A stretch of 64,000 bases of DNA from Dechloromonas denitrificans (lineage in GTDB: Bacteria; Pseudomonadota; Gammaproteobacteria; Burkholderiales; Rhodocyclaceae). The first letter of the stretch is position 1. Every line of letters begins with the position of its first letter. Both the position numbers and the translations under genes were made by a program. Positions 1 through 64,000 of the stretch are shown here, piece by piece. The stretch spans positions 2,728,001 to 2,792,000 of the forward strand of contig NZ_CP075185.1 of NCBI RefSeq assembly GCF_020510685.1. The letters are read 5' to 3'. The notes under the pieces are model-generated. The model was not told the origin of the DNA. It ran no database searches and saw only the letters and a program-made list of their open reading frames with translations.

Positions 1-2
1 CA

Positions 3-1412
3 TCAGCGTTCGGCGACAGCGTCGCCATCGCTGCGAAACATGGCCGGGGTCAGATCGTGTTTTTGCAGCAGCCGGTAGAACTCGGTACGGTTGCGGTCGG
101 CAATCCGGGCCGCATCGGCGACACTGCCATCGGTCAGCTTGAGGAGTTGAACCAGATAGTTGCGCTCGAAACGCTGCTTCGCGTCGGCATAGCTCAGCGC
201 CTCCATGGCCGGCACCCGCAGGGCGCGCTGCGCCAGCGAGAGCGGAATGAGCGGTGTCGATGTCAGCGCGCAGCTTTGCTCGACGACATTGTAGAGCTGC
301 CGAACGTTGCCCGGCCAGGCCGCAGTAGCCAGTGCCTCGAGCGCATCCGGCGCAAAGCCGGTAATCGACTTGCCATACTTGGCCGCAATGAGCTGGACGA
401 AATGGGCGGCCAGCAACGGGATGTCTTCGCGCCGCTCTTCCAGGCGTGGCAGCGTCAATGACACAACGTCGAGCCGGTAATACAGGTCTTCCCGGAACTG
501 TCCCTGCGCCATCGCGGCATCAAGATCGCGATGCGTCGCTGAAAGCAGACGGACATCGACAGGCTCGGAATGCGTCGCCCCGACCGGTCGCACGACCCGC
601 TCCTGAAGAACGCGCAGCAACTTGACCTGCAGGGAGAGCGGCATGTCACCGATTTCATCGAGAAACAGCGTCCCGCCATTGGCCGCCTGAATCAGCCCGA
701 CCCGGTTGTTGCCGGCACCGGTGAAGGCCCCTTTGACGTGTCCGAACAGTTCGGACTCCAGCAATTGTTCGGGAATGGCGCCGCAATTGATGGCGATGAA
801 AGGCCCCTTGCCGCGCGGACTGGCGCGGTGGATTGCCCGAGCCAGGACCTCCTTGCCGGTGCCGCTTTCGCCGCGGATCAGCACACTGGCTTCGGAAGCA
901 GCAACCATCCGCGCTTCAGCCATCAGCTCCGCCATCTGGCTGCTACGAAAAACGATACCGTCCTGCCAATCTTCGGAACGACTACCGGCCCCGCTGCCGA
1001 CGGACGCGTCGACCGGCAGGGCCGGGGCCGACAGCTGCAGCGCCTGGTCGATTTTTCCGAGCAGTATCTGACTGTCGAAAGGCTTGGTCAGATAGCCGAA
1101 TACCCCTCGCGAAGTGGCATCGACCGCGTCCGGAATCGAGCCGTGGGCCGTCAGCAGGATGACCGGCAAGCTGGGACGCGTCGCCCGGATTTCCTCGTAC
1201 AGCGCCAGACCGTCACGGCCCGGCAAACGAACATCGCTGATCACGATACGCGGCGGATCGACCGCCAGGCGAGCCAAGGCCTCCTCGGCCGAACCCGCCC
1301 CCGACACCCGAAAGCCACGGGCCCGCAGACGCATCGAGAGCAGGCGGAGAATATCCTCGTCATCATCGACGACCAGAATATGGGCGCCGGCCATTTCCGA
1401 TTCCGCCTTCAC
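3..1412 (-). CDS. glrR: Sigma-54-dependent response regulator GlrR (QseF)
   Basis: Cytoplasmic enhancer-binding regulator that activates sigma-54 promoters after phosphorylation by GlrK. The order of domains is an N-terminal receiver (about residues 10-125, acidic pocket DDD near 16-18, phospho-acceptor Asp60 in SDVRLP, Lys110), a central AAA+ domain with Walker A GESGTGKE (181-188) and the sigma-54 contact loop GAFTGA (228-233), and a C-terminal Fis-type helix-turn-helix (about 430-460). The length fits the family. The start is a GTG overlapping the upstream QseG stop (GTGA), with AGGAG seven bases before it; an in-frame ATG at 1394 is the alternative. It is third in a glrK-qseG-glrR operon, the same order as in enterobacteria. 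GlrR assignment rather than another NtrC-family member rests on this context and on the TGTC-N10-GACA sites near the operon. Confidence 0.9.
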   Translation of the reverse strand: MKAESEMAGAHILVVDDDEDILRLLSMRLRARGFRVSGAGSAEEALARLAVDPPRIVISDVRLPGRDGLALYEEIRATRPSLPVILLTAHGSIPDAVDATSRGVFGYLTKPFDSQILLGKIDQALQLSAPALPVDASVGSGAGSRSEDWQDGIVFRSSQMAELMAEARMVAASEASVLIRGESGTGKEVLARAIHRASPRGKGPFIAINCGAIPEQLLESELFGHVKGAFTGAGNNRVGLIQAANGGTLFLDEIGDMPLSLQVKLLRVLQERVVRPVGATHSEPVDVRLLSATHRDLDAAMAQGQFREDLYYRLDVVSLTLPRLEERREDIPLLAAHFVQLIAAKYGKSITGFAPDALEALATAAWPGNVRQLYNVVEQSCALTSTPLIPLSLAQRALRVPAMEALSYADAKQRFERNYLVQLLKLTDGSVADAARIADRNRTEFYRLLQKHDLTPAMFRSDGDAVAER

Positions 1413-1960
1413 CGGACAGCTCCTGCCGACCGGCCGGAGCGCGAACGCGCCGGCAAGGTGCGTTCGATATCGGCCAGACCATCGAGCTTTTCCTGCAACT
1501 CGACCGCCTTGCGCTGGCTTTCCTTGAACTGCTGAGTCTGACGGTCGACCTGCCCTTCCAGTTTCTGGCGCTCGCTGTAATTGTCGGCCAGCATGCGGGC
1601 CAGCGGCTGCAGACCGATGGCCGCCGGATCGCTGGATTTCAGCAAGTGATCGAGCAAGCCGAGCGATTTGCCAAGATCCTGCGGGGCCCGGGGGTGACCA
1701 AACAGCATGGCCATCCGGAGCTGGGTATTGGGATTCGGCGGCAGCGCCGCCAGCACCATGCGCTCCCGCGCCAGTTCGGCTGGCGTCATGCGGGAAAGCA
1801 ATTGGTAATAGGCAAGGACGGGAAGTGCTCCCGGCTCGTCGAAACGGAGCGGACGCGGTGCCGGAGGACTAACGGCGCACGCGGCCAGCGAGAGGCTCAG
1901 GACAAGCGCCGAAATGCTCGGCCACCATGCCGAACGGTCGCGCCAGAAATTACTGTTCAT
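1409..1960 (-). CDS. qseG: QseG-like outer-membrane lipoprotein
   Basis: Small lipoprotein between the kinase and regulator genes. The start chosen is ATG at 1960, which gives a signal peptide ending in the lipobox LAAC; the longer upstream reading frame has no signal. The mature protein is mostly helical, with a C-terminal stretch (about residues 130-170) rich in Gln, Lys and Glu that looks like a coiled coil, and ends in a basic tail. In enterobacteria QseG/YfhG is an outer-membrane lipoprotein that interacts with the kinase QseE/GlrK and tunes its activity; sequence conservation is weak, so the name comes mainly from position and lipoprotein character. It overlaps the kinase stop by 11 bases and the glrR start by 4, so translation is probably coupled. 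Confidence 0.7.
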   Translation of the reverse strand: MNSNFWRDRSAWWPSISALVLSLSLAACAVSPPAPRPLRFDEPGALPVLAYYQLLSRMTPAELARERMVLAALPPNPNTQLRMAMLFGHPRAPQDLGKSLGLLDHLLKSSDPAAIGLQPLARMLADNYSERQKLEGQVDRQTQQFKESQRKAVELQEKLDGLADIERTLPARSRSGRSAGAVR

Positions 1961-3356
1961 CAGGTAGTTCCACACAAAAATGAGCGCCTTTCTCGGCGGG
2001 AAGCAGTGAGACCTTACCGCCCATCGCACGGACGAGGTCACGAACGATGGAAAGCCCTACCCCGCTCCCCTGGCGTTGTGCCGGCGCCTGCCGCTGGCCC
2101 TGAACGAAGGGATCGAAAATTCGCAGCCGGTCCTCGCTGGCAACACCGGGCCCCTGGTCGATGCATTCAAAATGCAGGCAGGCGTCGGAGCGGGTAACCA
2201 CGAGCCGGACCTCGCCACCTTCGGGGCTGAAGTCGATTGCATTCGACAGCAGATTATCAAGTACCACGGCCATTTTTTCGGCGTCGAGCATTACGTTGTC
2301 CAGTTTGAGTGCTTCGACCAGCACCTTCAAATGCCGCGATTGAGCATGAAAGTCCCGACGTTGCACGACACTGGCCATGAATTTCGGCAAGTCGACACGC
2401 GCCAGGCGAAGCCGACGCGCCTCGAATGCTGCGGCATTGAGGCTGAGCAGGCTCTCGATTTGTTGCTGCAAGCTGACGACATTGTGCTGAAGAATATCGA
2501 CGACCTCGCGCTGATTGCCGGCCAACGGCCCCGGCACTTCTTCCCGAAGCAGCGCAACCCCCTCCTTCAGCGCGGTGAGCGGTGTTTTCAGCTCATGCGA
2601 GACATGCCGCAAGGTCCTTTCGCGGTCCGTTTCCAGTTCGGACAAGCGCTGCCTGAGCCAGTCAAGGCGTACGCCGAGCTGCCGGAGGTCAGCCGGCCCG
2701 CCAACGGTAATGGTCTCATTGAAGCGATTGGCGCCAAGCCGGATGATCGCCTGCTCCAGTTGCCGGACCGGCCGGACCAGCCACCAGCCCATGACCAGCG
2801 CGACCAGAAAGGCGCCGGCCAGGGCAAGCGCAATCTGCCCCCCGAGATGCAGGCGGTTCGCCTCCAGATCTTCGAGAAGGCGGGTTTTCTCGGCCTCTAT
2901 CCAGCGCTGCCCGGCCTGTTTCAGCAATCCATTCAGCTCAACCAGACGGCCCAGCAAAGGCGCCAGCTCGCCCTTGCTGATCCGGTTCTCGAGTCCTCCC
3001 TTCAGCGCTTCGGAAACCATCCGCCAACCGCCGAGCAAAGGCGACAAAGGTTCTGCCGCCAGCGTATCCAGTCGGTCGACGAGGGCAAGAGAGAGCGCCA
3101 GATGTTCGTCAAAGCGTTGGCGAAAAGCCGGGTCGTCGAGCACCAGATATTGACGGGCACTCCGCTCGATATCGATGGTGCGCTCCGCCAGTTCCTGAAT
3201 TGCCGCAGTCAACTGGATCGCCTGCTCGCTGCTCGTTCGACTCTGCGCGACCAGACGCTCGACGACCAGCCAACTTCGCAACGCAGCCCCGCCCAGGAGC
3301 AGAACGATGACGGCAAAGCCGATCAGCATGCCCAGACGAAATGAAATTCGGTTCAT
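1950..3356 (-). CDS. glrK: Sensor histidine kinase GlrK (QseE)
   Basis: Inner-membrane sensor kinase, partner of GlrR. From ATG 3356 the protein has 468 residues: TM1 at about 10-30, a helical periplasmic sensor region (30-172), TM2 at about 173-195, a HAMP linker, the dimerisation/phospho-acceptor motif SHELKT with His254, and a HATPase_c domain with an N box (LDNLLSNAIDFSPEGG), a G1 box (DQGPGV) and a G2 box (GSGVGLSI). The 500-residue reading frame begins 32 codons earlier, but those residues lie before TM1 without a recognisable domain, so the internal ATG is preferred. First gene of the glrK-qseG-glrR operon and divergent from the bactofilin gene; the shared 357-base region carries GlrR-type sites that could also act on this operon. 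In enterobacteria the signal is envelope stress; the ligand here is unknown. Confidence 0.9.
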   Translation of the reverse strand: MNRISFRLGMLIGFAVIVLLLGGAALRSWLVVERLVAQSRTSSEQAIQLTAAIQELAERTIDIERSARQYLVLDDPAFRQRFDEHLALSLALVDRLDTLAAEPLSPLLGGWRMVSEALKGGLENRISKGELAPLLGRLVELNGLLKQAGQRWIEAEKTRLLEDLEANRLHLGGQIALALAGAFLVALVMGWWLVRPVRQLEQAIIRLGANRFNETITVGGPADLRQLGVRLDWLRQRLSELETDRERTLRHVSHELKTPLTALKEGVALLREEVPGPLAGNQREVVDILQHNVVSLQQQIESLLSLNAAAFEARRLRLARVDLPKFMASVVQRRDFHAQSRHLKVLVEALKLDNVMLDAEKMAVVLDNLLSNAIDFSPEGGEVRLVVTRSDACLHFECIDQGPGVASEDRLRIFDPFVQGQRQAPAQRQGSGVGLSIVRDLVRAMGGKVSLLPAEKGAHFCVELPDEQ

Positions 3357-3491
3357 CCCAGAGGTTTTCCTGAAAATTGAAGTGTACACCGCAGCGGCGC
3401 CTTCTCGAGGAGTAACGCCGGCACAGAAAACCACTAACCCTGAGCTACACAAAACAAACTTAACAACATAAAATCAATTACTTACAAAACA

Positions 3492-3509
3492 TGTCGCCAA
3501 ATTGCGACA
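3492..3509. promoter_or_regulatory. GlrR-type enhancer site 1 (TGTC-N10-GACA)
   Basis: The 18-base sequence TGTCGCCAAATTGCGACA matches the TGTC-N10-GACA site known for GlrR at enterobacterial glmY/glmZ promoters; the symmetry here extends to TGTCGC-N6-GCGACA. Its centre lies about 175 bases upstream of the predicted sigma-54 start, a normal enhancer distance. Confidence 0.8.
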
Positions 3510-3557
3510 AGCTGCAGTCACAGCCTATCCGGTTTTCCGGGAAAAGCGAAAAATACC

Positions 3558-3575
3558 TGTCGCCAAACAGCGACA
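3558..3575. promoter_or_regulatory. GlrR-type enhancer site 2 (TGTC-N10-GACA)
   Basis: TGTCGCCAAACAGCGACA, the same extended palindrome TGTCGC-N6-GCGACA as site 1, with the centre 66 bases further downstream and about 110 bases before the predicted transcription start. Two matched palindromes in one short AT-rich spacer make chance unlikely and suit a hexamerising AAA+ activator. Confidence 0.8.
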
Positions 3576-3649
3576 TATCCCCCGTCGGATTAAAGAACCC
3601 AAATTAGATAACTCATGCAACGACATGTTTTATATGGAAATAATCCTCA

Positions 3650-3665
3650 TGGCACGGTTATCGCA
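3650..3665 (+). promoter_or_regulatory. Sigma-54 promoter of the bactofilin gene
   Basis: TGGCACGGTTATCGCA matches the sigma-54 consensus TGGCACG-N4-TTGCW at all but one defined position (TC in place of TT), with the essential GG at -24 and GC at -12 correctly spaced. The predicted start is near 3676, which leaves a leader of about 38 bases with the GAGGA ribosome site before ATG 3714. Confidence 0.85.
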
Positions 3666-3713
3666 TTTGACCCTCGACGATTCATCATGCCAACCACTCC
3701 AGCGAGGAATTTC

Positions 3714-4292
3714 ATGTTCAACAAACCCAGCCTAGGCAATCGTAACGACCTGATCACCCGCAAGGATGTCAGTTCCGTGCTCGGCAACAACGCGGCGGTT
3801 AACAATGCGGATCTCACCACGAAGAGTGCACTCGAAGCCGCAGCCAAGCAGCCGGCCGCCGTCAGCAAAGCGCCGCAGGTCGAGCCGGCCGGCAATCCCG
3901 AAAACGTCATGGGAGCCCGCCTGATCGTCGGTCCCGACGTCAAGCTGAAAGGGGCGGAAATTCTCGATTGCGATACGCTGGTCGTCGAAGGTCGCGTCGA
4001 AGCGACCATGGATAGCCGTGTCATCCGGATTGCCGACCAGGGCTCGTTTGCCGGTAAAGTCAGTATCGATATCGCCGAGATTCATGGCGCCTTCGAAGGC
4101 GAACTAACCGCCCGCTCCCAACTGATCATTCACGCCACCGGCCGGGTCAGCGGCAAGATCCGTTACGGCAAGCTGGTCATCGACGAAGGCGGTGAACTAT
4201 GTGGCGATATCAACGCCATCTCGGCAGAAAATCGTACTCCGCCTCGCCCAGTCAGCGACTTTGTGCCAACCCTCAACGCAGTTGCTGGTTGA
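3714..4292 (+). CDS. Bactofilin (polymer-forming cytoskeletal protein)
   Basis: A 192-residue protein with a central bactofilin domain (about residues 65-170): a series of short beta repeats with alternating hydrophobic and Gly residues (GARLIVGPDVKLKGAEI, LVVEGRVEA, GKVSIDIAEIHGAFEGEL, SGKIRYGKLVID), flanked by polar, low-complexity tails. Bactofilins form nucleotide-independent filaments at the inner membrane and organise peptidoglycan enzymes, stalks or polar complexes. The start is ATG 3714, five bases after GAGGA; the longer frame upstream would run across the sigma-54 promoter and is rejected. It is followed after 32 bases by a FeeM-type acyltransferase gene. Regulation by GlrR and sigma-54 is predicted from the upstream sites. 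Which bactofilin subtype (BacA, CcmA) it is cannot be told here. Confidence 0.9.
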   Translation: MFNKPSLGNRNDLITRKDVSSVLGNNAAVNNADLTTKSALEAAAKQPAAVSKAPQVEPAGNPENVMGARLIVGPDVKLKGAEILDCDTLVVEGRVEATMDSRVIRIADQGSFAGKVSIDIAEIHGAFEGELTARSQLIIHATGRVSGKIRYGKLVIDEGGELCGDINAISAENRTPPRPVSDFVPTLNAVAG

Positions 4293-4317
4293 ATCAACTC
4301 ACCTCCCGACATAGAAT
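4289..4317 (+). promoter_or_regulatory. Sigma-70-type promoter for the FeeM-like gene
   Basis: TTGAAT (4289-4294), a 17-base spacer and TAGAAT (4312-4317). The -10 element ends seven bases before ATG 4325, so the transcript would begin at or next to the start codon (leaderless). No Shine-Dalgarno sequence is visible, which agrees with that. Confidence 0.55.
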
Positions 4318-4324
4318 CCGTGCC

Positions 4325-4957
4325 ATGCAAAGTGCATCACTCCATTACACTGCCGGCAAGCAAGCTCCCGTTATAGCGACATTGTCGTCAACGACGCGGC
4401 TCCGCTCGGCGGGACTGGTCGTTCGCCGGGTCAGCAGCACCGAGGAAAGACTTGCCTCTGACCTGCTCGTTCGCCGCATGTATGCCTGGCGCGGCTATCG
4501 TGCCGAACCCCTCGCGCCGTCGCCGGGTCACGCCGAGCGGATCACGATTGCCGCCTGGCAGGATGATGAACTGGCCGCAACCCTGACCCTGTCGCCCGAC
4601 AACGGTACGGAGCTTCTTTGCGAAACGCTGTACAGGGACGAAATTGCCGCGCTACGCGCAAAGCAGCTGCGGATTTGCGAATACTCCCGGCTGGCTACCG
4701 ATCCGGAATTCAGTTCGCCGGCCCTTCTGCAGAAACTTTTCCACACCGCGTACTTGCTGTCACGTTCGCACTTCGACGCGAGCGACGCGGTCGTCGAAGT
4801 CAATCCGCGGCATAGCCGCTATTACCAGCGCGAATGGGGCTTCTCGCGCATCGGGCCATTGCGCATTTGCCCGCGAGTTGAAGCGCCGGCCATCCTGCTT
4901 CATCGCAACCTGCAGCACACGATCCCCGAATCATTCGCCGCCGCAAAGGCCGCCTAA
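4325..4957 (+). CDS. FeeM-type N-acyl amino acid synthase family protein
   Basis: A 210-residue cytoplasmic protein with the FeeM-like, GNAT-related fold seen in N-acyl amino acid synthases and exosortase-associated acyltransferases: an N-terminal segment LLVRRMYAWRGY, a strand pair around TIAAWQDDELAATLTL, the characteristic EYSRLATDPEF (about residue 120), then VVEVNPRHSRYYQREWGF near 160-177. Characterised relatives move long acyl chains from acyl-ACP to amino acids such as tyrosine; the substrate here is not known. The start at 4325 is chosen because earlier codons overlap the bactofilin gene. It lies 32 bases after the bactofilin stop, could be read from the sigma-54 promoter, and also has its own sigma-70-like promoter. 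No exosortase or PEP-CTERM gene is seen in the window. Confidence 0.75.
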   Translation: MQSASLHYTAGKQAPVIATLSSTTRLRSAGLVVRRVSSTEERLASDLLVRRMYAWRGYRAEPLAPSPGHAERITIAAWQDDELAATLTLSPDNGTELLCETLYRDEIAALRAKQLRICEYSRLATDPEFSSPALLQKLFHTAYLLSRSHFDASDAVVEVNPRHSRYYQREWGFSRIGPLRICPRVEAPAILLHRNLQHTIPESFAAAKAA

Positions 4958-5058
4958 ACCGCCTGCGGCCAAGCAAATTGCCGCGCCGCTGCAGAATGGT
5001 GTTCGGGCAGCGGCTTCTTGGGTAAACTGGCGGTCTTTCAACGCCCCCAGACGGACCC

Positions 5059-6723
<1,665 letters not shown>

Positions 6724-6733
6724 AGCCATGCAA

Positions 6734-6764
6734 AACGGGCGCCATTTGGCGCCCGTTCTTTCTT
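6734..6764 (+). terminator. Rho-independent terminator after ettA
   Basis: Perfect 10-bp stem AACGGGCGCC / GGCGCCCGTT with an ATTT loop, followed by a T-rich tail (CTTTCTT). It lies 10 bases after the ettA stop. Confidence 0.9.
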
Positions 6765-6798
6765 GTGCCCCGCTGTAGCGCGAGGCGCGGTAAACTTT

Positions 6799-7077
6799 TT
6801 AGTGCTTCAGGTTGGCGGAAAAGACTGCCTTGGTCTTTTCGGAAAACTGGAATTCGTTGAAAGTGCGATCGATCTCGGCTTCGTTGCCACCGGCGGAATG
6901 ATCTTCGAAACTGATACCGATGGTCTTGCCATTGGCAGCCAGTGTCTGGAAGGCATAACGCCAGCGTTGAGCTTCAGCCAGCCGCTCGCGCAGTTCGATT
7001 TCGTTGGAAATCGTGATGCCGGCTTTCTTCAAGGAATCCAGGAATTGTTCGAAAGACTCTGTGCTCAGACTGCCCAT
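6799..7077 (-). CDS. Small hypothetical protein, 92 residues
   Basis: I do not recognise this family. It is a soluble, charged protein with a helical N-terminal half (repeated Glu/Leu heptad-like spacing over about residues 8-45) and no signal peptide, Cys or membrane segment. The ATG is preceded by GGAGAAATAA, a good ribosome site, which supports real translation. It stands alone, convergent with ettA and divergent from the methyltransferase gene at 7189. No function is proposed. Confidence 0.65.
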   Translation of the reverse strand: MGSLSTESFEQFLDSLKKAGITISNEIELRERLAEAQRWRYAFQTLAANGKTIGISFEDHSAGGNEAEIDRTFNEFQFSEKTKAVFSANLKH

Positions 7078-7144
7078 TTATTTCTCCGTTTGAAGTGCGG
7101 TGTTGGATCACCATGAGCCTAATAACGAGGGGATTTCAATTCGG

Positions 7145-7172
7145 TTGACACGAAAGTCATAGAAGTTTGAAT
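7145..7172 (+). promoter_or_regulatory. Candidate sigma-70 promoter for the methyltransferase gene
   Basis: A consensus -35 element TTGACA (7145-7150), a 16-base spacer and a weak -10 TTGAAT (7167-7172), with ATG at 7189. The -35 is perfect, the -10 only partly matches. Confidence 0.4.
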
Positions 7173-7188
7173 GCGATAATCACGCCCC

Positions 7189-8019
7189 ATGAAAAAGCAA
7201 AACATTCCCGCCGAGATTCCGGAAATCCGTCCCGGGCAGTCGATAGAACTGCTCAAGGAACTGCACATCCTGACCCGCGACGGCAAACTCAATCAGGACA
7301 CCCGCCGCAAGCTGAAGCAGGTGTATCACCTGGTCCAGTTCATCGAACCGCTGCTGGCGGAAGCCGAGACGCTGGTCGACCATGGCGCCGGCAAGTCCTA
7401 TCTCGGTTTCATCCTTTACGATCTGTGTATCAAGAACCGGGCCATCGGTGACATCATCGGTATCGAAAGCCGCCCGGAGCTCGTCGACAAATCCCGCGCA
7501 CTGGCCGCCCGGCTTGGCTTTGAGCGCATGCGCTTCCTCGCCTGCACGGTCGAGGATTCGCTAACCTCGCCGGAGCTGCCGGCCCGAGTGGATGTCGTCA
7601 CCGCGCTACACGCCTGCAACACGGCGACCGACGACGCGATCCGTTTTGCGCTGACCAAGGAAGCCCGCCATGTCGTCCTCGTCCCTTGCTGCCAGGCCGA
7701 AGTCGCCGCTGCGATGCGGGCCGGAAAGAACGACGCACTGGCCCAAAAACCGCTGTCCGAACTTTGGCGACACCCGATCCATACCCGCGAGCTGGGCAGC
7801 CACCTGACCAACGTGCTGCGTTGCCTTCTGCTCGAGTCGCATGGTTACGACGTGACGGTCACCGAACTGGTCGGTTGGGAGCACTCGATGAAGAACGAGC
7901 TGATCATCGCCTCGAAGGCAGCCGCCAAGAAGGGACGTCAGACGATCGCCCGCGAGCGGGCCGAAGCCATCCTGCGCGAGTTCAATATCGAGGAACTTGC
8001 GGCGCGCTTCACCTACTAA
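7189..8019 (+). CDS. SAM-dependent methyltransferase, unknown substrate
   Basis: A 276-residue class I methyltransferase. The N-terminal 60 residues are helical; then a Rossmann core with motif I VDHGAGKSYLGFILYD (about 64-79), an acidic residue ending strand 2 (IGIESRPELVDKSR), then VDVVTALHACNTATDDAIRFAL, and VVLVPCCQAEV near 164-174. The DHGAGKS and HACNTATD motifs resemble the Methyltransf_32/GSTCD-like group; the paired Cys in VPCCQ are typical there. No RNA-binding domain is obvious. The gene is followed after 7 bases by the U32 gene on the same strand, so the two and the zinc-ribbon gene probably form an operon, which hints at an RNA or translation role; that is inference. Confidence 0.8.
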   Translation: MKKQNIPAEIPEIRPGQSIELLKELHILTRDGKLNQDTRRKLKQVYHLVQFIEPLLAEAETLVDHGAGKSYLGFILYDLCIKNRAIGDIIGIESRPELVDKSRALAARLGFERMRFLACTVEDSLTSPELPARVDVVTALHACNTATDDAIRFALTKEARHVVLVPCCQAEVAAAMRAGKNDALAQKPLSELWRHPIHTRELGSHLTNVLRCLLLESHGYDVTVTELVGWEHSMKNELIIASKAAAKKGRQTIARERAEAILREFNIEELAARFTY

Positions 8020-8026
8020 GTCACCC

Positions 8027-9904
8027 ATGACCCGCATCCAACACCCGCTCGAACTGCTCGCCCCGGCCAAGAACGCCGATTTCGGCATTGAAGCCATCAA
8101 GCACGGCGCCGACGCCGTCTATATCGGCGGCCCGGCTTTCGGCGCCCGCTACGGCGCCGGCAATACGCTCGCCGACATCGAACGCCTGTGCGCCTTCGCC
8201 CACCGCTACCACGCCAAGGTGTTCGTCGCCCTGAACACCATCCTGCGCGACGACGAGCTGGAAGAAGCCCGCCAACTCGCCTGGCAGATTTACCAGGCCG
8301 GCGCCGATGCCCTGATCATTCAGGACATGGGTCTGCTGGAACTGGATCTGCCGCCGATCCAGCTGCACGCCAGCACGCAGACCGACAACCGCAACCCGGC
8401 CAAGGTCAGATTCCTTGAAGATGCCGGCTTCTCGCAGGTGGTGCTGGCGCGCGAGATGACCATCAAGGAAGTCGAGAAGGTCGCCGCCGAGACAACGCTC
8501 GCCCTCGAATATTTCGTCCATGGCGCGCTCTGTGTCGCCTACAGCGGCCAGTGCTTCATCAGCCACGCCCATACCGGACGCAGCGCCAATCGCGGCGAAT
8601 GCTCGCAGGCCTGTCGCCTGCCCTACACGCTGGTCGACGACAAGGGCAAGGTGATCACCGAGAACCAGCACCTGCTGTCGATGAAGGACAACAACCAGAG
8701 CGCCAACATCCTGGCGCTGGCCCAGGCCGGGGTCAGTTCGTTCAAGATCGAAGGGCGCCTGAAAGACCTCAGCTACGTCAAGAACATCACCGCGCACTAT
8801 CGCTCGCTGCTCGATGCCGTCATCGCCCAACACCCGGAATTCCGCCGCGCTTCCTCGGGGCGCAGCACCTACACCTTCACGCCCCATCCGGAAAAGACCT
8901 ACAACCGCGGCTACACTGATTATTTTGCCAATGACCGGCAGGACGACATCGGCGCCTTCGACTCGCCAAGTTTTGTCGGCGAACCGATCGGCGAAGTCGT
9001 CGCGATCGGCCCCGGCCATTTCACCGTCAATGCCGAGATCGATTTCAACAATGGCGATGGCGTCTGCTTCTACGATGCCCATGGCGAGGTCGTCGGCGTG
9101 CGGATCAATCGCGTCGAAGGCAACAAGCTCTTCCCGGTCGAAGTCCCGGCCGAGCTGACCGAAGGCGCGACCTTGTTCCGCAATCACGACCAGCATTTCG
9201 AACGGGCCTTGGAAAAGGAATCGGCCGAGCGCCACGTCTCGGTGCAGCCGGTGTTTGCCGAAACCGCCGACGGTTTTGCGCTGACCCTGCGCGACGAAGA
9301 TGGCATCAGCGTCACGGTAGACCTGCCACACGCCAAGGAAGCCGCCAAGAACGCCGAACGCGCCGTCGCCGGTCTGAGCGAACAACTGGCCAAGTTCGGC
9401 AACACGATGTTCGTCGCCGCATTACCCGAACTGCAGTTGTCGCAAGCCTGGTTCCTGCCCACCGGGGCGATCAACGCGCTGCGCCGGGAAGCCACCGAGC
9501 AGCTGGAGGCGGCCCGCCTGGCCGCCCACCCGCGGCCGCCGCGCGCCACGCCGGCAGCCAACCCGGTCACCTACCCGCAGGACGAACTGACTTACCTCGG
9601 CAACGTCTTCAACGCCAAGGCCCGCCAGTTTTACGAGAAACACGGCGTCAAACTGATTGCCGATGCCTACGAGGCCAACCAGGAAAAAGGCATGGTCTCG
9701 CTGATGATCACCCGCCACTGCCTGCGTTACAGTTTCAATCTCTGTCCGAAGGAAGTGAAGCACCTGAAGCCCGACCCGATGACACTGGTCAACGGCAACG
9801 AAAAACTGATCCTGAAATTCGACTGCAAGGCCTGCGAAATGCACGTTATCGGCAAGATGAAAAAGGGCGTCAAACTCAACCTCGGCACCATCCGCCCGGC
9901 ATGA
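8027..9904 (+). CDS. U32 peptidase-family protein, RlhA/YdcP-type RNA hydroxylase
   Basis: A 625-residue U32-family protein. The N-terminal part (about 5-330) is the U32 domain with PAKNADFGIEAIKHGADAVYIGG, a TIM-barrel-like strand series and the family signature EYFVHGALCVAYSGQC (near 165-180) plus a Cys-rich segment GECSQACRLPY. After it come a DUF3656-like beta region and a C-terminal part with Cys pairs (RYSFNLCPKE, KFDCKACEM) that probably bind a metal or cluster. E. coli RlhA (653 residues) hydroxylates C2501 of 23S rRNA, while the shorter TrhP modifies tRNA; the length and C-terminal extension fit RlhA better, but I cannot separate them firmly. Start ATG 8027. It overlaps the next gene by four bases (ATGA). 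Confidence 0.8.
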   Translation: MTRIQHPLELLAPAKNADFGIEAIKHGADAVYIGGPAFGARYGAGNTLADIERLCAFAHRYHAKVFVALNTILRDDELEEARQLAWQIYQAGADALIIQDMGLLELDLPPIQLHASTQTDNRNPAKVRFLEDAGFSQVVLAREMTIKEVEKVAAETTLALEYFVHGALCVAYSGQCFISHAHTGRSANRGECSQACRLPYTLVDDKGKVITENQHLLSMKDNNQSANILALAQAGVSSFKIEGRLKDLSYVKNITAHYRSLLDAVIAQHPEFRRASSGRSTYTFTPHPEKTYNRGYTDYFANDRQDDIGAFDSPSFVGEPIGEVVAIGPGHFTVNAEIDFNNGDGVCFYDAHGEVVGVRINRVEGNKLFPVEVPAELTEGATLFRNHDQHFERALEKESAERHVSVQPVFAETADGFALTLRDEDGISVTVDLPHAKEAAKNAERAVAGLSEQLAKFGNTMFVAALPELQLSQAWFLPTGAINALRREATEQLEAARLAAHPRPPRATPAANPVTYPQDELTYLGNVFNAKARQFYEKHGVKLIADAYEANQEKGMVSLMITRHCLRYSFNLCPKEVKHLKPDPMTLVNGNEKLILKFDCKACEMHVIGKMKKGVKLNLGTIRPA

Positions 9905-10617
9905 ATCCGCCGGCCCACTGCCCGTCCTGTCGGCAGCCAATGGTGCAGAAAATCTTCGCGCGCCAGTTGTACGGCGAAGTCGAGCTCGACTTCTGCTTCG
10001 CCTGCCAGGGCATCTGGTTCGACGACTTCGAGAGCGTGCAGATTACGCCGGGCGGCATCATCGAGCTGTTCAAGCTGATCCACCAGCACCGCGACGAGCC
10101 GCGCCTGCCGCTCAGTGAGCCGTTGCATTGCCCGCGCTGCAACGAGCGCCTGCTGCATGGCCTGGATGTCGCCAAGGGCGGCCATTTCAATTACCACCGC
10201 TGCCTGCAGAAACACGGCCGGTTCACCACCTTTGCCCAGTTCATGATCGAAAAGGGCTTTGTCCGGCAATTGAGCGCCGCGGAAATCGATGCGCTGAGCG
10301 CCAAGATCGGCATCGTGCGCTGTACCGGCTGCGGCGCCCCGGTCGACATCCGCCAGGAGCACGCCTGCGGCCATTGCCGCTCGCCGATTGCCATCCTCGA
10401 CCCGGCAGCCGTCGAGCAGGCGCTGGCCCGCTATCAGCAGGCCGAAGTCAAACGCACGACGCCCGACGTCGAAGCGCTGGGCGACGCCATCGTCATGCGC
10501 GAGAAGGAGCGCTCACGCTACCAGCGCGAACGCCAGGCCGATACGCTGGACACTCTCGACGTGGGCGACCTGATCGCCTCCGGCGCCGAACTGGTGTGGA
10601 ACCTGATTCGTCACTGA
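9901..10617 (+). CDS. Zinc-ribbon protein
   Basis: A 238-residue soluble protein with several Cys pairs: CPSCRQPM and CFACQGIWFDDFE at the N terminus (a zf-TFIIB-type ribbon, residues 8-45), CPRCNERLLHG near 77-87 with a paired HRC, and CTGCGAPVDI / CGHCRSPI around 140-160. The C-terminal third is helical, charged, and ends in a hydrophobic stretch. The zinc ribbons suggest nucleic-acid or protein binding. It overlaps the U32 gene by four bases, so the two proteins are likely made together and may work together. Its 3' end overlaps the convergent yaeQ gene by seven bases. Confidence 0.75.
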   Translation: MNPPAHCPSCRQPMVQKIFARQLYGEVELDFCFACQGIWFDDFESVQITPGGIIELFKLIHQHRDEPRLPLSEPLHCPRCNERLLHGLDVAKGGHFNYHRCLQKHGRFTTFAQFMIEKGFVRQLSAAEIDALSAKIGIVRCTGCGAPVDIRQEHACGHCRSPIAILDPAAVEQALARYQQAEVKRTTPDVEALGDAIVMREKERSRYQRERQADTLDTLDVGDLIASGAELVWNLIRH

Positions 10618-11135
10618 AGCCTGACCGGTTTCAGCTCCAGCCCGTCAAAATAAATCGTCCCTTCCTGGACAGTGCACGCCAGCTTCATGTTGCGTTGCGC
10701 CAGGCCGGCCAGCGCCGCCCCTTCCTCGCTCGACAGCTGCCAGACTTGCAGATTGTCGAAGCGCTTCAGGGCATCGGCATTCGCCTTCCACCACATGTCG
10801 ACCGCCCGCCCGCCATAGGTCAGCAAGACGGCCCGGTCGGCCTTGTGCGAAGCCTTGCGGATGCGCGTTTCGTCGGGCAGGCCGACCTCGATCCACAAGC
10901 GGATGACACCGGCCGGATCGACCTCCCACAGCGCCGGCTCTTCGTCGGTCGAAATACCCTTGCCGAAGCGCAGGTCCTGACCGGCGTAAAGGGCAAAGGC
11001 GAGCAGGCGCACCATCATCCGCTCGTCGGTTTCCGAGGGATGGCGAGCGACGGTCAATGCGTAGTCGGCAAAGTGCCCGCGATCAAGGTCGGCCACCTGC
11101 AGATCGACCTTGAAGATGGTGGATTTAATAGCCAT
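10611..11135 (-). CDS. yaeQ: YaeQ family protein
   Basis: A 174-residue protein that matches the YaeQ family in length and content: it begins MAIKSTIFKVDLQVADLDRG, followed by HPSETDERMMVRLLAFALYA (about 32-51), LWEVDP and RKASHKADRAVLLTYG. The fold is related to PD-(D/E)XK nucleases, but no enzymatic activity is established for the family; E. coli YaeQ was reported to compensate for loss of RfaH. The start at 11135 is supported by GAGGACGGGC before the ATG and by the family N terminus; the longer reading frame upstream is rejected. Confidence 0.9.
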   Translation of the reverse strand: MAIKSTIFKVDLQVADLDRGHFADYALTVARHPSETDERMMVRLLAFALYAGQDLRFGKGISTDEEPALWEVDPAGVIRLWIEVGLPDETRIRKASHKADRAVLLTYGGRAVDMWWKANADALKRFDNLQVWQLSSEEGAALAGLAQRNMKLACTVQEGTIYFDGLELKPVRLQ

Positions 11136-11283
11136 GCCCGTCCTCGAAAAAGCGGCGATTATCCCATGCCGACCGCCTCGAAGAAGGCCAGGATTGACGC
11201 TATTCGCTGCCCGCTCAAGCATCGCCGACCAAGCCGTTGATCCGGCTCTATAATCAGCGTTCTCTAATCCTTCGGAGTCTGCC

Positions 11284-11727
11284 ATGCGCCGCCTGATCCT
11301 GACCTGTTGCCTCGGCCTTGCCTCGCTGCTTGCGCACGCCGAAGTCATCGACATCGACAATGCCGAGCTCGCCAGACTACTGAAGGATGGTGTGCCGGTG
11401 ATCGATATTCGCCTGCAATCGGAGTGGGAGGAAACCGGCATCGTCGGCGGCAGCGCGCTGCTCACCTTCTTCGACGAACGCGGCCGCCACAACGCCCCGG
11501 CCTGGCTGGAAAAGGTCGCGCCGATCGCCAAGCCGAACGAGCCGGTCATCGTCATCTGCCGCACCGGCAACCGGACCAAGGCGGTCAGCCAGTTCCTGTC
11601 GCAACAGGCTGGCTACGCCACGGTTTACAACGTCAAAGCGGGCATCAAGGGCTGGATCGCCAGTGGCGCTCCGGTGGTGCCGGCCAGCCAAAGCATCGCG
11701 GCTTGCCGCTCGGCGAAAACTTGCTGA
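11284..11727 (+). CDS. Secreted rhodanese-like protein
   Basis: A 147-residue protein with a cleavable signal peptide (cleavage after LLAHA, near residue 19) and one rhodanese domain with the active-site loop VICRTGNR (Cys near residue 96), where sulfur would be carried as a persulfide. The domain begins with the usual VIDIDNAELARLL and the acidic VPVIDIRLQSEW. It is periplasmic by prediction. C-terminal residues include two more Cys (AACRSAKTC). It overlaps a short downstream Cys-rich reading frame by seven bases, which suggests a coupled pair. Confidence 0.9.
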   Translation: MRRLILTCCLGLASLLAHAEVIDIDNAELARLLKDGVPVIDIRLQSEWEETGIVGGSALLTFFDERGRHNAPAWLEKVAPIAKPNEPVIVICRTGNRTKAVSQFLSQQAGYATVYNVKAGIKGWIASGAPVVPASQSIAACRSAKTC

Positions 11728-11951
11728 GCCAAGCCGTCGACCGCCAGCGCTGCGCCAGTTGTGCCTGCTGGCAAGGCGCGCGCCAGCCCGGCGCACAACC
11801 GGGTACGGTCGATATCGAAGCGGAAACCGTCAGCGGCCTTTGTCTGGATGGCGGCTGGCACGACTCCGAGCGGCGTGCCCGCTCGGCCTGCGGGCACTGG
11901 CGCATCTGGCCGGTCCTCAACAAACCGGACGGGGCCGGCAAGCTCCGGTAG
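11721..11951 (+). CDS. Candidate small Cys-rich protein, TTG start
   Basis: A 76-codon frame running through an otherwise unexplained 290-base gap. It carries RCASCACWQGAR near the N terminus and CLDGGWHDSERRARSACGHW near the middle, with five Cys and a His spaced like a small metal-binding fold. No ATG or GTG is available in frame; TTG at 11721 overlaps the rhodanese stop (TTGCTGA), and another TTG lies at 11703. The regular Cys/Trp/Gly pattern looks conserved rather than random, but I cannot name a family, and the lack of a strong ribosome site keeps confidence moderate. If real it is translationally coupled to the rhodanese. Confidence 0.45.
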   Translation: MLSQAVDRQRCASCACWQGARQPGAQPGTVDIEAETVSGLCLDGGWHDSERRARSACGHWRIWPVLNKPDGAGKLR

Positions 11952-12019
11952 AATGCCCGGCTTCTCGGCTTTCCGGCAGCACTGACTGCACTGATGGCTG
12001 CAAATCACCGGAAATCATC

Positions 12020-13039
12020 ATGCCCGAAGCAAGCCTTACCTCTTTGCTGGAAGCGGCCTTCATCGCCCGCCAGCCGCTCATCGAACGTCTGCAGGCCGAA
12101 GATACCAATGGCTACCGGCTGTTCAACGGCAGTACGGAAGGCCGCCCCGGCCTGACTATCGACCGCTACGGCGACCTGCTGCTGACCCAGACTTTCCACG
12201 AAGCGATTGATGGCCACGATCGCGTCGAAATCGAGAACTTCTACGCCGCCGCCCTGCCCGGCCTGGTCGCCGTCTATAACGACCGCAGCCACGCCAACTC
12301 GCGCATCTGCAATCCGCTGCCGGCCGAGGTGCTGGTCGAAGCCCACAAGCCACGTGAATTTCACGAAATGGGTGTCCGTTACCTGGTCCAGGCCCGCCAC
12401 GCCGGTCAGGATCCTTGGCTCTTCCTCGACATGCGCGCCGGGCGGCGACGGATCATGCAGGAAGCCGCCGGCAAATCAGTGCTCAACTTGTTTGCCTATA
12501 CCTGCGGCGCTGGTGTGGTGGCGGCCAAGGCCGGTGCCACGCATGTCGTGAATGTCGATTTTTCCGAATCCAACATCAAGGTCGGCAAGGACAATGCCCG
12601 CCTGAACGACCTGCCGATCCGCCTGCGTTTCGTGCAGAGCGATGCCTTTGCCGCGATGCGCCAGCTGGCCGGACTCGGCCAGGCGGCGATGGTGCGCGGC
12701 AAGAAAATGCCGGCCTTCCCGAAACTCCAGCCGCACGCCTTCGATCTGGTGTTCCTCGATCCGCCGCGCTACGCCAAAAGCGCCTTCGGGGTGGTCGACA
12801 TCATCAACGACTACGCGGCGCTGATGAAGCTGGCGCTGCAATGCACGGCCGAAGGCGGCACGCTGATCTGCTGCAACAACGCCGCACAAATCTCGCGCGA
12901 GGTCTGGGCCGATCAACTGCAACGCTGCGCGACCAAAGCCGGCCGGACCATCCGCGAACTGGAATGGATCACGCCGGAAGAAGATTTCCCCAGCCACGAC
13001 GGCCAGCCGCCGCTGAAAATCGCCCTGCTGCGGGTTTAA
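12020..13039 (+). CDS. Class I SAM methyltransferase, RlmI-like but without PUA domain
   Basis: A 339-residue methyltransferase of the RlmI/RlmK-like group (m5C in 23S rRNA for RlmI). The N-terminal part holds the EEHEH-type segment NGYRLFNGSTEGRPGLTIDR (about 31-50); the catalytic domain has FLDMRAGRRRIMQEAAGKSVLNLFAYTC split around motif I (NLFAYTCGAGVVAAKAGA, near 157-174), an Asp ending strand 2 (NVDFSESN) and the DPPRYAKS motif (near 250), with CCNNAA later. E. coli RlmI has about 396 residues with an N-terminal PUA domain; that domain is missing here, so the substrate may differ. ATG 12020 begins the conserved part. The long upstream extension of the frame is not coding. Confidence 0.85.
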   Translation: MPEASLTSLLEAAFIARQPLIERLQAEDTNGYRLFNGSTEGRPGLTIDRYGDLLLTQTFHEAIDGHDRVEIENFYAAALPGLVAVYNDRSHANSRICNPLPAEVLVEAHKPREFHEMGVRYLVQARHAGQDPWLFLDMRAGRRRIMQEAAGKSVLNLFAYTCGAGVVAAKAGATHVVNVDFSESNIKVGKDNARLNDLPIRLRFVQSDAFAAMRQLAGLGQAAMVRGKKMPAFPKLQPHAFDLVFLDPPRYAKSAFGVVDIINDYAALMKLALQCTAEGGTLICCNNAAQISREVWADQLQRCATKAGRTIRELEWITPEEDFPSHDGQPPLKIALLRV

Positions 13040-13044
13040 GGAAC

Positions 13045-13062
13045 GGCCGGCCGAGGCCGGCC
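13045..13062. repeat. Perfect GC palindrome between convergent genes
   Basis: GGCCGGCC-GA-GGCCGGCC between the stop of the methyltransferase and the stop of the convergent CMD gene. It can fold into a hairpin but has no T-run on either strand, so intrinsic termination is doubtful. Confidence 0.4.
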
Positions 13063-13068
13063 AAGGCC

Positions 13069-13458
13069 TTACTCGGCGAGCTGGCCCATATCCTTGAGCA
13101 CTTCATGCGCCGAACGGAAGGCGTCGATAGCCAAGGGCATGCCGCAGTAAATGGCGGCATGCAGCAGCACTTCCTGGATTTCCTGCGGCGTCGCCCCGTT
13201 GTTGATCGCGCCGCGCACGTGGCCCTTGATCTCGTGCGCCCGGCCGAGTGCCGTCAGCATCGACAGCGTCAGCAGGCTGCGCGTCTTCAGATCAAGGCCT
13301 TCACGGCACCAGGTGGTGCCCCAGGCATTGCGGGTGACGAACTCCTGCAAGGGCGCGGTGAAGGCATCGACATTGGCGAAAGCCTGGTCGACAAAAGCCT
13401 CGCCCATCACCTGCTTGCGCATCCGCAAGCCCTGCTCGAATTGCTCGTCCCTGGCCAC
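13069..13458 (-). CDS. Carboxymuconolactone decarboxylase family protein
   Basis: A 129-residue, all-helical protein of the CMD/AhpD-like superfamily, close in pattern to PcaC (4-carboxymuconolactone decarboxylase): RKQVMGEAFVDQA, WGTTWCREGLDLKTRSLLTL (about 46-65), the core HEIKGHVRGAINNGATPQEI (75-94) and LLHAAIYCGMPLAIDAF. It has one Cys in place of the CxxC of peroxidase-type AhpD proteins, so a decarboxylase-like or other small-molecule role fits better than disulfide chemistry. It is the last gene of the operon from dinG, two bases after the rbgA stop. No other protocatechuate genes are nearby, so the PcaC activity is unproven. Confidence 0.85.
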   Translation of the reverse strand: MARDEQFEQGLRMRKQVMGEAFVDQAFANVDAFTAPLQEFVTRNAWGTTWCREGLDLKTRSLLTLSMLTALGRAHEIKGHVRGAINNGATPQEIQEVLLHAAIYCGMPLAIDAFRSAHEVLKDMGQLAE

Positions 13459-13460
13459 TT

Positions 13461-14363
13461 TCAGTCTTCCGGGGTATCGACGACCACTGCCGCCTTGGCC
13501 AGTTGCTCGGCGCGGGCTTCGCGCAGTGCCGGCGTTTCCAGGCTGATCCGGCCGATGGCGCCGGTCCGGTAGTCGGTGAGCAGAATGCCGGCCGCTTTTT
13601 CCAGATCCAGTTCGCCGCCCCGCCCTTTCATCAGGCAGCCGCGCTTCTTGGCGACGGCTGCGATAACCGCGACGCCATCCAGCCCGTCGGTGGCAAAGCC
13701 ATAGCGGGCGCTGAGCATGGCCGGGTAGTGCTCGACCAGGAAGTCGGCGAGAAAAGTCGCGACTTCTTCATCGATGTAGGCATTGACGCCGACCGCGTGG
13801 CTGGCCGCCAGCATCAGACCGTCGATCGGATGGGCAATGCGTGGCCAGAGCATGCCCGGCGTGTCGTAGATCGTCAGCCGCGAGCTGATGTCGATGCGCT
13901 GCTGGCTCTTGGTCACCGCCGGCTGGTCGCCGACCGCCGCTACCCGCTTCTTGACCAGCGCGTTCATCAGCGTCGATTTGCCGACGTTGGGAATGCCCAT
14001 GATCATCAGGCGCAGCGGCTTGATCGCATCGCAGCGATGCGGCGCCAGCTTCTGCGCCAGCCCCGGAATGCGCGCCACGTCGCTGGCCTTCTTGCAGGAA
14101 ATGGCCACCGCCATCACCCCCGGCTGCTTGGCGAAATAGTCGAGCCAGGCCTTGGTCGCCACCGGATCGGCCATGTCGGCCTTGTTCAGCAGCTTCAGGC
14201 AGGGGCGCTGGCGGAAGGCGCGCAGCTCGTGAATCATCGGATTACTGCTCGCCTGCGGCAGGCGGGCATCGAGCACCTCGACCACGACGTCGGCCATGGC
14301 CAGCGTCTCGCCGGCCTTCTTGCGGGCCTGGGTCATATGCCCGGGGAACCATTGAATAGACAT
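13461..14363 (-). CDS. rbgA: Ribosome biogenesis GTPase RbgA (YlqF)
   Basis: A 300-residue circularly permuted GTPase: the G4 motif NKAD (about 60-63) comes before G1 GIPNVGKST (122-130) and G3 DTPG (near 166), with the N-terminal signature WFPGHMTQARK. RbgA binds immature 50S subunits and promotes late assembly steps. The C-terminal helical domain includes KKRGCLMKGRGGELDLEKA. It is part of the tight dinG-to-CMD operon, 12 bases after moaD. The molybdenum genes in front of it are not an obvious functional match. Confidence 0.92.
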   Translation of the reverse strand: MSIQWFPGHMTQARKKAGETLAMADVVVEVLDARLPQASSNPMIHELRAFRQRPCLKLLNKADMADPVATKAWLDYFAKQPGVMAVAISCKKASDVARIPGLAQKLAPHRCDAIKPLRLMIMGIPNVGKSTLMNALVKKRVAAVGDQPAVTKSQQRIDISSRLTIYDTPGMLWPRIAHPIDGLMLAASHAVGVNAYIDEEVATFLADFLVEHYPAMLSARYGFATDGLDGVAVIAAVAKKRGCLMKGRGGELDLEKAAGILLTDYRTGAIGRISLETPALREARAEQLAKAAVVVDTPED

Positions 14364-14375
14364 TGTATTTCCTAA

Positions 14376-14624
14376 TTAACCGCCGGTAACCGGCGGAAAG
14401 AAGGCGATCTCGTCGCCCTCCCTGACCGGTGCATCGAGCCCGGCCATATCCTGATTGACAGCGCAGCGCAGATTTTTGGCGCTCGCCAGTTTTTCCCGAC
14501 CGCGGCCGACCAGCCAATCGCGCAAGGCGCCGACGGTAGCCACGCCGGCCGGCAGCTCGACGGATTCGCCGGCCATGCCGAGCGCCTCCTTGAGACTCGC
14601 GAAATAGAGAATTTTGACGCTCAC
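14376..14624 (-). CDS. moaD: Molybdopterin synthase sulfur carrier MoaD
   Basis: An 82-residue ubiquitin-fold protein that ends in the required Gly-Gly (PPVTGG), whose C-terminal Gly is thiocarboxylated and donates sulfur for molybdopterin dithiolene formation. VKILYFASLKEALG at the N terminus is typical. The start is GTG at 14624, overlapping the moeA stop as GTGA; the upstream codons of the longer frame lie in moeA. Its partner MoaE is not in the window. Confidence 0.92.
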   Translation of the reverse strand: MSVKILYFASLKEALGMAGESVELPAGVATVGALRDWLVGRGREKLASAKNLRCAVNQDMAGLDAPVREGDEIAFFPPVTGG

Positions 14625-15826
14625 GACAGCAACTCCGCGTAGGGCACGAAGCACACGCTGTCACCCTGGTTGATGGCCAGCCCCGGCTTGTTGAACACCA
14701 GGCCATCGCCCCAGCACAGCGAGGTGAGGACGCCGGCGCCCTGATTCGGGTAGAGCTCGACGCCGCCCTTGTCGTTCATCCGGGCCCGCAGGAATTCGGC
14801 ACGGACATCCGGCCGCAGCCAGGCGAAATCGGCGCGCAGGCTGAAGGAGCGCGGCGTGACATCGCTCACCCCCTGCAAACGCAGCACGAAGGGGCGAACC
14901 ATGATCAGGAAAGTGACGATGGCCGACACCGGATTGCCCGGCAGGCCGATGAACCAGGCCTTGCCGCCGGGCCGGCGGACTTCGCCGAAAGCCAGCGGCT
15001 TGCCCGGCTTGATGGCAAGCTTCCACATGTCGATCCGGCCTTCCGCTTCGACCGCCGGCTTGACGTGATCTTCCTCGCCGACCGAAACGCCGCCGCTGGT
15101 GACGATCAGGTCATTGTCGGCGGCCGCCTTGCGCAGGGCTTCGCGGGTCGATGCCAGATTGTCCGGCACGGTGCCGAGATCGCGCACTTCGCAGCCCAGC
15201 CCTTCGAGCAGGGCGCGCAACGCGTAGCGGTTGGAATTGTAGATGGCGCCCGGCGGCAAAGGATCGCCGGGCTGGACCAGTTCGTTGCCGGTAAAGAAGA
15301 CGCCGACACGGACCCGGCGATAGACCGGCAACTCGGGCAGCCCGGCCGATGCGGCGAGGGCAATGTCCTGCGGCCGCAGCTTGCTGCCCGACGTCAGGAT
15401 GTCGGCGCCGAGCGCGATGTCTTCGCCGGCCCGGCGAATGTTTTCGCCCAGACGCGGCTGATGGTTGATGACGACACCGTTTTCGCCATGCGCGCAGAGC
15501 TCCTGCATGACCACGGCGTCGGCCCCGGCCGGCACCGGGGCGCCGGTAAAGATCCGGGCGGCGGTACCGGGTTGCAGCGCGGTACCGACCGTGCCCGCCG
15601 GAATCCGCTGGCTGACCGGCAGACAGACGCCGGCTGCCGACAGGTCGGCAATCCGCACGGCGTAACCATCCATCGCCGAATTGTCGAGCGGCGGAACGGC
15701 CACGGTGGACTGCTGGGCAGCGGCCAGGACGCGGCCGGCGGCGGCGGTCAGCGGTAGCGAGCGGACCTCTTCGACCGGCAGGGCAGCGGCGAGCAGTTTT
15801 TCCAGGGCTTGTTCAAAGGTCAGCAT
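14621..15826 (-). CDS. moeA: Molybdopterin molybdenumtransferase MoeA
   Basis: A 401-residue enzyme that inserts molybdate into adenylylated molybdopterin in the cytoplasm. Family motifs are present in order: PPLDNSAMDGYAVR (about 45-58), RIFTGAPVPAGADAVVMQE, the MoCF-type core VFFTGNELVQPGD and IVTSGGVSVGEEDHVK (near 245-260), and AIKPGKPLAFG with the following IGLPGNPVSA. The ATG is at 15826, inside the end of mobB (7-base overlap); the much longer reading frame upstream belongs to other genes. Gene order is mobB-moeA-moaD. Confidence 0.95.
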   Translation of the reverse strand: MLTFEQALEKLLAAALPVEEVRSLPLTAAAGRVLAAAQQSTVAVPPLDNSAMDGYAVRIADLSAAGVCLPVSQRIPAGTVGTALQPGTAARIFTGAPVPAGADAVVMQELCAHGENGVVINHQPRLGENIRRAGEDIALGADILTSGSKLRPQDIALAASAGLPELPVYRRVRVGVFFTGNELVQPGDPLPPGAIYNSNRYALRALLEGLGCEVRDLGTVPDNLASTREALRKAAADNDLIVTSGGVSVGEEDHVKPAVEAEGRIDMWKLAIKPGKPLAFGEVRRPGGKAWFIGLPGNPVSAIVTFLIMVRPFVLRLQGVSDVTPRSFSLRADFAWLRPDVRAEFLRARMNDKGGVELYPNQGAGVLTSLCWGDGLVFNKPGLAINQGDSVCFVPYAELLS

Positions 15827-16326
15827 GGGCGCTCCGACAATTGGAGGGTATCGATAATAAAAGTGGCAATCGCCGCCATGTCGTTCAGCGGCAGTTTCGG
15901 CAAGGAGGTGACAATGTCGGCATCGGTGGCCAGCGCGACGATATCGCTGCGCTCCGGAAAGAGCGGCGGCTTGCCGTTCTCCGGGCGGTAGACTTCCAGC
16001 TTGGGCACCGGTTCCTGCTTGAAGCCTTCGATCAGCACCAGATCGCAGGGCGACAGGCGGCCGATCAGCTCGTCGAGGGTCACCTCGCCTTCGCTGCGGC
16101 GCTCGTGCATCAAGGCCCAGCGGTCGTTGCAGGACAACAGCACTTCGTGGGCACCCGCTTCGCGGTGGCGGTAGGAGTCCTTTCCCGGCCGGTCGATATC
16201 GAAGCCGTGATGGGCATGTTTGATCACCGCGACCTTGATGCCGCGGGCGGTGAGTTGGGGAATCAATTTTTCCAGCAAAGTCGTCTTGCCGGAGCCGGAA
16301 TAGCCGGCAATACCAAAAACTTTCAT
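15820..16326 (-). CDS. mobB: Molybdopterin-guanine dinucleotide biosynthesis protein MobB
   Basis: A 168-residue P-loop GTPase that assists MobA in making the guanine dinucleotide form of the cofactor. Walker A is GYSGSGKTTL (8-17), followed by the family motif VIKHAHHGFDIDRPGKDS (34-51) and the LVLIEGFKQEPVPKLEVYR block (about 95-113). It is 17 bases downstream of the ATP-grasp-like gene and overlaps moeA by seven bases. MobA is not present in this window. Confidence 0.93.
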   Translation of the reverse strand: MKVFGIAGYSGSGKTTLLEKLIPQLTARGIKVAVIKHAHHGFDIDRPGKDSYRHREAGAHEVLLSCNDRWALMHERRSEGEVTLDELIGRLSPCDLVLIEGFKQEPVPKLEVYRPENGKPPLFPERSDIVALATDADIVTSLPKLPLNDMAAIATFIIDTLQLSERPC

Positions 16327-16343
16327 GGCCGGATTTTACCCGC

Positions 16344-17519
16344 TTAAGCCGGGAAAACCGGCGCGAAACCACCGCCCGGCGTCCGGAAATTGGTCGTCTG
16401 GCCCTGGTATAGACGAGCCACGAACAATTGCACCTCGGCCTGATAGACAAAGGCGCGAATATCGGCCTTCATCAACTGCATTTCGTCCTCGACCAGCACC
16501 GCGTGCTCGGATGGCGGGACAATTTGCTGGGCGATGTAACCGCCCTGGCAGATTTCTTCGAAGACACGCTTGGTCAGTTTGTCGCCACGGTAGGCGGCAC
16601 GACTGCCGAAACCGGCAGCCGGCTTGAAGAACCAGCGTTTACGCTCGGCCCAGAAGCGCTCGCCCTCCGCCGTGCCGACCGCAACCGTGCGCGGGATGCC
16701 GGCCAGCAAGGTGCGCCGGGTCGCTGCCGGCACGTCGAGCTCGATCAGCGTGGCCTCGTCGGACAGCAGCACCAGGTTGCGTTTGTCGGCATAGAGGGCG
16801 TGGGCGCGCGGATGCGGCGTGACGACCACGCCATCGGCGGCGAAAACGGCCTGGATATCGGCATTGGCCGCGGCATCGAGCGAAAAATCGGTCAGCCGGT
16901 TGTAGATCAAGTCTACGACTTCGCCGCGGTAGAGCAGCCGATTGCCGTCGCGGGTGAACTCACCTGGGTCGGCGATCACCGCCGCAATGCCGTTGGCCTC
17001 GAACAACTGACGGAACAGTTCGAATTCCGGTGCCAGATATTGCCGGTCCGGATTTTCGTCAACGATGGCGATGCGCTTAAGCGGCGCCGCACCACGCATC
17101 AGCCGCCATTCCTCGCGGAACATCGCGACAAAGGCCTGCTCGACGCGGCGCGCCGCTTCGGTCTCGCCGTGGGCCATCAACAGTCGGCTGTTCAACATCC
17201 CGCCGCCGGCATTGGTGTTTATTTCGATCAGCCGCGGGCCGCTCTCGGCCAGATGAAAGTCATAGCCGAAAAAGACGCTGCGCGCCGCCACTGGCTTCTG
17301 CGCGCTGGCCGGCGCCCAGGCCAGCACCCGTTGCTGGTAGGCCGGTAGGGCAATCACCGATTCGATGGCGGCGACCAGATCGGCCATCGCCTGCAGCGTC
17401 GCCGGGGCGATATGCAGTTCAGCCGGCGAGAACAACGACGGGTGCGAACTGGACAGGCTTTCGAAATCCAGCGGAGCCCCCTCCTCCAGCGCCGCCTTCA
17501 AGGCCTGCCGGTCAAACAT
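16344..17519 (-). CDS. ATP-grasp-like protein of unknown substrate
   Basis: A 391-residue soluble protein. The N-terminal third has GYDFHLAESGPRLIEINTNA (near 85-104) and GGGMLN; the middle has a Rossmann-like segment (RIAIVDENP, ADPGEFTRDG, DLIYNRLTDF); the C-terminal part holds RKRWFFKPAAGFGSRAAYRG (about 290-309), then DEMQLMKADIRAFVYQAEV and RLYQGQTTNFRTPGGGF, which resemble the nucleotide-binding and metal-binding strands of ATP-grasp ligases such as the glutathionylspermidine-synthase-like group. No family name is certain. ATG 17519 has AGGA ten bases before it and overlaps the dinG stop by eight bases. It sits between a helicase gene and three molybdenum cofactor genes, so a role in cofactor chemistry is possible but only inferred. 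Confidence 0.7.
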   Translation of the reverse strand: MFDRQALKAALEEGAPLDFESLSSSHPSLFSPAELHIAPATLQAMADLVAAIESVIALPAYQQRVLAWAPASAQKPVAARSVFFGYDFHLAESGPRLIEINTNAGGGMLNSRLLMAHGETEAARRVEQAFVAMFREEWRLMRGAAPLKRIAIVDENPDRQYLAPEFELFRQLFEANGIAAVIADPGEFTRDGNRLLYRGEVVDLIYNRLTDFSLDAAANADIQAVFAADGVVVTPHPRAHALYADKRNLVLLSDEATLIELDVPAATRRTLLAGIPRTVAVGTAEGERFWAERKRWFFKPAAGFGSRAAYRGDKLTKRVFEEICQGGYIAQQIVPPSEHAVLVEDEMQLMKADIRAFVYQAEVQLFVARLYQGQTTNFRTPGGGFAPVFPA

Positions 17520-19449
17520 CACGGTTCCTGCTGGCAAAGAAATTGATCACTTCGGAAAGCTCCTTGGTCCGCTTCATCGGGGGCAGACTTTGCCAGACCC
17601 GGCGGCCGTAAGGCTTTGATAAAAGTCGTGGATCGCAAATCATCAGCACCCCGGTATCGGTTTCATCGCGAATCAGCCGGCCGGCCCCCTGCTTGACGTT
17701 GATCACGGCACGCGGCAACTGGTATTCCATGAAGGCGTTGCGCCCCTGCTGCCGCATTTGCTCGATGCGCGCCGAGAGTACCGGATCGTCAGGCGGCGCG
17801 AAGGGGATCTTGTCGATGACGACCAGCGACAAGGCTTCACCGCGCACATCGACGCCTTCCCAGAAGCTCTGGCTGCCGACCAGGATGGCGTTGCCGAGGT
17901 GGCGGAAGCGTTGCAGCAGATCGTTCTTGCTGCCCTCGCCCTGCATCAGCAGCGGCATGTCGTGGCCTTCGTCTTCCAGCCGCGCCTTGATCAGCTCATG
18001 CGTCCGGCGCATGGCGCGCAAGCTGGTGCACAGGAAGAAAGCCCCGCCGCCGGCCGCCACCACCGCCGGGAAGGCGGCATCGACGACGGCGTCGGTGTAG
18101 CCGTAGGAGTTCGGTTCCGGCATGCCGAGCGGCGCGTAGAGCAAGGCCTGCCGGCCATAATCGAAGGGACTTTGCCAGCAGGCGGATTCCGGCTCGCCAA
18201 GACCGAGTTCGGCGCAGTAATGGTGAAACTTGCCCTGCACGGCGAGCGTCGCCGAGGTAAAGATCCAGGCGCGCGGATGGCCACCCATCTGCTTGCGGAA
18301 AATCTCCGCGACATCGAGCGGCGTCGAATTCAGCTGCAGCGAATGGGTGAAGGCTTCGGCCCAGCGCACATAACCGTCATCACTGACTTTCTGCCACTGA
18401 CCAAGCCGCTGCACCAGTTCGACCGCCCGCTGCCAGCATTTCTCAAGTCCCTCGGCGCGCTCGGCCTGGGTTTCCAGAATGGCGGCAAACTTCGTTACCT
18501 CCTCTTCCAGTTCCTTCAAGGCCGGGGCAAATTCGGGCTTTTCGAGCAGCTGGCCATAGGAGAAACGCCCGGCATCGAGACCGACGGCCAACCGCAGGTC
18601 CTTGGCAATTTTTTCCATTTCCCGGGCGCCGGACTGCAGTTCAAGACAATCGCGGGCATTGGTCAGCCCTTCGGAACGGGCATCGCGGGCCAGATCGAGG
18701 ATCTGCGCCGTCGATACAGTATCGCCGAAGAACAGCGTCGCCACTTCCGGCAACTGGTGTGCCTCGTCGAAGATCACCGTGTTGCAGGCCGGCAGCAGTT
18801 CGGCCATACCTTCGTCACGCAGCATCACGTCGGCGAAGAACAGGTGGTGATTGACCACCACCAGATCGGCCGCCATCGCCTCGCGCCGCGCCAACATCAC
18901 AAAGCAGTCCTTGTAATCCGGGCAGTCCTGGCCGAGGCAGTTTTCGCGGGTCGAGGTGACGTGATTCCAGACCGGCGAGTTTTCCGAGACTTCCAGGCAT
19001 TCCGCCTTGTCGCCGGTATGCGTCACCTTGGCGAAGACCGAGATGCGGCGGGCGTCGGCAGCATCTTCGCGGGTCAGGAAGCGGCCGTCGGCCAGCGAGC
19101 GTTCGAGATGGTAGGGACAAACGTAATTGGCCCGTCCCTTGAGCAAGGCGATCTTGACCGGCGCCTTCAGCGCATCGCGGACCATCGGCAGGTCCTTGTT
19201 GAAAAGCTGGTCCTGCAGCGTCTTGGTACCGGTCGAGACAATCACCTTGCCGCCCGAGCGCAGGGCCGGCACCAGATAGGCAAAGGTTTTGCCCGTGCCG
19301 GTACCCGCTTCGGCGATGAAGACCGAGCAGCTGTTGATGGCGGCGGCGATACGCTCGGCCATTTCGACCTGCTGATCGCGCACGCGATAGCCGCTGATGC
19401 CTTGGGCCAGCGGACCATCGGGAGAGAATATTTCGGGAAGGGAAGACAA
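17512..19449 (-). CDS. yoaA: DinG/YoaA-family Fe-S DNA helicase
   Basis: A 645-residue XPD-like superfamily 2 helicase. Walker A is AEAGTGTGKT (46-55), the DEAH box is VIFDEAHQLPE (near 230), and Cys residues in NYVCPYH and ENCLGQDCPDYKDC (about 110-182) are placed to hold a 4Fe-4S cluster. C-terminal motifs VGSQSFWEGVDVRG and RAVINVKQGAGRLIRDETD (V and VI) are intact. The length and absence of a long C-terminal extension fit YoaA rather than E. coli DinG, but the two are hard to separate by eye. It is the first gene of a seven-gene minus-strand operon and is divergent from frdC. Confidence 0.88.
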   Translation of the reverse strand: MSSLPEIFSPDGPLAQGISGYRVRDQQVEMAERIAAAINSCSVFIAEAGTGTGKTFAYLVPALRSGGKVIVSTGTKTLQDQLFNKDLPMVRDALKAPVKIALLKGRANYVCPYHLERSLADGRFLTREDAADARRISVFAKVTHTGDKAECLEVSENSPVWNHVTSTRENCLGQDCPDYKDCFVMLARREAMAADLVVVNHHLFFADVMLRDEGMAELLPACNTVIFDEAHQLPEVATLFFGDTVSTAQILDLARDARSEGLTNARDCLELQSGAREMEKIAKDLRLAVGLDAGRFSYGQLLEKPEFAPALKELEEEVTKFAAILETQAERAEGLEKCWQRAVELVQRLGQWQKVSDDGYVRWAEAFTHSLQLNSTPLDVAEIFRKQMGGHPRAWIFTSATLAVQGKFHHYCAELGLGEPESACWQSPFDYGRQALLYAPLGMPEPNSYGYTDAVVDAAFPAVVAAGGGAFFLCTSLRAMRRTHELIKARLEDEGHDMPLLMQGEGSKNDLLQRFRHLGNAILVGSQSFWEGVDVRGEALSLVVIDKIPFAPPDDPVLSARIEQMRQQGRNAFMEYQLPRAVINVKQGAGRLIRDETDTGVLMICDPRLLSKPYGRRVWQSLPPMKRTKELSEVINFFASRNRDV

Positions 19450-19635
19450 GGAGCAAGACCTGATGAATGCGGGCCGAATCTTAACAGATGCCGCCCACCA
19501 TCTTCGAGCACATCGCCGGCATCTGACAGTTCAAACAAAGACATCCGACAATAACCGGACAGGCCTCCATCTCCAGGACGATTTTGATGCAGCGCAAAAA
19601 TACTCACGGAATAGCCGAAAACCTTTTTGCTGCAT

Positions 19636-19657
19636 GCCTTACAAAAGCCTTACAAAA
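19636..19657 (+). repeat. Tandem 11-base direct repeat upstream of frdC
   Basis: GCCTTACAAAA occurs twice back to back (19636-19646 and 19647-19657). The 11-base period puts both copies on one face of the helix, as often seen for response-regulator binding sites. It lies about 180 bases before frdC. Confidence 0.6.
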
Positions 19658-19677
19658 CGCAAAAAAACAAATATATG

Positions 19678-19699
19678 TTGCGTTGCAGCAATAGCGCAA
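19678..19699. repeat. Nested inverted repeat upstream of frdC
   Basis: An outer pair TTGCG-N12-CGCAA encloses an inner perfect TTGC-A-GCAA. It may be an operator; no known consensus was recognised. Confidence 0.45.
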
Positions 19700-19832
19700 A
19701 CCTCTGTGCTACAGTCAAATTCGATAGTAAAAACAAGATGAATGTCGCCCCTCTCTTCCGGACATCCGGCAAGAAACCGGATTTCGACATCGACCTTCAA
19801 CAGAGAGAAAGATTTTGCAACGGGAAGCGATG

Positions 19833-20630
19833 ATGGCCAGCCTGACAGGGCGTAGCAAAGCCTGCCACAAACCGACCAACCCGGATGACAGCGGTCCGTC
19901 GTCCGTCGCCCCGCCAACCCGGCTCGACGTCCTGCAGACTGTCTCCGGACTGCTCCTGGCGGTGTTCCTGTTGGCACACCTGTTATTCGTCACATCCTTA
20001 CTGATCAGCCAGAATGCTTTTTATACCGTCGCCCGGTTATTTGAAGGCGCCTACCATCTTGGTAAACCCTATCCCGTTCTGGTATCAGGTGTCGCCACCG
20101 TCATTCTGGTGATCTTCATTTCCCACGTCTGGCTGGCGATGCGCAAGTTTCCCGCCGGCTATCGTCAGTACCGCGCCGCCACCCCGACCAAGAACGACTT
20201 GCATCATGACCATACCTCGCTGTGGTGGCTGCAGATCTGGACCGGCTTCGCGCTGTTTTTCATGGCCACCATCCACCTTTACGACATGCTGACTCAACCG
20301 TCGATGAGCAACCCTTTCGAAGCTGCCGACCGGGTATGGACCGGTAATCTGTGGCCGCTCTACCTGATGCTGCTGTTCGCCGCCGAACTGCATGCCAGCA
20401 TCGGCCTCTACCGGTTGGCGATCAAGCGGGGCTGGTTCGTGGCCAACCGATCGAATATCAGCCGTCGTCGGCAACACTTGGCCAAACATGGGATCAGCGC
20501 TTTCTTCGTTACCCTCGGCCTGGTCACACTAGCAGCCTACATTGAACTTGGCCGCAATCATGCCGCACATGTCGGCGAGTACTACGCACCGACTTACCAA
20601 AGCACCCTGCCCGCCACCGAAATCGACTGA
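19833..20630 (+). CDS. frdC: Dihaem fumarate reductase cytochrome b subunit FrdC
   Basis: A 265-residue integral membrane protein with five membrane helices, of the Wolinella-type menaquinol:fumarate reductase (succinate/fumarate oxidoreductase with two haems b). His49, His98, His148 and His187 sit at exactly five residues beyond the four known haem ligands of Wolinella FrdC (44, 93, 143, 182), and Glu71 and Glu185 match the quinol-site Glu66 and the E-pathway Glu180 with the same offset. This is a strong sign that the protein is intact. ATG 19833 is chosen over 19830 for better spacing from GGGAAG. The frdA and frdB genes that normally follow are missing; only a short frdA-like remnant is present. 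Confidence 0.92.
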   Translation: MASLTGRSKACHKPTNPDDSGPSSVAPPTRLDVLQTVSGLLLAVFLLAHLLFVTSLLISQNAFYTVARLFEGAYHLGKPYPVLVSGVATVILVIFISHVWLAMRKFPAGYRQYRAATPTKNDLHHDHTSLWWLQIWTGFALFFMATIHLYDMLTQPSMSNPFEAADRVWTGNLWPLYLMLLFAAELHASIGLYRLAIKRGWFVANRSNISRRRQHLAKHGISAFFVTLGLVTLAAYIELGRNHAAHVGEYYAPTYQSTLPATEID

Positions 20631-20632
20631 GA

Positions 20633-20692
20633 GCATCGTCGTTCATATACGAGACCCTCATCATCGGTGACGGGTTGGCCGGCCAAAAATGA
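20633..20692 (+). pseudogene. frdA: Remnant of the frdA N terminus
   Basis: Beginning three bases after the frdC stop, one frame reads SSFIYETLIIGDGLAGQK and then a stop. YETLIIGDGLAG resembles the first strand and dinucleotide-binding loop of FrdA flavoproteins (Wolinella: YCDSLVIGGGLAG). Its position is where frdA starts in frdCAB operons. No normal start codon remains, and the convergent tauE-like gene ends three bases later, so the rest of frdA and frdB appears to have been deleted. Confidence 0.6.
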
Positions 20693-20694
20693 AG

Positions 20695-21462
20695 CTACAG
20701 GACAAACGGCCCGATCAACAGCCATAGCGCGGTGCTCAGCAGCATCCAGGCAAACGCCGCGCGCATGCGTTTTTCGGGCAAGCGGTGGGCCAGTGCCACG
20801 CCAGCTGAGACAGTGAATAAGCCGCCAATTGCCAGCGGCAAACCCATCGTCCAGTCCACCCGCTGGGCGCCGGCGTAGGTCGCCAGGGCGACCACCGAAC
20901 TCGGGGCAACCAGGGCCAGCGACAGACTTTGCGCCATCGCCTGACGTTGCCCCAGCCAACCCGACAGCAGCGGCGTCGCGACCAGTCCGCCACCGATACC
21001 GAGCAGGCCCATGCTGCTGCCGCCCATGATGCCGACGAGCGGTAGGCAGCGGACATCCAAGGGCTGCTCGCCGGCGTCGCCGAGGGTCCGACGACGGATC
21101 AGCAAGCGCAAAGCCAGCAGGCCGATGAAGAGACTGAACAGCCAGCGCAGGATCAGCGGATCGAGCCGGGTGGCAAAATGGGCGACCAGCCAGGTGGTCA
21201 AGGTGCCGGAAAGCGCCATCAACAGGGCATTGCCCAAGGCCAGCGGATGGCGCTGGCTGTAACGCCACCAGCCAACCAGCAGATTCGGCACCATCAGGAC
21301 CAGCGCCGTGCCTTGAGCCAGCGGCTGCTCCATGCCAAAACCGAGGACCAGTAGCGGAATGGCGATGATGCCGCCACCGATGCCGAACAGGCCGCCAAAA
21401 AATCCGAGCCCGGCGCCGAGGGCCAGGGTCAGCAAGAGTTCGGAGAACGGAAGAAGATGCAT
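20695..21462 (-). CDS. TauE/SafE family sulfite/organosulfonate exporter-like permease
   Basis: A 255-residue inner-membrane protein with about eight hydrophobic helices and the two duplicated family motifs GFFGGLFGIGGGIIAIPLL (near 20-38) and MGLLGIGGGLVATPLL (near 150-165). Members export sulfite, sulfoacetate or related anions, but substrates vary. The ATG at 21462 is used; a longer start at 21489 is possible. It is divergent from a LysR regulator gene 94 bases away, which probably controls it. Its stop lies directly beside the frdA remnant. Confidence 0.88.
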   Translation of the reverse strand: MHLLPFSELLLTLALGAGLGFFGGLFGIGGGIIAIPLLVLGFGMEQPLAQGTALVLMVPNLLVGWWRYSQRHPLALGNALLMALSGTLTTWLVAHFATRLDPLILRWLFSLFIGLLALRLLIRRRTLGDAGEQPLDVRCLPLVGIMGGSSMGLLGIGGGLVATPLLSGWLGQRQAMAQSLSLALVAPSSVVALATYAGAQRVDWTMGLPLAIGGLFTVSAGVALAHRLPEKRMRAAFAWMLLSTALWLLIGPFVL

Positions 21463-21556
21463 GATGCTTCGCTTGGCGGTGGAAAACACATCATATTCAA
21501 CCCACCCAAAGCTACAATGGCTGACCGATCAATTCATTATTAACTTTTACGCACTA

Positions 21557-22480
21557 ATGGCCGACGCCACCGATCTTGGTTTTTTCAGCTTGCTTGCCCG
21601 CCAGCCGAGCCTGGCTGCGGCCGCCCAGGCTCTCGGCGTGACGCCGCCGGCGGTCAGCCGCCGCCTGGCGGCGCTAGAAAAACGCCTCGGCGTCCGCTTG
21701 CTCAACCGGACGACGCGCCGCCTCAGCCTAACCCCGGAAGGTGAAAGTTATCTCGAAGACGGCGAGCAGATCCTGCGCGACATCGAGCGTCTTGAGCGCT
21801 CGCTGACCGAAAGCCGCGATACGCCGCGCGGCCTGCTGCGGATCAATGCCGGATTCGGCTTCGGCCGCCGCCACCTCGGGCCGCTGATTTCCGATTTTGT
21901 TCGAAGCTATCCGGAAGTCGATGTCGTTCTGCATCTGTCGGATCGCGCCCTCGACCTGACCGAACACGCCCTGGATATCGGCATCCGCTTCGGACCGCCA
22001 CCGGATGCCCGCATCCTCGCCCGTAAAATTGCCGCCAACCGCCGCCTGCTGTGCGCCGCTCCGGCCTACCTTGCCGAACGCGGCAGGCCGGCCGAACCGC
22101 GCGATCTGCAAGGCCATTCCTGCATCGTCATTCGCGAAAGCACTGCCGCCTTCAACAACTGGCAGCTCGCCGACGGCAAGCAGCAAGTGATGATCAAGGT
22201 GCGCAGCCCGCTCGCCGTCAATCACGGCGAAATCGCCGTCGACTGGGCCTTGGCCGGACACGGCATCGTACTGCGCTCGGAATGGGATATCGCCGGCTAC
22301 CTGCGCAGCGGCGAACTGGTCCGGGTGCTCGAACCATGGGTCGGCAGCGCCGCCGACATCCACGCCATCTACCCGCAGCGCCACCAGTTGTCGGCCAAGG
22401 TGCGGATCTTCATCGACTTTCTCGCCGAACGCTTTGCCGCTTACCGGGCCGACGACACCTCGCGCCCCGCATCCTGGTGA
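21557..22480 (+). CDS. LysR-family transcriptional regulator
   Basis: A 307-residue LysR regulator. The N-terminal winged helix-turn-helix has AAAAQALGVTPPAVSRRLAALEKRLGVRLLNRTTRRLSLT split over residues 20-58, followed by a linker helix and a two-lobed effector domain (RGLLRINAGFGFGRRHLGPL onward). The sequence type, with HSCIVIRE and WALAGHGIVLRSEWD, belongs to the large CrgA/DsdC-like group whose ligand cannot be guessed. ATG 21557 is favoured over longer starts that run into the intergenic region. Divergent orientation suggests the TauE-like gene as target. Confidence 0.92.
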   Translation: MADATDLGFFSLLARQPSLAAAAQALGVTPPAVSRRLAALEKRLGVRLLNRTTRRLSLTPEGESYLEDGEQILRDIERLERSLTESRDTPRGLLRINAGFGFGRRHLGPLISDFVRSYPEVDVVLHLSDRALDLTEHALDIGIRFGPPPDARILARKIAANRRLLCAAPAYLAERGRPAEPRDLQGHSCIVIRESTAAFNNWQLADGKQQVMIKVRSPLAVNHGEIAVDWALAGHGIVLRSEWDIAGYLRSGELVRVLEPWVGSAADIHAIYPQRHQLSAKVRIFIDFLAERFAAYRADDTSRPASW

Positions 22481-22502
22481 AACACCGGCACCGGAGCTGC
22501 CA

Positions 22503-22709
22503 ATGACCGAGCCGATACGCAACGCCCTCTACCTGATCGAACTGTGCAGCGGCGAACAGCAGCACTGGCGCTATCGCGGCCCCGATGCGCGCGGCGATAT
22601 CTGGTGGCAGGACAGCGCAAGCGGCCGGGAATTCAGCGAGACGAGCCTGATGTATGCCTGGAAAATTATCGGGCGAGCCGACGAAGCGCCGACTGAAAGC
22701 CAGGGATAA
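22503..22709 (+). CDS. Small hypothetical protein, 68 residues
   Basis: Unknown small soluble protein starting 22 bases after the LysR stop. It is rich in aromatic residues (HWRYRGPDARGDIWWQD, MYAWKIIG) and looks like a compact beta fold. The last 44 bases overlap the 3' end of the convergent 2H phosphoesterase gene. The reading frame keeps a plausible composition, but there is no clear ribosome site beyond GAGC, so it might be missed or spurious. Confidence 0.5.
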   Translation: MTEPIRNALYLIELCSGEQQHWRYRGPDARGDIWWQDSASGREFSETSLMYAWKIIGRADEAPTESQG

Positions 22710-23367
22710 GCTGATTTGCCCTGTCGTGCCAGCGCATGTGCCCCGACTCGAGATGAAAACTGCCGACCCGACTCAACGGCCCACCGATTTCCGAAGGCGC
22801 ATAGCTCATCAGACTGACCCGCTCGACCCGGCAACGCAGCTGCTCCCCGACAGCAAAGCAGGCCAGGCGGGAATGCACCATGGCGGCCGGCCAGGCGTCG
22901 GCATAAAGGCCAACCGTCAGATGCGGCGTAAACGCGCCGGTCAGCCGGTTTGTGCCATTGACAGCCAGGCATCTCCGGACGGCGGCAAGACCGCCGCCGT
23001 GGTCAACCAGGGCCAGATAGGGCGCCGAGGAAAAGCTCGCCAACCCGCCGATTTCAATCTCGAAGCAAGCCAGGCGCGCTGCACGCAGGGCCAGGCATTG
23101 GGCATGCACCAACTCCGGGCCGAAATCATCGGGATAGCGCGGCTCGCCGCTGGGAAAACCGCAGACGTCGAGCGTGACATGCGGCTGACGGCAATAAGTA
23201 TCGAGTAGCAGACCATCAAGCTGCATCGCGGCGCGATCGATCCGCTGTCGCACAACGGGCGTATCGAGATCGACCGCCCAGAACAGATAGGGTGAGCGCC
23301 CGAGATGCCATTCGACAAAATCACGGCATTCGCTGGGCAAGGTAAAGGACTCTTGAAACAAAGTCAT
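22666..23367 (-). CDS. 2H phosphoesterase superfamily protein (2'-5' RNA ligase-like)
   Basis: A 233-residue protein with the two His-x-Thr/Ser motifs that define 2H enzymes: HVTLDV (His63) and HLTVGL (His149), about 86 residues apart as expected. These enzymes open or close 2'-3' or 2'-5' phosphodiester bonds in RNA or nucleotides; the substrate of this one is unknown. The N-terminal WAVDLDTPVVRQRIDRA strand-helix also fits. It stands alone; no tRNA-splicing or RtcB gene is near. Confidence 0.8.
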   Translation of the reverse strand: MTLFQESFTLPSECRDFVEWHLGRSPYLFWAVDLDTPVVRQRIDRAAMQLDGLLLDTYCRQPHVTLDVCGFPSGEPRYPDDFGPELVHAQCLALRAARLACFEIEIGGLASFSSAPYLALVDHGGGLAAVRRCLAVNGTNRLTGAFTPHLTVGLYADAWPAAMVHSRLACFAVGEQLRCRVERVSLMSYAPSEIGGPLSRVGSFHLESGHMRWHDRANQLIPGFQSALRRLAR

Positions 23368-23407
23368 GGCGGCGAAATGATCGTCGGCAGCGGTTGATCG
23401 CCGCGAC

Positions 23408-24025
23408 TCAGGTTCCGAGATAGCGCCCGGCCTTGTGATTGACGGCCAGCACCAGATTTAGCGCCAGGGCGCCGACAATCGACAGACCGATACTGAGCGG
23501 GTCACGAATCACCAGGCCAACCACCAGAATCAACGCGTCGGCTACCATCTGGACCTTGCCGGCCGGCCAGCCACGGGTGTTCTGAAAGTACAGCGCCAGC
23601 ACGCCCAGACCGCCAAGGCTGGCCTTGTGGCGGACGATCATCAGCAATCCGACGCCAATCAAGAAACCGCCCATCACCGCGGCAAACAGCCGGTCGACCG
23701 ACTGCAGCACAATCACCTGCGGCAACAGCGCGGTGTAGAGCGACAGCAAGCCGACGCAGATAAAGGTCTTGATGGTGAACACCCAGCCCATTGCCCGCCA
23801 GGCAAAGAGGTAAAACGGCAGATTCAGCACGAAGACGATCCACGCCATCGACCACCCCATCAGGTAGTGCAACAGGAAGGCCAGGCCGACCGTGCCGCCG
23901 GTCAGCAAGCCGGCCTGCTGAAAAAGCAGGACGGCGAAGGCGACGAACATCGGCCCGACCAGCAAGGCCTGGACGTCTTCGAAAAGACTGTGGCGGGTGA
24001 TCTGTTCGGTCTGCATAGCGGGCAT
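23408..24025 (-). CDS. YitT family membrane protein
   Basis: About 205 residues with five predicted membrane helices, matching the YitT/DUF161 family of uncharacterised inner-membrane proteins: LLVGPMFVAFAVLLFQQAG, GGTVGLAFLLHYLMGWSM, FVLNLPFYLFAWRAMGW and the GGFLIGVGLLMIVRHKASLG motif. Starts at 24025 or 24016 are both possible; neither has a strong ribosome site. The long reading frame upstream runs into non-coding sequence. Function is unknown. Confidence 0.8.
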   Translation of the reverse strand: MPAMQTEQITRHSLFEDVQALLVGPMFVAFAVLLFQQAGLLTGGTVGLAFLLHYLMGWSMAWIVFVLNLPFYLFAWRAMGWVFTIKTFICVGLLSLYTALLPQVIVLQSVDRLFAAVMGGFLIGVGLLMIVRHKASLGGLGVLALYFQNTRGWPAGKVQMVADALILVVGLVIRDPLSIGLSIVGALALNLVLAVNHKAGRYLGT

Positions 24026-24141
24026 CAAGCGTTTTGTCGTTGGCAATGGAGGGACAAATGTTAGTCCATCAAGATCGCTTACTGCCGGCTGTTTTCCCGA
24101 AAGATCGCATCTTCTGGCGGTTTTCCGCAGCCAACGGTGGC

Positions 24142-24166
24142 GGGCCAAGCATTTGGCCCTTTTATT
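24142..24166 (+). terminator. Orphan intrinsic terminator upstream of the Nif11-like gene
   Basis: Stem GGGCCAA / TTGGCCC with a GCAT loop and TTTTATT tail on the plus strand. The gene before it is on the other strand, so the hairpin must end a transcript that starts within about 24030-24140. On the minus strand there is no T-run. Confidence 0.6.
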
Positions 24167-24180
24167 GCTAACAGGAAGCT

Positions 24181-24209
24181 TTGCCCCGGAATATTTCGTT
24201 TTTTGTAAT
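24181..24209 (+). promoter_or_regulatory. Candidate promoter of the Nif11-like gene
   Basis: TTGCCC, 17-base spacer, TGTAAT (five of six -10 matches), with the predicted start near 24216, sixty bases before the ATG and downstream of the orphan terminator. Confidence 0.45.
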
Positions 24210-24275
24210 CAAGACGACAATTTTCCGCAAACCAACCGCTCTTTCCACCCACATCACCGTTCAGGAGAACCATAG

Positions 24276-24494
24276 ATGTCCATTGCCCCGATCAAGGCCT
24301 TCGCCGAAAAAGCCAAAACCGATGCCGAGCTGACAGAAAAACTCAAAGCCTGCCAGAAGATCAAGGAACTGCGTGCCCTGGCTCAGGAACACGGTTTCGC
24401 TATCGAAGAGAACTCCCTTTACCCACCGAACGAAGCCCAGTTCACCGAGGATCAACTCTCCGAACGCCTGGTCAAGGCACTGCTCCGCGTCTGA
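24276..24494 (+). CDS. Stand-alone Nif11-like small protein
   Basis: A 72-residue protein, nearly all of it similar to the Nif11 domain: an N-terminal helix IKAFAEKAKTDAELTEKLKA, then ELRALAQEHGFAIEE and a final helix TEDQLSERLVKALL. Nif11 domains occur as leaders of modified peptides (nitrile hydratase-related leader peptides) and as free proteins near nitrogen-fixation genes. Here there is no core peptide after the domain, no double-Gly cleavage site and no modifying enzyme nearby, so it is a free domain protein. CAGGAG precedes the ATG. Its role is unknown. Confidence 0.65.
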   Translation: MSIAPIKAFAEKAKTDAELTEKLKACQKIKELRALAQEHGFAIEENSLYPPNEAQFTEDQLSERLVKALLRV

Positions 24495-24522
24495 TCGACA
24501 AGGCTGCCGGCGCAACGAAGAA

Positions 24523-24549
24523 GGCCGGGATTTCCCGGCCCTCTTCACT
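24523..24549. terminator. Probable bidirectional terminator between the Nif11-like gene and dnaB
   Basis: Perfect 8-bp stem GGCCGGGA / TCCCGGCC with no unpaired loop bases beyond those needed to turn; tails are pyrimidine-rich (CTCTTC, and TTCTTC on the other strand) but not pure T. Confidence 0.6.
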
Positions 24550-24557
24550 TCTGATGG

Positions 24558-25967
24558 TCAGTTATCCGAGCTGACAAAGCCACCGCTCGCCAGATTTTCG
24601 AAACGTGTGTATTCGCCGATGAAGGCCATGCGCACGGTGCCGGTCGGGCCGTTACGCTGCTTGCCGATAATCACTTCGGCCATGCCCTTGTTGTCCTGGC
24701 TTTCCTTGTTGTAGTACTCGTCGCGGTACATCATCAGGATCACGTCGGCATCCTGCTCGATAGCGCCGGATTCGCGCAAGTCGGACATCATCGGCCGCTT
24801 GTCCGTCCGCTCCTCGACTTTCCGCGAAAGCTGCGACAGCGCGACGATGGGTACTTGCAATTCCTTGGCCAGCGACTTGATCGAACGGGAGATTTCCGAG
24901 ACTTCGGTCGCCCGGTTTTCACCCTGCCGGTTGCCGCTCATCAGCTGGATGTAGTCGATCACCAGCAGACCGAGCTTGCCGCCGTACTGGCGGGCCAGGC
25001 GTCGGGCGCGAGCGCGCAGGTTGGCCGGACTGAGGCCGCCGGTCTCGTCGATGTAGAGCGGCGCCTCATGCAGCTTGCCAAGGGCGAAGGAGAGCTTAGC
25101 CCACTCATCGTCGTTCATCCGCCCAGTCCGCAGACTCTGCGAATTCAGGCGGCCGATCGAGGCCAGCATCCGCATGGCCAACTGGGCACCGCCCATTTCC
25201 ATCGAGAATACGCCGACCGGCAGTCCCGACTCGACCGCGACGTTTTCGGCAATGTTCAGGGCAAAGGCCGTCTTGCCCATCGACGGGCGGCCGGCGACGA
25301 TGATCAGGTCGCCCGGCTGGAAGCCCGAGGTTTTCTGATCGAGATCGATGAAGCCGGTCGGCACCCCGGTAATGTCTGACGGGTTATCGCGATCGTGCAA
25401 TTCCTGAATCCGCTCGACAACCTGGGTCAGCAGCGGATTGATATGAACGAAGCCTTCGTTGTGTCCAGCGCCGGCTTCGGCAATCTTGAAGATCTTCGAT
25501 TCCGCTTCATCAAGCAGCGTTTCGGCATCCCGGCCGAGCGGATTCAGCGCATCGGAAGCGATTTCGTCGGCCGTCGCCACCAGCTGGCGCAAAACCGAAC
25601 GCTCACGAACAATCTCCGCATAGCGCTTGATATTCGCCGCCGAGGGCGTGTTGGCGGCCAATTCGCCAAGATAGACCAGGCCGCCGGTCCGCTCACCATC
25701 GCCGGCCGCATCGAGCGCCTCCGCCACGGTAATGACGTCGGCCGGCTTGGCGCGCTCCAGCAGGCTGCGAATCTGGCGGAAGATACGCCGGTGCTCGTCG
25801 CGATAGAAGTCCGTATCGACGATCATGTCGCCGATCCGGTCCCAGGCCTGGTTATCAAGCAACAAACCACCGAGAACCGACTGCTCGGCCTCTACGGAAT
25901 GCGGCGGAACACGCAGGTGGTCCAGGGAAGAATCGGTAACACGGGGTTTCTGTGGGCGCTGGTTCAT
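24558..25967 (-). CDS. dnaB: Replicative DNA helicase DnaB
   Basis: A 469-residue hexameric helicase that unwinds DNA at the replication fork. The N-terminal collar domain (PPHSVEAEQSVLGGLLLDN, about 21-39) is followed by the RecA-like motor: Walker A AGRPSMGKTAF (near 208-218), Walker B LLVIDYIQLMSG (near 310-321), and the H4 segment with ALSQLSRKVEERTDKRPMMSDLRESG split around 350-375. No intein is present. It is downstream of rplI on the same strand but separated by a terminator. Confidence 0.97.
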   Translation of the reverse strand: MNQRPQKPRVTDSSLDHLRVPPHSVEAEQSVLGGLLLDNQAWDRIGDMIVDTDFYRDEHRRIFRQIRSLLERAKPADVITVAEALDAAGDGERTGGLVYLGELAANTPSAANIKRYAEIVRERSVLRQLVATADEIASDALNPLGRDAETLLDEAESKIFKIAEAGAGHNEGFVHINPLLTQVVERIQELHDRDNPSDITGVPTGFIDLDQKTSGFQPGDLIIVAGRPSMGKTAFALNIAENVAVESGLPVGVFSMEMGGAQLAMRMLASIGRLNSQSLRTGRMNDDEWAKLSFALGKLHEAPLYIDETGGLSPANLRARARRLARQYGGKLGLLVIDYIQLMSGNRQGENRATEVSEISRSIKSLAKELQVPIVALSQLSRKVEERTDKRPMMSDLRESGAIEQDADVILMMYRDEYYNKESQDNKGMAEVIIGKQRNGPTGTVRMAFIGEYTRFENLASGGFVSSDN

Positions 25968-25984
25968 GGGATCGAGTTTAAAGT

Positions 25985-26014
25985 AAAAAGGCCTCGCTAC
26001 TGCGAGGCCTTTTG
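25985..26014 (-). terminator. Terminator between rplI and dnaB
   Basis: Stem GGCCTCGC / GCGAGGCC with a 4-base loop, extended by A4/T4; read on the minus strand it ends in TTTTTAC. It separates the ribosomal protein operon from dnaB. Confidence 0.85.
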
Positions 26015-26033
26015 TCGTGAGGCGTGGCCGGAA

Positions 26034-26480
26034 TTACTCGGCAACCACCGCCACGTTGATGCTGGCCAGCACGTCGGTGTGCAGCGCAACGTCGAGCGGG
26101 AAATCGCCAATCGTCTTCAGCGGACCATCCGGCAGGCGGATAGCCGACTTGTCGACCACGAAACCGGCAGCCTTCAGTGCTTCGGCGATGTCGGCATTGC
26201 CGACGGAACCGAACAAGCGACCGTCCAGACCGGCCTTGCGGGCAACCGACACGGAAACACCGGTCAGCTTTTCAGCAACGCCTTGAGCAGCGACGAGCTT
26301 GTCAGCGGCGATCTTTTCCAGTTCGGCGCGACGGACTTCGAACTCGGCCTTGGCAGCCGGCGTGGCGCGCTTGGCAATCTTTTTCGGGATCAGGAAGTTA
26401 CGGGCGTAGCCATCCTTGACCTTGACGATATCGCCGAGGTTACCGAGGTTAACAACCTTTTCGAGCAGAATGATTTGCAT
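26034..26480 (-). CDS. rplI: 50S ribosomal protein L9
   Basis: A 148-residue L9: the N-terminal rRNA-binding domain begins [17 protein letters not shown] and has the family signature [15 protein letters not shown] (about 22-36), followed by the long connecting helix and the C-terminal domain ([18 protein letters not shown]). It is the last gene in the rpsF-priB-rpsR-rplI operon. Confidence 0.97.
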
Positions 26481-26498
26481 GTTTCGTCTCCTCGAGAA

Positions 26499-26774
26499 TT
26501 ATTGATGGTTGTCGGTGTAAGGCAGCAGAGCCAGGAAGCGGGCGCGCTTGATGGCGGTGCCCAGCTGACGCTGATAGCCGGCCTTGGTGCCGGTCAGACG
26601 AGCCGGCATGATCTTGGCGTTTTCCTGGATGAATTCCTTCAGGACATCCACATCCTTGTAGTCGATCTGTTCGACTTTTTCTGCCGTGAAGCGGCAGAAC
26701 TTACGGCGCTTGAAGAGACCACCGCCGCGTTTCTTTTTCTTGTCATCATCCTTCTTCTTGAAGAATCGAGCCAT
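26499..26774 (-). CDS. rpsR: 30S ribosomal protein S18
   Basis: A 91-residue S18 with the conserved KFCRFTAE...[13 protein letters not shown] and the C-terminal signature [18 protein letters not shown]. The N-terminal tail is unusually basic and Lys-rich ([14 protein letters not shown], residues 6-19), longer than in E. coli. A strong GGAAGGAAAC site precedes the ATG, and the start lies inside the 3' end of priB (29-base overlap). Confidence 0.97.
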
Positions 26775-27075
26775 TTTCGTTTCCTTCCAAAAATTCTATT
26801 GAATTCACATGTAGCACGGGCGCTTTGCTGTTGCGGCTTCTGGCAGCAAGAAATCCAGTCAGTTTGACGGCCCCGCCGAGGGGTGCTGCTTGTAGCCAGC
26901 GGGCGGATTCGCCCAAGGCCAGAACAGCAATTTCCACTTCCACCAGACGCTCTGCACCGCCTTCAATCTGCGAGGAGCTGTGTTGCAAGCGCCCTTCACT
27001 GACTGGCACGCCGGCCGGGGTGTAGCGCAAGGCTTTGCGCTCGACCAATTGACCGGAGAGTTCGATACAGTTCAG
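26746..27075 (-). CDS. priB: Primosomal replication protein PriB, non-ATG start
   Basis: A 109-residue OB-fold single-stranded DNA-binding protein that helps restart replication, in its standard place between rpsF and rps[17 protein letters not shown] is typical of betaproteobacterial PriB. The family N terminus (strand [10 protein letters not shown]) requires translation to begin upstream of the first usual start (TTG at 27048); the codon that fits is CTG at 27075 (then NCIELSGQL), with GGGAA upstream. There is no ATG or GTG in frame between the rpsF stop and this point. The C terminus ([12 protein letters not shown]) overlaps rpsR. The gene call is firm, the exact start is not. Confidence 0.85.
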
Positions 27076-27099
27076 CCGTAATTCCCGTGCAAATATGTT

Positions 27100-27489
27100 T
27101 TAGGCAGCAGCCGGAGCAGCTTGTTCAGCAGCAACCGGAGCCACGTCGCCAGCCAGCAGGGACTTGGACTTCTCTTCCTTCATCATCGGGGAAGGAGTCG
27201 TCACAGCGGCTTTCATCTTGACGGTGAGGTGGCGCAGCACGGCATCGTTGAACTTGAATGAATGCTCGAGTTCGTTCAGCGTTTCGCCGTCGATCTCGAT
27301 GTTCATCAGAACATAGTGAGCCTTGTGGATCTTCTGGATCGGGTAAGCCAATTGGCGACGGCCCCAGTCTTCCAGACGATGGATCACGCCGCCCTTGGCA
27401 GCGACGATGGCACGATAGCGCTCGACCATGCCGGGCACTTGTTCGCTTTGGTCCGGATGGACGATAAAGACGATTTCATAATGGCGCAT
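27100..27489 (-). CDS. rpsF: 30S ribosomal protein S6
   Basis: A 129-residue S6 with [20 protein letters not shown] at the N terminus and the core [22 protein letters not shown] (about 42-63). The C-terminal tail is Ala- and Glu-rich and replaces the poly-Glu tail of E. coli S6. AAAAGGAG precedes the ATG. First gene of the operon with priB, rpsR and rplI. Confidence 0.97.
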
Positions 27490-27546
27490 GCAAACTCCTT
27501 TTGGGATGAACCCTCCACCATGCGAATGCGGTAGGGCAAGGTTGAA

Positions 27547-27578
27547 AAGCCCACGATTATAACAGCAATCGTGGGCTT
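27547..27578 (-). terminator. Terminator between the rpsF operon and the acyl-CoA dehydrogenase gene, containing the rpsF promoter
   Basis: 12-bp perfect stem AAGCCCACGATT / AATCGTGGGCTT with an 8-base loop. On the plus strand the gene after it is none; on the minus strand the tail is TTTTC, so it could stop transcription entering the rpsF operon from the unknown upstream side. No minus-strand gene immediately precedes it, as the dehydrogenase gene reads away from the stem on the far side with its stop at 27601. Confidence 0.6.
27556..27564 (-). promoter_or_regulatory. Extended -10 promoter of the rpsF operon inside the hairpin
   Basis: On the minus strand the hairpin loop and stem edge read TGTTATAAT, a perfect extended -10 (TG-N-TATAAT). 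The predicted start is near 27549, about 60 bases before the rpsF ATG. No good -35 is visible, which an extended -10 tolerates. Confidence 0.6.
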
Positions 27579-27600
27579 ACGGGGATCCGATGCAGCTTAA

Positions 27601-29382
27601 TTAGAAGCAGTCGTCAGCCATTTCCAACGCCCCGCCGGCACCGGCCACAACCGACTCGGCCAGACCAGCCGCCTGAACCAGGAAATGATCGGCGAAAAAA
27701 CGCGTGGTCGCCAGCTTTGCCGCCCAGAACGGGTCGCCGTCACCGGCCGCGATCCGGGCCCGGGCAATCACTGCCGCGCGCCCCATTTGCCAGCCGCCAG
27801 CCACGATACCGAGCAGATACAGGAACGGTACGGCGCCGGCATGCACCGCCTTTGGCTCACCGGAAAAATTGGCGACGATCCAGGCAACCGCTTTCTCCAG
27901 GGCGTCGATCGCGGCATTCTGCCGTGCTCCAATCGGAGCCAGATCGCCATCGAGCCGGGCGGCAGCAGCCCGCATGTCGGCGATTACCGCCAGGATGGTC
28001 AGCCCTTTCTCGCGGGCGATCTTGCGGCCGATCAGGTCGTTCGCCTGAATCGCCGTCGTTCCTTCATAGATCGCCGTGATGCGGGCATCGCGCAGATGCT
28101 GGGCGGCGCCGGTTTCTTCGATGTAACCCATCCCGCCATGCACCTGAACACCGAGCGAGGCGATGTCGATGGCGCTTTCGGTACTCCAGCCTTTAACCAC
28201 CGGAATCATCAGTTCGGCAAACGCCTGCCCCTTCTTGCGCGCCGCCTCGTCCGGGTTGGCATGGGCATTGTCCTGTGCCGCAGCGGTGACATAAGCCAGC
28301 GCGCGCATGGCTTCGATGCGGGAACGCATCGACATCAACATGCGACGAACGTCGGGATGCTTGATGATCGGCACTTTCGGACCGCCCCGCACGCCGACTT
28401 CGGTTCCCTGGACGCGCTCCTTGGCATAGACGGCAGCGCGCTGATAGGCCCGCTCGGCATCGCCCAGACCTTCCAGGCCGACGTTGAAGCGGGCGGCGTT
28501 CATCATGATGAACATGTACTCCAGGCCGCGATTCTCCTCACCGACCAGCGTACCGATCGCCCCGCCGTTGTCGCCAAAGGCGAGTACCGCCGTCGGACTA
28601 CCGTGAATGCCCAGCTTGTGTTCGATCGAGACGCAGTAGACGTCATTACGTTCGCCGGGCGTACCGTCGGCCTTGAGCAGGAATTTCGGCACGACGAACA
28701 GCGAAATTCCCTTGACTCCTTCCGGCGCATTCGGCGTCCGGGCGAGCACCAGATGGACGATGTTGTCCGTCATGTCATGCTCGCCATAGGTGATGAAGAT
28801 CTTCTGGCCGAAAACCTTGTAGGTGCCGTCACCGACCGGCTCGGCGCGCGTCCGCACGGCGGCCAGATCGGAACCGGCCGAAGGCTCGGTCAGATTCATC
28901 GTCCCGGTCCATTCGCCGGAAACCAGGTTCGGCAGGTAGGCCGCCTTCTGCTCGTCGGTACCGGCGATCATCAGCGCCTCAATGGCCCCCTGCGTCAGCA
29001 TCGGACACAGCGAGAAAGCATGGTTGGCCGCTTTCCACATTTCGCTGACCGCGGTGGACAGCAGCTTGGGCAAGCCCTGGCCGCCAAACTCCGGATCGCA
29101 ACCGAGACCGTTCCAGCCGTTGTCGACAAATTGCCGATAGGCTTCCTTGAAACCAGGCGACGTGGTCACCACCGTGTCTTTCCACTTGGCGCCATCCTGG
29201 TCACCAACGCGATTGAGCGGCGAAAGCACCGCCCCGGCAAATTTGGCTGCCTCTTCGAGAATGGCATCGACGACGTCCGGCGTCGCCTCCTCGCACCCCG
29301 GCAAAGCAACGACCCGGTCGAGATCGGCCAGATCCTGCATGACGAAACGAATATCTTTTAACGGCGCAACGTATTCACTCAT
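27601..29382 (-). CDS. Acyl-CoA dehydrogenase with C-terminal extension
   Basis: A 593-residue flavoprotein of the longer acyl-CoA dehydrogenase class (DmdC-like, with C-terminal extension domain), which oxidises an acyl-CoA to the enoyl-CoA and passes electrons to ETF. The order is an N-terminal helical domain, the FAD-binding segment GTMNLTEPSAGSDLAAVRTR (about 158-177), the IFITYGEHDM strand, and the C-terminal helical domain with GVQVHGGMGYIEETGAAQHLRD and YEGTTAIQANDLIGRKI. Chain-length specificity cannot be read. It is the last gene of the run etfB-etfA-cbiM-like-fimV-acd, 14 bases after the fimV stop, so it is likely to share a transcript with the ETF genes that would take its electrons. 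Confidence 0.92.
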   Translation of the reverse strand: MSEYVAPLKDIRFVMQDLADLDRVVALPGCEEATPDVVDAILEEAAKFAGAVLSPLNRVGDQDGAKWKDTVVTTSPGFKEAYRQFVDNGWNGLGCDPEFGGQGLPKLLSTAVSEMWKAANHAFSLCPMLTQGAIEALMIAGTDEQKAAYLPNLVSGEWTGTMNLTEPSAGSDLAAVRTRAEPVGDGTYKVFGQKIFITYGEHDMTDNIVHLVLARTPNAPEGVKGISLFVVPKFLLKADGTPGERNDVYCVSIEHKLGIHGSPTAVLAFGDNGGAIGTLVGEENRGLEYMFIMMNAARFNVGLEGLGDAERAYQRAAVYAKERVQGTEVGVRGGPKVPIIKHPDVRRMLMSMRSRIEAMRALAYVTAAAQDNAHANPDEAARKKGQAFAELMIPVVKGWSTESAIDIASLGVQVHGGMGYIEETGAAQHLRDARITAIYEGTTAIQANDLIGRKIAREKGLTILAVIADMRAAAARLDGDLAPIGARQNAAIDALEKAVAWIVANFSGEPKAVHAGAVPFLYLLGIVAGGWQMGRAAVIARARIAAGDGDPFWAAKLATTRFFADHFLVQAAGLAESVVAGAGGALEMADDCF

Positions 29383-29396
29383 GGGATCGCATCTTT

Positions 29397-31178
29397 CTAT
29401 TGAATTCGGTTGGAGGTTTCCTTGAGTTCAATCAGGAAAAGTATTTCCTCGACGACGGGAAGCGCGAAACCAAGACGCTGACCACCGCGGTTGTCACGTA
29501 ACAACTGGTAAAGATAACCGACGACATCGCCACCCGGCCACATCTCGCAGATCATGCCGATGATGCGCGGCATCTGTTCCAGCGACTCCGGACGCGGCGC
29601 AACCGGGACCGTGGCGGAATCGTCAACGAGCAGATCGACGACCTGAAGGCCGGGCGTCGCTTGCGCCGGATCCCAATGTTGAATTTCAACGTTGAAGTTC
29701 TGATTCAGGTTGCGCGCCACAGTTTCGAATTCATCCTGCATACCGGCCATGCGATAGACATCCATCAGCCTGATCCATGGCTGCAGCGCCTCCTGCGGGT
29801 TGTTGTCGATATATTCCTGCAAGGCCTGCGCCGCCCCTTTGACCCGACCAAAGGAGAGCATGATGTCGGCCAGTTCCATCACGGGATTGGCTTCAAAATG
29901 CTCGTCAACCGGGGCAACATCGATCGCCGCCGCTGAATCGGTGGCATCCACCGGGGTATCGGATAGAGCCGCCGGGTGCCCAAGGAGGCTAGGCTCGCCG
30001 CCATCGAGTTCGACATCGACCTGGATCGGCGAACTGCCGGTCGGCATATCGAAATGCAGATCTACGCCACCCAGCCCAGCGGATTCTTTGTCCAGCTCAG
30101 CCGTCGAGGTAATTTTCGGGGCGAGCGGCACACGCTTTTCATCAGCCAGTCGCTGCCGACGTTCGCGATAATTTTTCCAGCCGAGCCAGCCACCAATGCC
30201 CAAAAGCGCACCGAGCAAGACACCGTAGAGGCTCCACTCGGAAAGACCAGCGGAAGTCTCCGCCCTCCCCGCAACCGAGGGTTTGGCTGGACGAGCCGAA
30301 GTATCGGTCGGCACAGGTCGCACCGGCGTCTGGTCGGCAACGACCGGCGACTCGTTTGAAGCACCACCTTTTTCGATGCGCTGGGCAAACTCTCCCGCGC
30401 GTTGCTGCAATTCGCCGAGAGTATCTTCCATGTTGCGCAGCTTTTCCGCTGTCGCCAACTGCGATGTCGCCTGCTCGTTGAGCGCCATCAGCATCCGGAA
30501 TTCCAGGCGAAGAATGTCGCGTCGCGCCTCTGCCGCCTCGCCACCAGGCGTGGCAAAGATATCGGTGGCCAGACGCAATGAAGGTTCGCCAACCTCGTTG
30601 CCGCTCGACAACATCACGCGATCCGGCAAGCCACGCGGTGCCGAACGCCGCTCGGCCCGCCGTGGCGCCAGACGCGGAGGCGACTCCAGCACGTCCGGCT
30701 GTGCGGGACGCGGCGCCTTGGTTTGCGGCGTGATTCGCGGAGTACGGGATGGCACATCGTCAGGCAAGGAACGTTGAATGGCCGGCGGCGCCGCAACATT
30801 CTTTTCTGGCGAGGCCAGAAGCATGTATTCCCGGGAAACTTCGTGGCCACAACTCAACTGTACCGCCAGCTGCAAAATCGGCTCGCGCAGGATGACGTCG
30901 GAACGAATCTCAAGAACCGGCGGGTTTCCCTTGCGCAGACTGAAAGTGGCTTTTTTCAGCCAGGGCAGATCGTTACCGCCTTCCGGCTGCACCAAGCGGA
31001 AGCAATTCGCATCGAGGCCCTGTTTGCCGGCACCGAGAATCGTGATTTCCAACCGCAGTTGCTCACCAAGATTCGGTTGCCCGCGCAATTCGCCCAAACC
31101 AACCGCGGAAGCGCTACCCGACAGAACCCAAAAGGTCAGCGGCAAACAATAGCGAAAAGCCAGAGAATTCAAGGACAC
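29397..31178 (-). CDS. FimV-family protein
   Basis: About 593 residues. It begins with a signal sequence, then the FimV N-terminal domain (VGLGELRGQPNLGEQLRLEI split near 24-43, REYMLL near 125), a long Pro/Arg-rich low-complexity section, a helical stretch with LEFRMLMALNEQATSQLATA, one membrane helix (LYGVLLGALLGIGGWLGW, near 315) and an acidic cytoplasmic part ending in the FimV C-terminal TPR-like region (ADIMLSFGRVKGAAQALQEY). FimV proteins organise polar type IV pilus machinery. No LysM motif was found. The start is GTG at 31178 after TGAGG, with TTG at 31172 as alternative; no ATG fits. Its position between a CbiM-like gene and a dehydrogenase gene is odd. Confidence 0.8.
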   Translation of the reverse strand: MSLNSLAFRYCLPLTFWVLSGSASAVGLGELRGQPNLGEQLRLEITILGAGKQGLDANCFRLVQPEGGNDLPWLKKATFSLRKGNPPVLEIRSDVILREPILQLAVQLSCGHEVSREYMLLASPEKNVAAPPAIQRSLPDDVPSRTPRITPQTKAPRPAQPDVLESPPRLAPRRAERRSAPRGLPDRVMLSSGNEVGEPSLRLATDIFATPGGEAAEARRDILRLEFRMLMALNEQATSQLATAEKLRNMEDTLGELQQRAGEFAQRIEKGGASNESPVVADQTPVRPVPTDTSARPAKPSVAGRAETSAGLSEWSLYGVLLGALLGIGGWLGWKNYRERRQRLADEKRVPLAPKITSTAELDKESAGLGGVDLHFDMPTGSSPIQVDVELDGGEPSLLGHPAALSDTPVDATDSAAAIDVAPVDEHFEANPVMELADIMLSFGRVKGAAQALQEYIDNNPQEALQPWIRLMDVYRMAGMQDEFETVARNLNQNFNVEIQHWDPAQATPGLQVVDLLVDDSATVPVAPRPESLEQMPRIIGMICEMWPGGDVVGYLYQLLRDNRGGQRLGFALPVVEEILFLIELKETSNRIQ

Positions 31179-31215
31179 ATGCCTCAGCAAAGACAAATCG
31201 CTTGAATTGTAACGG

Positions 31216-31881
31216 CTATTTGTCTGCCAGATAGCGGGAATCATCGAAGGTGATCACCCAGTTGGGGCGATAAACGACAAATAAGGTCATCACCATGCCG
31301 GACAACCAGGCTTCCGAAAAAGCCAACAGGAAGAAATAGGGGAAATATTCACTGATCAGATATTCCCACTCGTAAACACCGGCCACCGCGAGAAAGAGCG
31401 TGACAGAGAAGCCGACACCGATAATCGTCAGCGCCGAACCAAAAAAACCATTAACAAAAATGTAAACAAAGAAGTGTCGGGGCAGTAGCGGCGACAAGAA
31501 ACGATAGAAACCCTGACTGAACGCCACGCCCAGCCCGCCCAGCAACAGGGCGTTGGCCGCAAAGGCCAGCGGTCCGCCGGCACCGTTCAGGGTAATACCG
31601 GCGGTTACCAGCGACAAACCGATAAAGGCCAGATGCGGCCCGCAACTCAGCGTAAAGACCGTCGCCCCCAGCAGATGAAAACCGAGGCCGGGCTTGACGC
31701 CGGCTTTCAGGCTCCAGACCAGGGTCAGCAAGACGATCATGCCGAGCCAGAGATTCAGTTGCTCGCTGTCCTTCAGCCGCCCCCACGGGGCACGCCAAAC
31801 GCTGCGGGCGAAGAACAGCAGCCAGACGACCCAAGCCGCCCAGTACCATTCTTCGCCCAGCAAGGTATCCGGTAGATTCAC
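31216..31881 (-). CDS. CbiM-like energy-coupling factor permease homologue
   Basis: A 221-residue integral membrane protein with about six helices and long GFHLLGATVFTLSCGPHLAF (about 67-86) resembling the substrate-binding (S) component family of cobalt/nickel ECF transporters. No CbiN, CbiQ or CbiO gene is next to it, so either the partner components are elsewhere or the protein has another role. It starts nine bases after the etfA stop and so is likely read with etfBA. Identity is by pattern only. Confidence 0.6.
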   Translation of the reverse strand: MNLPDTLLGEEWYWAAWVVWLLFFARSVWRAPWGRLKDSEQLNLWLGMIVLLTLVWSLKAGVKPGLGFHLLGATVFTLSCGPHLAFIGLSLVTAGITLNGAGGPLAFAANALLLGGLGVAFSQGFYRFLSPLLPRHFFVYIFVNGFFGSALTIIGVGFSVTLFLAVAGVYEWEYLISEYFPYFFLLAFSEAWLSGMVMTLFVVYRPNWVITFDDSRYLADK

Positions 31882-31890
31882 CCGGCAAGT

Positions 31891-32823
31891 TTAGCCGACC
31901 GCTCCCACCAGTTGCGGTACGACTTCAAACAGATCGCCGACCAGGCCGTAATCGGCGACCTGGAAGATCGGCGCATCGGGATCCTTGTTGATGGCGACGA
32001 TGACTTTCGATTCCTTCATGCCGGCCAAATGCTGGATGGCACCCGAGATGCCGACCGCGATGTAGAGCTGCGGTGCGACAATCTTGCCGGTCTGACCGAC
32101 CTGGTAGTCGTTCGGCACGAAGCCGGCATCGACCGCCGCACGGCTGGCGCCGAGGGCGGCACCGAGCTTGTCGGCGAGCGGTTCGAGCAGGGCGTGGTAG
32201 TTCTCGCCACTGCCCAGACCGCGCCCGCCGGAAACGATGATCTTGGCGGCGCCGAGTTCGGGCCGTTCGGATTTGGTCAGTTCGCGGTGGGTAAGTTGGG
32301 TTTGGGCGGTGTCGGCCGCCGGGCTGATGGTCTCGACCGGGGCGCTGTGGCCGCTGGCTACGGCATCGAAGGCGGTGGTGCGGACGGTGATGACCTTGAC
32401 CGGATCGGCGCTCTTGACCGTGGCCAGGGCGTTGCCGGCGTAGATCGGGCGGACGAAGGTGTCGGCGGCTTCGACGCCGGTGATTTCCGAGATCTGGGCG
32501 ACGTCGAGCAAGGCGGCGACGCGCGGCAGCAGGTTCTTGCCGAAGGTGGTGGCCGGGGCGAGGATGTGGCTGTAGCCGGCGGCCTGGGCGATGATCAGAG
32601 CGGTCAGGTTTTCGGCGGTCTGGCTCTGGTAGTGGGCGGCGTCGGCGACTTTGACCTTGGCGACGCCGTGCAGGCCGGCGGCTTGCTGGGCGGCGCCGGC
32701 GCAGGCGCTGCCGGCGACCAGAACGTGCACTTCGCCACCGATCTTGACGGCGGCGGCGACGGTGTTGAGGGTGGCGGCTTTGAGGCTGAGCTGGTCGTGT
32801 TCGGCAATGACGAGAATGGTCAT
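31891..32823 (-). CDS. etfA: Electron transfer flavoprotein alpha subunit
   Basis: A 310-residue ETF alpha subunit that holds the FAD and passes electrons from acyl-CoA dehydrogenases to ETF:ubiquinone oxidoreductase. The N-terminal domain begins [20 protein letters not shown]; the C-terminal FAD domain has the family signature: [20 protein letters not shown] (near 206-225), [22 protein letters not shown] region and [18 protein letters not shown]. Length and order are normal. Downstream of etfB by 13 bases. Confidence 0.95.
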
Positions 32824-32836
32824 GGTGTGTTCTCCC

Positions 32837-33586
32837 TTAGATCACTTTCGCTTCATTGCGAAGCTTGTTGACGAGTTCGGCGACGTCGGCGACCTTGACG
32901 CCGGCACTGCGCTTGGCGGGTTCGGCGACTTTCAGCGTCGTCAGGCGCGGCGCGACATCGACGCCGAGGTCGGCCGGCTTGACGGTGTCGAGCGGCTTCT
33001 TTTTGGCTTTCATGATGTTGGGCAGCGTAGCGTAGCGCGGCTCGTTCAGGCGCAGGTCGGTGGAAACGACGGCTGGCAGGCTGATCGCCAGGGTTTCGAG
33101 GCCGCCGTCGATTTCCCGGGTGACCGTCGCTTGGCCGTCGGCGATGACGACCTTCGAGGCGAAGGTGGCTTGCGGCCAGTTTTGCAGCGCGGCGAGCATC
33201 TGGCCGGTCTGGTTGGCATCGTCGTCGATGGCTTGTTTGCCGCAGATGACGAGTTGCGGTTGTTCCTTGTCGCACAGGGCTTTCAACAGCTTGGCGACGG
33301 CCAGTGGCTGGAGCTCGACGTCGGTTTCGACGAGGATGCCGCGGTCGGCACCGATCGCCATCGCGGTGCGCAGGGTTTCCTGGCAGGCGGCGACGCCGCA
33401 GGAGACGGCGATGACTTCGCTGGCGATGCCGGCCTCCTTCAGCCGGACGGCTTCTTCAATGGCGATTTCGTCGAAGGGGTTCATGCTCATCTTGACGTTG
33501 GCCAGGTCAACACCCGAACCGTCGGCCTTCACCCGAATCTTGACGTTGTAGTCCACTACCCGTTTCACGGGGACGAGAATTTTCAC
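32837..33586 (-). CDS. etfB: Electron transfer flavoprotein beta subunit
   Basis: A 249-residue ETF beta subunit, which binds AMP and docks with dehydrogenases. It begins [20 protein letters not shown], has [12 protein letters not shown] and the ETF-beta signature near [19 protein letters not shown] (about 175-193), with KAKKKPLD following. The start is GTG at 33586, six bases after AAGGAGAG. First gene of the ETF run, divergent from a TetR regulator; twin operators lie about 100 bases upstream. Confidence 0.95.
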
Positions 33587-33666
33587 TAGGCTCTCCTTTT
33601 TCCTCGATTAGTTCTGCTCAGCGCTGTTTGCCTGTTTGACAGACGCCCAGTCTATCCGCACAATGA

Positions 33667-33684
33667 CCATACTGTGTCGTATGG
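33667..33684. promoter_or_regulatory. TetR-type operator 1
   Basis: CCATAC-N6-GTATGG, a perfect 18-base palindrome, in the 116-base gap between etfB and the TetR gene. Confidence 0.75.
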
Positions 33685-33688
33685 AAAC

Positions 33689-33706
33689 GCATACGGTAGC
33701 GTATGG
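33689..33706. promoter_or_regulatory. TetR-type operator 2, overlapping the TetR start codon
   Basis: GCATAC-N6-GTATGG, the same palindrome with one end changed. Its centre is 22 bases from that of operator 1, i.e. two helical turns, and its right arm contains the ATG of the TetR gene. Confidence 0.75.
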
Positions 33707-34326
33707 AAAATAAAACTGTCAACTCCTCCTTGAAATCAACGCTCCCCCGTACGCGCGGTCGCGCCCAATCGCCACGCACCCAACTCGACCCTGATCGCTG
33801 GATAGAAGAGGCTATCGAGGTGCTGGCGCGCGACGGCATTGCCGGTCTGCGCGTCGAAGTTCTCGCCAAGCGTTGTGGCGTGACCAAGGGCAGCTTCTAC
33901 TGGCACTTCAAGGATCGCCAGTCGCTGCTCGACGCCGTGCTTGAACACTGGAAGGCGGGGCGCATTTTCGATATCGAGAAGACCACGGCGGTCGCCCCGG
34001 GCAAGGAGCGCGACCAGTTGCATTACGCCATCGAGGTTTACGGTGCGAGTCGCAACCGCAAGGGCATGGCGATTGAACTGGCCGTCCGCGACTGGGCACG
34101 GCATGACGCGCAAGCTGCGGCGGTCGTCGAATCGGTCGATCTCTATCGGCTGGAATGCACGCGCAAGCTGTTTGTCGCCGCCGGAATGTCGGATGCCGAA
34201 GCGAAGAGCCGCAGCCTGCTGCTCTACGCCTGCGTATTCGGCCTGTCGCTGATGCATTACAGCCATTTCGACGACAACCTCGCCAATCTCAAACAGCGTA
34301 TTGCCGAGCGCATCATTTCCGACTAA
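33703..34326 (+). CDS. TetR/AcrR-family regulator next to etfBA
   Basis: A 207-residue regulator with an N-terminal TetR helix-turn-helix: WIEEAIEVLARDGIAGLRVE and RCGVTKGSFYWHFKDRQSLL (about 33-78), and an all-helical ligand domain typical of the family. The first 30 residues are a basic, Ser/Thr-rich tail. No Shine-Dalgarno sequence is visible before ATG 33703, and the start codon lies in an operator, so the mRNA may be leaderless and autoregulated. Divergent orientation and the two operators make etfBA and the linked genes the likely targets, with an acyl-CoA as a reasonable ligand guess. Its stop overlaps that of the MCE-operon lipoprotein gene. Confidence 0.9.
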   Translation: MENKTVNSSLKSTLPRTRGRAQSPRTQLDPDRWIEEAIEVLARDGIAGLRVEVLAKRCGVTKGSFYWHFKDRQSLLDAVLEHWKAGRIFDIEKTTAVAPGKERDQLHYAIEVYGASRNRKGMAIELAVRDWARHDAQAAAVVESVDLYRLECTRKLFVAAGMSDAEAKSRSLLLYACVFGLSLMHYSHFDDNLANLKQRIAERIISD

Positions 34327-34928
34327 CCGGAACAGCTTCCGGCTTTGCCGCTGGCCGCCAGTTGTTTTTCCCAGGCCTGCAAATCGACGGCCAGTTGCTC
34401 AACCGTCGCCCGTAGCGCACCGATGCCACCATGCGAATCTTGGCTGTTGGCGGCTTTCTCGATATCCAGGTTAACTTCGGCCAATTGATGGCGCGCCTGG
34501 TCGAGCCAATGCACATGCCCCCGTAGAACGCCCTTACTGCTGCCCGGACTGACGAAAACCTGGGTGAATTCGCTGATTTCGACGCGCAGGACGCACCGAG
34601 AGCGGGCCTGCCCGGTCGGCGACAAATCCAGCTGTTGCATCAGGTGCTGCTGAATCAGCTGAGCTGGCGGACCGGCCCAGCGGACTCGCGAATATTCGTG
34701 CAGACGCGAGGCATCGGCATAGACCAGCCGGTAATTGACGCCGAGCGAGTCCATCCAGAGCGGCGCGCGCACCTCGACGGCAAGCGGCATTTTTCTTTCG
34801 TCGGCGAGGCGTGACGCAGCCGGCGGCCCCAGATCGTAGATCGCCAAGCCTTTTTCCGTGCCACGCTTACCCGAGGTAAAACAGGCACTGAGCGAAACGA
34901 AAATCAGGATCAGGACTAGCCGGCTCAT
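34323..34928 (-). CDS. ABC-type transport auxiliary lipoprotein (PqiC-like)
   Basis: A 201-residue lipoprotein with lipobox LSAC after a short signal peptide. The mature part has LAIYDLGPPAASR (near 30) and VRAPLWMDSLGVNYRLVY, the pattern of PqiC/LptE-like auxiliary lipoproteins that work with MCE transporters in moving phospholipids between membranes. The ATG at 34928 follows the MCE stop by one base (TGATATG), so the two are translationally coupled. The longer reading frame start is inside the MCE gene. Confidence 0.8.
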   Translation of the reverse strand: MSRLVLILIFVSLSACFTSGKRGTEKGLAIYDLGPPAASRLADERKMPLAVEVRAPLWMDSLGVNYRLVYADASRLHEYSRVRWAGPPAQLIQQHLMQQLDLSPTGQARSRCVLRVEISEFTQVFVSPGSSKGVLRGHVHWLDQARHQLAEVNLDIEKAANSQDSHGGIGALRATVEQLAVDLQAWEKQLAASGKAGSCSG

Positions 34929-34929
34929 A

Positions 34930-35856
34930 TCATTTCGCTCCACCAGTCTGGAACCCTGGCTCACCCGGCCCCGGCGGCAAAGCCGGCGCCCCGAAGACCA
35001 GGCCTTGCGGCGTGTCTTCGAGGATGCGCAGAACGCGGCTCAACTGGCGGGAAGTCATCGAAAAATCCGTGGCCATCTCGTTCAGGCGCGGCATCAATGC
35101 CGAAGCGCCAGTGGCCGATGGATCGCCTATCGCTACATCCAATTTATCGGTGGCGGCCTGCATCTTGCCGATCAGCAGCCGCGTTTCCGCCAGCAGGGGT
35201 CCAACCTCGCCGGCCGCCACCGAGATACTCTTGATGTTCCGATCGTCGAGCAGCTTCTTCATTTGCCCCATGGTGCCGTTCAGGTTTTCCAGCGCCGGCT
35301 TCATGTTGGCCGAGGCCGACTCGAGATTGGCCAGCGTCGCCGTCAGGTGCTGCCGGTTTTCTTCGCTCAACATTGCATTGGCATTGACCATCAGTTGCCG
35401 GGCCTGACGCAAGGTTGCCGCGCCGGTTTCGCCGAGTTCATCGAGCAAGGACGGAAGCATCGTGATATGCGGCGGCTTCTCGTCGTTAGGCTCCAGCGGT
35501 TCCATGTCCTTGCCGGTTTCCAGCAGCAGGATATGCGCCAGCCCGGTCACCCCTTGATAGTTCAGCCGGGCGATCGTACCGCGCGTCAGCGGCACGTCTT
35601 CATTGACCGAGATGGTCACCAGGATATTGCTGTAATCCTCGGGGTCGAGGCGAATATCGCTGACCTTGCCAACCCGGATACCGCGATAGCGAACCTGCGC
35701 CTGGGGGTTGAGGCCGCCAATGTTCTGCTTGGTGACGACGATGTAGTCATGTGTGTTGTCCTTGTCACCGCCCAGCCAGTAGATGGCGAGCAGCATCGCG
35801 GCGACGAGCAGCAGAGCAAAAAGTCCGGCGGCAAAAGCGTGCGACTTGTTTTCCAT
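34930..35856 (-). CDS. MCE-family substrate-binding protein (MlaD/PqiB-like)
   Basis: A 308-residue protein with one N-terminal membrane helix (about 8-30), an MCE domain (YIVVTKQNIGGLNPQAQVRY near 38-57, then VGKVSDIRLDPED and GTIARLNYQGVTGLAHILL), and a long helical C-terminal part (150-290) that probably forms a periplasmic coiled-coil channel. It is longer than E. coli MlaD (183 residues). Together with the ATPase, permease and lipoprotein it makes a complete Mla-type lipid transporter, though direction of transport is not known. Confidence 0.9.
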   Translation of the reverse strand: MENKSHAFAAGLFALLLVAAMLLAIYWLGGDKDNTHDYIVVTKQNIGGLNPQAQVRYRGIRVGKVSDIRLDPEDYSNILVTISVNEDVPLTRGTIARLNYQGVTGLAHILLLETGKDMEPLEPNDEKPPHITMLPSLLDELGETGAATLRQARQLMVNANAMLSEENRQHLTATLANLESASANMKPALENLNGTMGQMKKLLDDRNIKSISVAAGEVGPLLAETRLLIGKMQAATDKLDVAIGDPSATGASALMPRLNEMATDFSMTSRQLSRVLRILEDTPQGLVFGAPALPPGPGEPGFQTGGAK

Positions 35857-35865
35857 GGAGGGGTA

Positions 35866-36621
35866 TTAAAGCAGTTTCCGGCGATCTGCGCCAAAAAAGC
35901 CGGTGACGAAAGGATGATCAACGGTCATCACCTCGTCTTTCGGGCCGAAGGCAATGATCTGGCCATCGGCCAGAACCGCCACGTGGCTGGCCAGTCCGGC
36001 CAGGGTATTGAGATCATGCGTGACCATGATGACGGTCAGGCCGAGCGCCTTCTGCAAGGCGCCAACCAGGTCGACGAAATTCTGGCTGCGATCCGGATCG
36101 AGGCCGGCCGTCGGTTCGTCGAGCAGCAGCAACTCCGGCTCCAGGGCCAGCGCCCGGGCCAGGGCAACGCGCTTGACCATGCCGCCGGAGAGTTCGGCCG
36201 GCATCAGCTTGCCGTGCTCCGGTTCCAATTCGACCATGGCCAGCTTGAGGTGCACCAGGCGACAGATCCAGTCCTCGTCGAGGCACCGCAGTTCGCGCAG
36301 CGGAAAAGCGATGTTGTCGAAAACCGAAAGGGCCGAAAACAGGGCACCTTGCTGAAACAACATGCCCAACCGGCGGCGTATGCTGCGCTGGAGAAATGCA
36401 TCGCCATCGTTGAGATCGACACCGAACAGGCGGACGCAGCCGGCCGTCGGTCGGAGCAGCCCGAGCATCTCGCGCAGCAAAGTGGTCTTCCCGCTCCCCG
36501 AACCGCCCAGCAGACCGACGATCTGTCCGGTCTCGACGCGCAGATTCAGATCCCGGTGGATGGTCTGGGTACCGAATACCGTGCTGACGCCGGCGAGTTC
36601 GACAACCGCCGGTTCGCTCAT
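35866..36621 (-). CDS. MlaF-like ABC transporter ATPase
   Basis: A 251-residue ATPase: Walker A GGSGSGKTTLL (about 35-45), Q loop, signature LSGGMVKRVALARAL (near 142-156), Walker B LLLLDEPTAGLDPD and the H loop VTHD. The MlaF-type signature SGGM is conserved. It overlaps the permease stop by four bases (ATGA) and powers the MCE transporter. C-terminal residues FGADRRKLL resemble MlaF tails. Confidence 0.92.
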   Translation of the reverse strand: MSEPAVVELAGVSTVFGTQTIHRDLNLRVETGQIVGLLGGSGSGKTTLLREMLGLLRPTAGCVRLFGVDLNDGDAFLQRSIRRRLGMLFQQGALFSALSVFDNIAFPLRELRCLDEDWICRLVHLKLAMVELEPEHGKLMPAELSGGMVKRVALARALALEPELLLLDEPTAGLDPDRSQNFVDLVGALQKALGLTVIMVTHDLNTLAGLASHVAVLADGQIIAFGPKDEVMTVDHPFVTGFFGADRRKLL

Positions 36622-37724
36622 AAGTTCGGCACCCCGATATGGCGGGTGAAAACCGCAAACACCGCATCGACGAGAATCACCGTGGTAATCGCCGTAACGA
36701 CCGCCCGGGTGGTATTGGCTGACAGGCTTTCAGTATTGGGTTTGACCCGCAAGCCAAAATGACAGGCGACCAGGGCGATGACGAAACCGAAGACCAGCCC
36801 TTTGCCCAGACCGATCAGGAGATTGGCGAGCGGAACTGCGCGCGGCAGGTTTTCGAGAAAATAGACAAGCGACAGATCAAGTTGCAGCATGGCTGCCACC
36901 ATGCCGCCGAGCAGCGCCACGGCGGAGGTCCACAGCACGATCAGAGGCATTACGGCGGTCAGCCCGAGGATTTTTGGCAAGACCACACGGACGGTTCTCG
37001 AGATGCCCATGGTAGATAGCGCATCGATTTCCTCGGTCACCCGCATCACGCCGATCTGGGCCGTCATTGCCGAACCGGAGCGGCCGGCAACGAGCACGGC
37101 GACGAGGACCGGCCCCAACTCGCGAATGATGGCGATACCGAGAATATTGACGATAAAGATGTCGGCGCCAAAACTCTTCAACTGCAAGGCTGACAGGTAA
37201 CTGATGGTAATGCCGATCAGGAATCCGACCAGCGCCGTGACCGGCAAGGCGCGCACCCCCGCCTTGTAGACGTTGGCCGCAAACTCCTTCCAGGGAATAT
37301 CCTCGGGGTGCCGAAAAAGATATCCGAGATCCAGCAACAATTGGCCGAACAGGGCGACCATGCCCTTCAAATTGGCGAGCGCTTCCAGCAACAGGCAGCC
37401 GATGAATTCCAGGGGATGAAAGAGGCGGGTCGGCGAGCCCGGAATACGCTCAGGCAGTTCGGCGACCCGGCTCAGCACTTGCCGGTGGATGGCCGAAATA
37501 TCCAGGCACTCCGGCCAGGCATTGCCCCAGCTTCGCCAGAGCAACACGGCGGCGGCGCTATCCAGTTTGGTCAGCGCCAACAGATCCCAGCATGTAACGC
37601 CTTTGCCTTGGACCGCCAGTTGCTCCTGCAAATCGCTGAGATCCGGCAGCATCGCGGCCAGCGTCCACTGGCCGGACAGAACCACCCTCCCCGACTCGAC
37701 GCGCAATCGGGGACTGTCACTCAT
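36618..37724 (-). CDS. MlaE-like permease with N-terminal STAS domain
   Basis: A 368-residue protein. The first 100 residues form a STAS-like domain (VVLSGQWTLAAMLPDLSDLQ, CWDLLALTKLDSAAAVLLW), which in separate Mla systems is encoded as MlaB. The rest is an MlaE permease with about six helices and the family motifs VGFLIGITISYLSALQLKSF, IIRELGPVLVAVLVAGRSGS and MRVTEEIDALSTMGI. STAS-MlaE fusions are known in other proteobacteria. The start overlaps the ppx stop by four bases, so this operon is coupled to ppx. Confidence 0.92.
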   Translation of the reverse strand: MSDSPRLRVESGRVVLSGQWTLAAMLPDLSDLQEQLAVQGKGVTCWDLLALTKLDSAAAVLLWRSWGNAWPECLDISAIHRQVLSRVAELPERIPGSPTRLFHPLEFIGCLLLEALANLKGMVALFGQLLLDLGYLFRHPEDIPWKEFAANVYKAGVRALPVTALVGFLIGITISYLSALQLKSFGADIFIVNILGIAIIRELGPVLVAVLVAGRSGSAMTAQIGVMRVTEEIDALSTMGISRTVRVVLPKILGLTAVMPLIVLWTSAVALLGGMVAAMLQLDLSLVYFLENLPRAVPLANLLIGLGKGLVFGFVIALVACHFGLRVKPNTESLSANTTRAVVTAITTVILVDAVFAVFTRHIGVPNL

Positions 37725-39223
37725 GCGATTTTCCTGGCCGTCCTGGACTTGACCAGGTATTCCCGTCCGATCTGTTTCCAGATAGCCGCCTCCTCACCCA
37801 AGGCTGCGGCAGTCCACGGATTGCTGGCCAGCCATTCGGCAGGCAACTCAAGCTGAAAACCGTTACCCAGCAATTTGACGGACCAGGCCGGCAACAGCCG
37901 GTCGTCACGGGTGCGATGCAGCAGCACGGCCAGGCGCAAGCAGAAAACCAGTTTCCAGGCGCTGTCGGACGCAGGAATTGCACTCAGCTTTTCCAGCTTG
38001 CCACGATGGCCAAGCACCAGCATGGCCAGCCGCGCCTGATCCTTCTTTGAAAAACCCGGCATGTCGGCATAGGTCAGCACGTAGGCACCGTGCTTGTGAT
38101 AGGCGTTGTGGGCGACCGAAATGCCGATCTCGTGCAGCCGCGTAGCCCACGACAGAAACTGCACATCGTCCTCGCTCGGCTCGCCTTCGGCCAATTGCGT
38201 CAATGCCGATAGCGCGGTCGCCTCGACCCGCTCGGACTGATCGGCCTCGACCTGATAGCGCCGGCGAAACTGTGCCACCGTCGAGTCGCGCATATCGTGG
38301 TGATGAAAGCGGCCGAGCAGGTCATAGAGGACTCCCAGACGCAAGGCACCGTCGGCATAGGTCATCCGCTCGATACCCAGTTCCTCGAAAATCGCCGACA
38401 TGATGGCAATGCCGCCCGGCAGCACCGGCAGACGGTCTCCCTTGACGCCGGGCAAATCGAGCGCCTCGGCCGAGCCGGCCTTGATCAGCAGCGAACACAG
38501 CCGATCCAGGCCTTCACGGGTAATGCCGCTCTCGCCATTCGGATTGAGCGCATTCAACTCCAGCACGTCGGCAATGGCCCGGGCCGAACCGGAGGAGCCG
38601 ATCGCTTCCTTCCAGCCCAGACGCTGGTAGTCGTAGGCGATCAGCTCGATTTCCTTGGCAGCGGCAATCTGGGCTTCGCGCAAGCGCTTCTTGTCGAATT
38701 TGCGATCCGGGAAAAACTGCAGCGTGTAGCTGACGCAACCCATGTACAAGGATTCCATCAGTTGCGGATCATGCCGCTTGCCGATGATGAATTCCGTGGA
38801 GCCGCCACCGATGTCGATGACCAGCCGCTTGTGGGCCGCCATCGGCAGCGAATGGGAGGCGCCGATGTAGATCAGCCGGGCCTCTTCGCGCCCGGCGATG
38901 ATTTCGATCGGGAAACCGAGGGCCGCCTCGGCGAGCGGCAGAAATTCCGCAGCGTTCTTGGCGACCCGCAAAGTATTGGTCGCCACCACCCGCACCGCAC
39001 CGCCATCCAGGCCGCCCAAGCGCTCACCGAAACGGCGCAGGGCTTCCAGCGCCCGGGCCTGAGCGGCTTCGTCCAGACGTTTGTCGGCCGTCAGGCCGGA
39101 GGCCAGGCGCACCGGTTCCTTCATCGAATCAAGGATATAAATCTGGTCGTCAACCACCCGTCCGACCTGCAGGCGGAAACTATTGGAACCCAAATCAACG
39201 GCGGCTACGGTTTCGTAGATCAT
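37721..39223 (-). CDS. ppx: Exopolyphosphatase Ppx/GppA
   Basis: A 500-residue enzyme that releases phosphate from polyphosphate (or pppGpp, in GppA). The actin-like N-terminal domain has AAVDLGSNSFRLQVGRV (near 7-23), VRVVATNTLRVAKNA, AGREEARLIYIG and the phosphate loop VIDIGGGSTEFIIG (near 145-158); the C-terminal HD-like domain has LHEIGISVAHNAYHKHG. Ppx and GppA cannot be told apart with certainty; the length fits Ppx. First gene of a run with the Mla-type genes. No polyphosphate kinase gene is in the window. Confidence 0.92.
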   Translation of the reverse strand: MIYETVAAVDLGSNSFRLQVGRVVDDQIYILDSMKEPVRLASGLTADKRLDEAAQARALEALRRFGERLGGLDGGAVRVVATNTLRVAKNAAEFLPLAEAALGFPIEIIAGREEARLIYIGASHSLPMAAHKRLVIDIGGGSTEFIIGKRHDPQLMESLYMGCVSYTLQFFPDRKFDKKRLREAQIAAAKEIELIAYDYQRLGWKEAIGSSGSARAIADVLELNALNPNGESGITREGLDRLCSLLIKAGSAEALDLPGVKGDRLPVLPGGIAIMSAIFEELGIERMTYADGALRLGVLYDLLGRFHHHDMRDSTVAQFRRRYQVEADQSERVEATALSALTQLAEGEPSEDDVQFLSWATRLHEIGISVAHNAYHKHGAYVLTYADMPGFSKKDQARLAMLVLGHRGKLEKLSAIPASDSAWKLVFCLRLAVLLHRTRDDRLLPAWSVKLLGNGFQLELPAEWLASNPWTAAALGEEAAIWKQIGREYLVKSRTARKIA

Positions 39224-39302
39224 TTGCTAGGTACGACGGGAAGGTAGAACTGGCCAGCATTCTAACATCCGCACCTAAGCCGGAATCTTTCCGTTCAGAG
39301 GC

Positions 39303-39340
39303 AAAAAAAACCGCCGGCTCGCGCCGGCGGGTTTTTTGCA
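39303..39340. terminator. Terminator after prpE
   Basis: Stem CCGCCGGC / GCCGGCGG with loop TCGC, flanked by A8 and T6 so it works on both strands. It ends the prpE unit on the minus strand, 19 bases after the stop, ahead of the ppx promoter region. Confidence 0.9.
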
Positions 39341-39356
39341 AAGACACTAATGACGA

Positions 39357-41249
39357 TTAGCTGGTCAGTGCCTTCTTGATCTGCTCCAGCGTGGACGGAT
39401 CGTCGATGGTCGTCAGATCGCCCGGATCGCGGCCTTCAGCCAGCGCCTGCAGCGAGCGGCGCAGCATCTTGCCGGAACGGGTCTTCGGCAGACCGGTGAC
39501 GAAGTGCACGCGGGCAGGACGGCCAATCGCCCCGAGAATGCCGTCGACCGTGCCGAACACTTCCTTCTCCAGCGCCTTGACCAGCTCGGGCGTCGCCACC
39601 TTGGAAGCATCCTTGACGACGGCGAACGCCATCGGCACTTGTCCCTTCAGCTTGTCCTCGACACCGACCACGGCCACTTCGGCAATTGCCGGGTGGTTCT
39701 GGATCGCTTCCTCGATTTCACGGGTGCCCAGGCGATGACCGGCGACGTTGATCACGTCGTCGGTACGGCCGAGGATGGTGAAATAACCGTCGTCGTCCTT
39801 GATCGCCCAGTCGTAGGAGGAATAAACCAGCGGCTCCTTGAACAGCGTGAAGTAGGTCGACACGAAACGGTCGTCCTGGCCCCAGACGGTGGACAGGCAG
39901 CCGGGCGGCAGCGGTGGGATGACGGCGGCGATACCTTTTTCGTTGGCATCGCAAATCGAGCCGTCTTCGCGGAAAATCTGCAGGTTGTAGCCATAGACCG
40001 GGAAGGACGGCGAACCGTACTTGATCGGCGTATTTTCGACACCCGGCAGTGCAGCCAGCATCGGCCAGCCGGTTTCGGTCTGCCAATAGTTGTCGATGAC
40101 CGGCTTTTGCAGCTCGGTCATGAACCACTCATGCGTCGGCTGGTCGAGCGGCTCGCCGGCCATGAAGACGTGCTTCAGCGACGACAGGTCGTACTTGTGC
40201 ATGTACGCCGGGTCTTGCTTCTTCAGTACGCGGGCGGCGGTCGGCGCCGAGAACATCACGGTAACCTTGTACTTTTCGACGATCTGCCACCAGATGCCTG
40301 GATCGGGACGCAGCGGCGTGCCTTCGTACATCACGGTGGCCATGCCGGCGATCAGCGGACCATAGATGATGTAGGAGTGACCGACCACCCAGCCGATGTC
40401 GGAAGTCGAGAAGAAAGTCTCGCCCTCGCCACCGCAATAGATGTGCTTCATCGACGAAGCCAGGGCCACCGCATAGCCGCCGGTGTCGCGCTGGACGCCC
40501 TTCGGCTTGCCGGTCGTACCGGAGGTGTAGAGGATGTAGGACGGCTCGGAGGACTCCAGCCATTCGCACGGCACCTGGGCATCGATAAACTGCTCGCGCA
40601 GCGTGGCGTAGTCGACATCGCGCCCGGCGACCTTGTTGAATTCCTTGTCCAGCCCACGGTCGACCATCAACACCTTGGCCGGCTTGTGTTCGGCCAGCTC
40701 GATCGCTTCATCGAGCAGGTGCTTGTAGGGCACGGCCTTGCCACCACGCATGCCGGCGTCGGAAGAAACGATCAACACCGGCTTGGCGTCGTCGATACGG
40801 GTAGCCAGCGAACCGGAAGCGAAGCCGCCGAAGACCACCGAGTGGATGGCGCCAATACGGGTCGCCGCGAGGATGGCGAAGGTTGCCTGGGCGATCATCG
40901 GCATGTAAATCAGCACGCGGTCGCCCTTCTTGACGCCGAGGCTCTGGTAGATCGCCGCCATGCGTTCGATTTCGCGCTGCAGTTCAATGAAGGAATAAAC
41001 CTTCTCTTCGTTGGTCTCAGTCGACACGAAGATCAGTGCGCGATCGTTCGGCCGCTTGGCAGCATGGCGGTCAACCGCGTTGTAACACAGGTTGGTCTTG
41101 CCACCGACGAACCATTTAGCAAACGGCGGACGGGAATAGTCACAGACCTGGGTGAACGGTTCCTTCCAGTCGACAAGCTGGGCCTGCTCGGTCCAGAACT
41201 CATCCGGCTTTTCGATGGAATATTGGTGAAACTCCTTGTACGTCGCCAT
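39357..41249 (-). CDS. prpE: Propionate--CoA ligase PrpE
   Basis: A 630-residue AMP-forming acyl-CoA synthetase. Motifs: YTSGTTGKPKGVQRDTGGYA (near 255-274), the QTETGWP motif, GRTDDVINVAGHRLGTREIE, and the acetylatable Lys in PKTRSGKMLRR close to the C terminus. Details such as RPPFAKWFVGGKTNLCYNAVD and FTILGRTDDVI match PrpE rather than acetate-specific Acs, so propionate is the expected substrate, with acetate possible. The ATG at 41249 follows GGGAG; the longer frame is not used. It follows the acuI and response-regulator genes on the same strand, and propionyl-CoA links the pathway. Confidence 0.88.
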   Translation of the reverse strand: MATYKEFHQYSIEKPDEFWTEQAQLVDWKEPFTQVCDYSRPPFAKWFVGGKTNLCYNAVDRHAAKRPNDRALIFVSTETNEEKVYSFIELQREIERMAAIYQSLGVKKGDRVLIYMPMIAQATFAILAATRIGAIHSVVFGGFASGSLATRIDDAKPVLIVSSDAGMRGGKAVPYKHLLDEAIELAEHKPAKVLMVDRGLDKEFNKVAGRDVDYATLREQFIDAQVPCEWLESSEPSYILYTSGTTGKPKGVQRDTGGYAVALASSMKHIYCGGEGETFFSTSDIGWVVGHSYIIYGPLIAGMATVMYEGTPLRPDPGIWWQIVEKYKVTVMFSAPTAARVLKKQDPAYMHKYDLSSLKHVFMAGEPLDQPTHEWFMTELQKPVIDNYWQTETGWPMLAALPGVENTPIKYGSPSFPVYGYNLQIFREDGSICDANEKGIAAVIPPLPPGCLSTVWGQDDRFVSTYFTLFKEPLVYSSYDWAIKDDDGYFTILGRTDDVINVAGHRLGTREIEEAIQNHPAIAEVAVVGVEDKLKGQVPMAFAVVKDASKVATPELVKALEKEVFGTVDGILGAIGRPARVHFVTGLPKTRSGKMLRRSLQALAEGRDPGDLTTIDDPSTLEQIKKALTS

Positions 41250-41298
41250 AAAGCTCCCTCTAATTAAGATTTCCTGCACTACAAAAATACTGAACGGA

Positions 41299-42414
41299 CT
41301 ATTGTTTTGGAGGATTCCGTTCAGTCAAACGGCGTTCGATCTCTGCCATCGGCAAAGCCAAACCCAATTCCTGATTGATCAGACCGATCAACGGCAACAA
41401 CTGCCGGCCAAGCACCGCCAGATGCGGCTTGACCGGATCCTGGCGGCCAGCCGCCAGCAATTCCAGCGCGTGGTTGATCGAAATCGGCCGCGTCGCCGGC
41501 AAGACACCACCGGTATTGGTGCGATTGCCGCCGGCCGCCATCGCCTGCTGCATGCGTTGCCCGGCCAGATCAAGCAAGGCGCCGGCCGAACCAACCGCAT
41601 CGACCGGCACGCTGGCCAGCCCGATGCTAACCGTCAGCGCCACCGTCTGGCCCTGCACCGACAGCCGTGCCACCTCGACGGCCTCGCGCACTCGTTCGGC
41701 AAAGGTCGCGCAAAATGCCGCCGCAGTGCCTGGCGAGACGACGGCGTACTGGCCGGCGCCGAAATGTCCGAGGCTGTCTTCCTGGCGCATCTTGCCGACC
41801 AGCATCTTGGCAAAGCGGTTGCCTACCGCCTCGGCGACTTGTGGCCCCAGTCGTTCGCACATCCCGGCAAAACCGTCGAAGCCGAGCACCATCACGCTGG
41901 TTTCGACGCCATGCCGTGATGAATGCGACAAGCCCTGGGCGGTCTGGAGTTCAACGAATTTTCGCGTAAACAAGCCGCTCACCGGATCCTGAACCATACC
42001 TTCGCGCCCGGTATCGAGGCTTTCCTGGGCATTCGACAGGGCCAGCAGATTATTCAAGCGGGTCAGCACCTCGGCGCTGCCGGCTCCCTTGGTAACAAAA
42101 TCCGAAACGCCAAGCTCGCGCGCCTTGAGGCGCTCCTCTTCGGTTTCCTCGCCGGAAACCAGGATGAAGGGCAATTGCTGCAAGCGGCGCAGCTTCGATG
42201 TCCGAACCCGCTCCAGCAACTCATAACCATTCAGCTTCGGCATCTGCAGGTCGGAAATCACGGCCCGGATAGAATGGTCGAGGACCAGCGTCTGCCAGGC
42301 CGCCTCGCCATCGCCCTCCTCGCGAACCTCGTAAGACCCCTTCAGATGCTTGATGAGCGACACCCTGACGACTCGCGAGTCGTCAACGACCAGGATGCGC
42401 GGCAGGTCAGCCAC
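41299..42414 (-). CDS. Response regulator with degenerate GGDEF domain
   Basis: A 371-residue protein with an N-terminal receiver domain (VVDDSR at the acidic pocket, phospho-acceptor Asp55 in ISDLQMPKLNG, Ser-Gly near LVSGEE, Lys in FVTKGAG) and a GGDEF-like domain. The active-site GGDEF motif reads GAGQY (219-223), so diguanylate cyclase activity is very unlikely; it may be a receptor or scaffold. The C-terminal 100 residues hold an additional helical segment. The start is GTG at 42414, five bases after GGAGG; the longer TTG start at 42435 is less likely. It begins one base after the acuI stop, so translation is coupled with acuI. Confidence 0.82.
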   Translation of the reverse strand: MADLPRILVVDDSRVVRVSLIKHLKGSYEVREEGDGEAAWQTLVLDHSIRAVISDLQMPKLNGYELLERVRTSKLRRLQQLPFILVSGEETEEERLKARELGVSDFVTKGAGSAEVLTRLNNLLALSNAQESLDTGREGMVQDPVSGLFTRKFVELQTAQGLSHSSRHGVETSVMVLGFDGFAGMCERLGPQVAEAVGNRFAKMLVGKMRQEDSLGHFGAGQYAVVSPGTAAAFCATFAERVREAVEVARLSVQGQTVALTVSIGLASVPVDAVGSAGALLDLAGQRMQQAMAAGGNRTNTGGVLPATRPISINHALELLAAGRQDPVKPHLAVLGRQLLPLIGLINQELGLALPMAEIERRLTERNPPKQ

Positions 42415-42415
42415 T

Positions 42416-43411
42416 TCAGCCTCCGGCAACGTCAACCACCACGCGACCTTTGGCCCGACCTGCTATGTATTCGTTGAAAGTAGCCGGCAATTCGTCCAGT
42501 GCAATGCACCGGGCCATGGCGGCCAGATGCGGCGGCCGCAGATCGCCGGCCAGGCGCCGCCAGACGCCGCTGCGATAGGGTTCGCGGATATAGCCGGAAT
42601 CGACTCCGAGCAGGGAAACGCCGCGCAAAATGAAGGGCGCTACCGTGGTATTCAGCGACATGCTGGCCGCCAGACCAATACTAGCGATCGTCCCGCCCTG
42701 CTCCATCGTGCTGGCAATCCAGGCCAGGACATCGCCCCCCAGATTATCGACCGCCCCCGCCCAGCGCCCCCGGTCGAGCGGGCGGATTTTCGACAGATCG
42801 AGACTCTGGCGCAGCATGACTTCGGCGGCGCCCAGCCCGCGCAGGTAGTCGGCCTCGCTCTCCTTACCGGTCAGCGCCACCACGTGATAGCCGCTCTTCG
42901 CCAACATATCGACGGCCAGGCTGCCGACTCCACCGGTTGCCCCGGTAACGATAACCGGCCCCTTGTCCGGGCGCAGGCCGTTTTCCTCCATCCGCACAAT
43001 GCCGAGGGCCGCCGTAAAGCCGGCCGTACCGAGCGCCATGGCATCGAACAAGCTCAGGCCATCGGGCAGCGGAACGACCCAGTCGCCCGGCACGCGGGCA
43101 ATTTCGGCATAACCGCCGTGATGCGCCACGCCGATGTCGAAACTGGTCGCAATGACCGGATCGCCGACCTTGAAGCGCGCATCGGAACTTTCGATAACCG
43201 TACCGGACAGGTCGATGCCGCCGACGCAGGGAAAGCGCCGAATGATCTTGCCGCTACCGGTTGCCGCCAGCGCATCCTTGTAGTTGACGCTCGAATAGGC
43301 GACACGAATGGTGACTGTACCGGGATCGAGCTGACTCTCGTCCATCTGGACGAAACCGCTGATTACCTTGCCGTCACGCTCCTCAATCAGCAGTGCCTTG
43401 AAGGGTTTCAT
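42416..43411 (-). CDS. acuI: Acrylyl-CoA reductase AcuI (YhdH family)
   Basis: A 331-residue zinc-free medium-chain oxidoreductase. It begins MKPFKALLIEERDGKVISG with YSSVNYKDALAATGSGKIIR, and has the NADPH-binding VIVTGATGGVGSLAVDMLAK (about 152-171) and SGYIREPYRSGVWRRL near 280. AcuI/YhdH reduces acrylyl-CoA to propionyl-CoA and protects against toxic acrylate. It is grouped with prpE on the same strand, which fits propionate, acrylate or 3-hydroxypropionate metabolism; no DMSP genes are seen. Confidence 0.9.
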   Translation of the reverse strand: MKPFKALLIEERDGKVISGFVQMDESQLDPGTVTIRVAYSSVNYKDALAATGSGKIIRRFPCVGGIDLSGTVIESSDARFKVGDPVIATSFDIGVAHHGGYAEIARVPGDWVVPLPDGLSLFDAMALGTAGFTAALGIVRMEENGLRPDKGPVIVTGATGGVGSLAVDMLAKSGYHVVALTGKESEADYLRGLGAAEVMLRQSLDLSKIRPLDRGRWAGAVDNLGGDVLAWIASTMEQGGTIASIGLAASMSLNTTVAPFILRGVSLLGVDSGYIREPYRSGVWRRLAGDLRPPHLAAMARCIALDELPATFNEYIAGRAKGRVVVDVAGG

Positions 43412-43456
43412 CGTGTTCCTTACGCTGTGGGAAAGAAATTGTATTCATAATTACGG

Positions 43457-43470
43457 ACTATGAACATAGT
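43457..43470. promoter_or_regulatory. Inverted repeat in the acuI / NlpC gap
   Basis: ACTATG-AA-CATAGT, a perfect 6-2-6 palindrome, 46 bases upstream of acuI. It is also covered by a direct repeat of ATA(A/G)TTACGG. It may be an operator for acuI; the binding protein is unknown. Confidence 0.4.
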
Positions 43471-43541
43471 TACGGGGCGCGATTTTGCCAAATCACCCCA
43501 AGTCTTTACAGATGCCTGTTTTTCCAATACATTCCGGCCCT

Positions 43542-44051
43542 ATGCGTAAAGTAACTACCTCGTTTTTGCTCGCTTCCGCCCTGCTTTTCAGCGGCATCGG
43601 TGCCGCTTCCGCAGCGGAACAGAGCCGGAAGCCGGACGAGCAGATGTCGTTCCTTGAACGTTACACCAACGCAGCCCAGGATGTCATCCTGCAAGGCCTG
43701 AAGCTGGTTGGCGTCCGTTACCGCCTGGGCGGCAACGACGAGAACAGCGGTCTCGACTGCAGCGGTTTTGTCCGCCTGGTGTTCAAGGACAGCATCGGTG
43801 CCTCGCTACCCCGCACGGCCCGCGAAATGAGCGAAGTCGGCCAGCAGGTCAGCACCAGCGAGTTGAAACCGGGCGACTTGGTGTTCTTCAACACCATGCG
43901 CCGGACCTTCTCGCATGTCGGCATCTACCTTGGCGACAACCATTTCATGCATGCGCCGCGCACCGGCGCCGAAGTCCGCGTTGAGAGCATGGAAAGCAGC
44001 TACTGGGTGCAGCGCTATAACGGCGCCCGACGAATTCTCGACGGAAACTGA
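43542..44051 (+). CDS. NlpC/P60-family peptidoglycan endopeptidase
   Basis: A 169-residue exported protein: signal peptide (cleavage after ASA near residue 25), a short linker and an NlpC/P60 domain with the catalytic Cys in LDCSGFVRLVF (near 75-85), the His in HVGIYLGDNHFMHAP (near 125-139) and a third polar residue further on. It would cut D-glutamyl-mesodiaminopimelate bonds in peptidoglycan. No SH3 or LysM anchoring domain is present, so it is a minimal enzyme. A strong terminator follows; single-gene unit. Confidence 0.9.
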   Translation: MRKVTTSFLLASALLFSGIGAASAAEQSRKPDEQMSFLERYTNAAQDVILQGLKLVGVRYRLGGNDENSGLDCSGFVRLVFKDSIGASLPRTAREMSEVGQQVSTSELKPGDLVFFNTMRRTFSHVGIYLGDNHFMHAPRTGAEVRVESMESSYWVQRYNGARRILDGN

Positions 44052-44057
44052 AAACCG

Positions 44058-44079
44058 GCGGCTTGCGAGCCGCTTTTTT
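44058..44079 (+). terminator. Terminator after the NlpC/P60 gene
   Basis: Stem GCGGCT / AGCCGC with loop TGCG and a run of six T. Confidence 0.9.
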
Positions 44080-44167
44080 ACACCTGCACTTGGTAACGTT
44101 TCTCATTTACAAACCATTTTTCGGCATGTAGACTGAAAAAACCTCATTCCCCATGGAGTTTTTCAGC

Positions 44168-45184
44168 ATGAAATCACGGTCCGTTCTGATTGCCGCCGCC
44201 ATTGCCGCCCTGTCACACCCCGCCTTCGCTGAAGACAAGATCCTCAACCTTTACTCGGCCCGGCACTATCAGACGGATGAGGCGCTCTACGCCAACTTCA
44301 CGCAGCAGACCGGCATCAAGATCAACCGCATCGAAGGCAAGGAAGACGAACTGCTCGAGCGGATCAAGAATGAGGGTGCCAACAGCCCGGCCGATGTTTT
44401 CCTGACCGTCGATGCGGCCCGGCTGGCCAAGGCACACGAGCTTGGACTGTTTGCCCCAGTCGTTTCGAAATCGCTTGAATCCCGGATTCCGGCCCATCTG
44501 CGCACCGAAGACTGGTTTTCCTTCTCGACCCGGGCCCGTGTCATCGTTTACAACAAAGCGGCGGTCAAGGCCGAGGACGTACAGAATTACGAAGATCTGG
44601 CCAATCCGAAGCTGAAGGGCAAATTCTGCTCGCGCTCCGGCTCGCACCCCTACAATCTCTCGTTGATGGCCTCGATCATCGCCCATCAGGGTGAAGCCAA
44701 GGCCGAAGAATTGGCACGCGGCATGGTCGCCAATTTCGCCCGCGCCCCGAAAGGCGGCGACACCGACCAGATCAAGGCAGTGTCAGCCGGCGAATGCGGC
44801 CTGACCATTTCCAACACCTATTACGTTGCCCGTCTGTTGCGCTCGACGAAACCGGAAGACCAGAAGCTGATGGCCAAGGTCGGCGTCGTCTGGCCCAACC
44901 AGGGAACGACCGGCACCCATATCAACGTTTCCGGCGGCGGCATGATGAAGACTGCGCCGCACAAGGAAGCCGCCGTCAAGTTCCTCGAATACCTCGCATC
45001 CGACCAAGCCCAGCGCTACTTCGCCGACGGCAACAACGAATGGCCGGTGGTGGACAGCGTCAAGGTGGCTAATCCGGCCCTCGACTCGCTCGGCAAGTTC
45101 AAGGCCGACAAACTGCCCGTCAAGAATCTGGCAATGTACCAAACCAAGGCCCAGATCATTTTCGATCGCGCCGGCTTCAATTAA
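44168..45184 (+). CDS. Ferric iron ABC transporter periplasmic binding protein
   Basis: A 338-residue periplasmic iron-binding protein of the FbpA/FutA family with a signal peptide ending AFA (residue 21). Typical features are LNLYSARHYQTDEALYANFT (about 26-45), INRIEGKEDELLERIK and the metal-binding tyrosines in SNTYYVARLLRS (near 218-229), with the clasping GTHINVSGGGMMKTAPHK. The ATG at 44168 is preferred over one five codons earlier. The permease gene that should follow lies on the opposite strand and the ATPase gene further on, so the transporter genes are split into three units. Confidence 0.92.
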   Translation: MKSRSVLIAAAIAALSHPAFAEDKILNLYSARHYQTDEALYANFTQQTGIKINRIEGKEDELLERIKNEGANSPADVFLTVDAARLAKAHELGLFAPVVSKSLESRIPAHLRTEDWFSFSTRARVIVYNKAAVKAEDVQNYEDLANPKLKGKFCSRSGSHPYNLSLMASIIAHQGEAKAEELARGMVANFARAPKGGDTDQIKAVSAGECGLTISNTYYVARLLRSTKPEDQKLMAKVGVVWPNQGTTGTHINVSGGGMMKTAPHKEAAVKFLEYLASDQAQRYFADGNNEWPVVDSVKVANPALDSLGKFKADKLPVKNLAMYQTKAQIIFDRAGFN

Positions 45185-45226
45185 TCACCGCCCTGGGGGG
45201 CTTGCGAATAGGCGGAAGGCGGCCGG

Positions 45227-46864
45227 CTAGACCCGGCGCGCCGCCGTAATCTGCCGCGATAGCGCAATCAGCGGCAGCAAGCCCACCGCGACAATCGCCA
45301 GCGAGGCCGTCGACGCCTCGGCCAGCCGCTCATCGGAAGCCAGCGTGTAGGCCTGGGTGGCCAGCGTGTCGAAATTGAAAGGGCGCATGACGAGCGTTGC
45401 CGGCAATTCCTTCATCACATCGACGAACACCAGCAAACCGGCAGTAAACAAGCTGCCACGCAAGATCGGGGCATGTACCCGGCGCAGCGTTTCAGCCTGA
45501 CCAAGACCAAGGCTGCGCGCTGCGTCATCCATGTTCGGCGTGATCTTGGCCAGACTCGACTCGACGGTATGCAGCGCGACCGCCAGAAAACGCACCAGAT
45601 AGGCGTAGATCAGCGCGGCAATGCCGCCGGTCAACAGCAGGCCGGGGTTGTAGCCGAACCATTGCTCCCACTGTCCGACCAGCCAGTTGTCGAGGCGCGT
45701 CACCGGGATCAGCACCCCCACCGCGATCACCGCCCCCGGCACCGCATAGCCAAGGCCGACCAGCCGGTTCAAGCCGTTGGCAAAAGCCGTTTTCGAGAGG
45801 CGGGCACCGTAGCCCATCAGCAGCGCCAGAAAAACGCCGATCACGGCGGTCGCACCGGCCAGCACGAAGCTGTTCCGGGCCAGCATCAGGAAGCGTCCGC
45901 CAAACTGGGCATCGCCCTCGGTCAGCGCCATTTTGAGGAGCAGGACGGCGGGCAGGAGAAAGCCGAGCAGCAGCGGCAACGCACAGGCGAGGACCGCCAA
46001 CGCGGCCGGCACGCCGGACAGGCGAGCCCCGGCCATCGGCCGGTTGCGGCCGGTAGTGTTGTGGTAGCGGGCCCGGCCGCGCGATACCCGTTCGGCCATC
46101 AGCAGGAAAAGCACGAAACCGAGCAGCATGGCCGCCAGCTGGGCCGCCGCAACGCGGTCGCCGAGCGAGAACCAGGCGCGGTAAATGCCGGTGGTAAAGG
46201 TATTGACGGCAAAGTAGGCCACCGTCCCGTAGTCGGCCAGCGTTTCCATCAGCGCCAGCGCCACGCCGGCGACGATGGCCGGCCGGGCCAAGGGCAGCGA
46301 TACCGAAAAGAACGCCCGCCACGGCCCCATGCCGAGCGTCCGCGCCGCTTCCAGCATGCCGCTGGCGCGTTCGAGAAAGGCGGTGCGGGCAAGCAGGTAA
46401 ACGTAGGGGTAAAGGACGCAGACGAACATCAACATCGCGCCGGGCAAGGTGCGGATATCGGGGAACCAGTAGTCGCCATGCTCCCAGCCAAAAGTGTCGC
46501 GCAACGCCGTCTGGACCGGCCCGACGAACTGCAGGAAATCGGTATAGACGTAGGCCATCACGTAAGCCGGCATGGCCAATGGCAGAACCAGCGCCCAATC
46601 GAAAATGCGCCGCCCGGGAAAATCGTGCATCGAGGTCAGCCAGGCCGTCGCGACGCCGAGCACGCCGACGCCGCAGCCAACCCCAAGGCACAGCCACAAC
46701 GAATTCAGGATGTATTCCGGCAACACGGTCTGCGCCAGATGCGCCCAGGTGCTGCTCGTGCCGCTCACGAAGAGATTGAGGCCGACGCTCGCTACCGGCA
46801 GCCCGGCCAGCAGGGCGACGATGAAGCCGACGATCAACAGGGGAGAGTATTGGGCTGCGCGCAT
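45227..46864 (-). CDS. Ferric iron ABC transporter permease (FbpB-like)
   Basis: A 545-residue inner-membrane protein with about twelve helices in two homologous halves, each with a binding-protein-dependent permease EAA loop (GMLEAARTLGMGPWRAFF near 170-187 and DDAARSLGLGQAETLRRVHA near 460). This layout is that of FbpB/SfuB-type iron permeases, and the partners FbpA-like and FbpC-like lie on either side. Its start is 30 bases from that of the ATPase gene on the other strand. Confidence 0.92.
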   Translation of the reverse strand: MRAAQYSPLLIVGFIVALLAGLPVASVGLNLFVSGTSSTWAHLAQTVLPEYILNSLWLCLGVGCGVGVLGVATAWLTSMHDFPGRRIFDWALVLPLAMPAYVMAYVYTDFLQFVGPVQTALRDTFGWEHGDYWFPDIRTLPGAMLMFVCVLYPYVYLLARTAFLERASGMLEAARTLGMGPWRAFFSVSLPLARPAIVAGVALALMETLADYGTVAYFAVNTFTTGIYRAWFSLGDRVAAAQLAAMLLGFVLFLLMAERVSRGRARYHNTTGRNRPMAGARLSGVPAALAVLACALPLLLGFLLPAVLLLKMALTEGDAQFGGRFLMLARNSFVLAGATAVIGVFLALLMGYGARLSKTAFANGLNRLVGLGYAVPGAVIAVGVLIPVTRLDNWLVGQWEQWFGYNPGLLLTGGIAALIYAYLVRFLAVALHTVESSLAKITPNMDDAARSLGLGQAETLRRVHAPILRGSLFTAGLLVFVDVMKELPATLVMRPFNFDTLATQAYTLASDERLAEASTASLAIVAVGLLPLIALSRQITAARRV

Positions 46865-46878
46865 GGAAGTGAATGGGA

Positions 46879-46886
46879 ATTATAAT
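46879..46886. promoter_or_regulatory. Palindromic -10 shared by the divergent permease and ATPase genes
   Basis: ATTATAAT is self-complementary, so the 30-base gap holds a perfect TATAAT on each strand. For the ATPase gene it ends eight bases before ATG, giving an almost leaderless mRNA. No convincing -35 is seen on either side. Confidence 0.45.
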
Positions 46887-46894
46887 CGACCGCT

Positions 46895-48043
46895 ATGGCC
46901 CAACTTGAACTAAATGGCGTTGTTCAGCGCTATGGCAAACACACCGTTGTCGACGGGGTGAATTTCTATCTGGAACAAGGGAAAATCGCCTGCCTGCTCG
47001 GCCCGTCGGGCTGCGGCAAGACCACGCTGCTGCGCTGCATCGCCGGTTTTGAGGATATTGCCGACGGCGAAATCCGCCTGCGCGACGAAGTGGTCAGCTC
47101 GGTCGGCCAGCGCGTCGCTCCGGAAAAACGGCGGATCGGCATGGTCTTCCAGGACTACGCGCTGTTTCCGCACCTGACCATCGAACAAAATGTCGCCTTC
47201 GGACTCGGTCGCAACCCGACCGAGGATATCCATCTGCGCGTTCGCCAGTTGCTGGCGACGGTCGGCCTGTCCGGGCAAGGCGAAAAGTATCCGCATGAAC
47301 TCTCCGGCGGCCAGCAACAGCGCGTTGCCCTGGCCCGGGCGCTGGCGCCACGGCCGGAACTGATCCTGCTCGACGAGCCCTTCTCCAATCTCGATGTCGG
47401 CCTGCGCGAGCGGCTCTCGGTCGAAGTGCGCGAAATTCTCAAGCGCGAAGGGTCGACCGCCGTGATGGTCACCCACGACCAGAACGAGGCATTCGCCATG
47501 GCCGACGAAATCGGCATCATGTACGAAGGACGCATCCAGCAATGGGACATCCCGTACAACCTGTACCACCGGCCGGCCAACCGCTTCGTTGCCGACTTCA
47601 TCGGCCAGGGCGTGCTGGTCACCGGCACCGTTGGCGACAACAACAGCGTCCGCATGGAGCTCGGCACCCTGGTTTCCGACACCCCGGTCGAATGCAGCGA
47701 GACCTGCGACCATTGCGACAACGGCTGCCGCGTCGACATCCTGCTGCGCCCCGACGACATCGTGCATGACGACGCCAGCCCGGTGCACGCCGAAGTGCTG
47801 CACAAAGCCTTCCGCGGCGCCGACATCCTGTACACGTTGCGCCTGGCCAGCGGCACCGAGGTCCTGTCGCTGGTGCCTTCGCATCACAACCATGCGCTGG
47901 GCGAAAAGATCGGCATCCGGCTCGATGCCGACCATGTCATTGCCTTCAAGAAGCATGACGAATGCACTGATCCCGCCTGCGAGATCAAGCTCGAACAGCA
48001 ACCCCGGCCAATCACCTGGCTGGCCGAAAACGCCCCCCGCTAA
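46895..48043 (+). CDS. Ferric iron ABC transporter ATPase with Cys-rich C-terminal part
   Basis: A 382-residue ATPase of the FbpC/PotA type: Walker A GPSGCGKT (36-43), signature [15 protein letters not shown] (near 132-146), Walker B LILLDEPFSNLD and a C-terminal TOBE-like regulatory domain. The regulatory part carries Cys267, 271, 274 and 278 (C-x3-C-x2-C-x3-C) and a second pair, Cys357 and Cys362, in a place where usual FbpC proteins have none. This could bind iron or a Fe-S cluster and adjust transport to iron status; that is inference. Aat follows after 15 bases on the same strand. Confidence 0.92.
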   Translation: MAQLELNGVVQRYGKHTVVDGVNFYLEQGKIACLLGPSGCGKTTLLRCIAGFEDIADGEIRLRDEVVSSVGQRVAPEKRRIGMVFQDYALFPHLTIEQNVAFGLGRNPTEDIHLRVRQLLATVGLSGQGEKYPHELSGGQQQRVALARALAPRPELILLDEPFSNLDVGLRERLSVEVREILKREGSTAVMVTHDQNEAFAMADEIGIMYEGRIQQWDIPYNLYHRPANRFVADFIGQGVLVTGTVGDNNSVRMELGTLVSDTPVECSETCDHCDNGCRVDILLRPDDIVHDDASPVHAEVLHKAFRGADILYTLRLASGTEVLSLVPSHHNHALGEKIGIRLDADHVIAFKKHDECTDPACEIKLEQQPRPITWLAENAPR

Positions 48044-48058
48044 ACGCGAACCCGCTTG

Positions 48059-48763
48059 ATGATTCCCTTTCTCGGTCCGCATTCGACATTCCCGCCGGTC
48101 GAGACCGCCCGGGAAGACATGGGCGGCCTGGTGGCGATTGGCGGCGACCTGTCTCCGGACCGTCTGCTCAACGCCTATCGGCAAGGCATTTTCCCGTGGG
48201 GCACCGTCGAGGGCCACCCGCTGTGGTACAGCCCCGACCCGCGCATGGTGCTTTTTCCCGAGGAATTCCGCCTGACCCGCTCGCTGCGCAAGACGCTGCG
48301 CGCCGGCCACTGCGAAGTCCGCTTCGACAGCAACTTCGCCGGGGTCATTGCCGGCTGCGCCGAAACGCCGCGCCCTGGGCAAGACGGTACCTGGATTTCG
48401 CCGGACATGATGGGCGCCTACATTCGTTTGCACGAACTTGGCTGGGCGCACTCGGTCGAAACCTACAGCGAGGGCCATCTGGTTGGCGGTCTGTACGGCC
48501 TCGCCATCGGGCGGATGTTCTATGGCGAATCGATGTTCTCTCACCGCAGCGACGCCTCGAAGATCGCCTTCGCTCACCTTATCCGCTACCTTGTCACGCA
48601 TGAGTTCGCCATGATCGATTGCCAGATGCGTACCGAGCACCTTGCCTCCCTGGGTGGCCGTGAAATTCCGCGTTCGAGCTTCCTGACCCGCTTGCAGGCA
48701 TTGACCGGCGAAGCGGGATCGCGCGCCCGGTGGTCGGCCGCCGACCTGACACTGGACTGGTAA
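48059..48763 (+). CDS. aat: Leucyl/phenylalanyl-tRNA--protein transferase
   Basis: A 234-residue enzyme of the N-degron pathway that adds Leu or Phe from tRNA to proteins with N-terminal Arg or Lys. Motifs include [20 protein letters not shown] (near 23-42), [18 protein letters not shown] and [20 protein letters not shown] (near 140-160). ATG 48059 is used; a TTG one codon earlier is the only alternative. It is followed two bases later by bpt, and together the two genes cover the Leu-adding enzymes of the pathway. Confidence 0.95.
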
Positions 48764-48765
48764 CC

Positions 48766-49503
48766 ATGGCCCGCCCGGACGACGCAGCGCTACCCTTCTC
48801 GCTGCTCCAGTTCTACGCCACCTCACCGTATCCGTGCAGCTATCTGCCGGACCGTCAGGCACGCTCGCAGGTCGCCACGCCGGCCCACCTGATCAATGCC
48901 GAAATCTACAGTTCGCTGGTCCGCGCCGGCTTCCGGCGCAGCGGCATCTTTACCTACCGGCCGCGCTGCGACAGCTGCCAGGCATGCACGCCGGTCCGCC
49001 TGCCGGTGGCCGAACTGCAACTGCGCCGCAGCCAGCGCCGGGCGGTGAAGAAACACGGCAATCTGAAAGCGCTCGAGTTGCCGCTGGTCTTCCTCGACAA
49101 ACACTACGCCCTCTACAACCGCTACCAGCAGGCCCGCCATCCCGGCGGCGGCATGGACGAAGACAGCCACGAGCAGTACGCCCAGTTCCTGCTGCAAAGC
49201 CGCGTCGATACCCGGCTGATCGAGTTTTCCGAAGATGGCGTGGTGCGCATGGTCAGCCTGATCGACGTGCTTGATGACGGGCTGTCCTCGGTTTACACCT
49301 TCTACGACCCGGCAATCGCCGGCGCCAGCTACGGCGTCTACAACATCATCTGGCAAGTCAGCCAGTGCGAGGCGCTCGGCCTACCCTACCTGTACCTCGG
49401 CTACTGGATTGCCGAAAGCCGGAAAATGGCCTACAAGAAAGACTTCCAGCCCATCGAAGGTCTCGTCGATGGGCAATGGCAACGCCTCACGGACACCGCA
49501 TGA
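48766..49503 (+). CDS. bpt: Aspartate/glutamate leucyltransferase Bpt
   Basis: A 245-residue Ate1-related transferase that adds Leu to proteins with N-terminal Asp or Glu, marking them for ClpS/ClpAP. The N-terminal metal/haem-site Cys residues are present ([12 protein letters not shown], then [17 protein letters not shown] near 66-82), and the GNAT-like core ends in [22 protein letters not shown] 48766 begins two bases after the aat stop. Its stop overlaps the following lipoprotein-type gene by four bases. Confidence 0.93.
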
Positions 49504-50180
49504 AACGCTACCTGCTCCCTTTCCTTCTGCTCCCGCTGACCGCACTCGCCGCCGGCGAGCGCCTGCCCTACGCCTGCGACAATGGCAGCCGCATCGACAT
49601 CTCGTTTGCCCCGGCCGGCGATGGTCCACCGCAAGCCACCCTGCACTTCTCCGATAGCGAACTGACGCTGCCGCAAGTCCCGGCCGCCTCCGGCGCGCTG
49701 TACCGGGCCGACAACATCCGCCTGCAGACCCAGGGCGACGAAGCGATTTTCGACGACGGCAAGGGCAACACCCGGCGTTGTACCCAGGGCACCACCCCGC
49801 CGCCCCAGGCCACGGCAACGCCGGCCACCAGCAGCTTCCTCGATATTGCCGGCAGCATCACCTACCGCCAGCGCATCGCCCTGCCACCCGATGCCATCCT
49901 GATCGTCCGCATCCAGGACGTCGCCCGGGCCGGCGGTCGCCCCCGCCAACTGGCCGAGCAACGCATCGAACTCGGCGGCCGGCAGGTGCCGATCCCCTTC
50001 GCCGCTACCATCGACCGCGACCTGATCGGCAAGAAGGCCCAGGTCACCGTTTCCGCCCGCATCGAGCGGCGCGGCAAGCTGCTGTTCGTCAGCGACAAAT
50101 CCTACCCGGCGCTGCACAACGGCCAGCCACTGCATGTCGCCATGCAGCTCAAGCAGGTCGTCAGTGGCAAGGCGCGCTAG
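49500..50180 (+). CDS. Exported MliC-YbaY fusion protein
   Basis: A 226-residue exported protein with a signal peptide ending ALAAG (near residue 20). The first domain ([38 protein letters not shown]; about 24-105) fits the MliC family of C-type lysozyme inhibitors, with the paired Cys in place. The second ([20 protein letters not shown], about 125-220) fits the YbaY/type III secretion lipoprotein family. The signal lacks a lipobox Cys, so it is probably periplasmic rather than lipid-anchored. A role in resisting host or phage lysozyme is inferred from the first domain. It overlaps bpt by four bases. Confidence 0.75.
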
Positions 50181-50568
50181 GCACCTCGGCGGGCTGATCG
50201 CGGTATGCATCGCGGCCACGGCGCAGGCGCAAAGCGTCGTCTGCCACCTCAGCTATGGCGGTGAAACGCAGGTCGTCGAAGCCCGGCCGAGCACCGATCC
50301 CTACAGCGTGGCGCCAGTTGCCGTCGGCTCCTACTTCCTGTTCCGCATCGTTTTCCGTCAGGAACCGGCCGACCTCGCCGGCATCAAGCTCTACGCCTAT
50401 GCCGACCGCGATGCCGGCCCGGTGCTCATCCACCAGGCCAGCTACCGTTATCCGCTGGCCGCCGCCCTGCCGGACTACGGCTTCAGCGGCTTGCACTTCG
50501 TCTATGAACCGGTGCGCGACGGCGAACTGCAATACTGGTGCGAACTGAAGGACGCGGCAGCGAAATGA
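50164..50568 (+). CDS. Hypothetical exported protein, 134 residues
   Basis: Unknown exported protein. It starts at GTG 50164 within the end of the MliC-YbaY gene (17-base overlap), giving a signal peptide with a basic start and cleavage after AQA near residue 22. The mature part is small, with two Cys (VVCHLSYGGETQVVEA, ELQYWCELKD) that could form a disulfide, and much aromatic content, resembling a beta sandwich. It overlaps the next gene by four bases (ATGA). Confidence 0.7.
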   Translation: MARRARHLGGLIAVCIAATAQAQSVVCHLSYGGETQVVEARPSTDPYSVAPVAVGSYFLFRIVFRQEPADLAGIKLYAYADRDAGPVLIHQASYRYPLAAALPDYGFSGLHFVYEPVRDGELQYWCELKDAAAK

Positions 50569-51557
50569 GTCAAAGCCTCTACCCCACCACCAAGATGAGA
50601 AAGCCATGGCTGGCGGCAATCGCCGTTCTGCTCGCTTTCAACCTGCATGCCGAGCCGGTCACGCTGATCTTCGCCGGCGACATCATGCTCGACGACGGCC
50701 CCGGCCGCCTGATCGGCCAAGGCGGCGACCCGCTGCAGCCCTTCGCGAGCATCCTCAAGGAAACCGACTACCGGATCGGCAATCTCGAATGCCCGATTGC
50801 CGAAAGCGGTAGCCCGCAGGACAACAAGATCTACAACTTCCGTGCCAAACCGCGCGTGCTGCCGGTGCTGCAAGGCCGCTTCGATGCCGTCGCGCTGGCC
50901 AACAATCACTCCGGCGACTACGGTCGCGACGCCTTCCTGGAAACCATCCGCCTCCTGGACAACGCCGGCATCGCCCATTTCGGCGGCGGCCGCAATCTCG
51001 GCGAAGCCCACCGGCCGCTATGGATCGACCGCAAGGGCCTGAAGATCGCCGTGCTCGCCTACAACGAATTCAAGCCGCGCGCCTTCGAAGCCGGCGCCAA
51101 CTGGCCTGGCATCGCCTGGAGCGAGGACGATCAGGTGATCGCCGACATCCGCGCCGCCAAGGCGGCCGGCGCCGATCTGGTCATCCCCTTCATGCACTGG
51201 GGCTGGGAAAAGGAAACCCAGCCGGGCGAGCGGCAGAAAACGCTGGCCCGCCGAATGATCGACGAAGGCGCCGCGCTGGTCGTCGGCGGCCACCCGCACG
51301 TCACCCAGGGCGCCGAAACCTACAAGGGCAAACCGATCATCTACAGCCTCGGCAATTTCGTCTTCGACGGCTTCGACTACGCCAACGCCCAGCGCGGCTG
51401 GCTGCTCCGCCTGAGGCTCGACAAATCCGGCTTGATCTTCTGGGACACCCTCGCCGCGCAGATGGACAACGACGGCACCCCCTGGCCGGTCTCCGGCACC
51501 TTTACGCCTTGCGGGCGGGGTGGCGACGATCTGGTTTCGGAATGCCAGAACCCTTAG
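50565..51557 (+). CDS. CapA-family metallophosphatase-like protein
   Basis: About 330 residues of the CapA/YwtB family, a calcineurin-like fold linked to poly-gamma-glutamate or capsule formation but often of unknown role. Motifs: LIFAGDIMLDDGPGR (near 34-48), IGNLECPIAE, VALANNHSGDYG (near 104-115), and GGHPHVTQGAETYKGKPIIY further on. ATG 50565 overlaps the previous stop; another ATG at 50595 begins a signal peptide (MRKPWLAAIAVLLAF) and may be the true start. No capsule ligase genes are nearby. Confidence 0.85.
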   Translation: MSQSLYPTTKMRKPWLAAIAVLLAFNLHAEPVTLIFAGDIMLDDGPGRLIGQGGDPLQPFASILKETDYRIGNLECPIAESGSPQDNKIYNFRAKPRVLPVLQGRFDAVALANNHSGDYGRDAFLETIRLLDNAGIAHFGGGRNLGEAHRPLWIDRKGLKIAVLAYNEFKPRAFEAGANWPGIAWSEDDQVIADIRAAKAAGADLVIPFMHWGWEKETQPGERQKTLARRMIDEGAALVVGGHPHVTQGAETYKGKPIIYSLGNFVFDGFDYANAQRGWLLRLRLDKSGLIFWDTLAAQMDNDGTPWPVSGTFTPCGRGGDDLVSECQNP

Positions 51558-51567
51558 GAGACCAGCC

Positions 51568-52020
51568 ATGGATACCCGCTACCTCGACGACCTGACGCCC
51601 GGCCAGCAATTCACTACGCCGGGCGTGACGCTGACTGAAGCCGAGATCATCGATTTCGCCTGGCGTTACGATCCGCAGTCTTTCCACCTCGATGCCAATG
51701 CCGCCGCCGATTCGCCTTATGGCGGGCTGATCGCCAGCGGTTTCCAGAGCCTGGCGATCTGCTTTCGGCTGTTCATCCAGTCCGGCATGCTGGCCGATTC
51801 GAGCATGGGTTCACCGGGCATCGACGAGTTGCGCTGGCTGGCACCGGTCCGGCCGGGCGATACGCTGCACAGCGAAATCGAGGTGCTGGAAGTGCGGCCC
51901 TCGGCGTCAAAGGCCGACCGCGGCATTGCCCGACTGAAGTATCAGGCGGTCAACCAGCGGGGCGAAGCGGTCCTCAGCTTCATCGTCATCCACCTGCTGC
52001 GCCGCCGCCCGAATCGCTGA
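51568..52020 (+). CDS. MaoC-family dehydratase-like protein
   Basis: A 150-residue hot-dog-fold protein with the MaoC hydratase pattern: QFTTPGVTLTEAEIIDFAWR (near 14-33), PQSFHLDANAAADSPYGGLI with the catalytic Asp/His region, and RWLAPVRPGDTLHSEIEV. It would hydrate an enoyl-CoA such as crotonyl-CoA. ATG 51568 follows GGAG by seven bases. It is not linked to other beta-oxidation genes here; the acyl-CoA dehydrogenase/ETF genes are 18 kb away. Confidence 0.88.
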   Translation: MDTRYLDDLTPGQQFTTPGVTLTEAEIIDFAWRYDPQSFHLDANAAADSPYGGLIASGFQSLAICFRLFIQSGMLADSSMGSPGIDELRWLAPVRPGDTLHSEIEVLEVRPSASKADRGIARLKYQAVNQRGEAVLSFIVIHLLRRRPNR

Positions 52021-52138
52021 GATCATCGTCCCCGAGCGCGCCGAGCCATACCCAAGATATGACTGAAGTGCTAGATTGGCGTTCTGGCCTGGTCGCCAAT
52101 AAATCATTCATCGCGGCTCAGGCGCCTCAGGGGAAATC

Positions 52139-53998
52139 ATGCATCAACGCCAAGCGCTGCCGGCTCTGACCGTCGCAGCCATCGGGGTCGTCTTCGGCGA
52201 CATCGGCACCAGCCCGCTTTACGCCTTGAAGGAAATTTTCAACGGCCATCACCCAATCCCGGTTACGCCGCAAAACATTCTCGGCGTCCTGTCGCTGGTC
52301 TTCTGGTCGATCATCGTGCTGGTCACCATCAAGTATGTGGCGATCATCATGCGTGCCGACAACCGCGGCGAAGGCGGCTCGCTGGCCCTCCTCGCCTTGG
52401 TCACCGAACGCGCCAAAAATCCGCGCCTGTCGTGGATCGTCACGCTGCTCGGCATTTTCGCGGCGGCGTTGTTCTACGGCGACAGCATGATCACGCCGGC
52501 CATTTCGGTGCTTTCCGCCGTCGAGGGCTTGGAGATCATCACCCCGACGCTGAAGCCCTACGTCATCCCGATCACGCTCGCCATCCTGACCGGCCTGTTC
52601 TTCATCCAGAAGCGCGGCACCGGCACCGTCGGCCTGTTCTTCGGCCCGGTCATGGTCGCCTGGTTCAGCATCCTCGGCGCCCTCGGCGTCATGCAGATCG
52701 TGCAGAACCCGCACGTGCTGGAGGCCCTGAACCCGATCTTTGCGATCTATTTCATCGTCACCTATCCCGGCCTCGCCTTCCTGGCGCTCGGCTCGGTCGT
52801 GCTCGCCGTGACCGGCGGCGAGGCGCTGTACACCGACATGGGCCATTTCGGGCGCTTCCCGATCCGCCTGGCCTGGTTCGGCTTCGTCATGCCGGCCCTG
52901 GTCCTCAACTACTTCGGCCAGGGTGCCTTGCTGCTCATCGATCCGGCCGCCATCCAGAGCCCCTTCTTCCATCTGGCGCCGGACTGGGCGATCGTGCCGA
53001 TGGTCTTCCTCGCCACCATGGCCACCGTAATCGCCTCGCAGGCGGTCATCTCCGGCGCCTTCTCGGTGGCCCGCCAGTCGATCCAGATGGGCCTCTTGCC
53101 GCGCATGCAGATCATCCACACCTCGGGCATGGAAGAAGGCCAGATTTACGTGCCCTTCACCAACTGGTCGCTGTACCTGGCGGTCGTCGCCCTGGTCATC
53201 GGCTTCAAGAACTCCTCCAATCTCGCCGCCGCCTACGGCATCGCCGTCACCGGCACGATGCTGATCGATACCATCCTGGTCGCCTTCGTTATGGTGCTGT
53301 TGTGGAAGTGGAACCGTGTCGTTGTCTTCATCGTCGCCGGTGTACTGCTCACCGTCGATCTCGCCTTCTTTGCCGCCAATGCGATCAAGATCCCCGAGGG
53401 CGGCTGGTTCCCGATTGCCATGGGTCTGGTTTCATTCACCGTGCTGACCACCTGGCGGCGCGGCCGCGCCCTCGTTTCGCAGGAAATGGCCAAGCAAAGC
53501 ATCCCGATGGACGACTTCCTGCAAAGCATCGACGACGTCCACCGCATCGACGGTACCGCCGTTTTCATGACCAGCGCCAAGGATGGCGTACCGCCGGCCC
53601 TGCTGCACAACCTGAAGCACAACCAGGTACTGCATGAGCGGGTGGTCTTGCTCACGGTGCAGACAATGGCCACCCCGCATGTCAACGACATGGACCGCAT
53701 CTACCTGCATCGGATGAGCCGTGGCTTCATCCGCCTGATCGTCCGTTACGGTTTCATGGAAAGTCCGGATGTACCGGGCGCGCTCGAGCAATGCAAGCGC
53801 TTCGGCGAACGTTTCGACATCATGGAAACGACGTTCTACCTCTCCCGCGAAACCATCGTGCCATCGATGACCAAGCGCATGCAGCCGCTCCGTGCCCGCC
53901 TGTTCGCCGTGATGTCGAAAAACGCCACCAGCGCCAGCGACTTCTTCCATATTCCGACCAACCGCGTCGTCGAACTGGGGACGCAGCTGGTGATCTGA
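52139..53998 (+). CDS. kup: Low-affinity potassium uptake protein Kup
   Basis: A 619-residue potassium:proton symporter with about twelve helices and the family start [19 protein letters not shown] (near 16-34), [20 protein letters not shown], and [14 protein letters not shown]. The C-terminal cytoplasmic part (about 470-619) contains [20 protein letters not shown] and RVVLLTVQ. Length is normal. A single-gene unit with 118 bases of non-coding sequence before it. Confidence 0.96.
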
Positions 53999-54214
53999 AG
54001 AACTGTGCAACTTAGGCATCATGTCGCGATCACAGACGGAAGGGGCATCGACGGAGTGCGTAGGCACTAAATCTCTACCGTTTGATAACTGTGAAAGAAT
54101 CAATCATCCGTGTTTTTTAAAATGACGCGGGGAGTGAAATTCAAGTTGTTCGGTGTGAATCATGCAGCAATAAAGCAAGCTCTACTTCCAATCGCAAACG
54201 TAAGGAAAACAGAC

Positions 54215-54763
54215 ATGAGCCAATATCAAATTGCCGTCGTAGTCGGTAGCCTTCGCAAGGATTCATTCAATCGCAAGTTGGCAAGTGCCATCGTCAAACT
54301 GGCGCCATCCGAGTTCTCGTTCAAACAGCTGGAAATTGGCGATCTGCCGCTCTACAACCAGGATGACGATGCGCAACAGGCCGCTTCGGTCAAGCGCCTG
54401 AAAGCGGAAATCGCTACCGCCCAAGGTCTATTGTTCGTCACGCCTGAATACAACCGCTCAATGCCAGGCGTCCTCAAGAACGCCATCGACCACGCTTCAC
54501 GCCCGTATGGCCAGAGCGCGTGGGCGGGCAAGCCTGCCGGCGTGTTGGGGGTATCGGTCGGTGCCATCGGGACCGCGATGGCGCAACAGCATTTGCGCAA
54601 TGTTCTCGCCTACCTGGACGTGCCAACCCTAGGTCAACCGGAAGCATTCATTCACGCCAAGGATGGTCTATTTGATAGTGCCGGCAATATCGGCCCCGAT
54701 AGCAAGGCATTCCTGCAAAGCTGGATAGATCGCTACGTCGCCTGGATAAAAAAGCACAACTAA
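54215..54763 (+). CDS. NAD(P)H-dependent FMN reductase (ChrR-like quinone/chromate reductase family)
   Basis: A 182-residue flavodoxin-fold enzyme with the FMN-binding loop VVGSLRKDSFNRKLA (near 9-23), TPEYNRSMPGVLKNAIDHAS (near 76-95) and SVGAIGTAMAQQHLR. Relatives (ChrR/YieF, AzoR-like) reduce quinones, chromate or flavins with NAD(P)H. ATG 54215 has TAAGGA before it; the upstream part of the frame is AT-rich non-coding sequence. The upstream 200 bases are markedly lower in GC than the surroundings, so recent transfer is possible. Confidence 0.88.
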   Translation: MSQYQIAVVVGSLRKDSFNRKLASAIVKLAPSEFSFKQLEIGDLPLYNQDDDAQQAASVKRLKAEIATAQGLLFVTPEYNRSMPGVLKNAIDHASRPYGQSAWAGKPAGVLGVSVGAIGTAMAQQHLRNVLAYLDVPTLGQPEAFIHAKDGLFDSAGNIGPDSKAFLQSWIDRYVAWIKKHN

Positions 54764-55019
54764 GCGATTCCAAAATCCAAAACCTGGCTGACAGCTGCTC
54801 TGCCACAACACCCCATACCGGGGACGAGCAGACCGTTGCCAGCAGCCGAAGCGGCATGAAATCGGCAAGTAGGTGGCAACTAATTTAATCTCCTGGCTCC
54901 CGGTTTATCGGTCAACCGTACCGCCTCGTAGCGTCCGACCTCGCAACGCCCTGCGCAGGCCCCTGGAACAAGCCGGCGTGGCCTCGCCGCTGTCGTCGGC
55001 GACCACAGGAGTATTACCA

Positions 55020-56417
55020 ATGAGCCTCTTTCGTACGAAGAGTATCGACGCCATGCTCGCCATGGCTCGCGAAGATGGCTTGAAAAAGGTCCTTGGCCCG
55101 GTGGACCTGGTAATGATGGGCATCGGCGCCATCATCGGAACCGGAATTTTCGTACTGACCGGCACCGGAGCGCTGACCGCCGGACCGGCACTGACGGTGT
55201 CCTTCCTCATCGCTGCCATGGCCTGCGGCTTTGCCGCGCTGTGCTATGCCGAGTTTGCATCGGCGATCCCGGTATCGGGATCGATCTATACCTACTGCTA
55301 TGCGACGCTCGGCGAAATTGTCGCGTGGATGATCGGCTGGGACCTGCTGCTGGAATATGGGCTGGCGATGTCGGCGGTGTCGGTCGGCTGGTCAGGCTAT
55401 TTCCAGTCGCTGATGGCGGGCCTGGGGCTGGCTTTGCCGACGGCGCTAACTGCCGCGCCGGGGGCCATACCGGGTACCCACACCATAATGAACCTGCCGG
55501 CATCCCTGATCATGCTCGCCATCACCTGGGTGGTGTCGCACGGTGCCCGCGAATCCGCCCGCCTCAACAACCTGATGGTGACCATCAAGATCGCCGTGGT
55601 GCTGCTCTTCATCGGTGTCGGCATCTGGCATGTCAAACCGGCCAACTGGCAGCCCTTCGCGCCGTTCGGCGCCGCTGGCGTGTTTCAGGCGGCGGCGCTG
55701 GTGTTTTTTTCCTTCATCGGCTTCGATGCAGTCACTTCGGCGGCCGAGGAAGTGCGCAATCCGCGCCGCGACCTGCCGATCGGCATCATTGGTTCACTGA
55801 CGGTCTGTACGGTGCTGTACGTGGCCGTCTCGGCGATCATGACCGGCATCGTTCCATTCGCGAATTTCGCCGGCGTCGATCATCCGATTTCTCTGGCCCT
55901 GCAGTTTGCCGGCCAGAACTGGGTGGCGGGCTTTGTGGACCTGGGAGCCATCCTCGGCATGACGACGGTGATCCTGGTGATGACCTATGGGCAAACGCGC
56001 ATCATTTTTGCGATGTCGCGCGACGGCCTGCTGCCCAAGCGGCTCTCGGTAGTGCATCCGGTGTATGCCACGCCATACTTTGCCACCTGGACCGTCGGCA
56101 TCGTGTTTGCCACCATCGCCGCCTTCGTGCCGCTGAATGTTCTGGCCGAACTGATCAATATCGGTACGCTGGCGGCCTTTACGCTGATCTCCGTTTCCGT
56201 CCTGGTGCTGCGCCGCACGCATCCGGAACTGCCCCGCGCCTTCCGCTGCCCGGGGGTGCCCGTGGTGCCCTTGCTGTCGGTGGGCTTCTGCCTGTTCCTG
56301 ATGGCACACTTGCAGGCGCTGACCTGGATAGCCTTCCTGGTCTGGTTGGTGTTGGGACTGGCGATCTATTTCCTCTACGCCCGCCGCAATGCAGTGCTCC
56401 ATAACCAAGGTGGCTGA
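55020..56417 (+). CDS. APC-family amino acid permease
   Basis: A 465-residue, twelve-helix permease of the cationic amino acid transporter type (YfnA/CAT-like): GIGAIIGTGIFVLTG (near 31-45) at the substrate-binding first helix, AMACGFAALCYAEFASAIPV, FFSFIGFDAVTSAAEEVRNP (near 230-249) and RDLPIGIIGSL. The start is ATG 55020 after AGGAG; the reading frame continues upstream but has no signal of coding. Substrate is probably a basic or neutral amino acid; none is proven. The 256 bases before it contain nothing I recognise. Confidence 0.9.
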   Translation: MSLFRTKSIDAMLAMAREDGLKKVLGPVDLVMMGIGAIIGTGIFVLTGTGALTAGPALTVSFLIAAMACGFAALCYAEFASAIPVSGSIYTYCYATLGEIVAWMIGWDLLLEYGLAMSAVSVGWSGYFQSLMAGLGLALPTALTAAPGAIPGTHTIMNLPASLIMLAITWVVSHGARESARLNNLMVTIKIAVVLLFIGVGIWHVKPANWQPFAPFGAAGVFQAAALVFFSFIGFDAVTSAAEEVRNPRRDLPIGIIGSLTVCTVLYVAVSAIMTGIVPFANFAGVDHPISLALQFAGQNWVAGFVDLGAILGMTTVILVMTYGQTRIIFAMSRDGLLPKRLSVVHPVYATPYFATWTVGIVFATIAAFVPLNVLAELINIGTLAAFTLISVSVLVLRRTHPELPRAFRCPGVPVVPLLSVGFCLFLMAHLQALTWIAFLVWLVLGLAIYFLYARRNAVLHNQGG

Positions 56418-56439
56418 CGCCGGTCAGTAGCCCAAAACC

Positions 56440-56470
56440 CAAAGGCCAAGCGACTCGCTTGGCCTTGTCG
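56440..56470. terminator. Bidirectional terminator between the permease and the efflux operon
   Basis: 11-bp stem AAGGCCAAGCG / CGCTTGGCCTT with an ACT loop, ending at the stop of the convergent efflux permease gene. Tails are short (TTGTCG on the plus strand, TTTGGG on the minus strand). Confidence 0.7.
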
Positions 56471-57691
56471 TTACTGGTAGCGCAGCGCTTCGATCGGGTC
56501 GAGCTGCGCCGCCTTGCGGGCCGGATACCAGCCGAAGAAAATGCCGACGGCGGCGGCCACGGCAAAGGCAATGAGGGCGGCGCTGCCGGAAATGACGACG
56601 ACCATGCCGGTGGCCAGATTGATCCCCAGCGCAATGGCCAGGCCGAGGACCAGCCCGAGCAGGCAGCCGGCGAAGGAGATCATCACCGCTTCGAGCAGGA
56701 ACTGCGTCAGGATGTCTTTCTGGCGGGCGCCGATGGCCATCCGGATGCCGATTTCGCGGGTCCGTTCGGTGACCGACACCAGCATGATGTTCATGATGCC
56801 GATGCCGCCAACGAGTAGTGAAATGGAGGCGATGGCGCCGAGCAGGATGGACATCGTGCGCGTCGTTTCCGCCTCGGATTCGGCGGCGGCCGACAGGTTG
56901 CGCATGAAGAAATCGTCGGGCGAGCCGTCGCGCAGGCGGTGGCGCTGGCGCAGCAAGGCGGTCATGCCGGCTTCGACCTTGGGCATGGCCTCGGCCGATT
57001 CGGCCTGGACCATGATCATCCGCACCGAGCCCAGGAAAGGCGTGCCGAAAACCTTGCGCTGGGCGGTACTGAGCGGAATGATCACGGTATCGTCCTGGTC
57101 GCGGCCGTCGAGGTTCTGGCCCTTGCTGCCGAGCACGCCGATCACCGTGAACGGGTTCTGCTGAATGCGCATGGTCTTGCCGACCGGGTCCTCGTCGCCG
57201 AACAGGTTTTGCGCCACGGTCTTGCCGATCAGCGCGACGCGCGTCGACGAGCGCACGTCGGAATCGCCGAAGGCAGCGCCATTGACCACGTTCCAGGCCC
57301 GCGCATCGAGGTAGGGCGGCGTCGTGCCGACCACCTGGGTACTCCAGTTCTGCGAACCGTAAACCAGTTGCCGCGAACCCTGATGGGTCGGCGCGACATT
57401 GGCGACGCCGTCGAGTTCGGCGATCGCCTCGGCGTCGCCGACGTTGAGCGTAGGCCCGCCGGCCGAACCGCTGCGCACGCCGGCCGTGGTGAAGGAACCG
57501 GAAAGCACGATGTAGAGATTGGAACCCATGGTGCTGATCGTCTGCTGCACCGCATACTGGGCGCCCTGCCCGATGGCCAGCATGATGACCACGGCGCCGA
57601 CGCCGATCACCATGCCAAGCATGGTCAGCGCCGTACGCAGGCGGTTGGCGCCCATCGCCAGCCAGGCTTCGCTGAGCATGGCCTTCAGCAT
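56471..57691 (-). CDS. MacB-like ABC efflux permease
   Basis: A 406-residue FtsX/MacB-type permease: TM1 at about 25-45 (RTALTMLGMVIGVGAVVIML), a large periplasmic domain (50-275) and three C-terminal helices with LLVGGIGIMNIMLVSVTERT and REIGIRMAIGARQKDILTQF. In E. coli the ATPase and permease are fused in MacB; here they are two genes, as in many other bacteria. It is third in an operon with MacA-like, ATPase and TolC-like genes, which forms a macrolide/peptide or enterotoxin-type tripartite pump. The start overlaps the ATPase stop by seven bases. Confidence 0.92.
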   Translation of the reverse strand: MLKAMLSEAWLAMGANRLRTALTMLGMVIGVGAVVIMLAIGQGAQYAVQQTISTMGSNLYIVLSGSFTTAGVRSGSAGGPTLNVGDAEAIAELDGVANVAPTHQGSRQLVYGSQNWSTQVVGTTPPYLDARAWNVVNGAAFGDSDVRSSTRVALIGKTVAQNLFGDEDPVGKTMRIQQNPFTVIGVLGSKGQNLDGRDQDDTVIIPLSTAQRKVFGTPFLGSVRMIMVQAESAEAMPKVEAGMTALLRQRHRLRDGSPDDFFMRNLSAAAESEAETTRTMSILLGAIASISLLVGGIGIMNIMLVSVTERTREIGIRMAIGARQKDILTQFLLEAVMISFAGCLLGLVLGLAIALGINLATGMVVVISGSAALIAFAVAAAVGIFFGWYPARKAAQLDPIEALRYQ

Positions 57692-58386
57692 GCGGCATGC
57701 TCCGTCAGGTGATCGCTGACGATTTCGCCGTCGAGAAACTTGACCTGCCGCTTGGCATGCGCTGCGACGTCCGGTTCGTGGGTGACCAGCACGATGGTGA
57801 TGCCTTCGCCGTTCAATTCGCCGAACAGCCGCATGATTTCCTCGCTGGTGTGACTGTCGAGATTACCGGTCGGCTCGTCGGCGAGAATCAGGCGCGGCTT
57901 GTTGACCAACGCCCGGGCAATCGCCACGCGCTGCTGCTGGCCGCCGGAAATGCGGTTGGGCAACGATTCGGCATATTTGCCGAGGCCGACCTTGTCGAGC
58001 AATTCGCGCGCCGCGGCGCGCCGGCTGTCCTTATCGGCACCGGCATAAACCAGCGGCAAGGCGACGTTGTCCTGCAGGCTCATCCGCGGCAGCAGGTTGA
58101 AGCCCTGGAAGACGAAGCCGAGCGTCCGGTTGCGCAGGATGGCCAGCGCATCGTTGTCCATCTGGGCGACGTTCTGCCCGGCCAGGAAATAATCGCCGAC
58201 GGTCGGCGTATCGAGACAGCCGAGCAGGTTCATGAAAGTCGATTTGCCGGAGCCGGACGGCCCCATGATGGCGATGTATTCACCGGGATGAATTTCCAGA
58301 TTGACGCCGCGCAGCGCCGGGAACAAGCCGGCGGCGGTTTCGTAGGACTTGCCCAGGCCGACGACCCGGATGACCGGTTCAGCCAT
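57685..58386 (-). CDS. MacB-type ABC transporter ATPase
   Basis: A 233-residue ATPase: Walker [16 protein letters not shown] (near 41-55), signature [17 protein letters not shown] (near 144-160), Walker [14 protein letters not shown] and [13 protein letters not shown]. The LolD/MacB group is clear from ADEPTGNLD. It pairs with the separate permease gene; the start overlaps the MacA-like stop by one base. Confidence 0.94.
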
Positions 58387-59618
58387 CAGAACATCCGCAT
58401 GCCGACGCTGGAGGGCGGCTTGATACCGTTGGTGTTTTCACCGGTGACCACGCGATCGCCGGCCTTCAGGTCGCCGCCGACGATTTCCGTATTGCGGTTG
58501 TCGGTAATGCCGAGCTGGACGCTGACCGGCTTGATTTCGCCGCCGGCCAGCACGTAGACCGTACCGCTCTGGCCATCGCGCTTCTTGCCCTTCTTGTCGC
58601 CCGGCCCCTTGGCCCCGCCGCCATCGGCGCCCGCCCCCATGCCCGGCCCGGGCGCGGTCGGTTTCTGGCCATTTTCCGGTTTCTTCTCGGCAGCCTCGGC
58701 CGGCTTGAAGCGCAAGGCCGCATTCGGCACGAGCAGCGCCTCCTGGCGCTTCTGCACGCCGATATTGACGTAGGCGGTCATGCCAGGGAGCAGCACCAGT
58801 TCCGGGTTGGCGACATTGATGCGGACGTTGTAGGTGACGACATTCTGCTGATTGGTCGGATTCAGGCGAATCTGCTGCACATCGCCGACAAAGTTGCGGC
58901 TCGGGAAGGCATCGACGGTAAAACGCGCCTTCTGGCCTTCGCGGATCAGGCCGATATCGGCTTCGGCAAAACTGGTGTCGATGCGCATTTCGGACAGATC
59001 CTGGGCGATCTTGATCAGCGTCGGCGTCTGGAAGCTGGCCGCCACGGTCTGACCGAGATCGACGACGCGGTCGATCACCACGCCGTCAACCGGCGAGCGG
59101 ATCACCGTGAAATTCAGGTTGGCCTGGTCGCGCTCGTTCTGGGCGCGTGCCAGCGCCAGTTGGGCGTTGGCCGATTTGAGGGCTTGCCGGGACTGGTCGT
59201 ACTCCTGCTTCGAAACATACTCCTGGGCGAACAGTTGCTTGATGCGCGCCTCGTTGGCCTGGGCCAGTTCGAGGGCGGCCTGGGCGTTGGCGACACTCGC
59301 CGCGCTCTGCCGCTCGGCGGCCGAGACCAGCGCATCGTCGAGCTCGAGCAAGGCCTGGCCCTTTTTGACCGGGTCGTTGAAATCGACGTACAGCTTCTTG
59401 ACGGTGCCGGAGACCTGCGTCCCGACGCTGACCAGGACCACCGGATTGAGCGTGCCGTTGGCCGAAACCGTCTGCGTCACCTCGCCTTTTTCGACGCTGG
59501 TCAGCTTGTAGCGCTGTTCCGGATCCTGCGCCGCGCGTTGCCTGGCATACCAGATGCCGCCGCCGATCAGGCCGGCGGCGACCGTGACGCCGATGAGGAT
59601 GGTGCTGATGCGTTTCAT
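58386..59618 (-). CDS. MacA-like periplasmic adaptor
   Basis: A 410-residue membrane-fusion protein: an N-terminal membrane anchor (about 7-24), a biotinyl-lipoyl domain beginning VEKGEVTQTVSANGTLNPVV, a helical hairpin (85-150; AEVARIK-like heptads) and beta barrel with IRINVANPELVLLPGMTAYV. A low-complexity insert rich in Gly, Pro, Lys and Asp (about 310-345) interrupts the C-terminal membrane-proximal domain and is not usual for MacA. It links the ABC pump to the TolC-like channel. Confidence 0.92.
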   Translation of the reverse strand: MKRISTILIGVTVAAGLIGGGIWYARQRAAQDPEQRYKLTSVEKGEVTQTVSANGTLNPVVLVSVGTQVSGTVKKLYVDFNDPVKKGQALLELDDALVSAAERQSAASVANAQAALELAQANEARIKQLFAQEYVSKQEYDQSRQALKSANAQLALARAQNERDQANLNFTVIRSPVDGVVIDRVVDLGQTVAASFQTPTLIKIAQDLSEMRIDTSFAEADIGLIREGQKARFTVDAFPSRNFVGDVQQIRLNPTNQQNVVTYNVRINVANPELVLLPGMTAYVNIGVQKRQEALLVPNAALRFKPAEAAEKKPENGQKPTAPGPGMGAGADGGGAKGPGDKKGKKRDGQSGTVYVLAGGEIKPVSVQLGITDNRNTEIVGGDLKAGDRVVTGENTNGIKPPSSVGMRMF

Positions 59619-61009
59619 GGTCTTCCTTCCGCTGCCGCTTGCAGCAGCGTGTAATCAAGAGCGCCCATGGCCTGGGCCAGGGTGGCGCGAAATACGTTCC
59701 AGTCGAGTCCGGCCTGGATGCGCTGCAGGCGGGCGCTGGCCAGCGCGCTCTGCGCCGTCAGCAGTTCGAGCACGGTCCCGACCCCGGCCTTGTAGCGGCC
59801 GAGCGCCACCCGCTCCGACTGCTCGGCACTGGCCACCAGATCGGCCGTCGTCTTCAGGCTTTGCGTCGCGGTGGTCAGACTCTGGTAGGCACGCCAGACA
59901 TCGAGGGCGATTTGCTTGTTCAGACGGTCGCGCTGCGCCGCCTTGACTTCGGCCTGGGCGGCCGCCGAGCGCACGCGGTAGGTCGTTTCAAAACCGGAGA
60001 AGATCGGCACGCTAAGCGTCAGGCCGACGGTCTGGGCATTCGTCCTCACCCCGCCGACCTCCTGCCAGGTCGGCCCGGCCGACAGGCTGACGGTCGGCCG
60101 CCCCTGGGCGCGGGCCAGATCGACGCCGGCCTCGGCGGCCTTGAGCTGCGCCTCGGCCGCCTGCAGATCCGGGCGACGGGCCCGGGCATCGGCGATCAGC
60201 GCGTCGATATCCTTCTGGAACGCACCATCCGGCATCGCCGCCGGAATGTCGGCCAGGACAATCCGCTGCTGGGCGTCGAAGCCCATGGCGTTGGCCAGGG
60301 TGCCCAGCGCATTCCTCGCCTCGCCCTCGGCCTTGATGCGGTTCAGCGTCGCCTGCGACAAGGCGGTCTGCGCCTGCAGACGGTCGGCTGGCGTGCCGAC
60401 GCCGACGTTGTAGCGCGCATCGGCCGCGGCGAAGCTTTCGCGGGCAGCCCGTTCGGCCTCGGTCGCCGAGAGCACCGCGGCACGCGTCGCCTGGGCGCTG
60501 TAATAGCCTTGCAGGGCAGCCAGGAACAGCGCCTGGACCGTGGCGTTCTGGGTCGACGCCGCCGCACTGAGCAGTTGCCGGGCGTTCTCGATATTGGCCG
60601 AACGCTGGCCGAAATCGTAGAGCAGCCAGGACAGGGTCAGCGCCGCACTATTCTGGTTATAGTTGCGCGCTTCCGAGTAGGTCCGCCCACCGCTCGCCCG
60701 GCCATCCAGGTCGGGCAGCCAGGCCGACTGCGCGACCCCGACCAGCGCCGCCTGGACGCGCGCCGCCGCCCATACTTCGCGGGTCTGCGGGTTGTTGCAC
60801 AGCGTCAGATCGACGGCCTCGATGGCCGTCAGCGGCGCATCTGGAATATCGGTGGTACAGGGCGCTTCGCCGACGCGGGCGGCGAGTTGCGGCGACGGCT
60901 TGAGCGGCGCCATGCTTTCGGTCGCGAAGGGGTCGCCGAGCCCGGCAGCCATGGCCGGAAGGCTCAGGCAGCACAGCAAGGCAAGTAATCGGGTCGGGGG
61001 ATTCGGCAT
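59615..61009 (-). CDS. TolC-family outer-membrane channel
   Basis: A 464-residue outer-membrane factor with a signal peptide (cleavage after MAAG region, near residue 22) and two OEP repeats of long helices: ALTAIEAVDLTLCNNPQTRE, WLPDLDGRASGGRTYS, and the second half KAAEAGVDLARAQGRPTVSL with YKAGVGTVLELLTAQSAL. ATG 61009 is preferred to a start nine codons earlier because it gives a normal signal. First gene of the four-gene efflux operon, overlapping the adaptor by four bases. Confidence 0.92.
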   Translation of the reverse strand: MPNPPTRLLALLCCLSLPAMAAGLGDPFATESMAPLKPSPQLAARVGEAPCTTDIPDAPLTAIEAVDLTLCNNPQTREVWAAARVQAALVGVAQSAWLPDLDGRASGGRTYSEARNYNQNSAALTLSWLLYDFGQRSANIENARQLLSAAASTQNATVQALFLAALQGYYSAQATRAAVLSATEAERAARESFAAADARYNVGVGTPADRLQAQTALSQATLNRIKAEGEARNALGTLANAMGFDAQQRIVLADIPAAMPDGAFQKDIDALIADARARRPDLQAAEAQLKAAEAGVDLARAQGRPTVSLSAGPTWQEVGGVRTNAQTVGLTLSVPIFSGFETTYRVRSAAAQAEVKAAQRDRLNKQIALDVWRAYQSLTTATQSLKTTADLVASAEQSERVALGRYKAGVGTVLELLTAQSALASARLQRIQAGLDWNVFRATLAQAMGALDYTLLQAAAEGRP

Positions 61010-61131
61010 GGCCGCTAGTTTAGCCGGAGCGGCCACAGACTGCCTGTTAGCAATTGTTACAAAAACAGCCTTTGCGCCAGCGCGCCCGGCTCAAGTAGCA
61101 GCGCGCCCCGTTGCGATTTCCGGTCAGGCGC

Positions 61132-61443
61132 TCAGGCCGTGACCCGGTCCAGCAATACTGCAAGTTGGGGATAGTAGCCGAGCCGGCTCAGCTCGATTCG
61201 CCGGCCGATCTGGATCGAATCGGCGATTTCGCGGGCTGCTGCCGAGTGTTCGAGCAAATCGGGAAAGGCTTTGTCGGCATCGACCATCGCGAAGATCTTG
61301 ATCAGAACATCGCCGCAGGCCTGGTAAAAGCCGGGATCCAGCCGACAGTACTGGCCGCCGAAATCGCAGGCATCGAGATAGGCGGCCGAGCGGGCGGCGG
61401 TTGTCTCAAGAGCCAGCAGCGAGGACTTGTTGAAGCGAGACAT
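61132..61443 (-). CDS. Hypothetical protein, 103 residues
   Basis: Unknown soluble protein with three Cys (ACDFGGQYCRLD, YQACGDV) and mostly helical pattern. AAAGGAG precedes the ATG. Single gene, upstream of the efflux operon on the same strand but 122 bases away, divergent from the FUSC gene. No family recognised. Confidence 0.65.
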   Translation of the reverse strand: MSRFNKSSLLALETTAARSAAYLDACDFGGQYCRLDPGFYQACGDVLIKIFAMVDADKAFPDLLEHSAAAREIADSIQIGRRIELSRLGYYPQLAVLLDRVTA

Positions 61444-61637
61444 GGTAGCGCTCCTTTCAGAAGCACAGGGTCATTCAGTGCTTCCCACGCTAAAGCAAGC
61501 CCCGCTGGCTGTCAGCCAACTATTTCACGAAACGCTGAAAACTATCGCCAGGTGCCTCGCCGCCGGTTCACAGTAAAATTTATCCGATCCGTTCTCGCCT
61601 TTTCCGCGAGTAACCGCCCAGGCAAAAAGGTAGAACA

Positions 61638-62732
61638 ATGACGCGCTCGCATCGATGGCTCCGATTGAAGATATTGATTCGCGCCGAATTGCTTCATCTG
61701 ACGACCATCAATGCCAGCGACCGGCGCTGGCAGATGCCGTTCGCCGCCGCCCTGGCCTCCGGCTTGCCGCTGCTGGTCGGCGCCTATTTCGAGCACATGG
61801 ATTACGGCCTGATCTCGTCGCTCGGCGGCCTGGTATTCCTCTACCTGCCGGAGACACCGCTGCATCACCGGATGGTGTCCTTGATGGTCTGCGCCTTCGC
61901 GATGATCGCCAGCTACGCGCTGGGTGTGATGAGTCATCTCTTTCCGCCGGCCATGATGCTGGTCCTGACCTTTACCGCCATCCTGGTGACGATGGTCTGC
62001 CGCTTTTACAACCTCGGGCCGCCGGGCAGCTTTTTCTTCATCATGGCTGCGGCGATCGGCGCCAATGCGCCGGGCGACGTGCTGCAAATACCGCTCAAGG
62101 TCGGCCTGCTGACCATGGGCTGCCTGCTGGCCTGCCTGATCGCCTTTTTCTACAGCGTGTACATGTTGCGCTCGCAGCCTGCCAAGCCGGTTACCCCGTT
62201 GCCGCCGCCGACCTTCGATTTCGTCGTTTTCGATTCGATCGTGATCGGCAGCTTCGTCGGCATCTCGCTGGCCCTGGCCCAGGCGCTGCAACTGACTCAG
62301 GCCTACTGGGTGACGATCAGCTGCCTGGCCGTGATCCAGGGCATGTCCTTGCGGGCGGTGTGGAACAAGCAGTTGCAGCGGTTGATCGGCACCGGCGTCG
62401 GTCTGTTGCTGTCCTGGGGATTGCTGATGCTGCCGCTCGACAATTGGCGCATATCGCTGGTCATGATCGCCCTCGCCTTCGTGATCGAAATGCTGGTCGT
62501 CCGGCATTACGCACTGGCCGCCATCTTCATCACGCCGATGACCATCCTGCTGGTCGAAGCCACTACCCTCGTCCAAAGCTCGCCATCGGCACTGATCGAG
62601 GCGCGCTTTCTCGATACCATCCTCGGTTGCCTGGTTGGCCTGGTCGGCGGCATCTGCCTGCACAGCCCGCGTTTTCGCCAGTTGGTCGGCCGCCAGATTC
62701 GCCGCCTGGCGCCGGCCCGGCAAGCCGACTAA
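61638..62732 (+). CDS. FUSC-family inner-membrane protein
   Basis: A 364-residue protein with two sets of about five helices separated by a short cytoplasmic loop (residues 178-198), as in FUSC/YccS-AaeB transporters but without the large cytoplasmic domain of AaeB. Blocks FAAALASGLPLLVGAYFEHM and YWVTISCLAVIQGMSLRAVW are typical. A role in export of aromatic acids or similar compounds is possible. It is followed after 18 bases by an MFS gene. Confidence 0.85.
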   Translation: MTRSHRWLRLKILIRAELLHLTTINASDRRWQMPFAAALASGLPLLVGAYFEHMDYGLISSLGGLVFLYLPETPLHHRMVSLMVCAFAMIASYALGVMSHLFPPAMMLVLTFTAILVTMVCRFYNLGPPGSFFFIMAAAIGANAPGDVLQIPLKVGLLTMGCLLACLIAFFYSVYMLRSQPAKPVTPLPPPTFDFVVFDSIVIGSFVGISLALAQALQLTQAYWVTISCLAVIQGMSLRAVWNKQLQRLIGTGVGLLLSWGLLMLPLDNWRISLVMIALAFVIEMLVVRHYALAAIFITPMTILLVEATTLVQSSPSALIEARFLDTILGCLVGLVGGICLHSPRFRQLVGRQIRRLAPARQAD

Positions 62733-62750
62733 CGCAGTCCAGCGCCCGCC

Positions 62751-63926
62751 GTGCAGCCGCCGCCGCGCCTCCATCCCGACATCCTCAAGCTCGGCTTGGT
62801 GAGCTTTCTCACCGACCTCAGTTCGGAAATGATCTTTTCGGTATTCGCGCTCTTCTTCACCACCGTGGCCGGCGCCTCCAGCGCGCTGCTCGGACTGATC
62901 GAGGGGCTCGCCGACTTTTCGGCTTCGTCTCTCAACTACCTGGCCGGCTGGCTGTCTGACCGCAGCGGCCGGCGCAAATGGTTCGCCACCGCCGGTTACG
63001 GCTTTTCGACGCTGGCCAAGCTGATCCTGCTGCTCTCCTCCTCGCTCGTCGGGCTCAGCATCTTTCGCGTCATCGAGCGCCTGGGCAAGGGTTTTCGCGG
63101 ACCGCCGCGCGATGCCTGGCTGCCATCGATCGCCGCCCAGGGTTCGCGTAGCTATGCCTTCGGCGTGCACAAGGCCCTCGACAAATCGGGCGCCGTGCTC
63201 GGGCCGCTGATCGCCTATGCGCTGCTGGCCTGGCTCGGCGAATCGGCGAGCACCTATGCCACGCTCTTCATGGTGGCCTTTGTCCCGGCGGTCGTCAGCG
63301 TACTGGTGCTGACGCGCATCCCCGATCAACCCGGCCAGGCCCATCGGCGCGAAAGCGTGCGCCGCAACTGGCAACAGCTCAGCCCCGCCTTCAAGCGCTT
63401 TCTCTGGCCGGCCGGCGTCTTCGCCCTGGCCTATTTCAGCCTCGGCTTCATTCTGCTCAAGGCCCATGCCGTCGGCTTCAGCGTCACCGAAATCGTCCTG
63501 CTCTACGCCCTGTTCAACACCACCTGCGTGCTCGCCGCGCCGCTCGTCGGCCGGCTCGGCGACCGCCTCGGGCGCAGCCGCATCGTGCTGCTCGGCTATG
63601 CTGTCTACGCTGTGATCAACCTGTGGCTGATGGTCGCCGCCAGCCGCTGGGAAATCGTCGGCGCGCTGGCCATTTACGGACTGTTCTATGCGATCGAGGA
63701 ATCGCAGAGCAAGGCTTTCATTGCCGACCTCGAACCCGAGCGACGCGCCACGGCAATCGGCGTCTACAACTTCACTACCGGCCTGCTCTATCTGCCGGCC
63801 TCGCTGCTCGCCGGCGCCTTGTGGGCGGTCGCGCCGAGCCTGGCGTTTGCCGTGGCGGCAGGGCTGGCGCTGGCAGCCGGCGTGGTTTTTACCGTGCTCC
63901 GCCCGGCCGCCGCCATTCAGCGCTGA
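62751..63926 (+). CDS. MFS transporter
   Basis: A 391-residue twelve-helix major facilitator protein. Motif A-like SDRSGRRKW (near 69-77) lies between helices 2 and 3, and a second, GRLGDRLGRSR, near 265. The N-terminal LKLGLVSFLTDLSSEMIFSV (13-32) is characteristic of a family of unassigned proteobacterial MFS exporters. The start is GTG at 62751. It is probably co-transcribed with the FUSC gene. Its stop overlaps the end of a convergent gene. Confidence 0.88.
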   Translation: MQPPPRLHPDILKLGLVSFLTDLSSEMIFSVFALFFTTVAGASSALLGLIEGLADFSASSLNYLAGWLSDRSGRRKWFATAGYGFSTLAKLILLLSSSLVGLSIFRVIERLGKGFRGPPRDAWLPSIAAQGSRSYAFGVHKALDKSGAVLGPLIAYALLAWLGESASTYATLFMVAFVPAVVSVLVLTRIPDQPGQAHRRESVRRNWQQLSPAFKRFLWPAGVFALAYFSLGFILLKAHAVGFSVTEIVLLYALFNTTCVLAAPLVGRLGDRLGRSRIVLLGYAVYAVINLWLMVAASRWEIVGALAIYGLFYAIEESQSKAFIADLEPERRATAIGVYNFTTGLLYLPASLLAGALWAVAPSLAFAVAAGLALAAGVVFTVLRPAAAIQR

Positions 63927-64000
63927 GTTTCGGCCGGCGCACTGTCATCAAGCCGGAACTGCCGGGCACGCTGCCCGGCCTGCCTGACCAGGGCGGCCAG
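63916..64000 (-). CDS. C-terminal end of an unidentified gene running off the window
   Basis: On the minus strand a frame open to the window edge ends LAALVRQAGQRARQFRLDD, then eight residues and a TGA at 63918-63916. Composition is plausible for a basic helical C terminus, and convergent overlap of 11 bases with the MFS gene is common here. Too little is visible to identify it, and it may be a chance frame. Confidence 0.35.

Follow-up and report, generated by a model that had tools for sequence, protein, structure and literature searches.

The question raised by this locus is what turns a bactofilin gene on, a subject on which little literature was found among open-licence PMC articles and for which the locus offers a concrete regulator, sites and promoter. 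The window, the whole 64,000-nucleotide stretch of Dechloromonas denitrificans DNA that was analysed, carries a bactofilin gene (3714–4292, plus strand) whose 192-residue product has the N-terminus MFNKPS and matches the Pfam Bactofilin family (PF04519, E = 1.2e-17; 64.4 bits against a cut-off of 27.9), a domain shared with Caulobacter BacA and other bactofilins. No solved structural relative of the protein was found by sequence at E = 0.001. Bactofilins are described, in the part of the source available, as membrane-associated filaments that are important in morphogenesis and carry an N-terminal MFSK-type targeting peptide (PMC12448750). The MF-x-K start of the window protein resembles the membrane-targeting sequence MFSKQAKS, with the consensus MFSKKKK, given in the same part of that source (PMC12448750). 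This start is kept in most of 13 aligned bactofilin sequences chosen from the loci described below, in which M1 and F2 are invariant and K4 and P5 nearly so.

Upstream of the gene lie two predicted GlrR upstream activating sites, site 1 (TGTCGCCAAATTGCGACA, 3492–3509) and site 2 (TGTCGCCAAACAGCGACA, 3558–3575), both of which match TGTC-N10-GACA without a mismatch. They are 66 bp apart start to start, with 48 bases in between; the two palindromes 66 bases apart that the first-pass annotation had reported are therefore confirmed, both exact, with the distance counted from start to start. A predicted sigma-54 (−24/−12) promoter (TGGCACGGTTATCGCA, 3650–3665, plus strand) lies 92 bp downstream of where site 2 starts and is directed at the bactofilin ATG at 3714. 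It has the GG-N10-GC spacing, and its one mismatch to TGGCAC-N5-TTGCW is a C for T in the −12 element, in agreement with the near-perfect promoter toward bactofilin proposed earlier. Transcription is predicted to start at about 3676, some 38 nt upstream of the ATG. An IHF-like site (AATCAATTACTTA, 3472–3484) stands 20 bp before site 1, on the glrK side of the site pair, and fits without a mismatch the IHF consensus, which we take to be WATCAANNNNTTR.

On the other side of the sites, the gene order glrK-qseG-glrR is present and divergent from bactofilin, as had been noted at first pass. The sensor-kinase gene glrK (qseE; 1950–3356, minus strand) encodes HAMP, HisKA and HATPase_c domains, and its product is 33% identical to E. 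coli GlrK. The qseG-like lipoprotein gene (1409–2041, minus strand; start codon uncertain) was called from its position, a lipobox-like LAAC and the tail motif L-x-DIER-x-L-x-x-R, which is common to its product and E. coli QseG; the protein gave no Pfam match and no blastp match to E. coli QseG. The response-regulator gene glrR (qseF; 3–1412, minus strand) encodes a sigma-54 activator with Response_reg and Sigma54_activat domains. The locus is very probably a GlrR-dependent sigma-54 promoter with bactofilin as its output, a reading that is built on sequence comparison.

The single elements, each taken alone, are not clearly beyond chance. Two single sites were observed in the window against 0.63 expected, and at least two occurred in 14 of 100 shuffles; the whole genome holds 51 matches to TGTC-N10-GACA against 28 for a reversed control, and the window holds five promoter-like matches against 2.46 expected. 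The site pair is beyond chance. The paired-site pattern was found in 27 of 60 genomes (own included) and in none of the 60 with the reversed control; across the order it was found in 58 of 300 genomes, with two of 300 for the control. One site with a correctly spaced promoter occurred in 40 of the 60 genomes, some of these being transporter-type sites or apparent chance matches, against nine of 60 for the reversed control and two of 60 when the promoter was mis-spaced by one base.

Conservation was followed in 36 genus genomes, counting the own one. A close orthologue of the bactofilin (E of 4.3e-62 or lower) is present in 26; three of the other ten have only a weak bactofilin match (20–25% identity) and were left uncounted. 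All 26 orthologous loci have the two sites, spaced 64–66 bp apart and with no more than one mismatch per site, which settles that the site-pair observation is real; both are exact at 18 loci, and one mismatch in one site is seen at the other eight. A GG-N10-GC promoter (at most three mismatches) lies between −54 and −69 from the ATG at all 26 loci. The −12 element reads TCGC instead of TTGC in 26/26, and the bactofilin promoter may therefore be weak. In the genus alignment, information is confined to the site arms (1.60 and 1.73 bits for site 1, 1.96 and 1.70 bits for site 2) and the promoter (mean 1.66 bits); the site centres hold 0.72–0.79 bits, the DNA around the sites 0.48–0.62 and the DNA between the elements 0.48–0.54. 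A candidate IHF-like match just before site 1 (at most one mismatch, scored by pattern match to that consensus) was found at 23 of the 26 loci, and was absent in L019, L033 and L040 at the same tolerance. A gene for a FeeM-type N-acyltransferase follows the window bactofilin (4325–4957, plus strand; Pfam FeeM, E = 2.8e-42, scored on the longer frame 4199–4957) and is possibly co-transcribed with it; such a gene lies near bactofilin at 18 of the 26 loci, which makes it an optional partner.

A similarity search with the window bactofilin gave 165 named loci, of which the best 80 were read, many of them from the same genomes as the 26. The pair and the promoter are present in 75 of these best 80, from Azonexus, Dechloromonas, Propionivibrio, Accumulibacter, Thauera and Pseudothauera; NCBI taxonomy places Dechloromonas in the order Rhodocyclales and lists Accumulibacter as incertae sedis. 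L214 retains the promoter and site 2 but departs from the motif at two positions of site 1; the remaining four loci (L255, L285, L286 and L288) fit neither arrangement as defined. The upstream DNA of L255 lies beyond the contig end and L288 has an irregular layout; GlrR is present in the genomes of L286 and L288, and no GlrR match was found in those of L255 and of L285, a locus without sites. Scanned on both strands (1.29 Mb), the 80 loci contain 84 instances of pair plus promoter. The bactofilin gene accounts for 78 of these, in 75 loci; of the remaining six, four lie close to the end of glrR, on the far side of the locus. The distances from site 2 to the promoter (n = 78) fall at 91–93 (61), 81–82 (7), 104–106 (5), 111–113 (4) and 71 bp (1), classes that are very roughly one helical turn apart. 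The conservation check proposed at first pass, a search for both sites with their spacing before bactofilin genes adjacent to glrRK, was thus run and passed (26/26 genus loci, 75/80 named loci), and comparative genomics gives good support to the proposal that GlrR and sigma-54 control bactofilin.

The closest known counterpart is E. coli glmY. In E. coli, the sigma-54 promoter of glmY is activated by QseF (GlrR), which acts at TGT-N12-ACA sites and is assisted by IHF, according to the part of the source available (PMC6075780). In E. coli K-12, TGTCGCTTTCTGGCGACA and TGTCTCTTTTTAGCGACA lie 63 bp apart and are followed by TGGCACAGTTACTGCA, with a third site further upstream. Both loci therefore have a TGTC-N10-GACA pair, a sigma-54 promoter downstream of it and an adjoining glrK-qseG-glrR cluster. 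They differ in the distance between the start of site 2 and the promoter (107 bp in E. coli, 92 bp in Dechloromonas), and in that a perfect IHF match stands between the E. coli sites, whereas the Dechloromonas match stands before site 1. The output differs as well: in E. coli it is a small RNA whose gene lies in tandem with glrK, and in Dechloromonas a bactofilin whose gene diverges from glrK. A sigma-70 promoter, as at E. coli glmY, is possible at the bactofilin gene too. The E. coli rpoE promoter is alike in having an envelope-related target and the same regulator, QseF, in the available part of the source (PMC6075780); its target is a sigma factor, and the comparison is taken from the literature.

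That the E. coli counterpart is a small-RNA gene raises the alternative that here too the sigma-54 promoter serves a short regulatory RNA, with bactofilin transcribed from a promoter of its own. Some other GlrR-type pairs are indeed followed by about 350–400 nt without an obvious reading frame, but the window leaves only some 38 nt between the predicted start and the ATG. Rfam gave no match in the 64-kb window, and the GlmY/GlmZ family (RF00083) gave none in the own genome, the one genome on which the absence of GlmY/GlmZ rests, with positive control matches in E. coli. A GlmY-like RNA at the locus was rejected on these results, and a short RNA as the product of the promoter is extremely unlikely.

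The protein that binds the pair is, we infer, GlrR, from its family, its adjacency, its recognition helix and its co-occurrence with the target. Window GlrR is 55.7% identical to E. coli GlrR over 451 residues and carries GAFTGA and RNRTEFY, a recognition helix like that of E. coli; among 42 GlrR-like loci the helix reads RNRTEFY in 38 and RNRTELY in two, with two giving no match in the motif search. PRK15115 is the best of 105 NCBIfam families for the protein, by about 190 bits, at a score (592 bits) under the cut-off of 763, and the protein is accordingly called a relative of GlrR, not a family member by that cut-off. The own genome has one RpoN match.

A different NtrC-family activator, for example a PrsR-type regulator, might bind the pair with GlrR a mere neighbour. 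NtrC-family paralogues are numerous, the model for the PEP-CTERM response regulator also picks up window GlrR (381 bits), and TGTC-N10-GACA with a promoter stands before a transporter-like gene in two genomes (G030 and G032) that have no GlrR match at E = 1e-120, from which it follows that GlrR is not the only user of the core motif. Against this, pairs retrieved by pattern are often near GlrR-like genes even when the target differs, such a pair stands at glmY in E. coli, whose GlrR shares the RNRTEFY helix, and regulator and target co-occur in the genus. A GlrR match is present in 30 of the 36 genomes, among them 25 of the 26 with bactofilin (the match in G025 being partial, at a contig end); in G009, the sole bactofilin genome without one, glrK adjoins bactofilin, and five of the ten genomes without bactofilin are also without GlrR. 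Another activator at the pair is therefore unlikely, and GlrR is retained as the predicted binder.

Five genomes have GlrR and no bactofilin orthologue (G004, G013, G022, G031 and G033). A further alternative is that the sites serve mainly to autoregulate the divergent glrK-qseG-glrR operon. The sites do lie in the shared intergenic region, with the IHF-like element on the glrK side, and the first-pass annotation had itself suggested, as a side idea, that they could act on glrK. However, no sigma-54 promoter facing glrK is present in the window: the sole minus-strand GG-N10-GC match in 3357–3700 has five mismatches (window scanned). In G004 and G022, where glrR is also kept, glrK adjoins ettA with neither bactofilin nor a site in between (G022 has a one-mismatch site match inside ettA). 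Conversely, at six named loci the pair and promoter are kept at bactofilin with no GlrK match within the locus DNA searched, and all six genomes carry GlrR elsewhere. With glrK persisting where the sites are gone, the side idea is not supported, and autoregulation as the main role of the pair is very unlikely.

The pattern of loss speaks for bactofilin as the target of the pair. In G013, glrK is present without a bactofilin orthologue, and no site was found in the 320 bp before it; G031 also has no orthologue, and its two sites, still 66 bp apart, are decayed. The sites and bactofilin are lost together in part of the genus. Loss of the sites in close relatives that keep the genes, which the first-pass annotation had said would speak against its proposal, is weakly seen, at L214 as described above; joint loss is the more frequent outcome, with three bactofilin-less genomes having glrK without sites and a fourth having decayed sites. 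The link is looser in other families, where GlrR and a bactofilin relative occur without an exact pair in G040, G055, G056 and G059.

A bactofilin relative (E = 1e-40 or better) was found in seven of 24 genomes from other families. One exact site and a perfect promoter adjoin glrK in G048, and in G045 the pair is present with no promoter recognised. G055, G056 and G059 are without the pair at this gene, and in G040 no pair was found anywhere in the genome; in G042 neither a GlrR match nor a pair was found. The link between bactofilin and the enhancer is therefore not universal, and these exceptions take a little off the confidence in the main reading.

The same arrangement was also sought by DNA pattern alone, and 27 of the 58 pair-bearing genomes of the order were read. 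A GlrR-like gene lies near the pair at 15 of these 27 loci (two by weak matches), and a window-type bactofilin was found at none. Class-wide, pair plus promoter occurred in 16 of 377 genomes, with none for the reversed control; besides the own locus, eight of the 15 have a GlrR- or GlrK-like gene, and no relative of the window bactofilin was found at any of the 15 at E = 1e-4. In this sample, then, the bactofilin link occurs in Rhodocyclales, Accumulibacter and further relatives.

Other genes occupy the position behind the pair in other families of the order. Pair and promoter precede OpgG (MdoG) in L183 and L187, and family-2 glycosyltransferases, which we take to be OpgH, in L184, L198, L200 and L203. 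They also precede a BON-like protein scoring just below the cut-off in L194, cyanophycin synthetase-like genes in L205 and L206 and an acyltransferase in L204. Taken together, pairs stand before OpgG/OpgH-like genes in L183, L184, L187, L188 and L198–L203, mostly near a GlrR-like gene (the calls in L188, L199, L201 and L202 were made by eye, the rest by Pfam), and it is possible that GlrR-type pairs control periplasmic glucans in these families.

A second target is likely in the genus itself, judging from the DNA upstream of a gene for a small secreted BON-domain protein that directly follows glrR, outside the window (own genome 2727480–2727818; L164:6481–6819). Among 29 glrR loci of the genus, 18 have a single site 70–83 bp before a sigma-54 promoter, in most cases with one mismatch in the site; three loci, the own one included, have a site without a promoter at two mismatches, the own promoter having three, and eight have no fitting site.

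On balance, we lean slightly towards a broader reading, in which the glrKR-linked enhancer and its sigma-54 promoter form an exchangeable output port: the regulator, the pair and a spacing of about 63–69 bp would stay, and the gene behind them would be swapped. The swapped genes would be glmY RNA in E. coli, OpgG/OpgH-like or BON genes in other families of the order, and bactofilin in Rhodocyclales and Accumulibacter, where a cytoskeletal filament would therefore be a main direct output of this envelope-stress system, in the place that the GlmY/GlmZ arm holds in E. coli. This suggests a role of GlrKR outside enterobacteria in the direct control of envelope genes, through similar enhancers that have come to stand before different targets.

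The elements, their geometry and conservation, the joint loss of sites and bactofilin in some members of the genus and the like enhancer at E. coli glmY come directly from the sequence, and from them a mechanism can be proposed. GlrK, together with the QseG-like lipoprotein, would phosphorylate GlrR, and GlrR~P would bind both palindromes, 66 bp apart. IHF-type bending or looping would then bring the bound GlrR onto sigma-54 RNA polymerase at 3650–3665, and ATP hydrolysis would open the promoter, with transcription from near 3676; expression would thus depend on GlrR and RpoN. Bactofilin would be made, often with the FeeM-type acyltransferase. The signal, 'envelope or peptidoglycan stress' in the first-pass annotation, is taken over from E. 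coli by analogy: envelope stress sensed by GlrK would raise the bactofilin scaffold, and the filament would probably aid membrane-attached envelope or wall machinery during that stress. The regulator, sites and promoter are testable in culturable Dechloromonas, Azonexus or Thauera.

Activation of bactofilin by GlrR~P and sigma-54 in Rhodocyclales and Accumulibacter, bacteria of fresh water and sludge, would apparently be an undescribed output of a known system. Neither the regulator nor the promoter type is new; what the literature searched does not appear to describe is the target, and the way in which targets change behind similar enhancers. No paper was found in the open-licence PMC literature on GlrR or QseF together with bactofilin (a report elsewhere is possible), or on GlrR in betaproteobacteria. 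The nearest case is that of Rhodobacter sphaeroides, in which the available part of the source places an NtrX peak near an M23 peptidase-bactofilin operon (PMC7240162). Here too a response regulator of the NtrC family binds close to a gene for bactofilin, but the regulator is a different one, and the bactofilin values in the part of the table available, 0.06 and 0.99, which we read as log change and p, indicate no clear effect of NtrX on bactofilin expression (PMC7240162).

Several further arrangements were observed. A variant site (mostly TGTCTGCC..GGACA) with a sigma-54 promoter stands before a transporter-like gene, itself without a Pfam match, in several members of the genus (L163, L139, L140, L146, L157 and L165). 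Because this variant also occurs in G030 and G032, which gave no GlrR match, the view that all TGTC-N10-GACA sites belong to GlrR was rejected, and the variant is probably served by another activator. The own genome has a second pair (4160083–4160165; L046:4083–4165), 65 bp apart and with a sigma-54-like promoter on the minus strand, before a gene for a 119-residue protein without a Pfam match; small genes resembling it follow the pairs in L167, L172 and L175. The second bactofilin gene of the own genome has no site (at most one mismatch) in the 1.5 kb upstream of it. In G033 (L169:1–1546), a pair with one mismatch in site 1 and a promoter precede a gene with a bactofilin-like start that runs into a FeeM-type acyltransferase. 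The assembly is fragmentary; the gene may be a genuine fusion or an assembly artefact. Finally, in L286 (2525–3036) and L177 a pair and promoter are followed by about 350–400 nt without an obvious reading frame, possibly a small RNA or a long leader.
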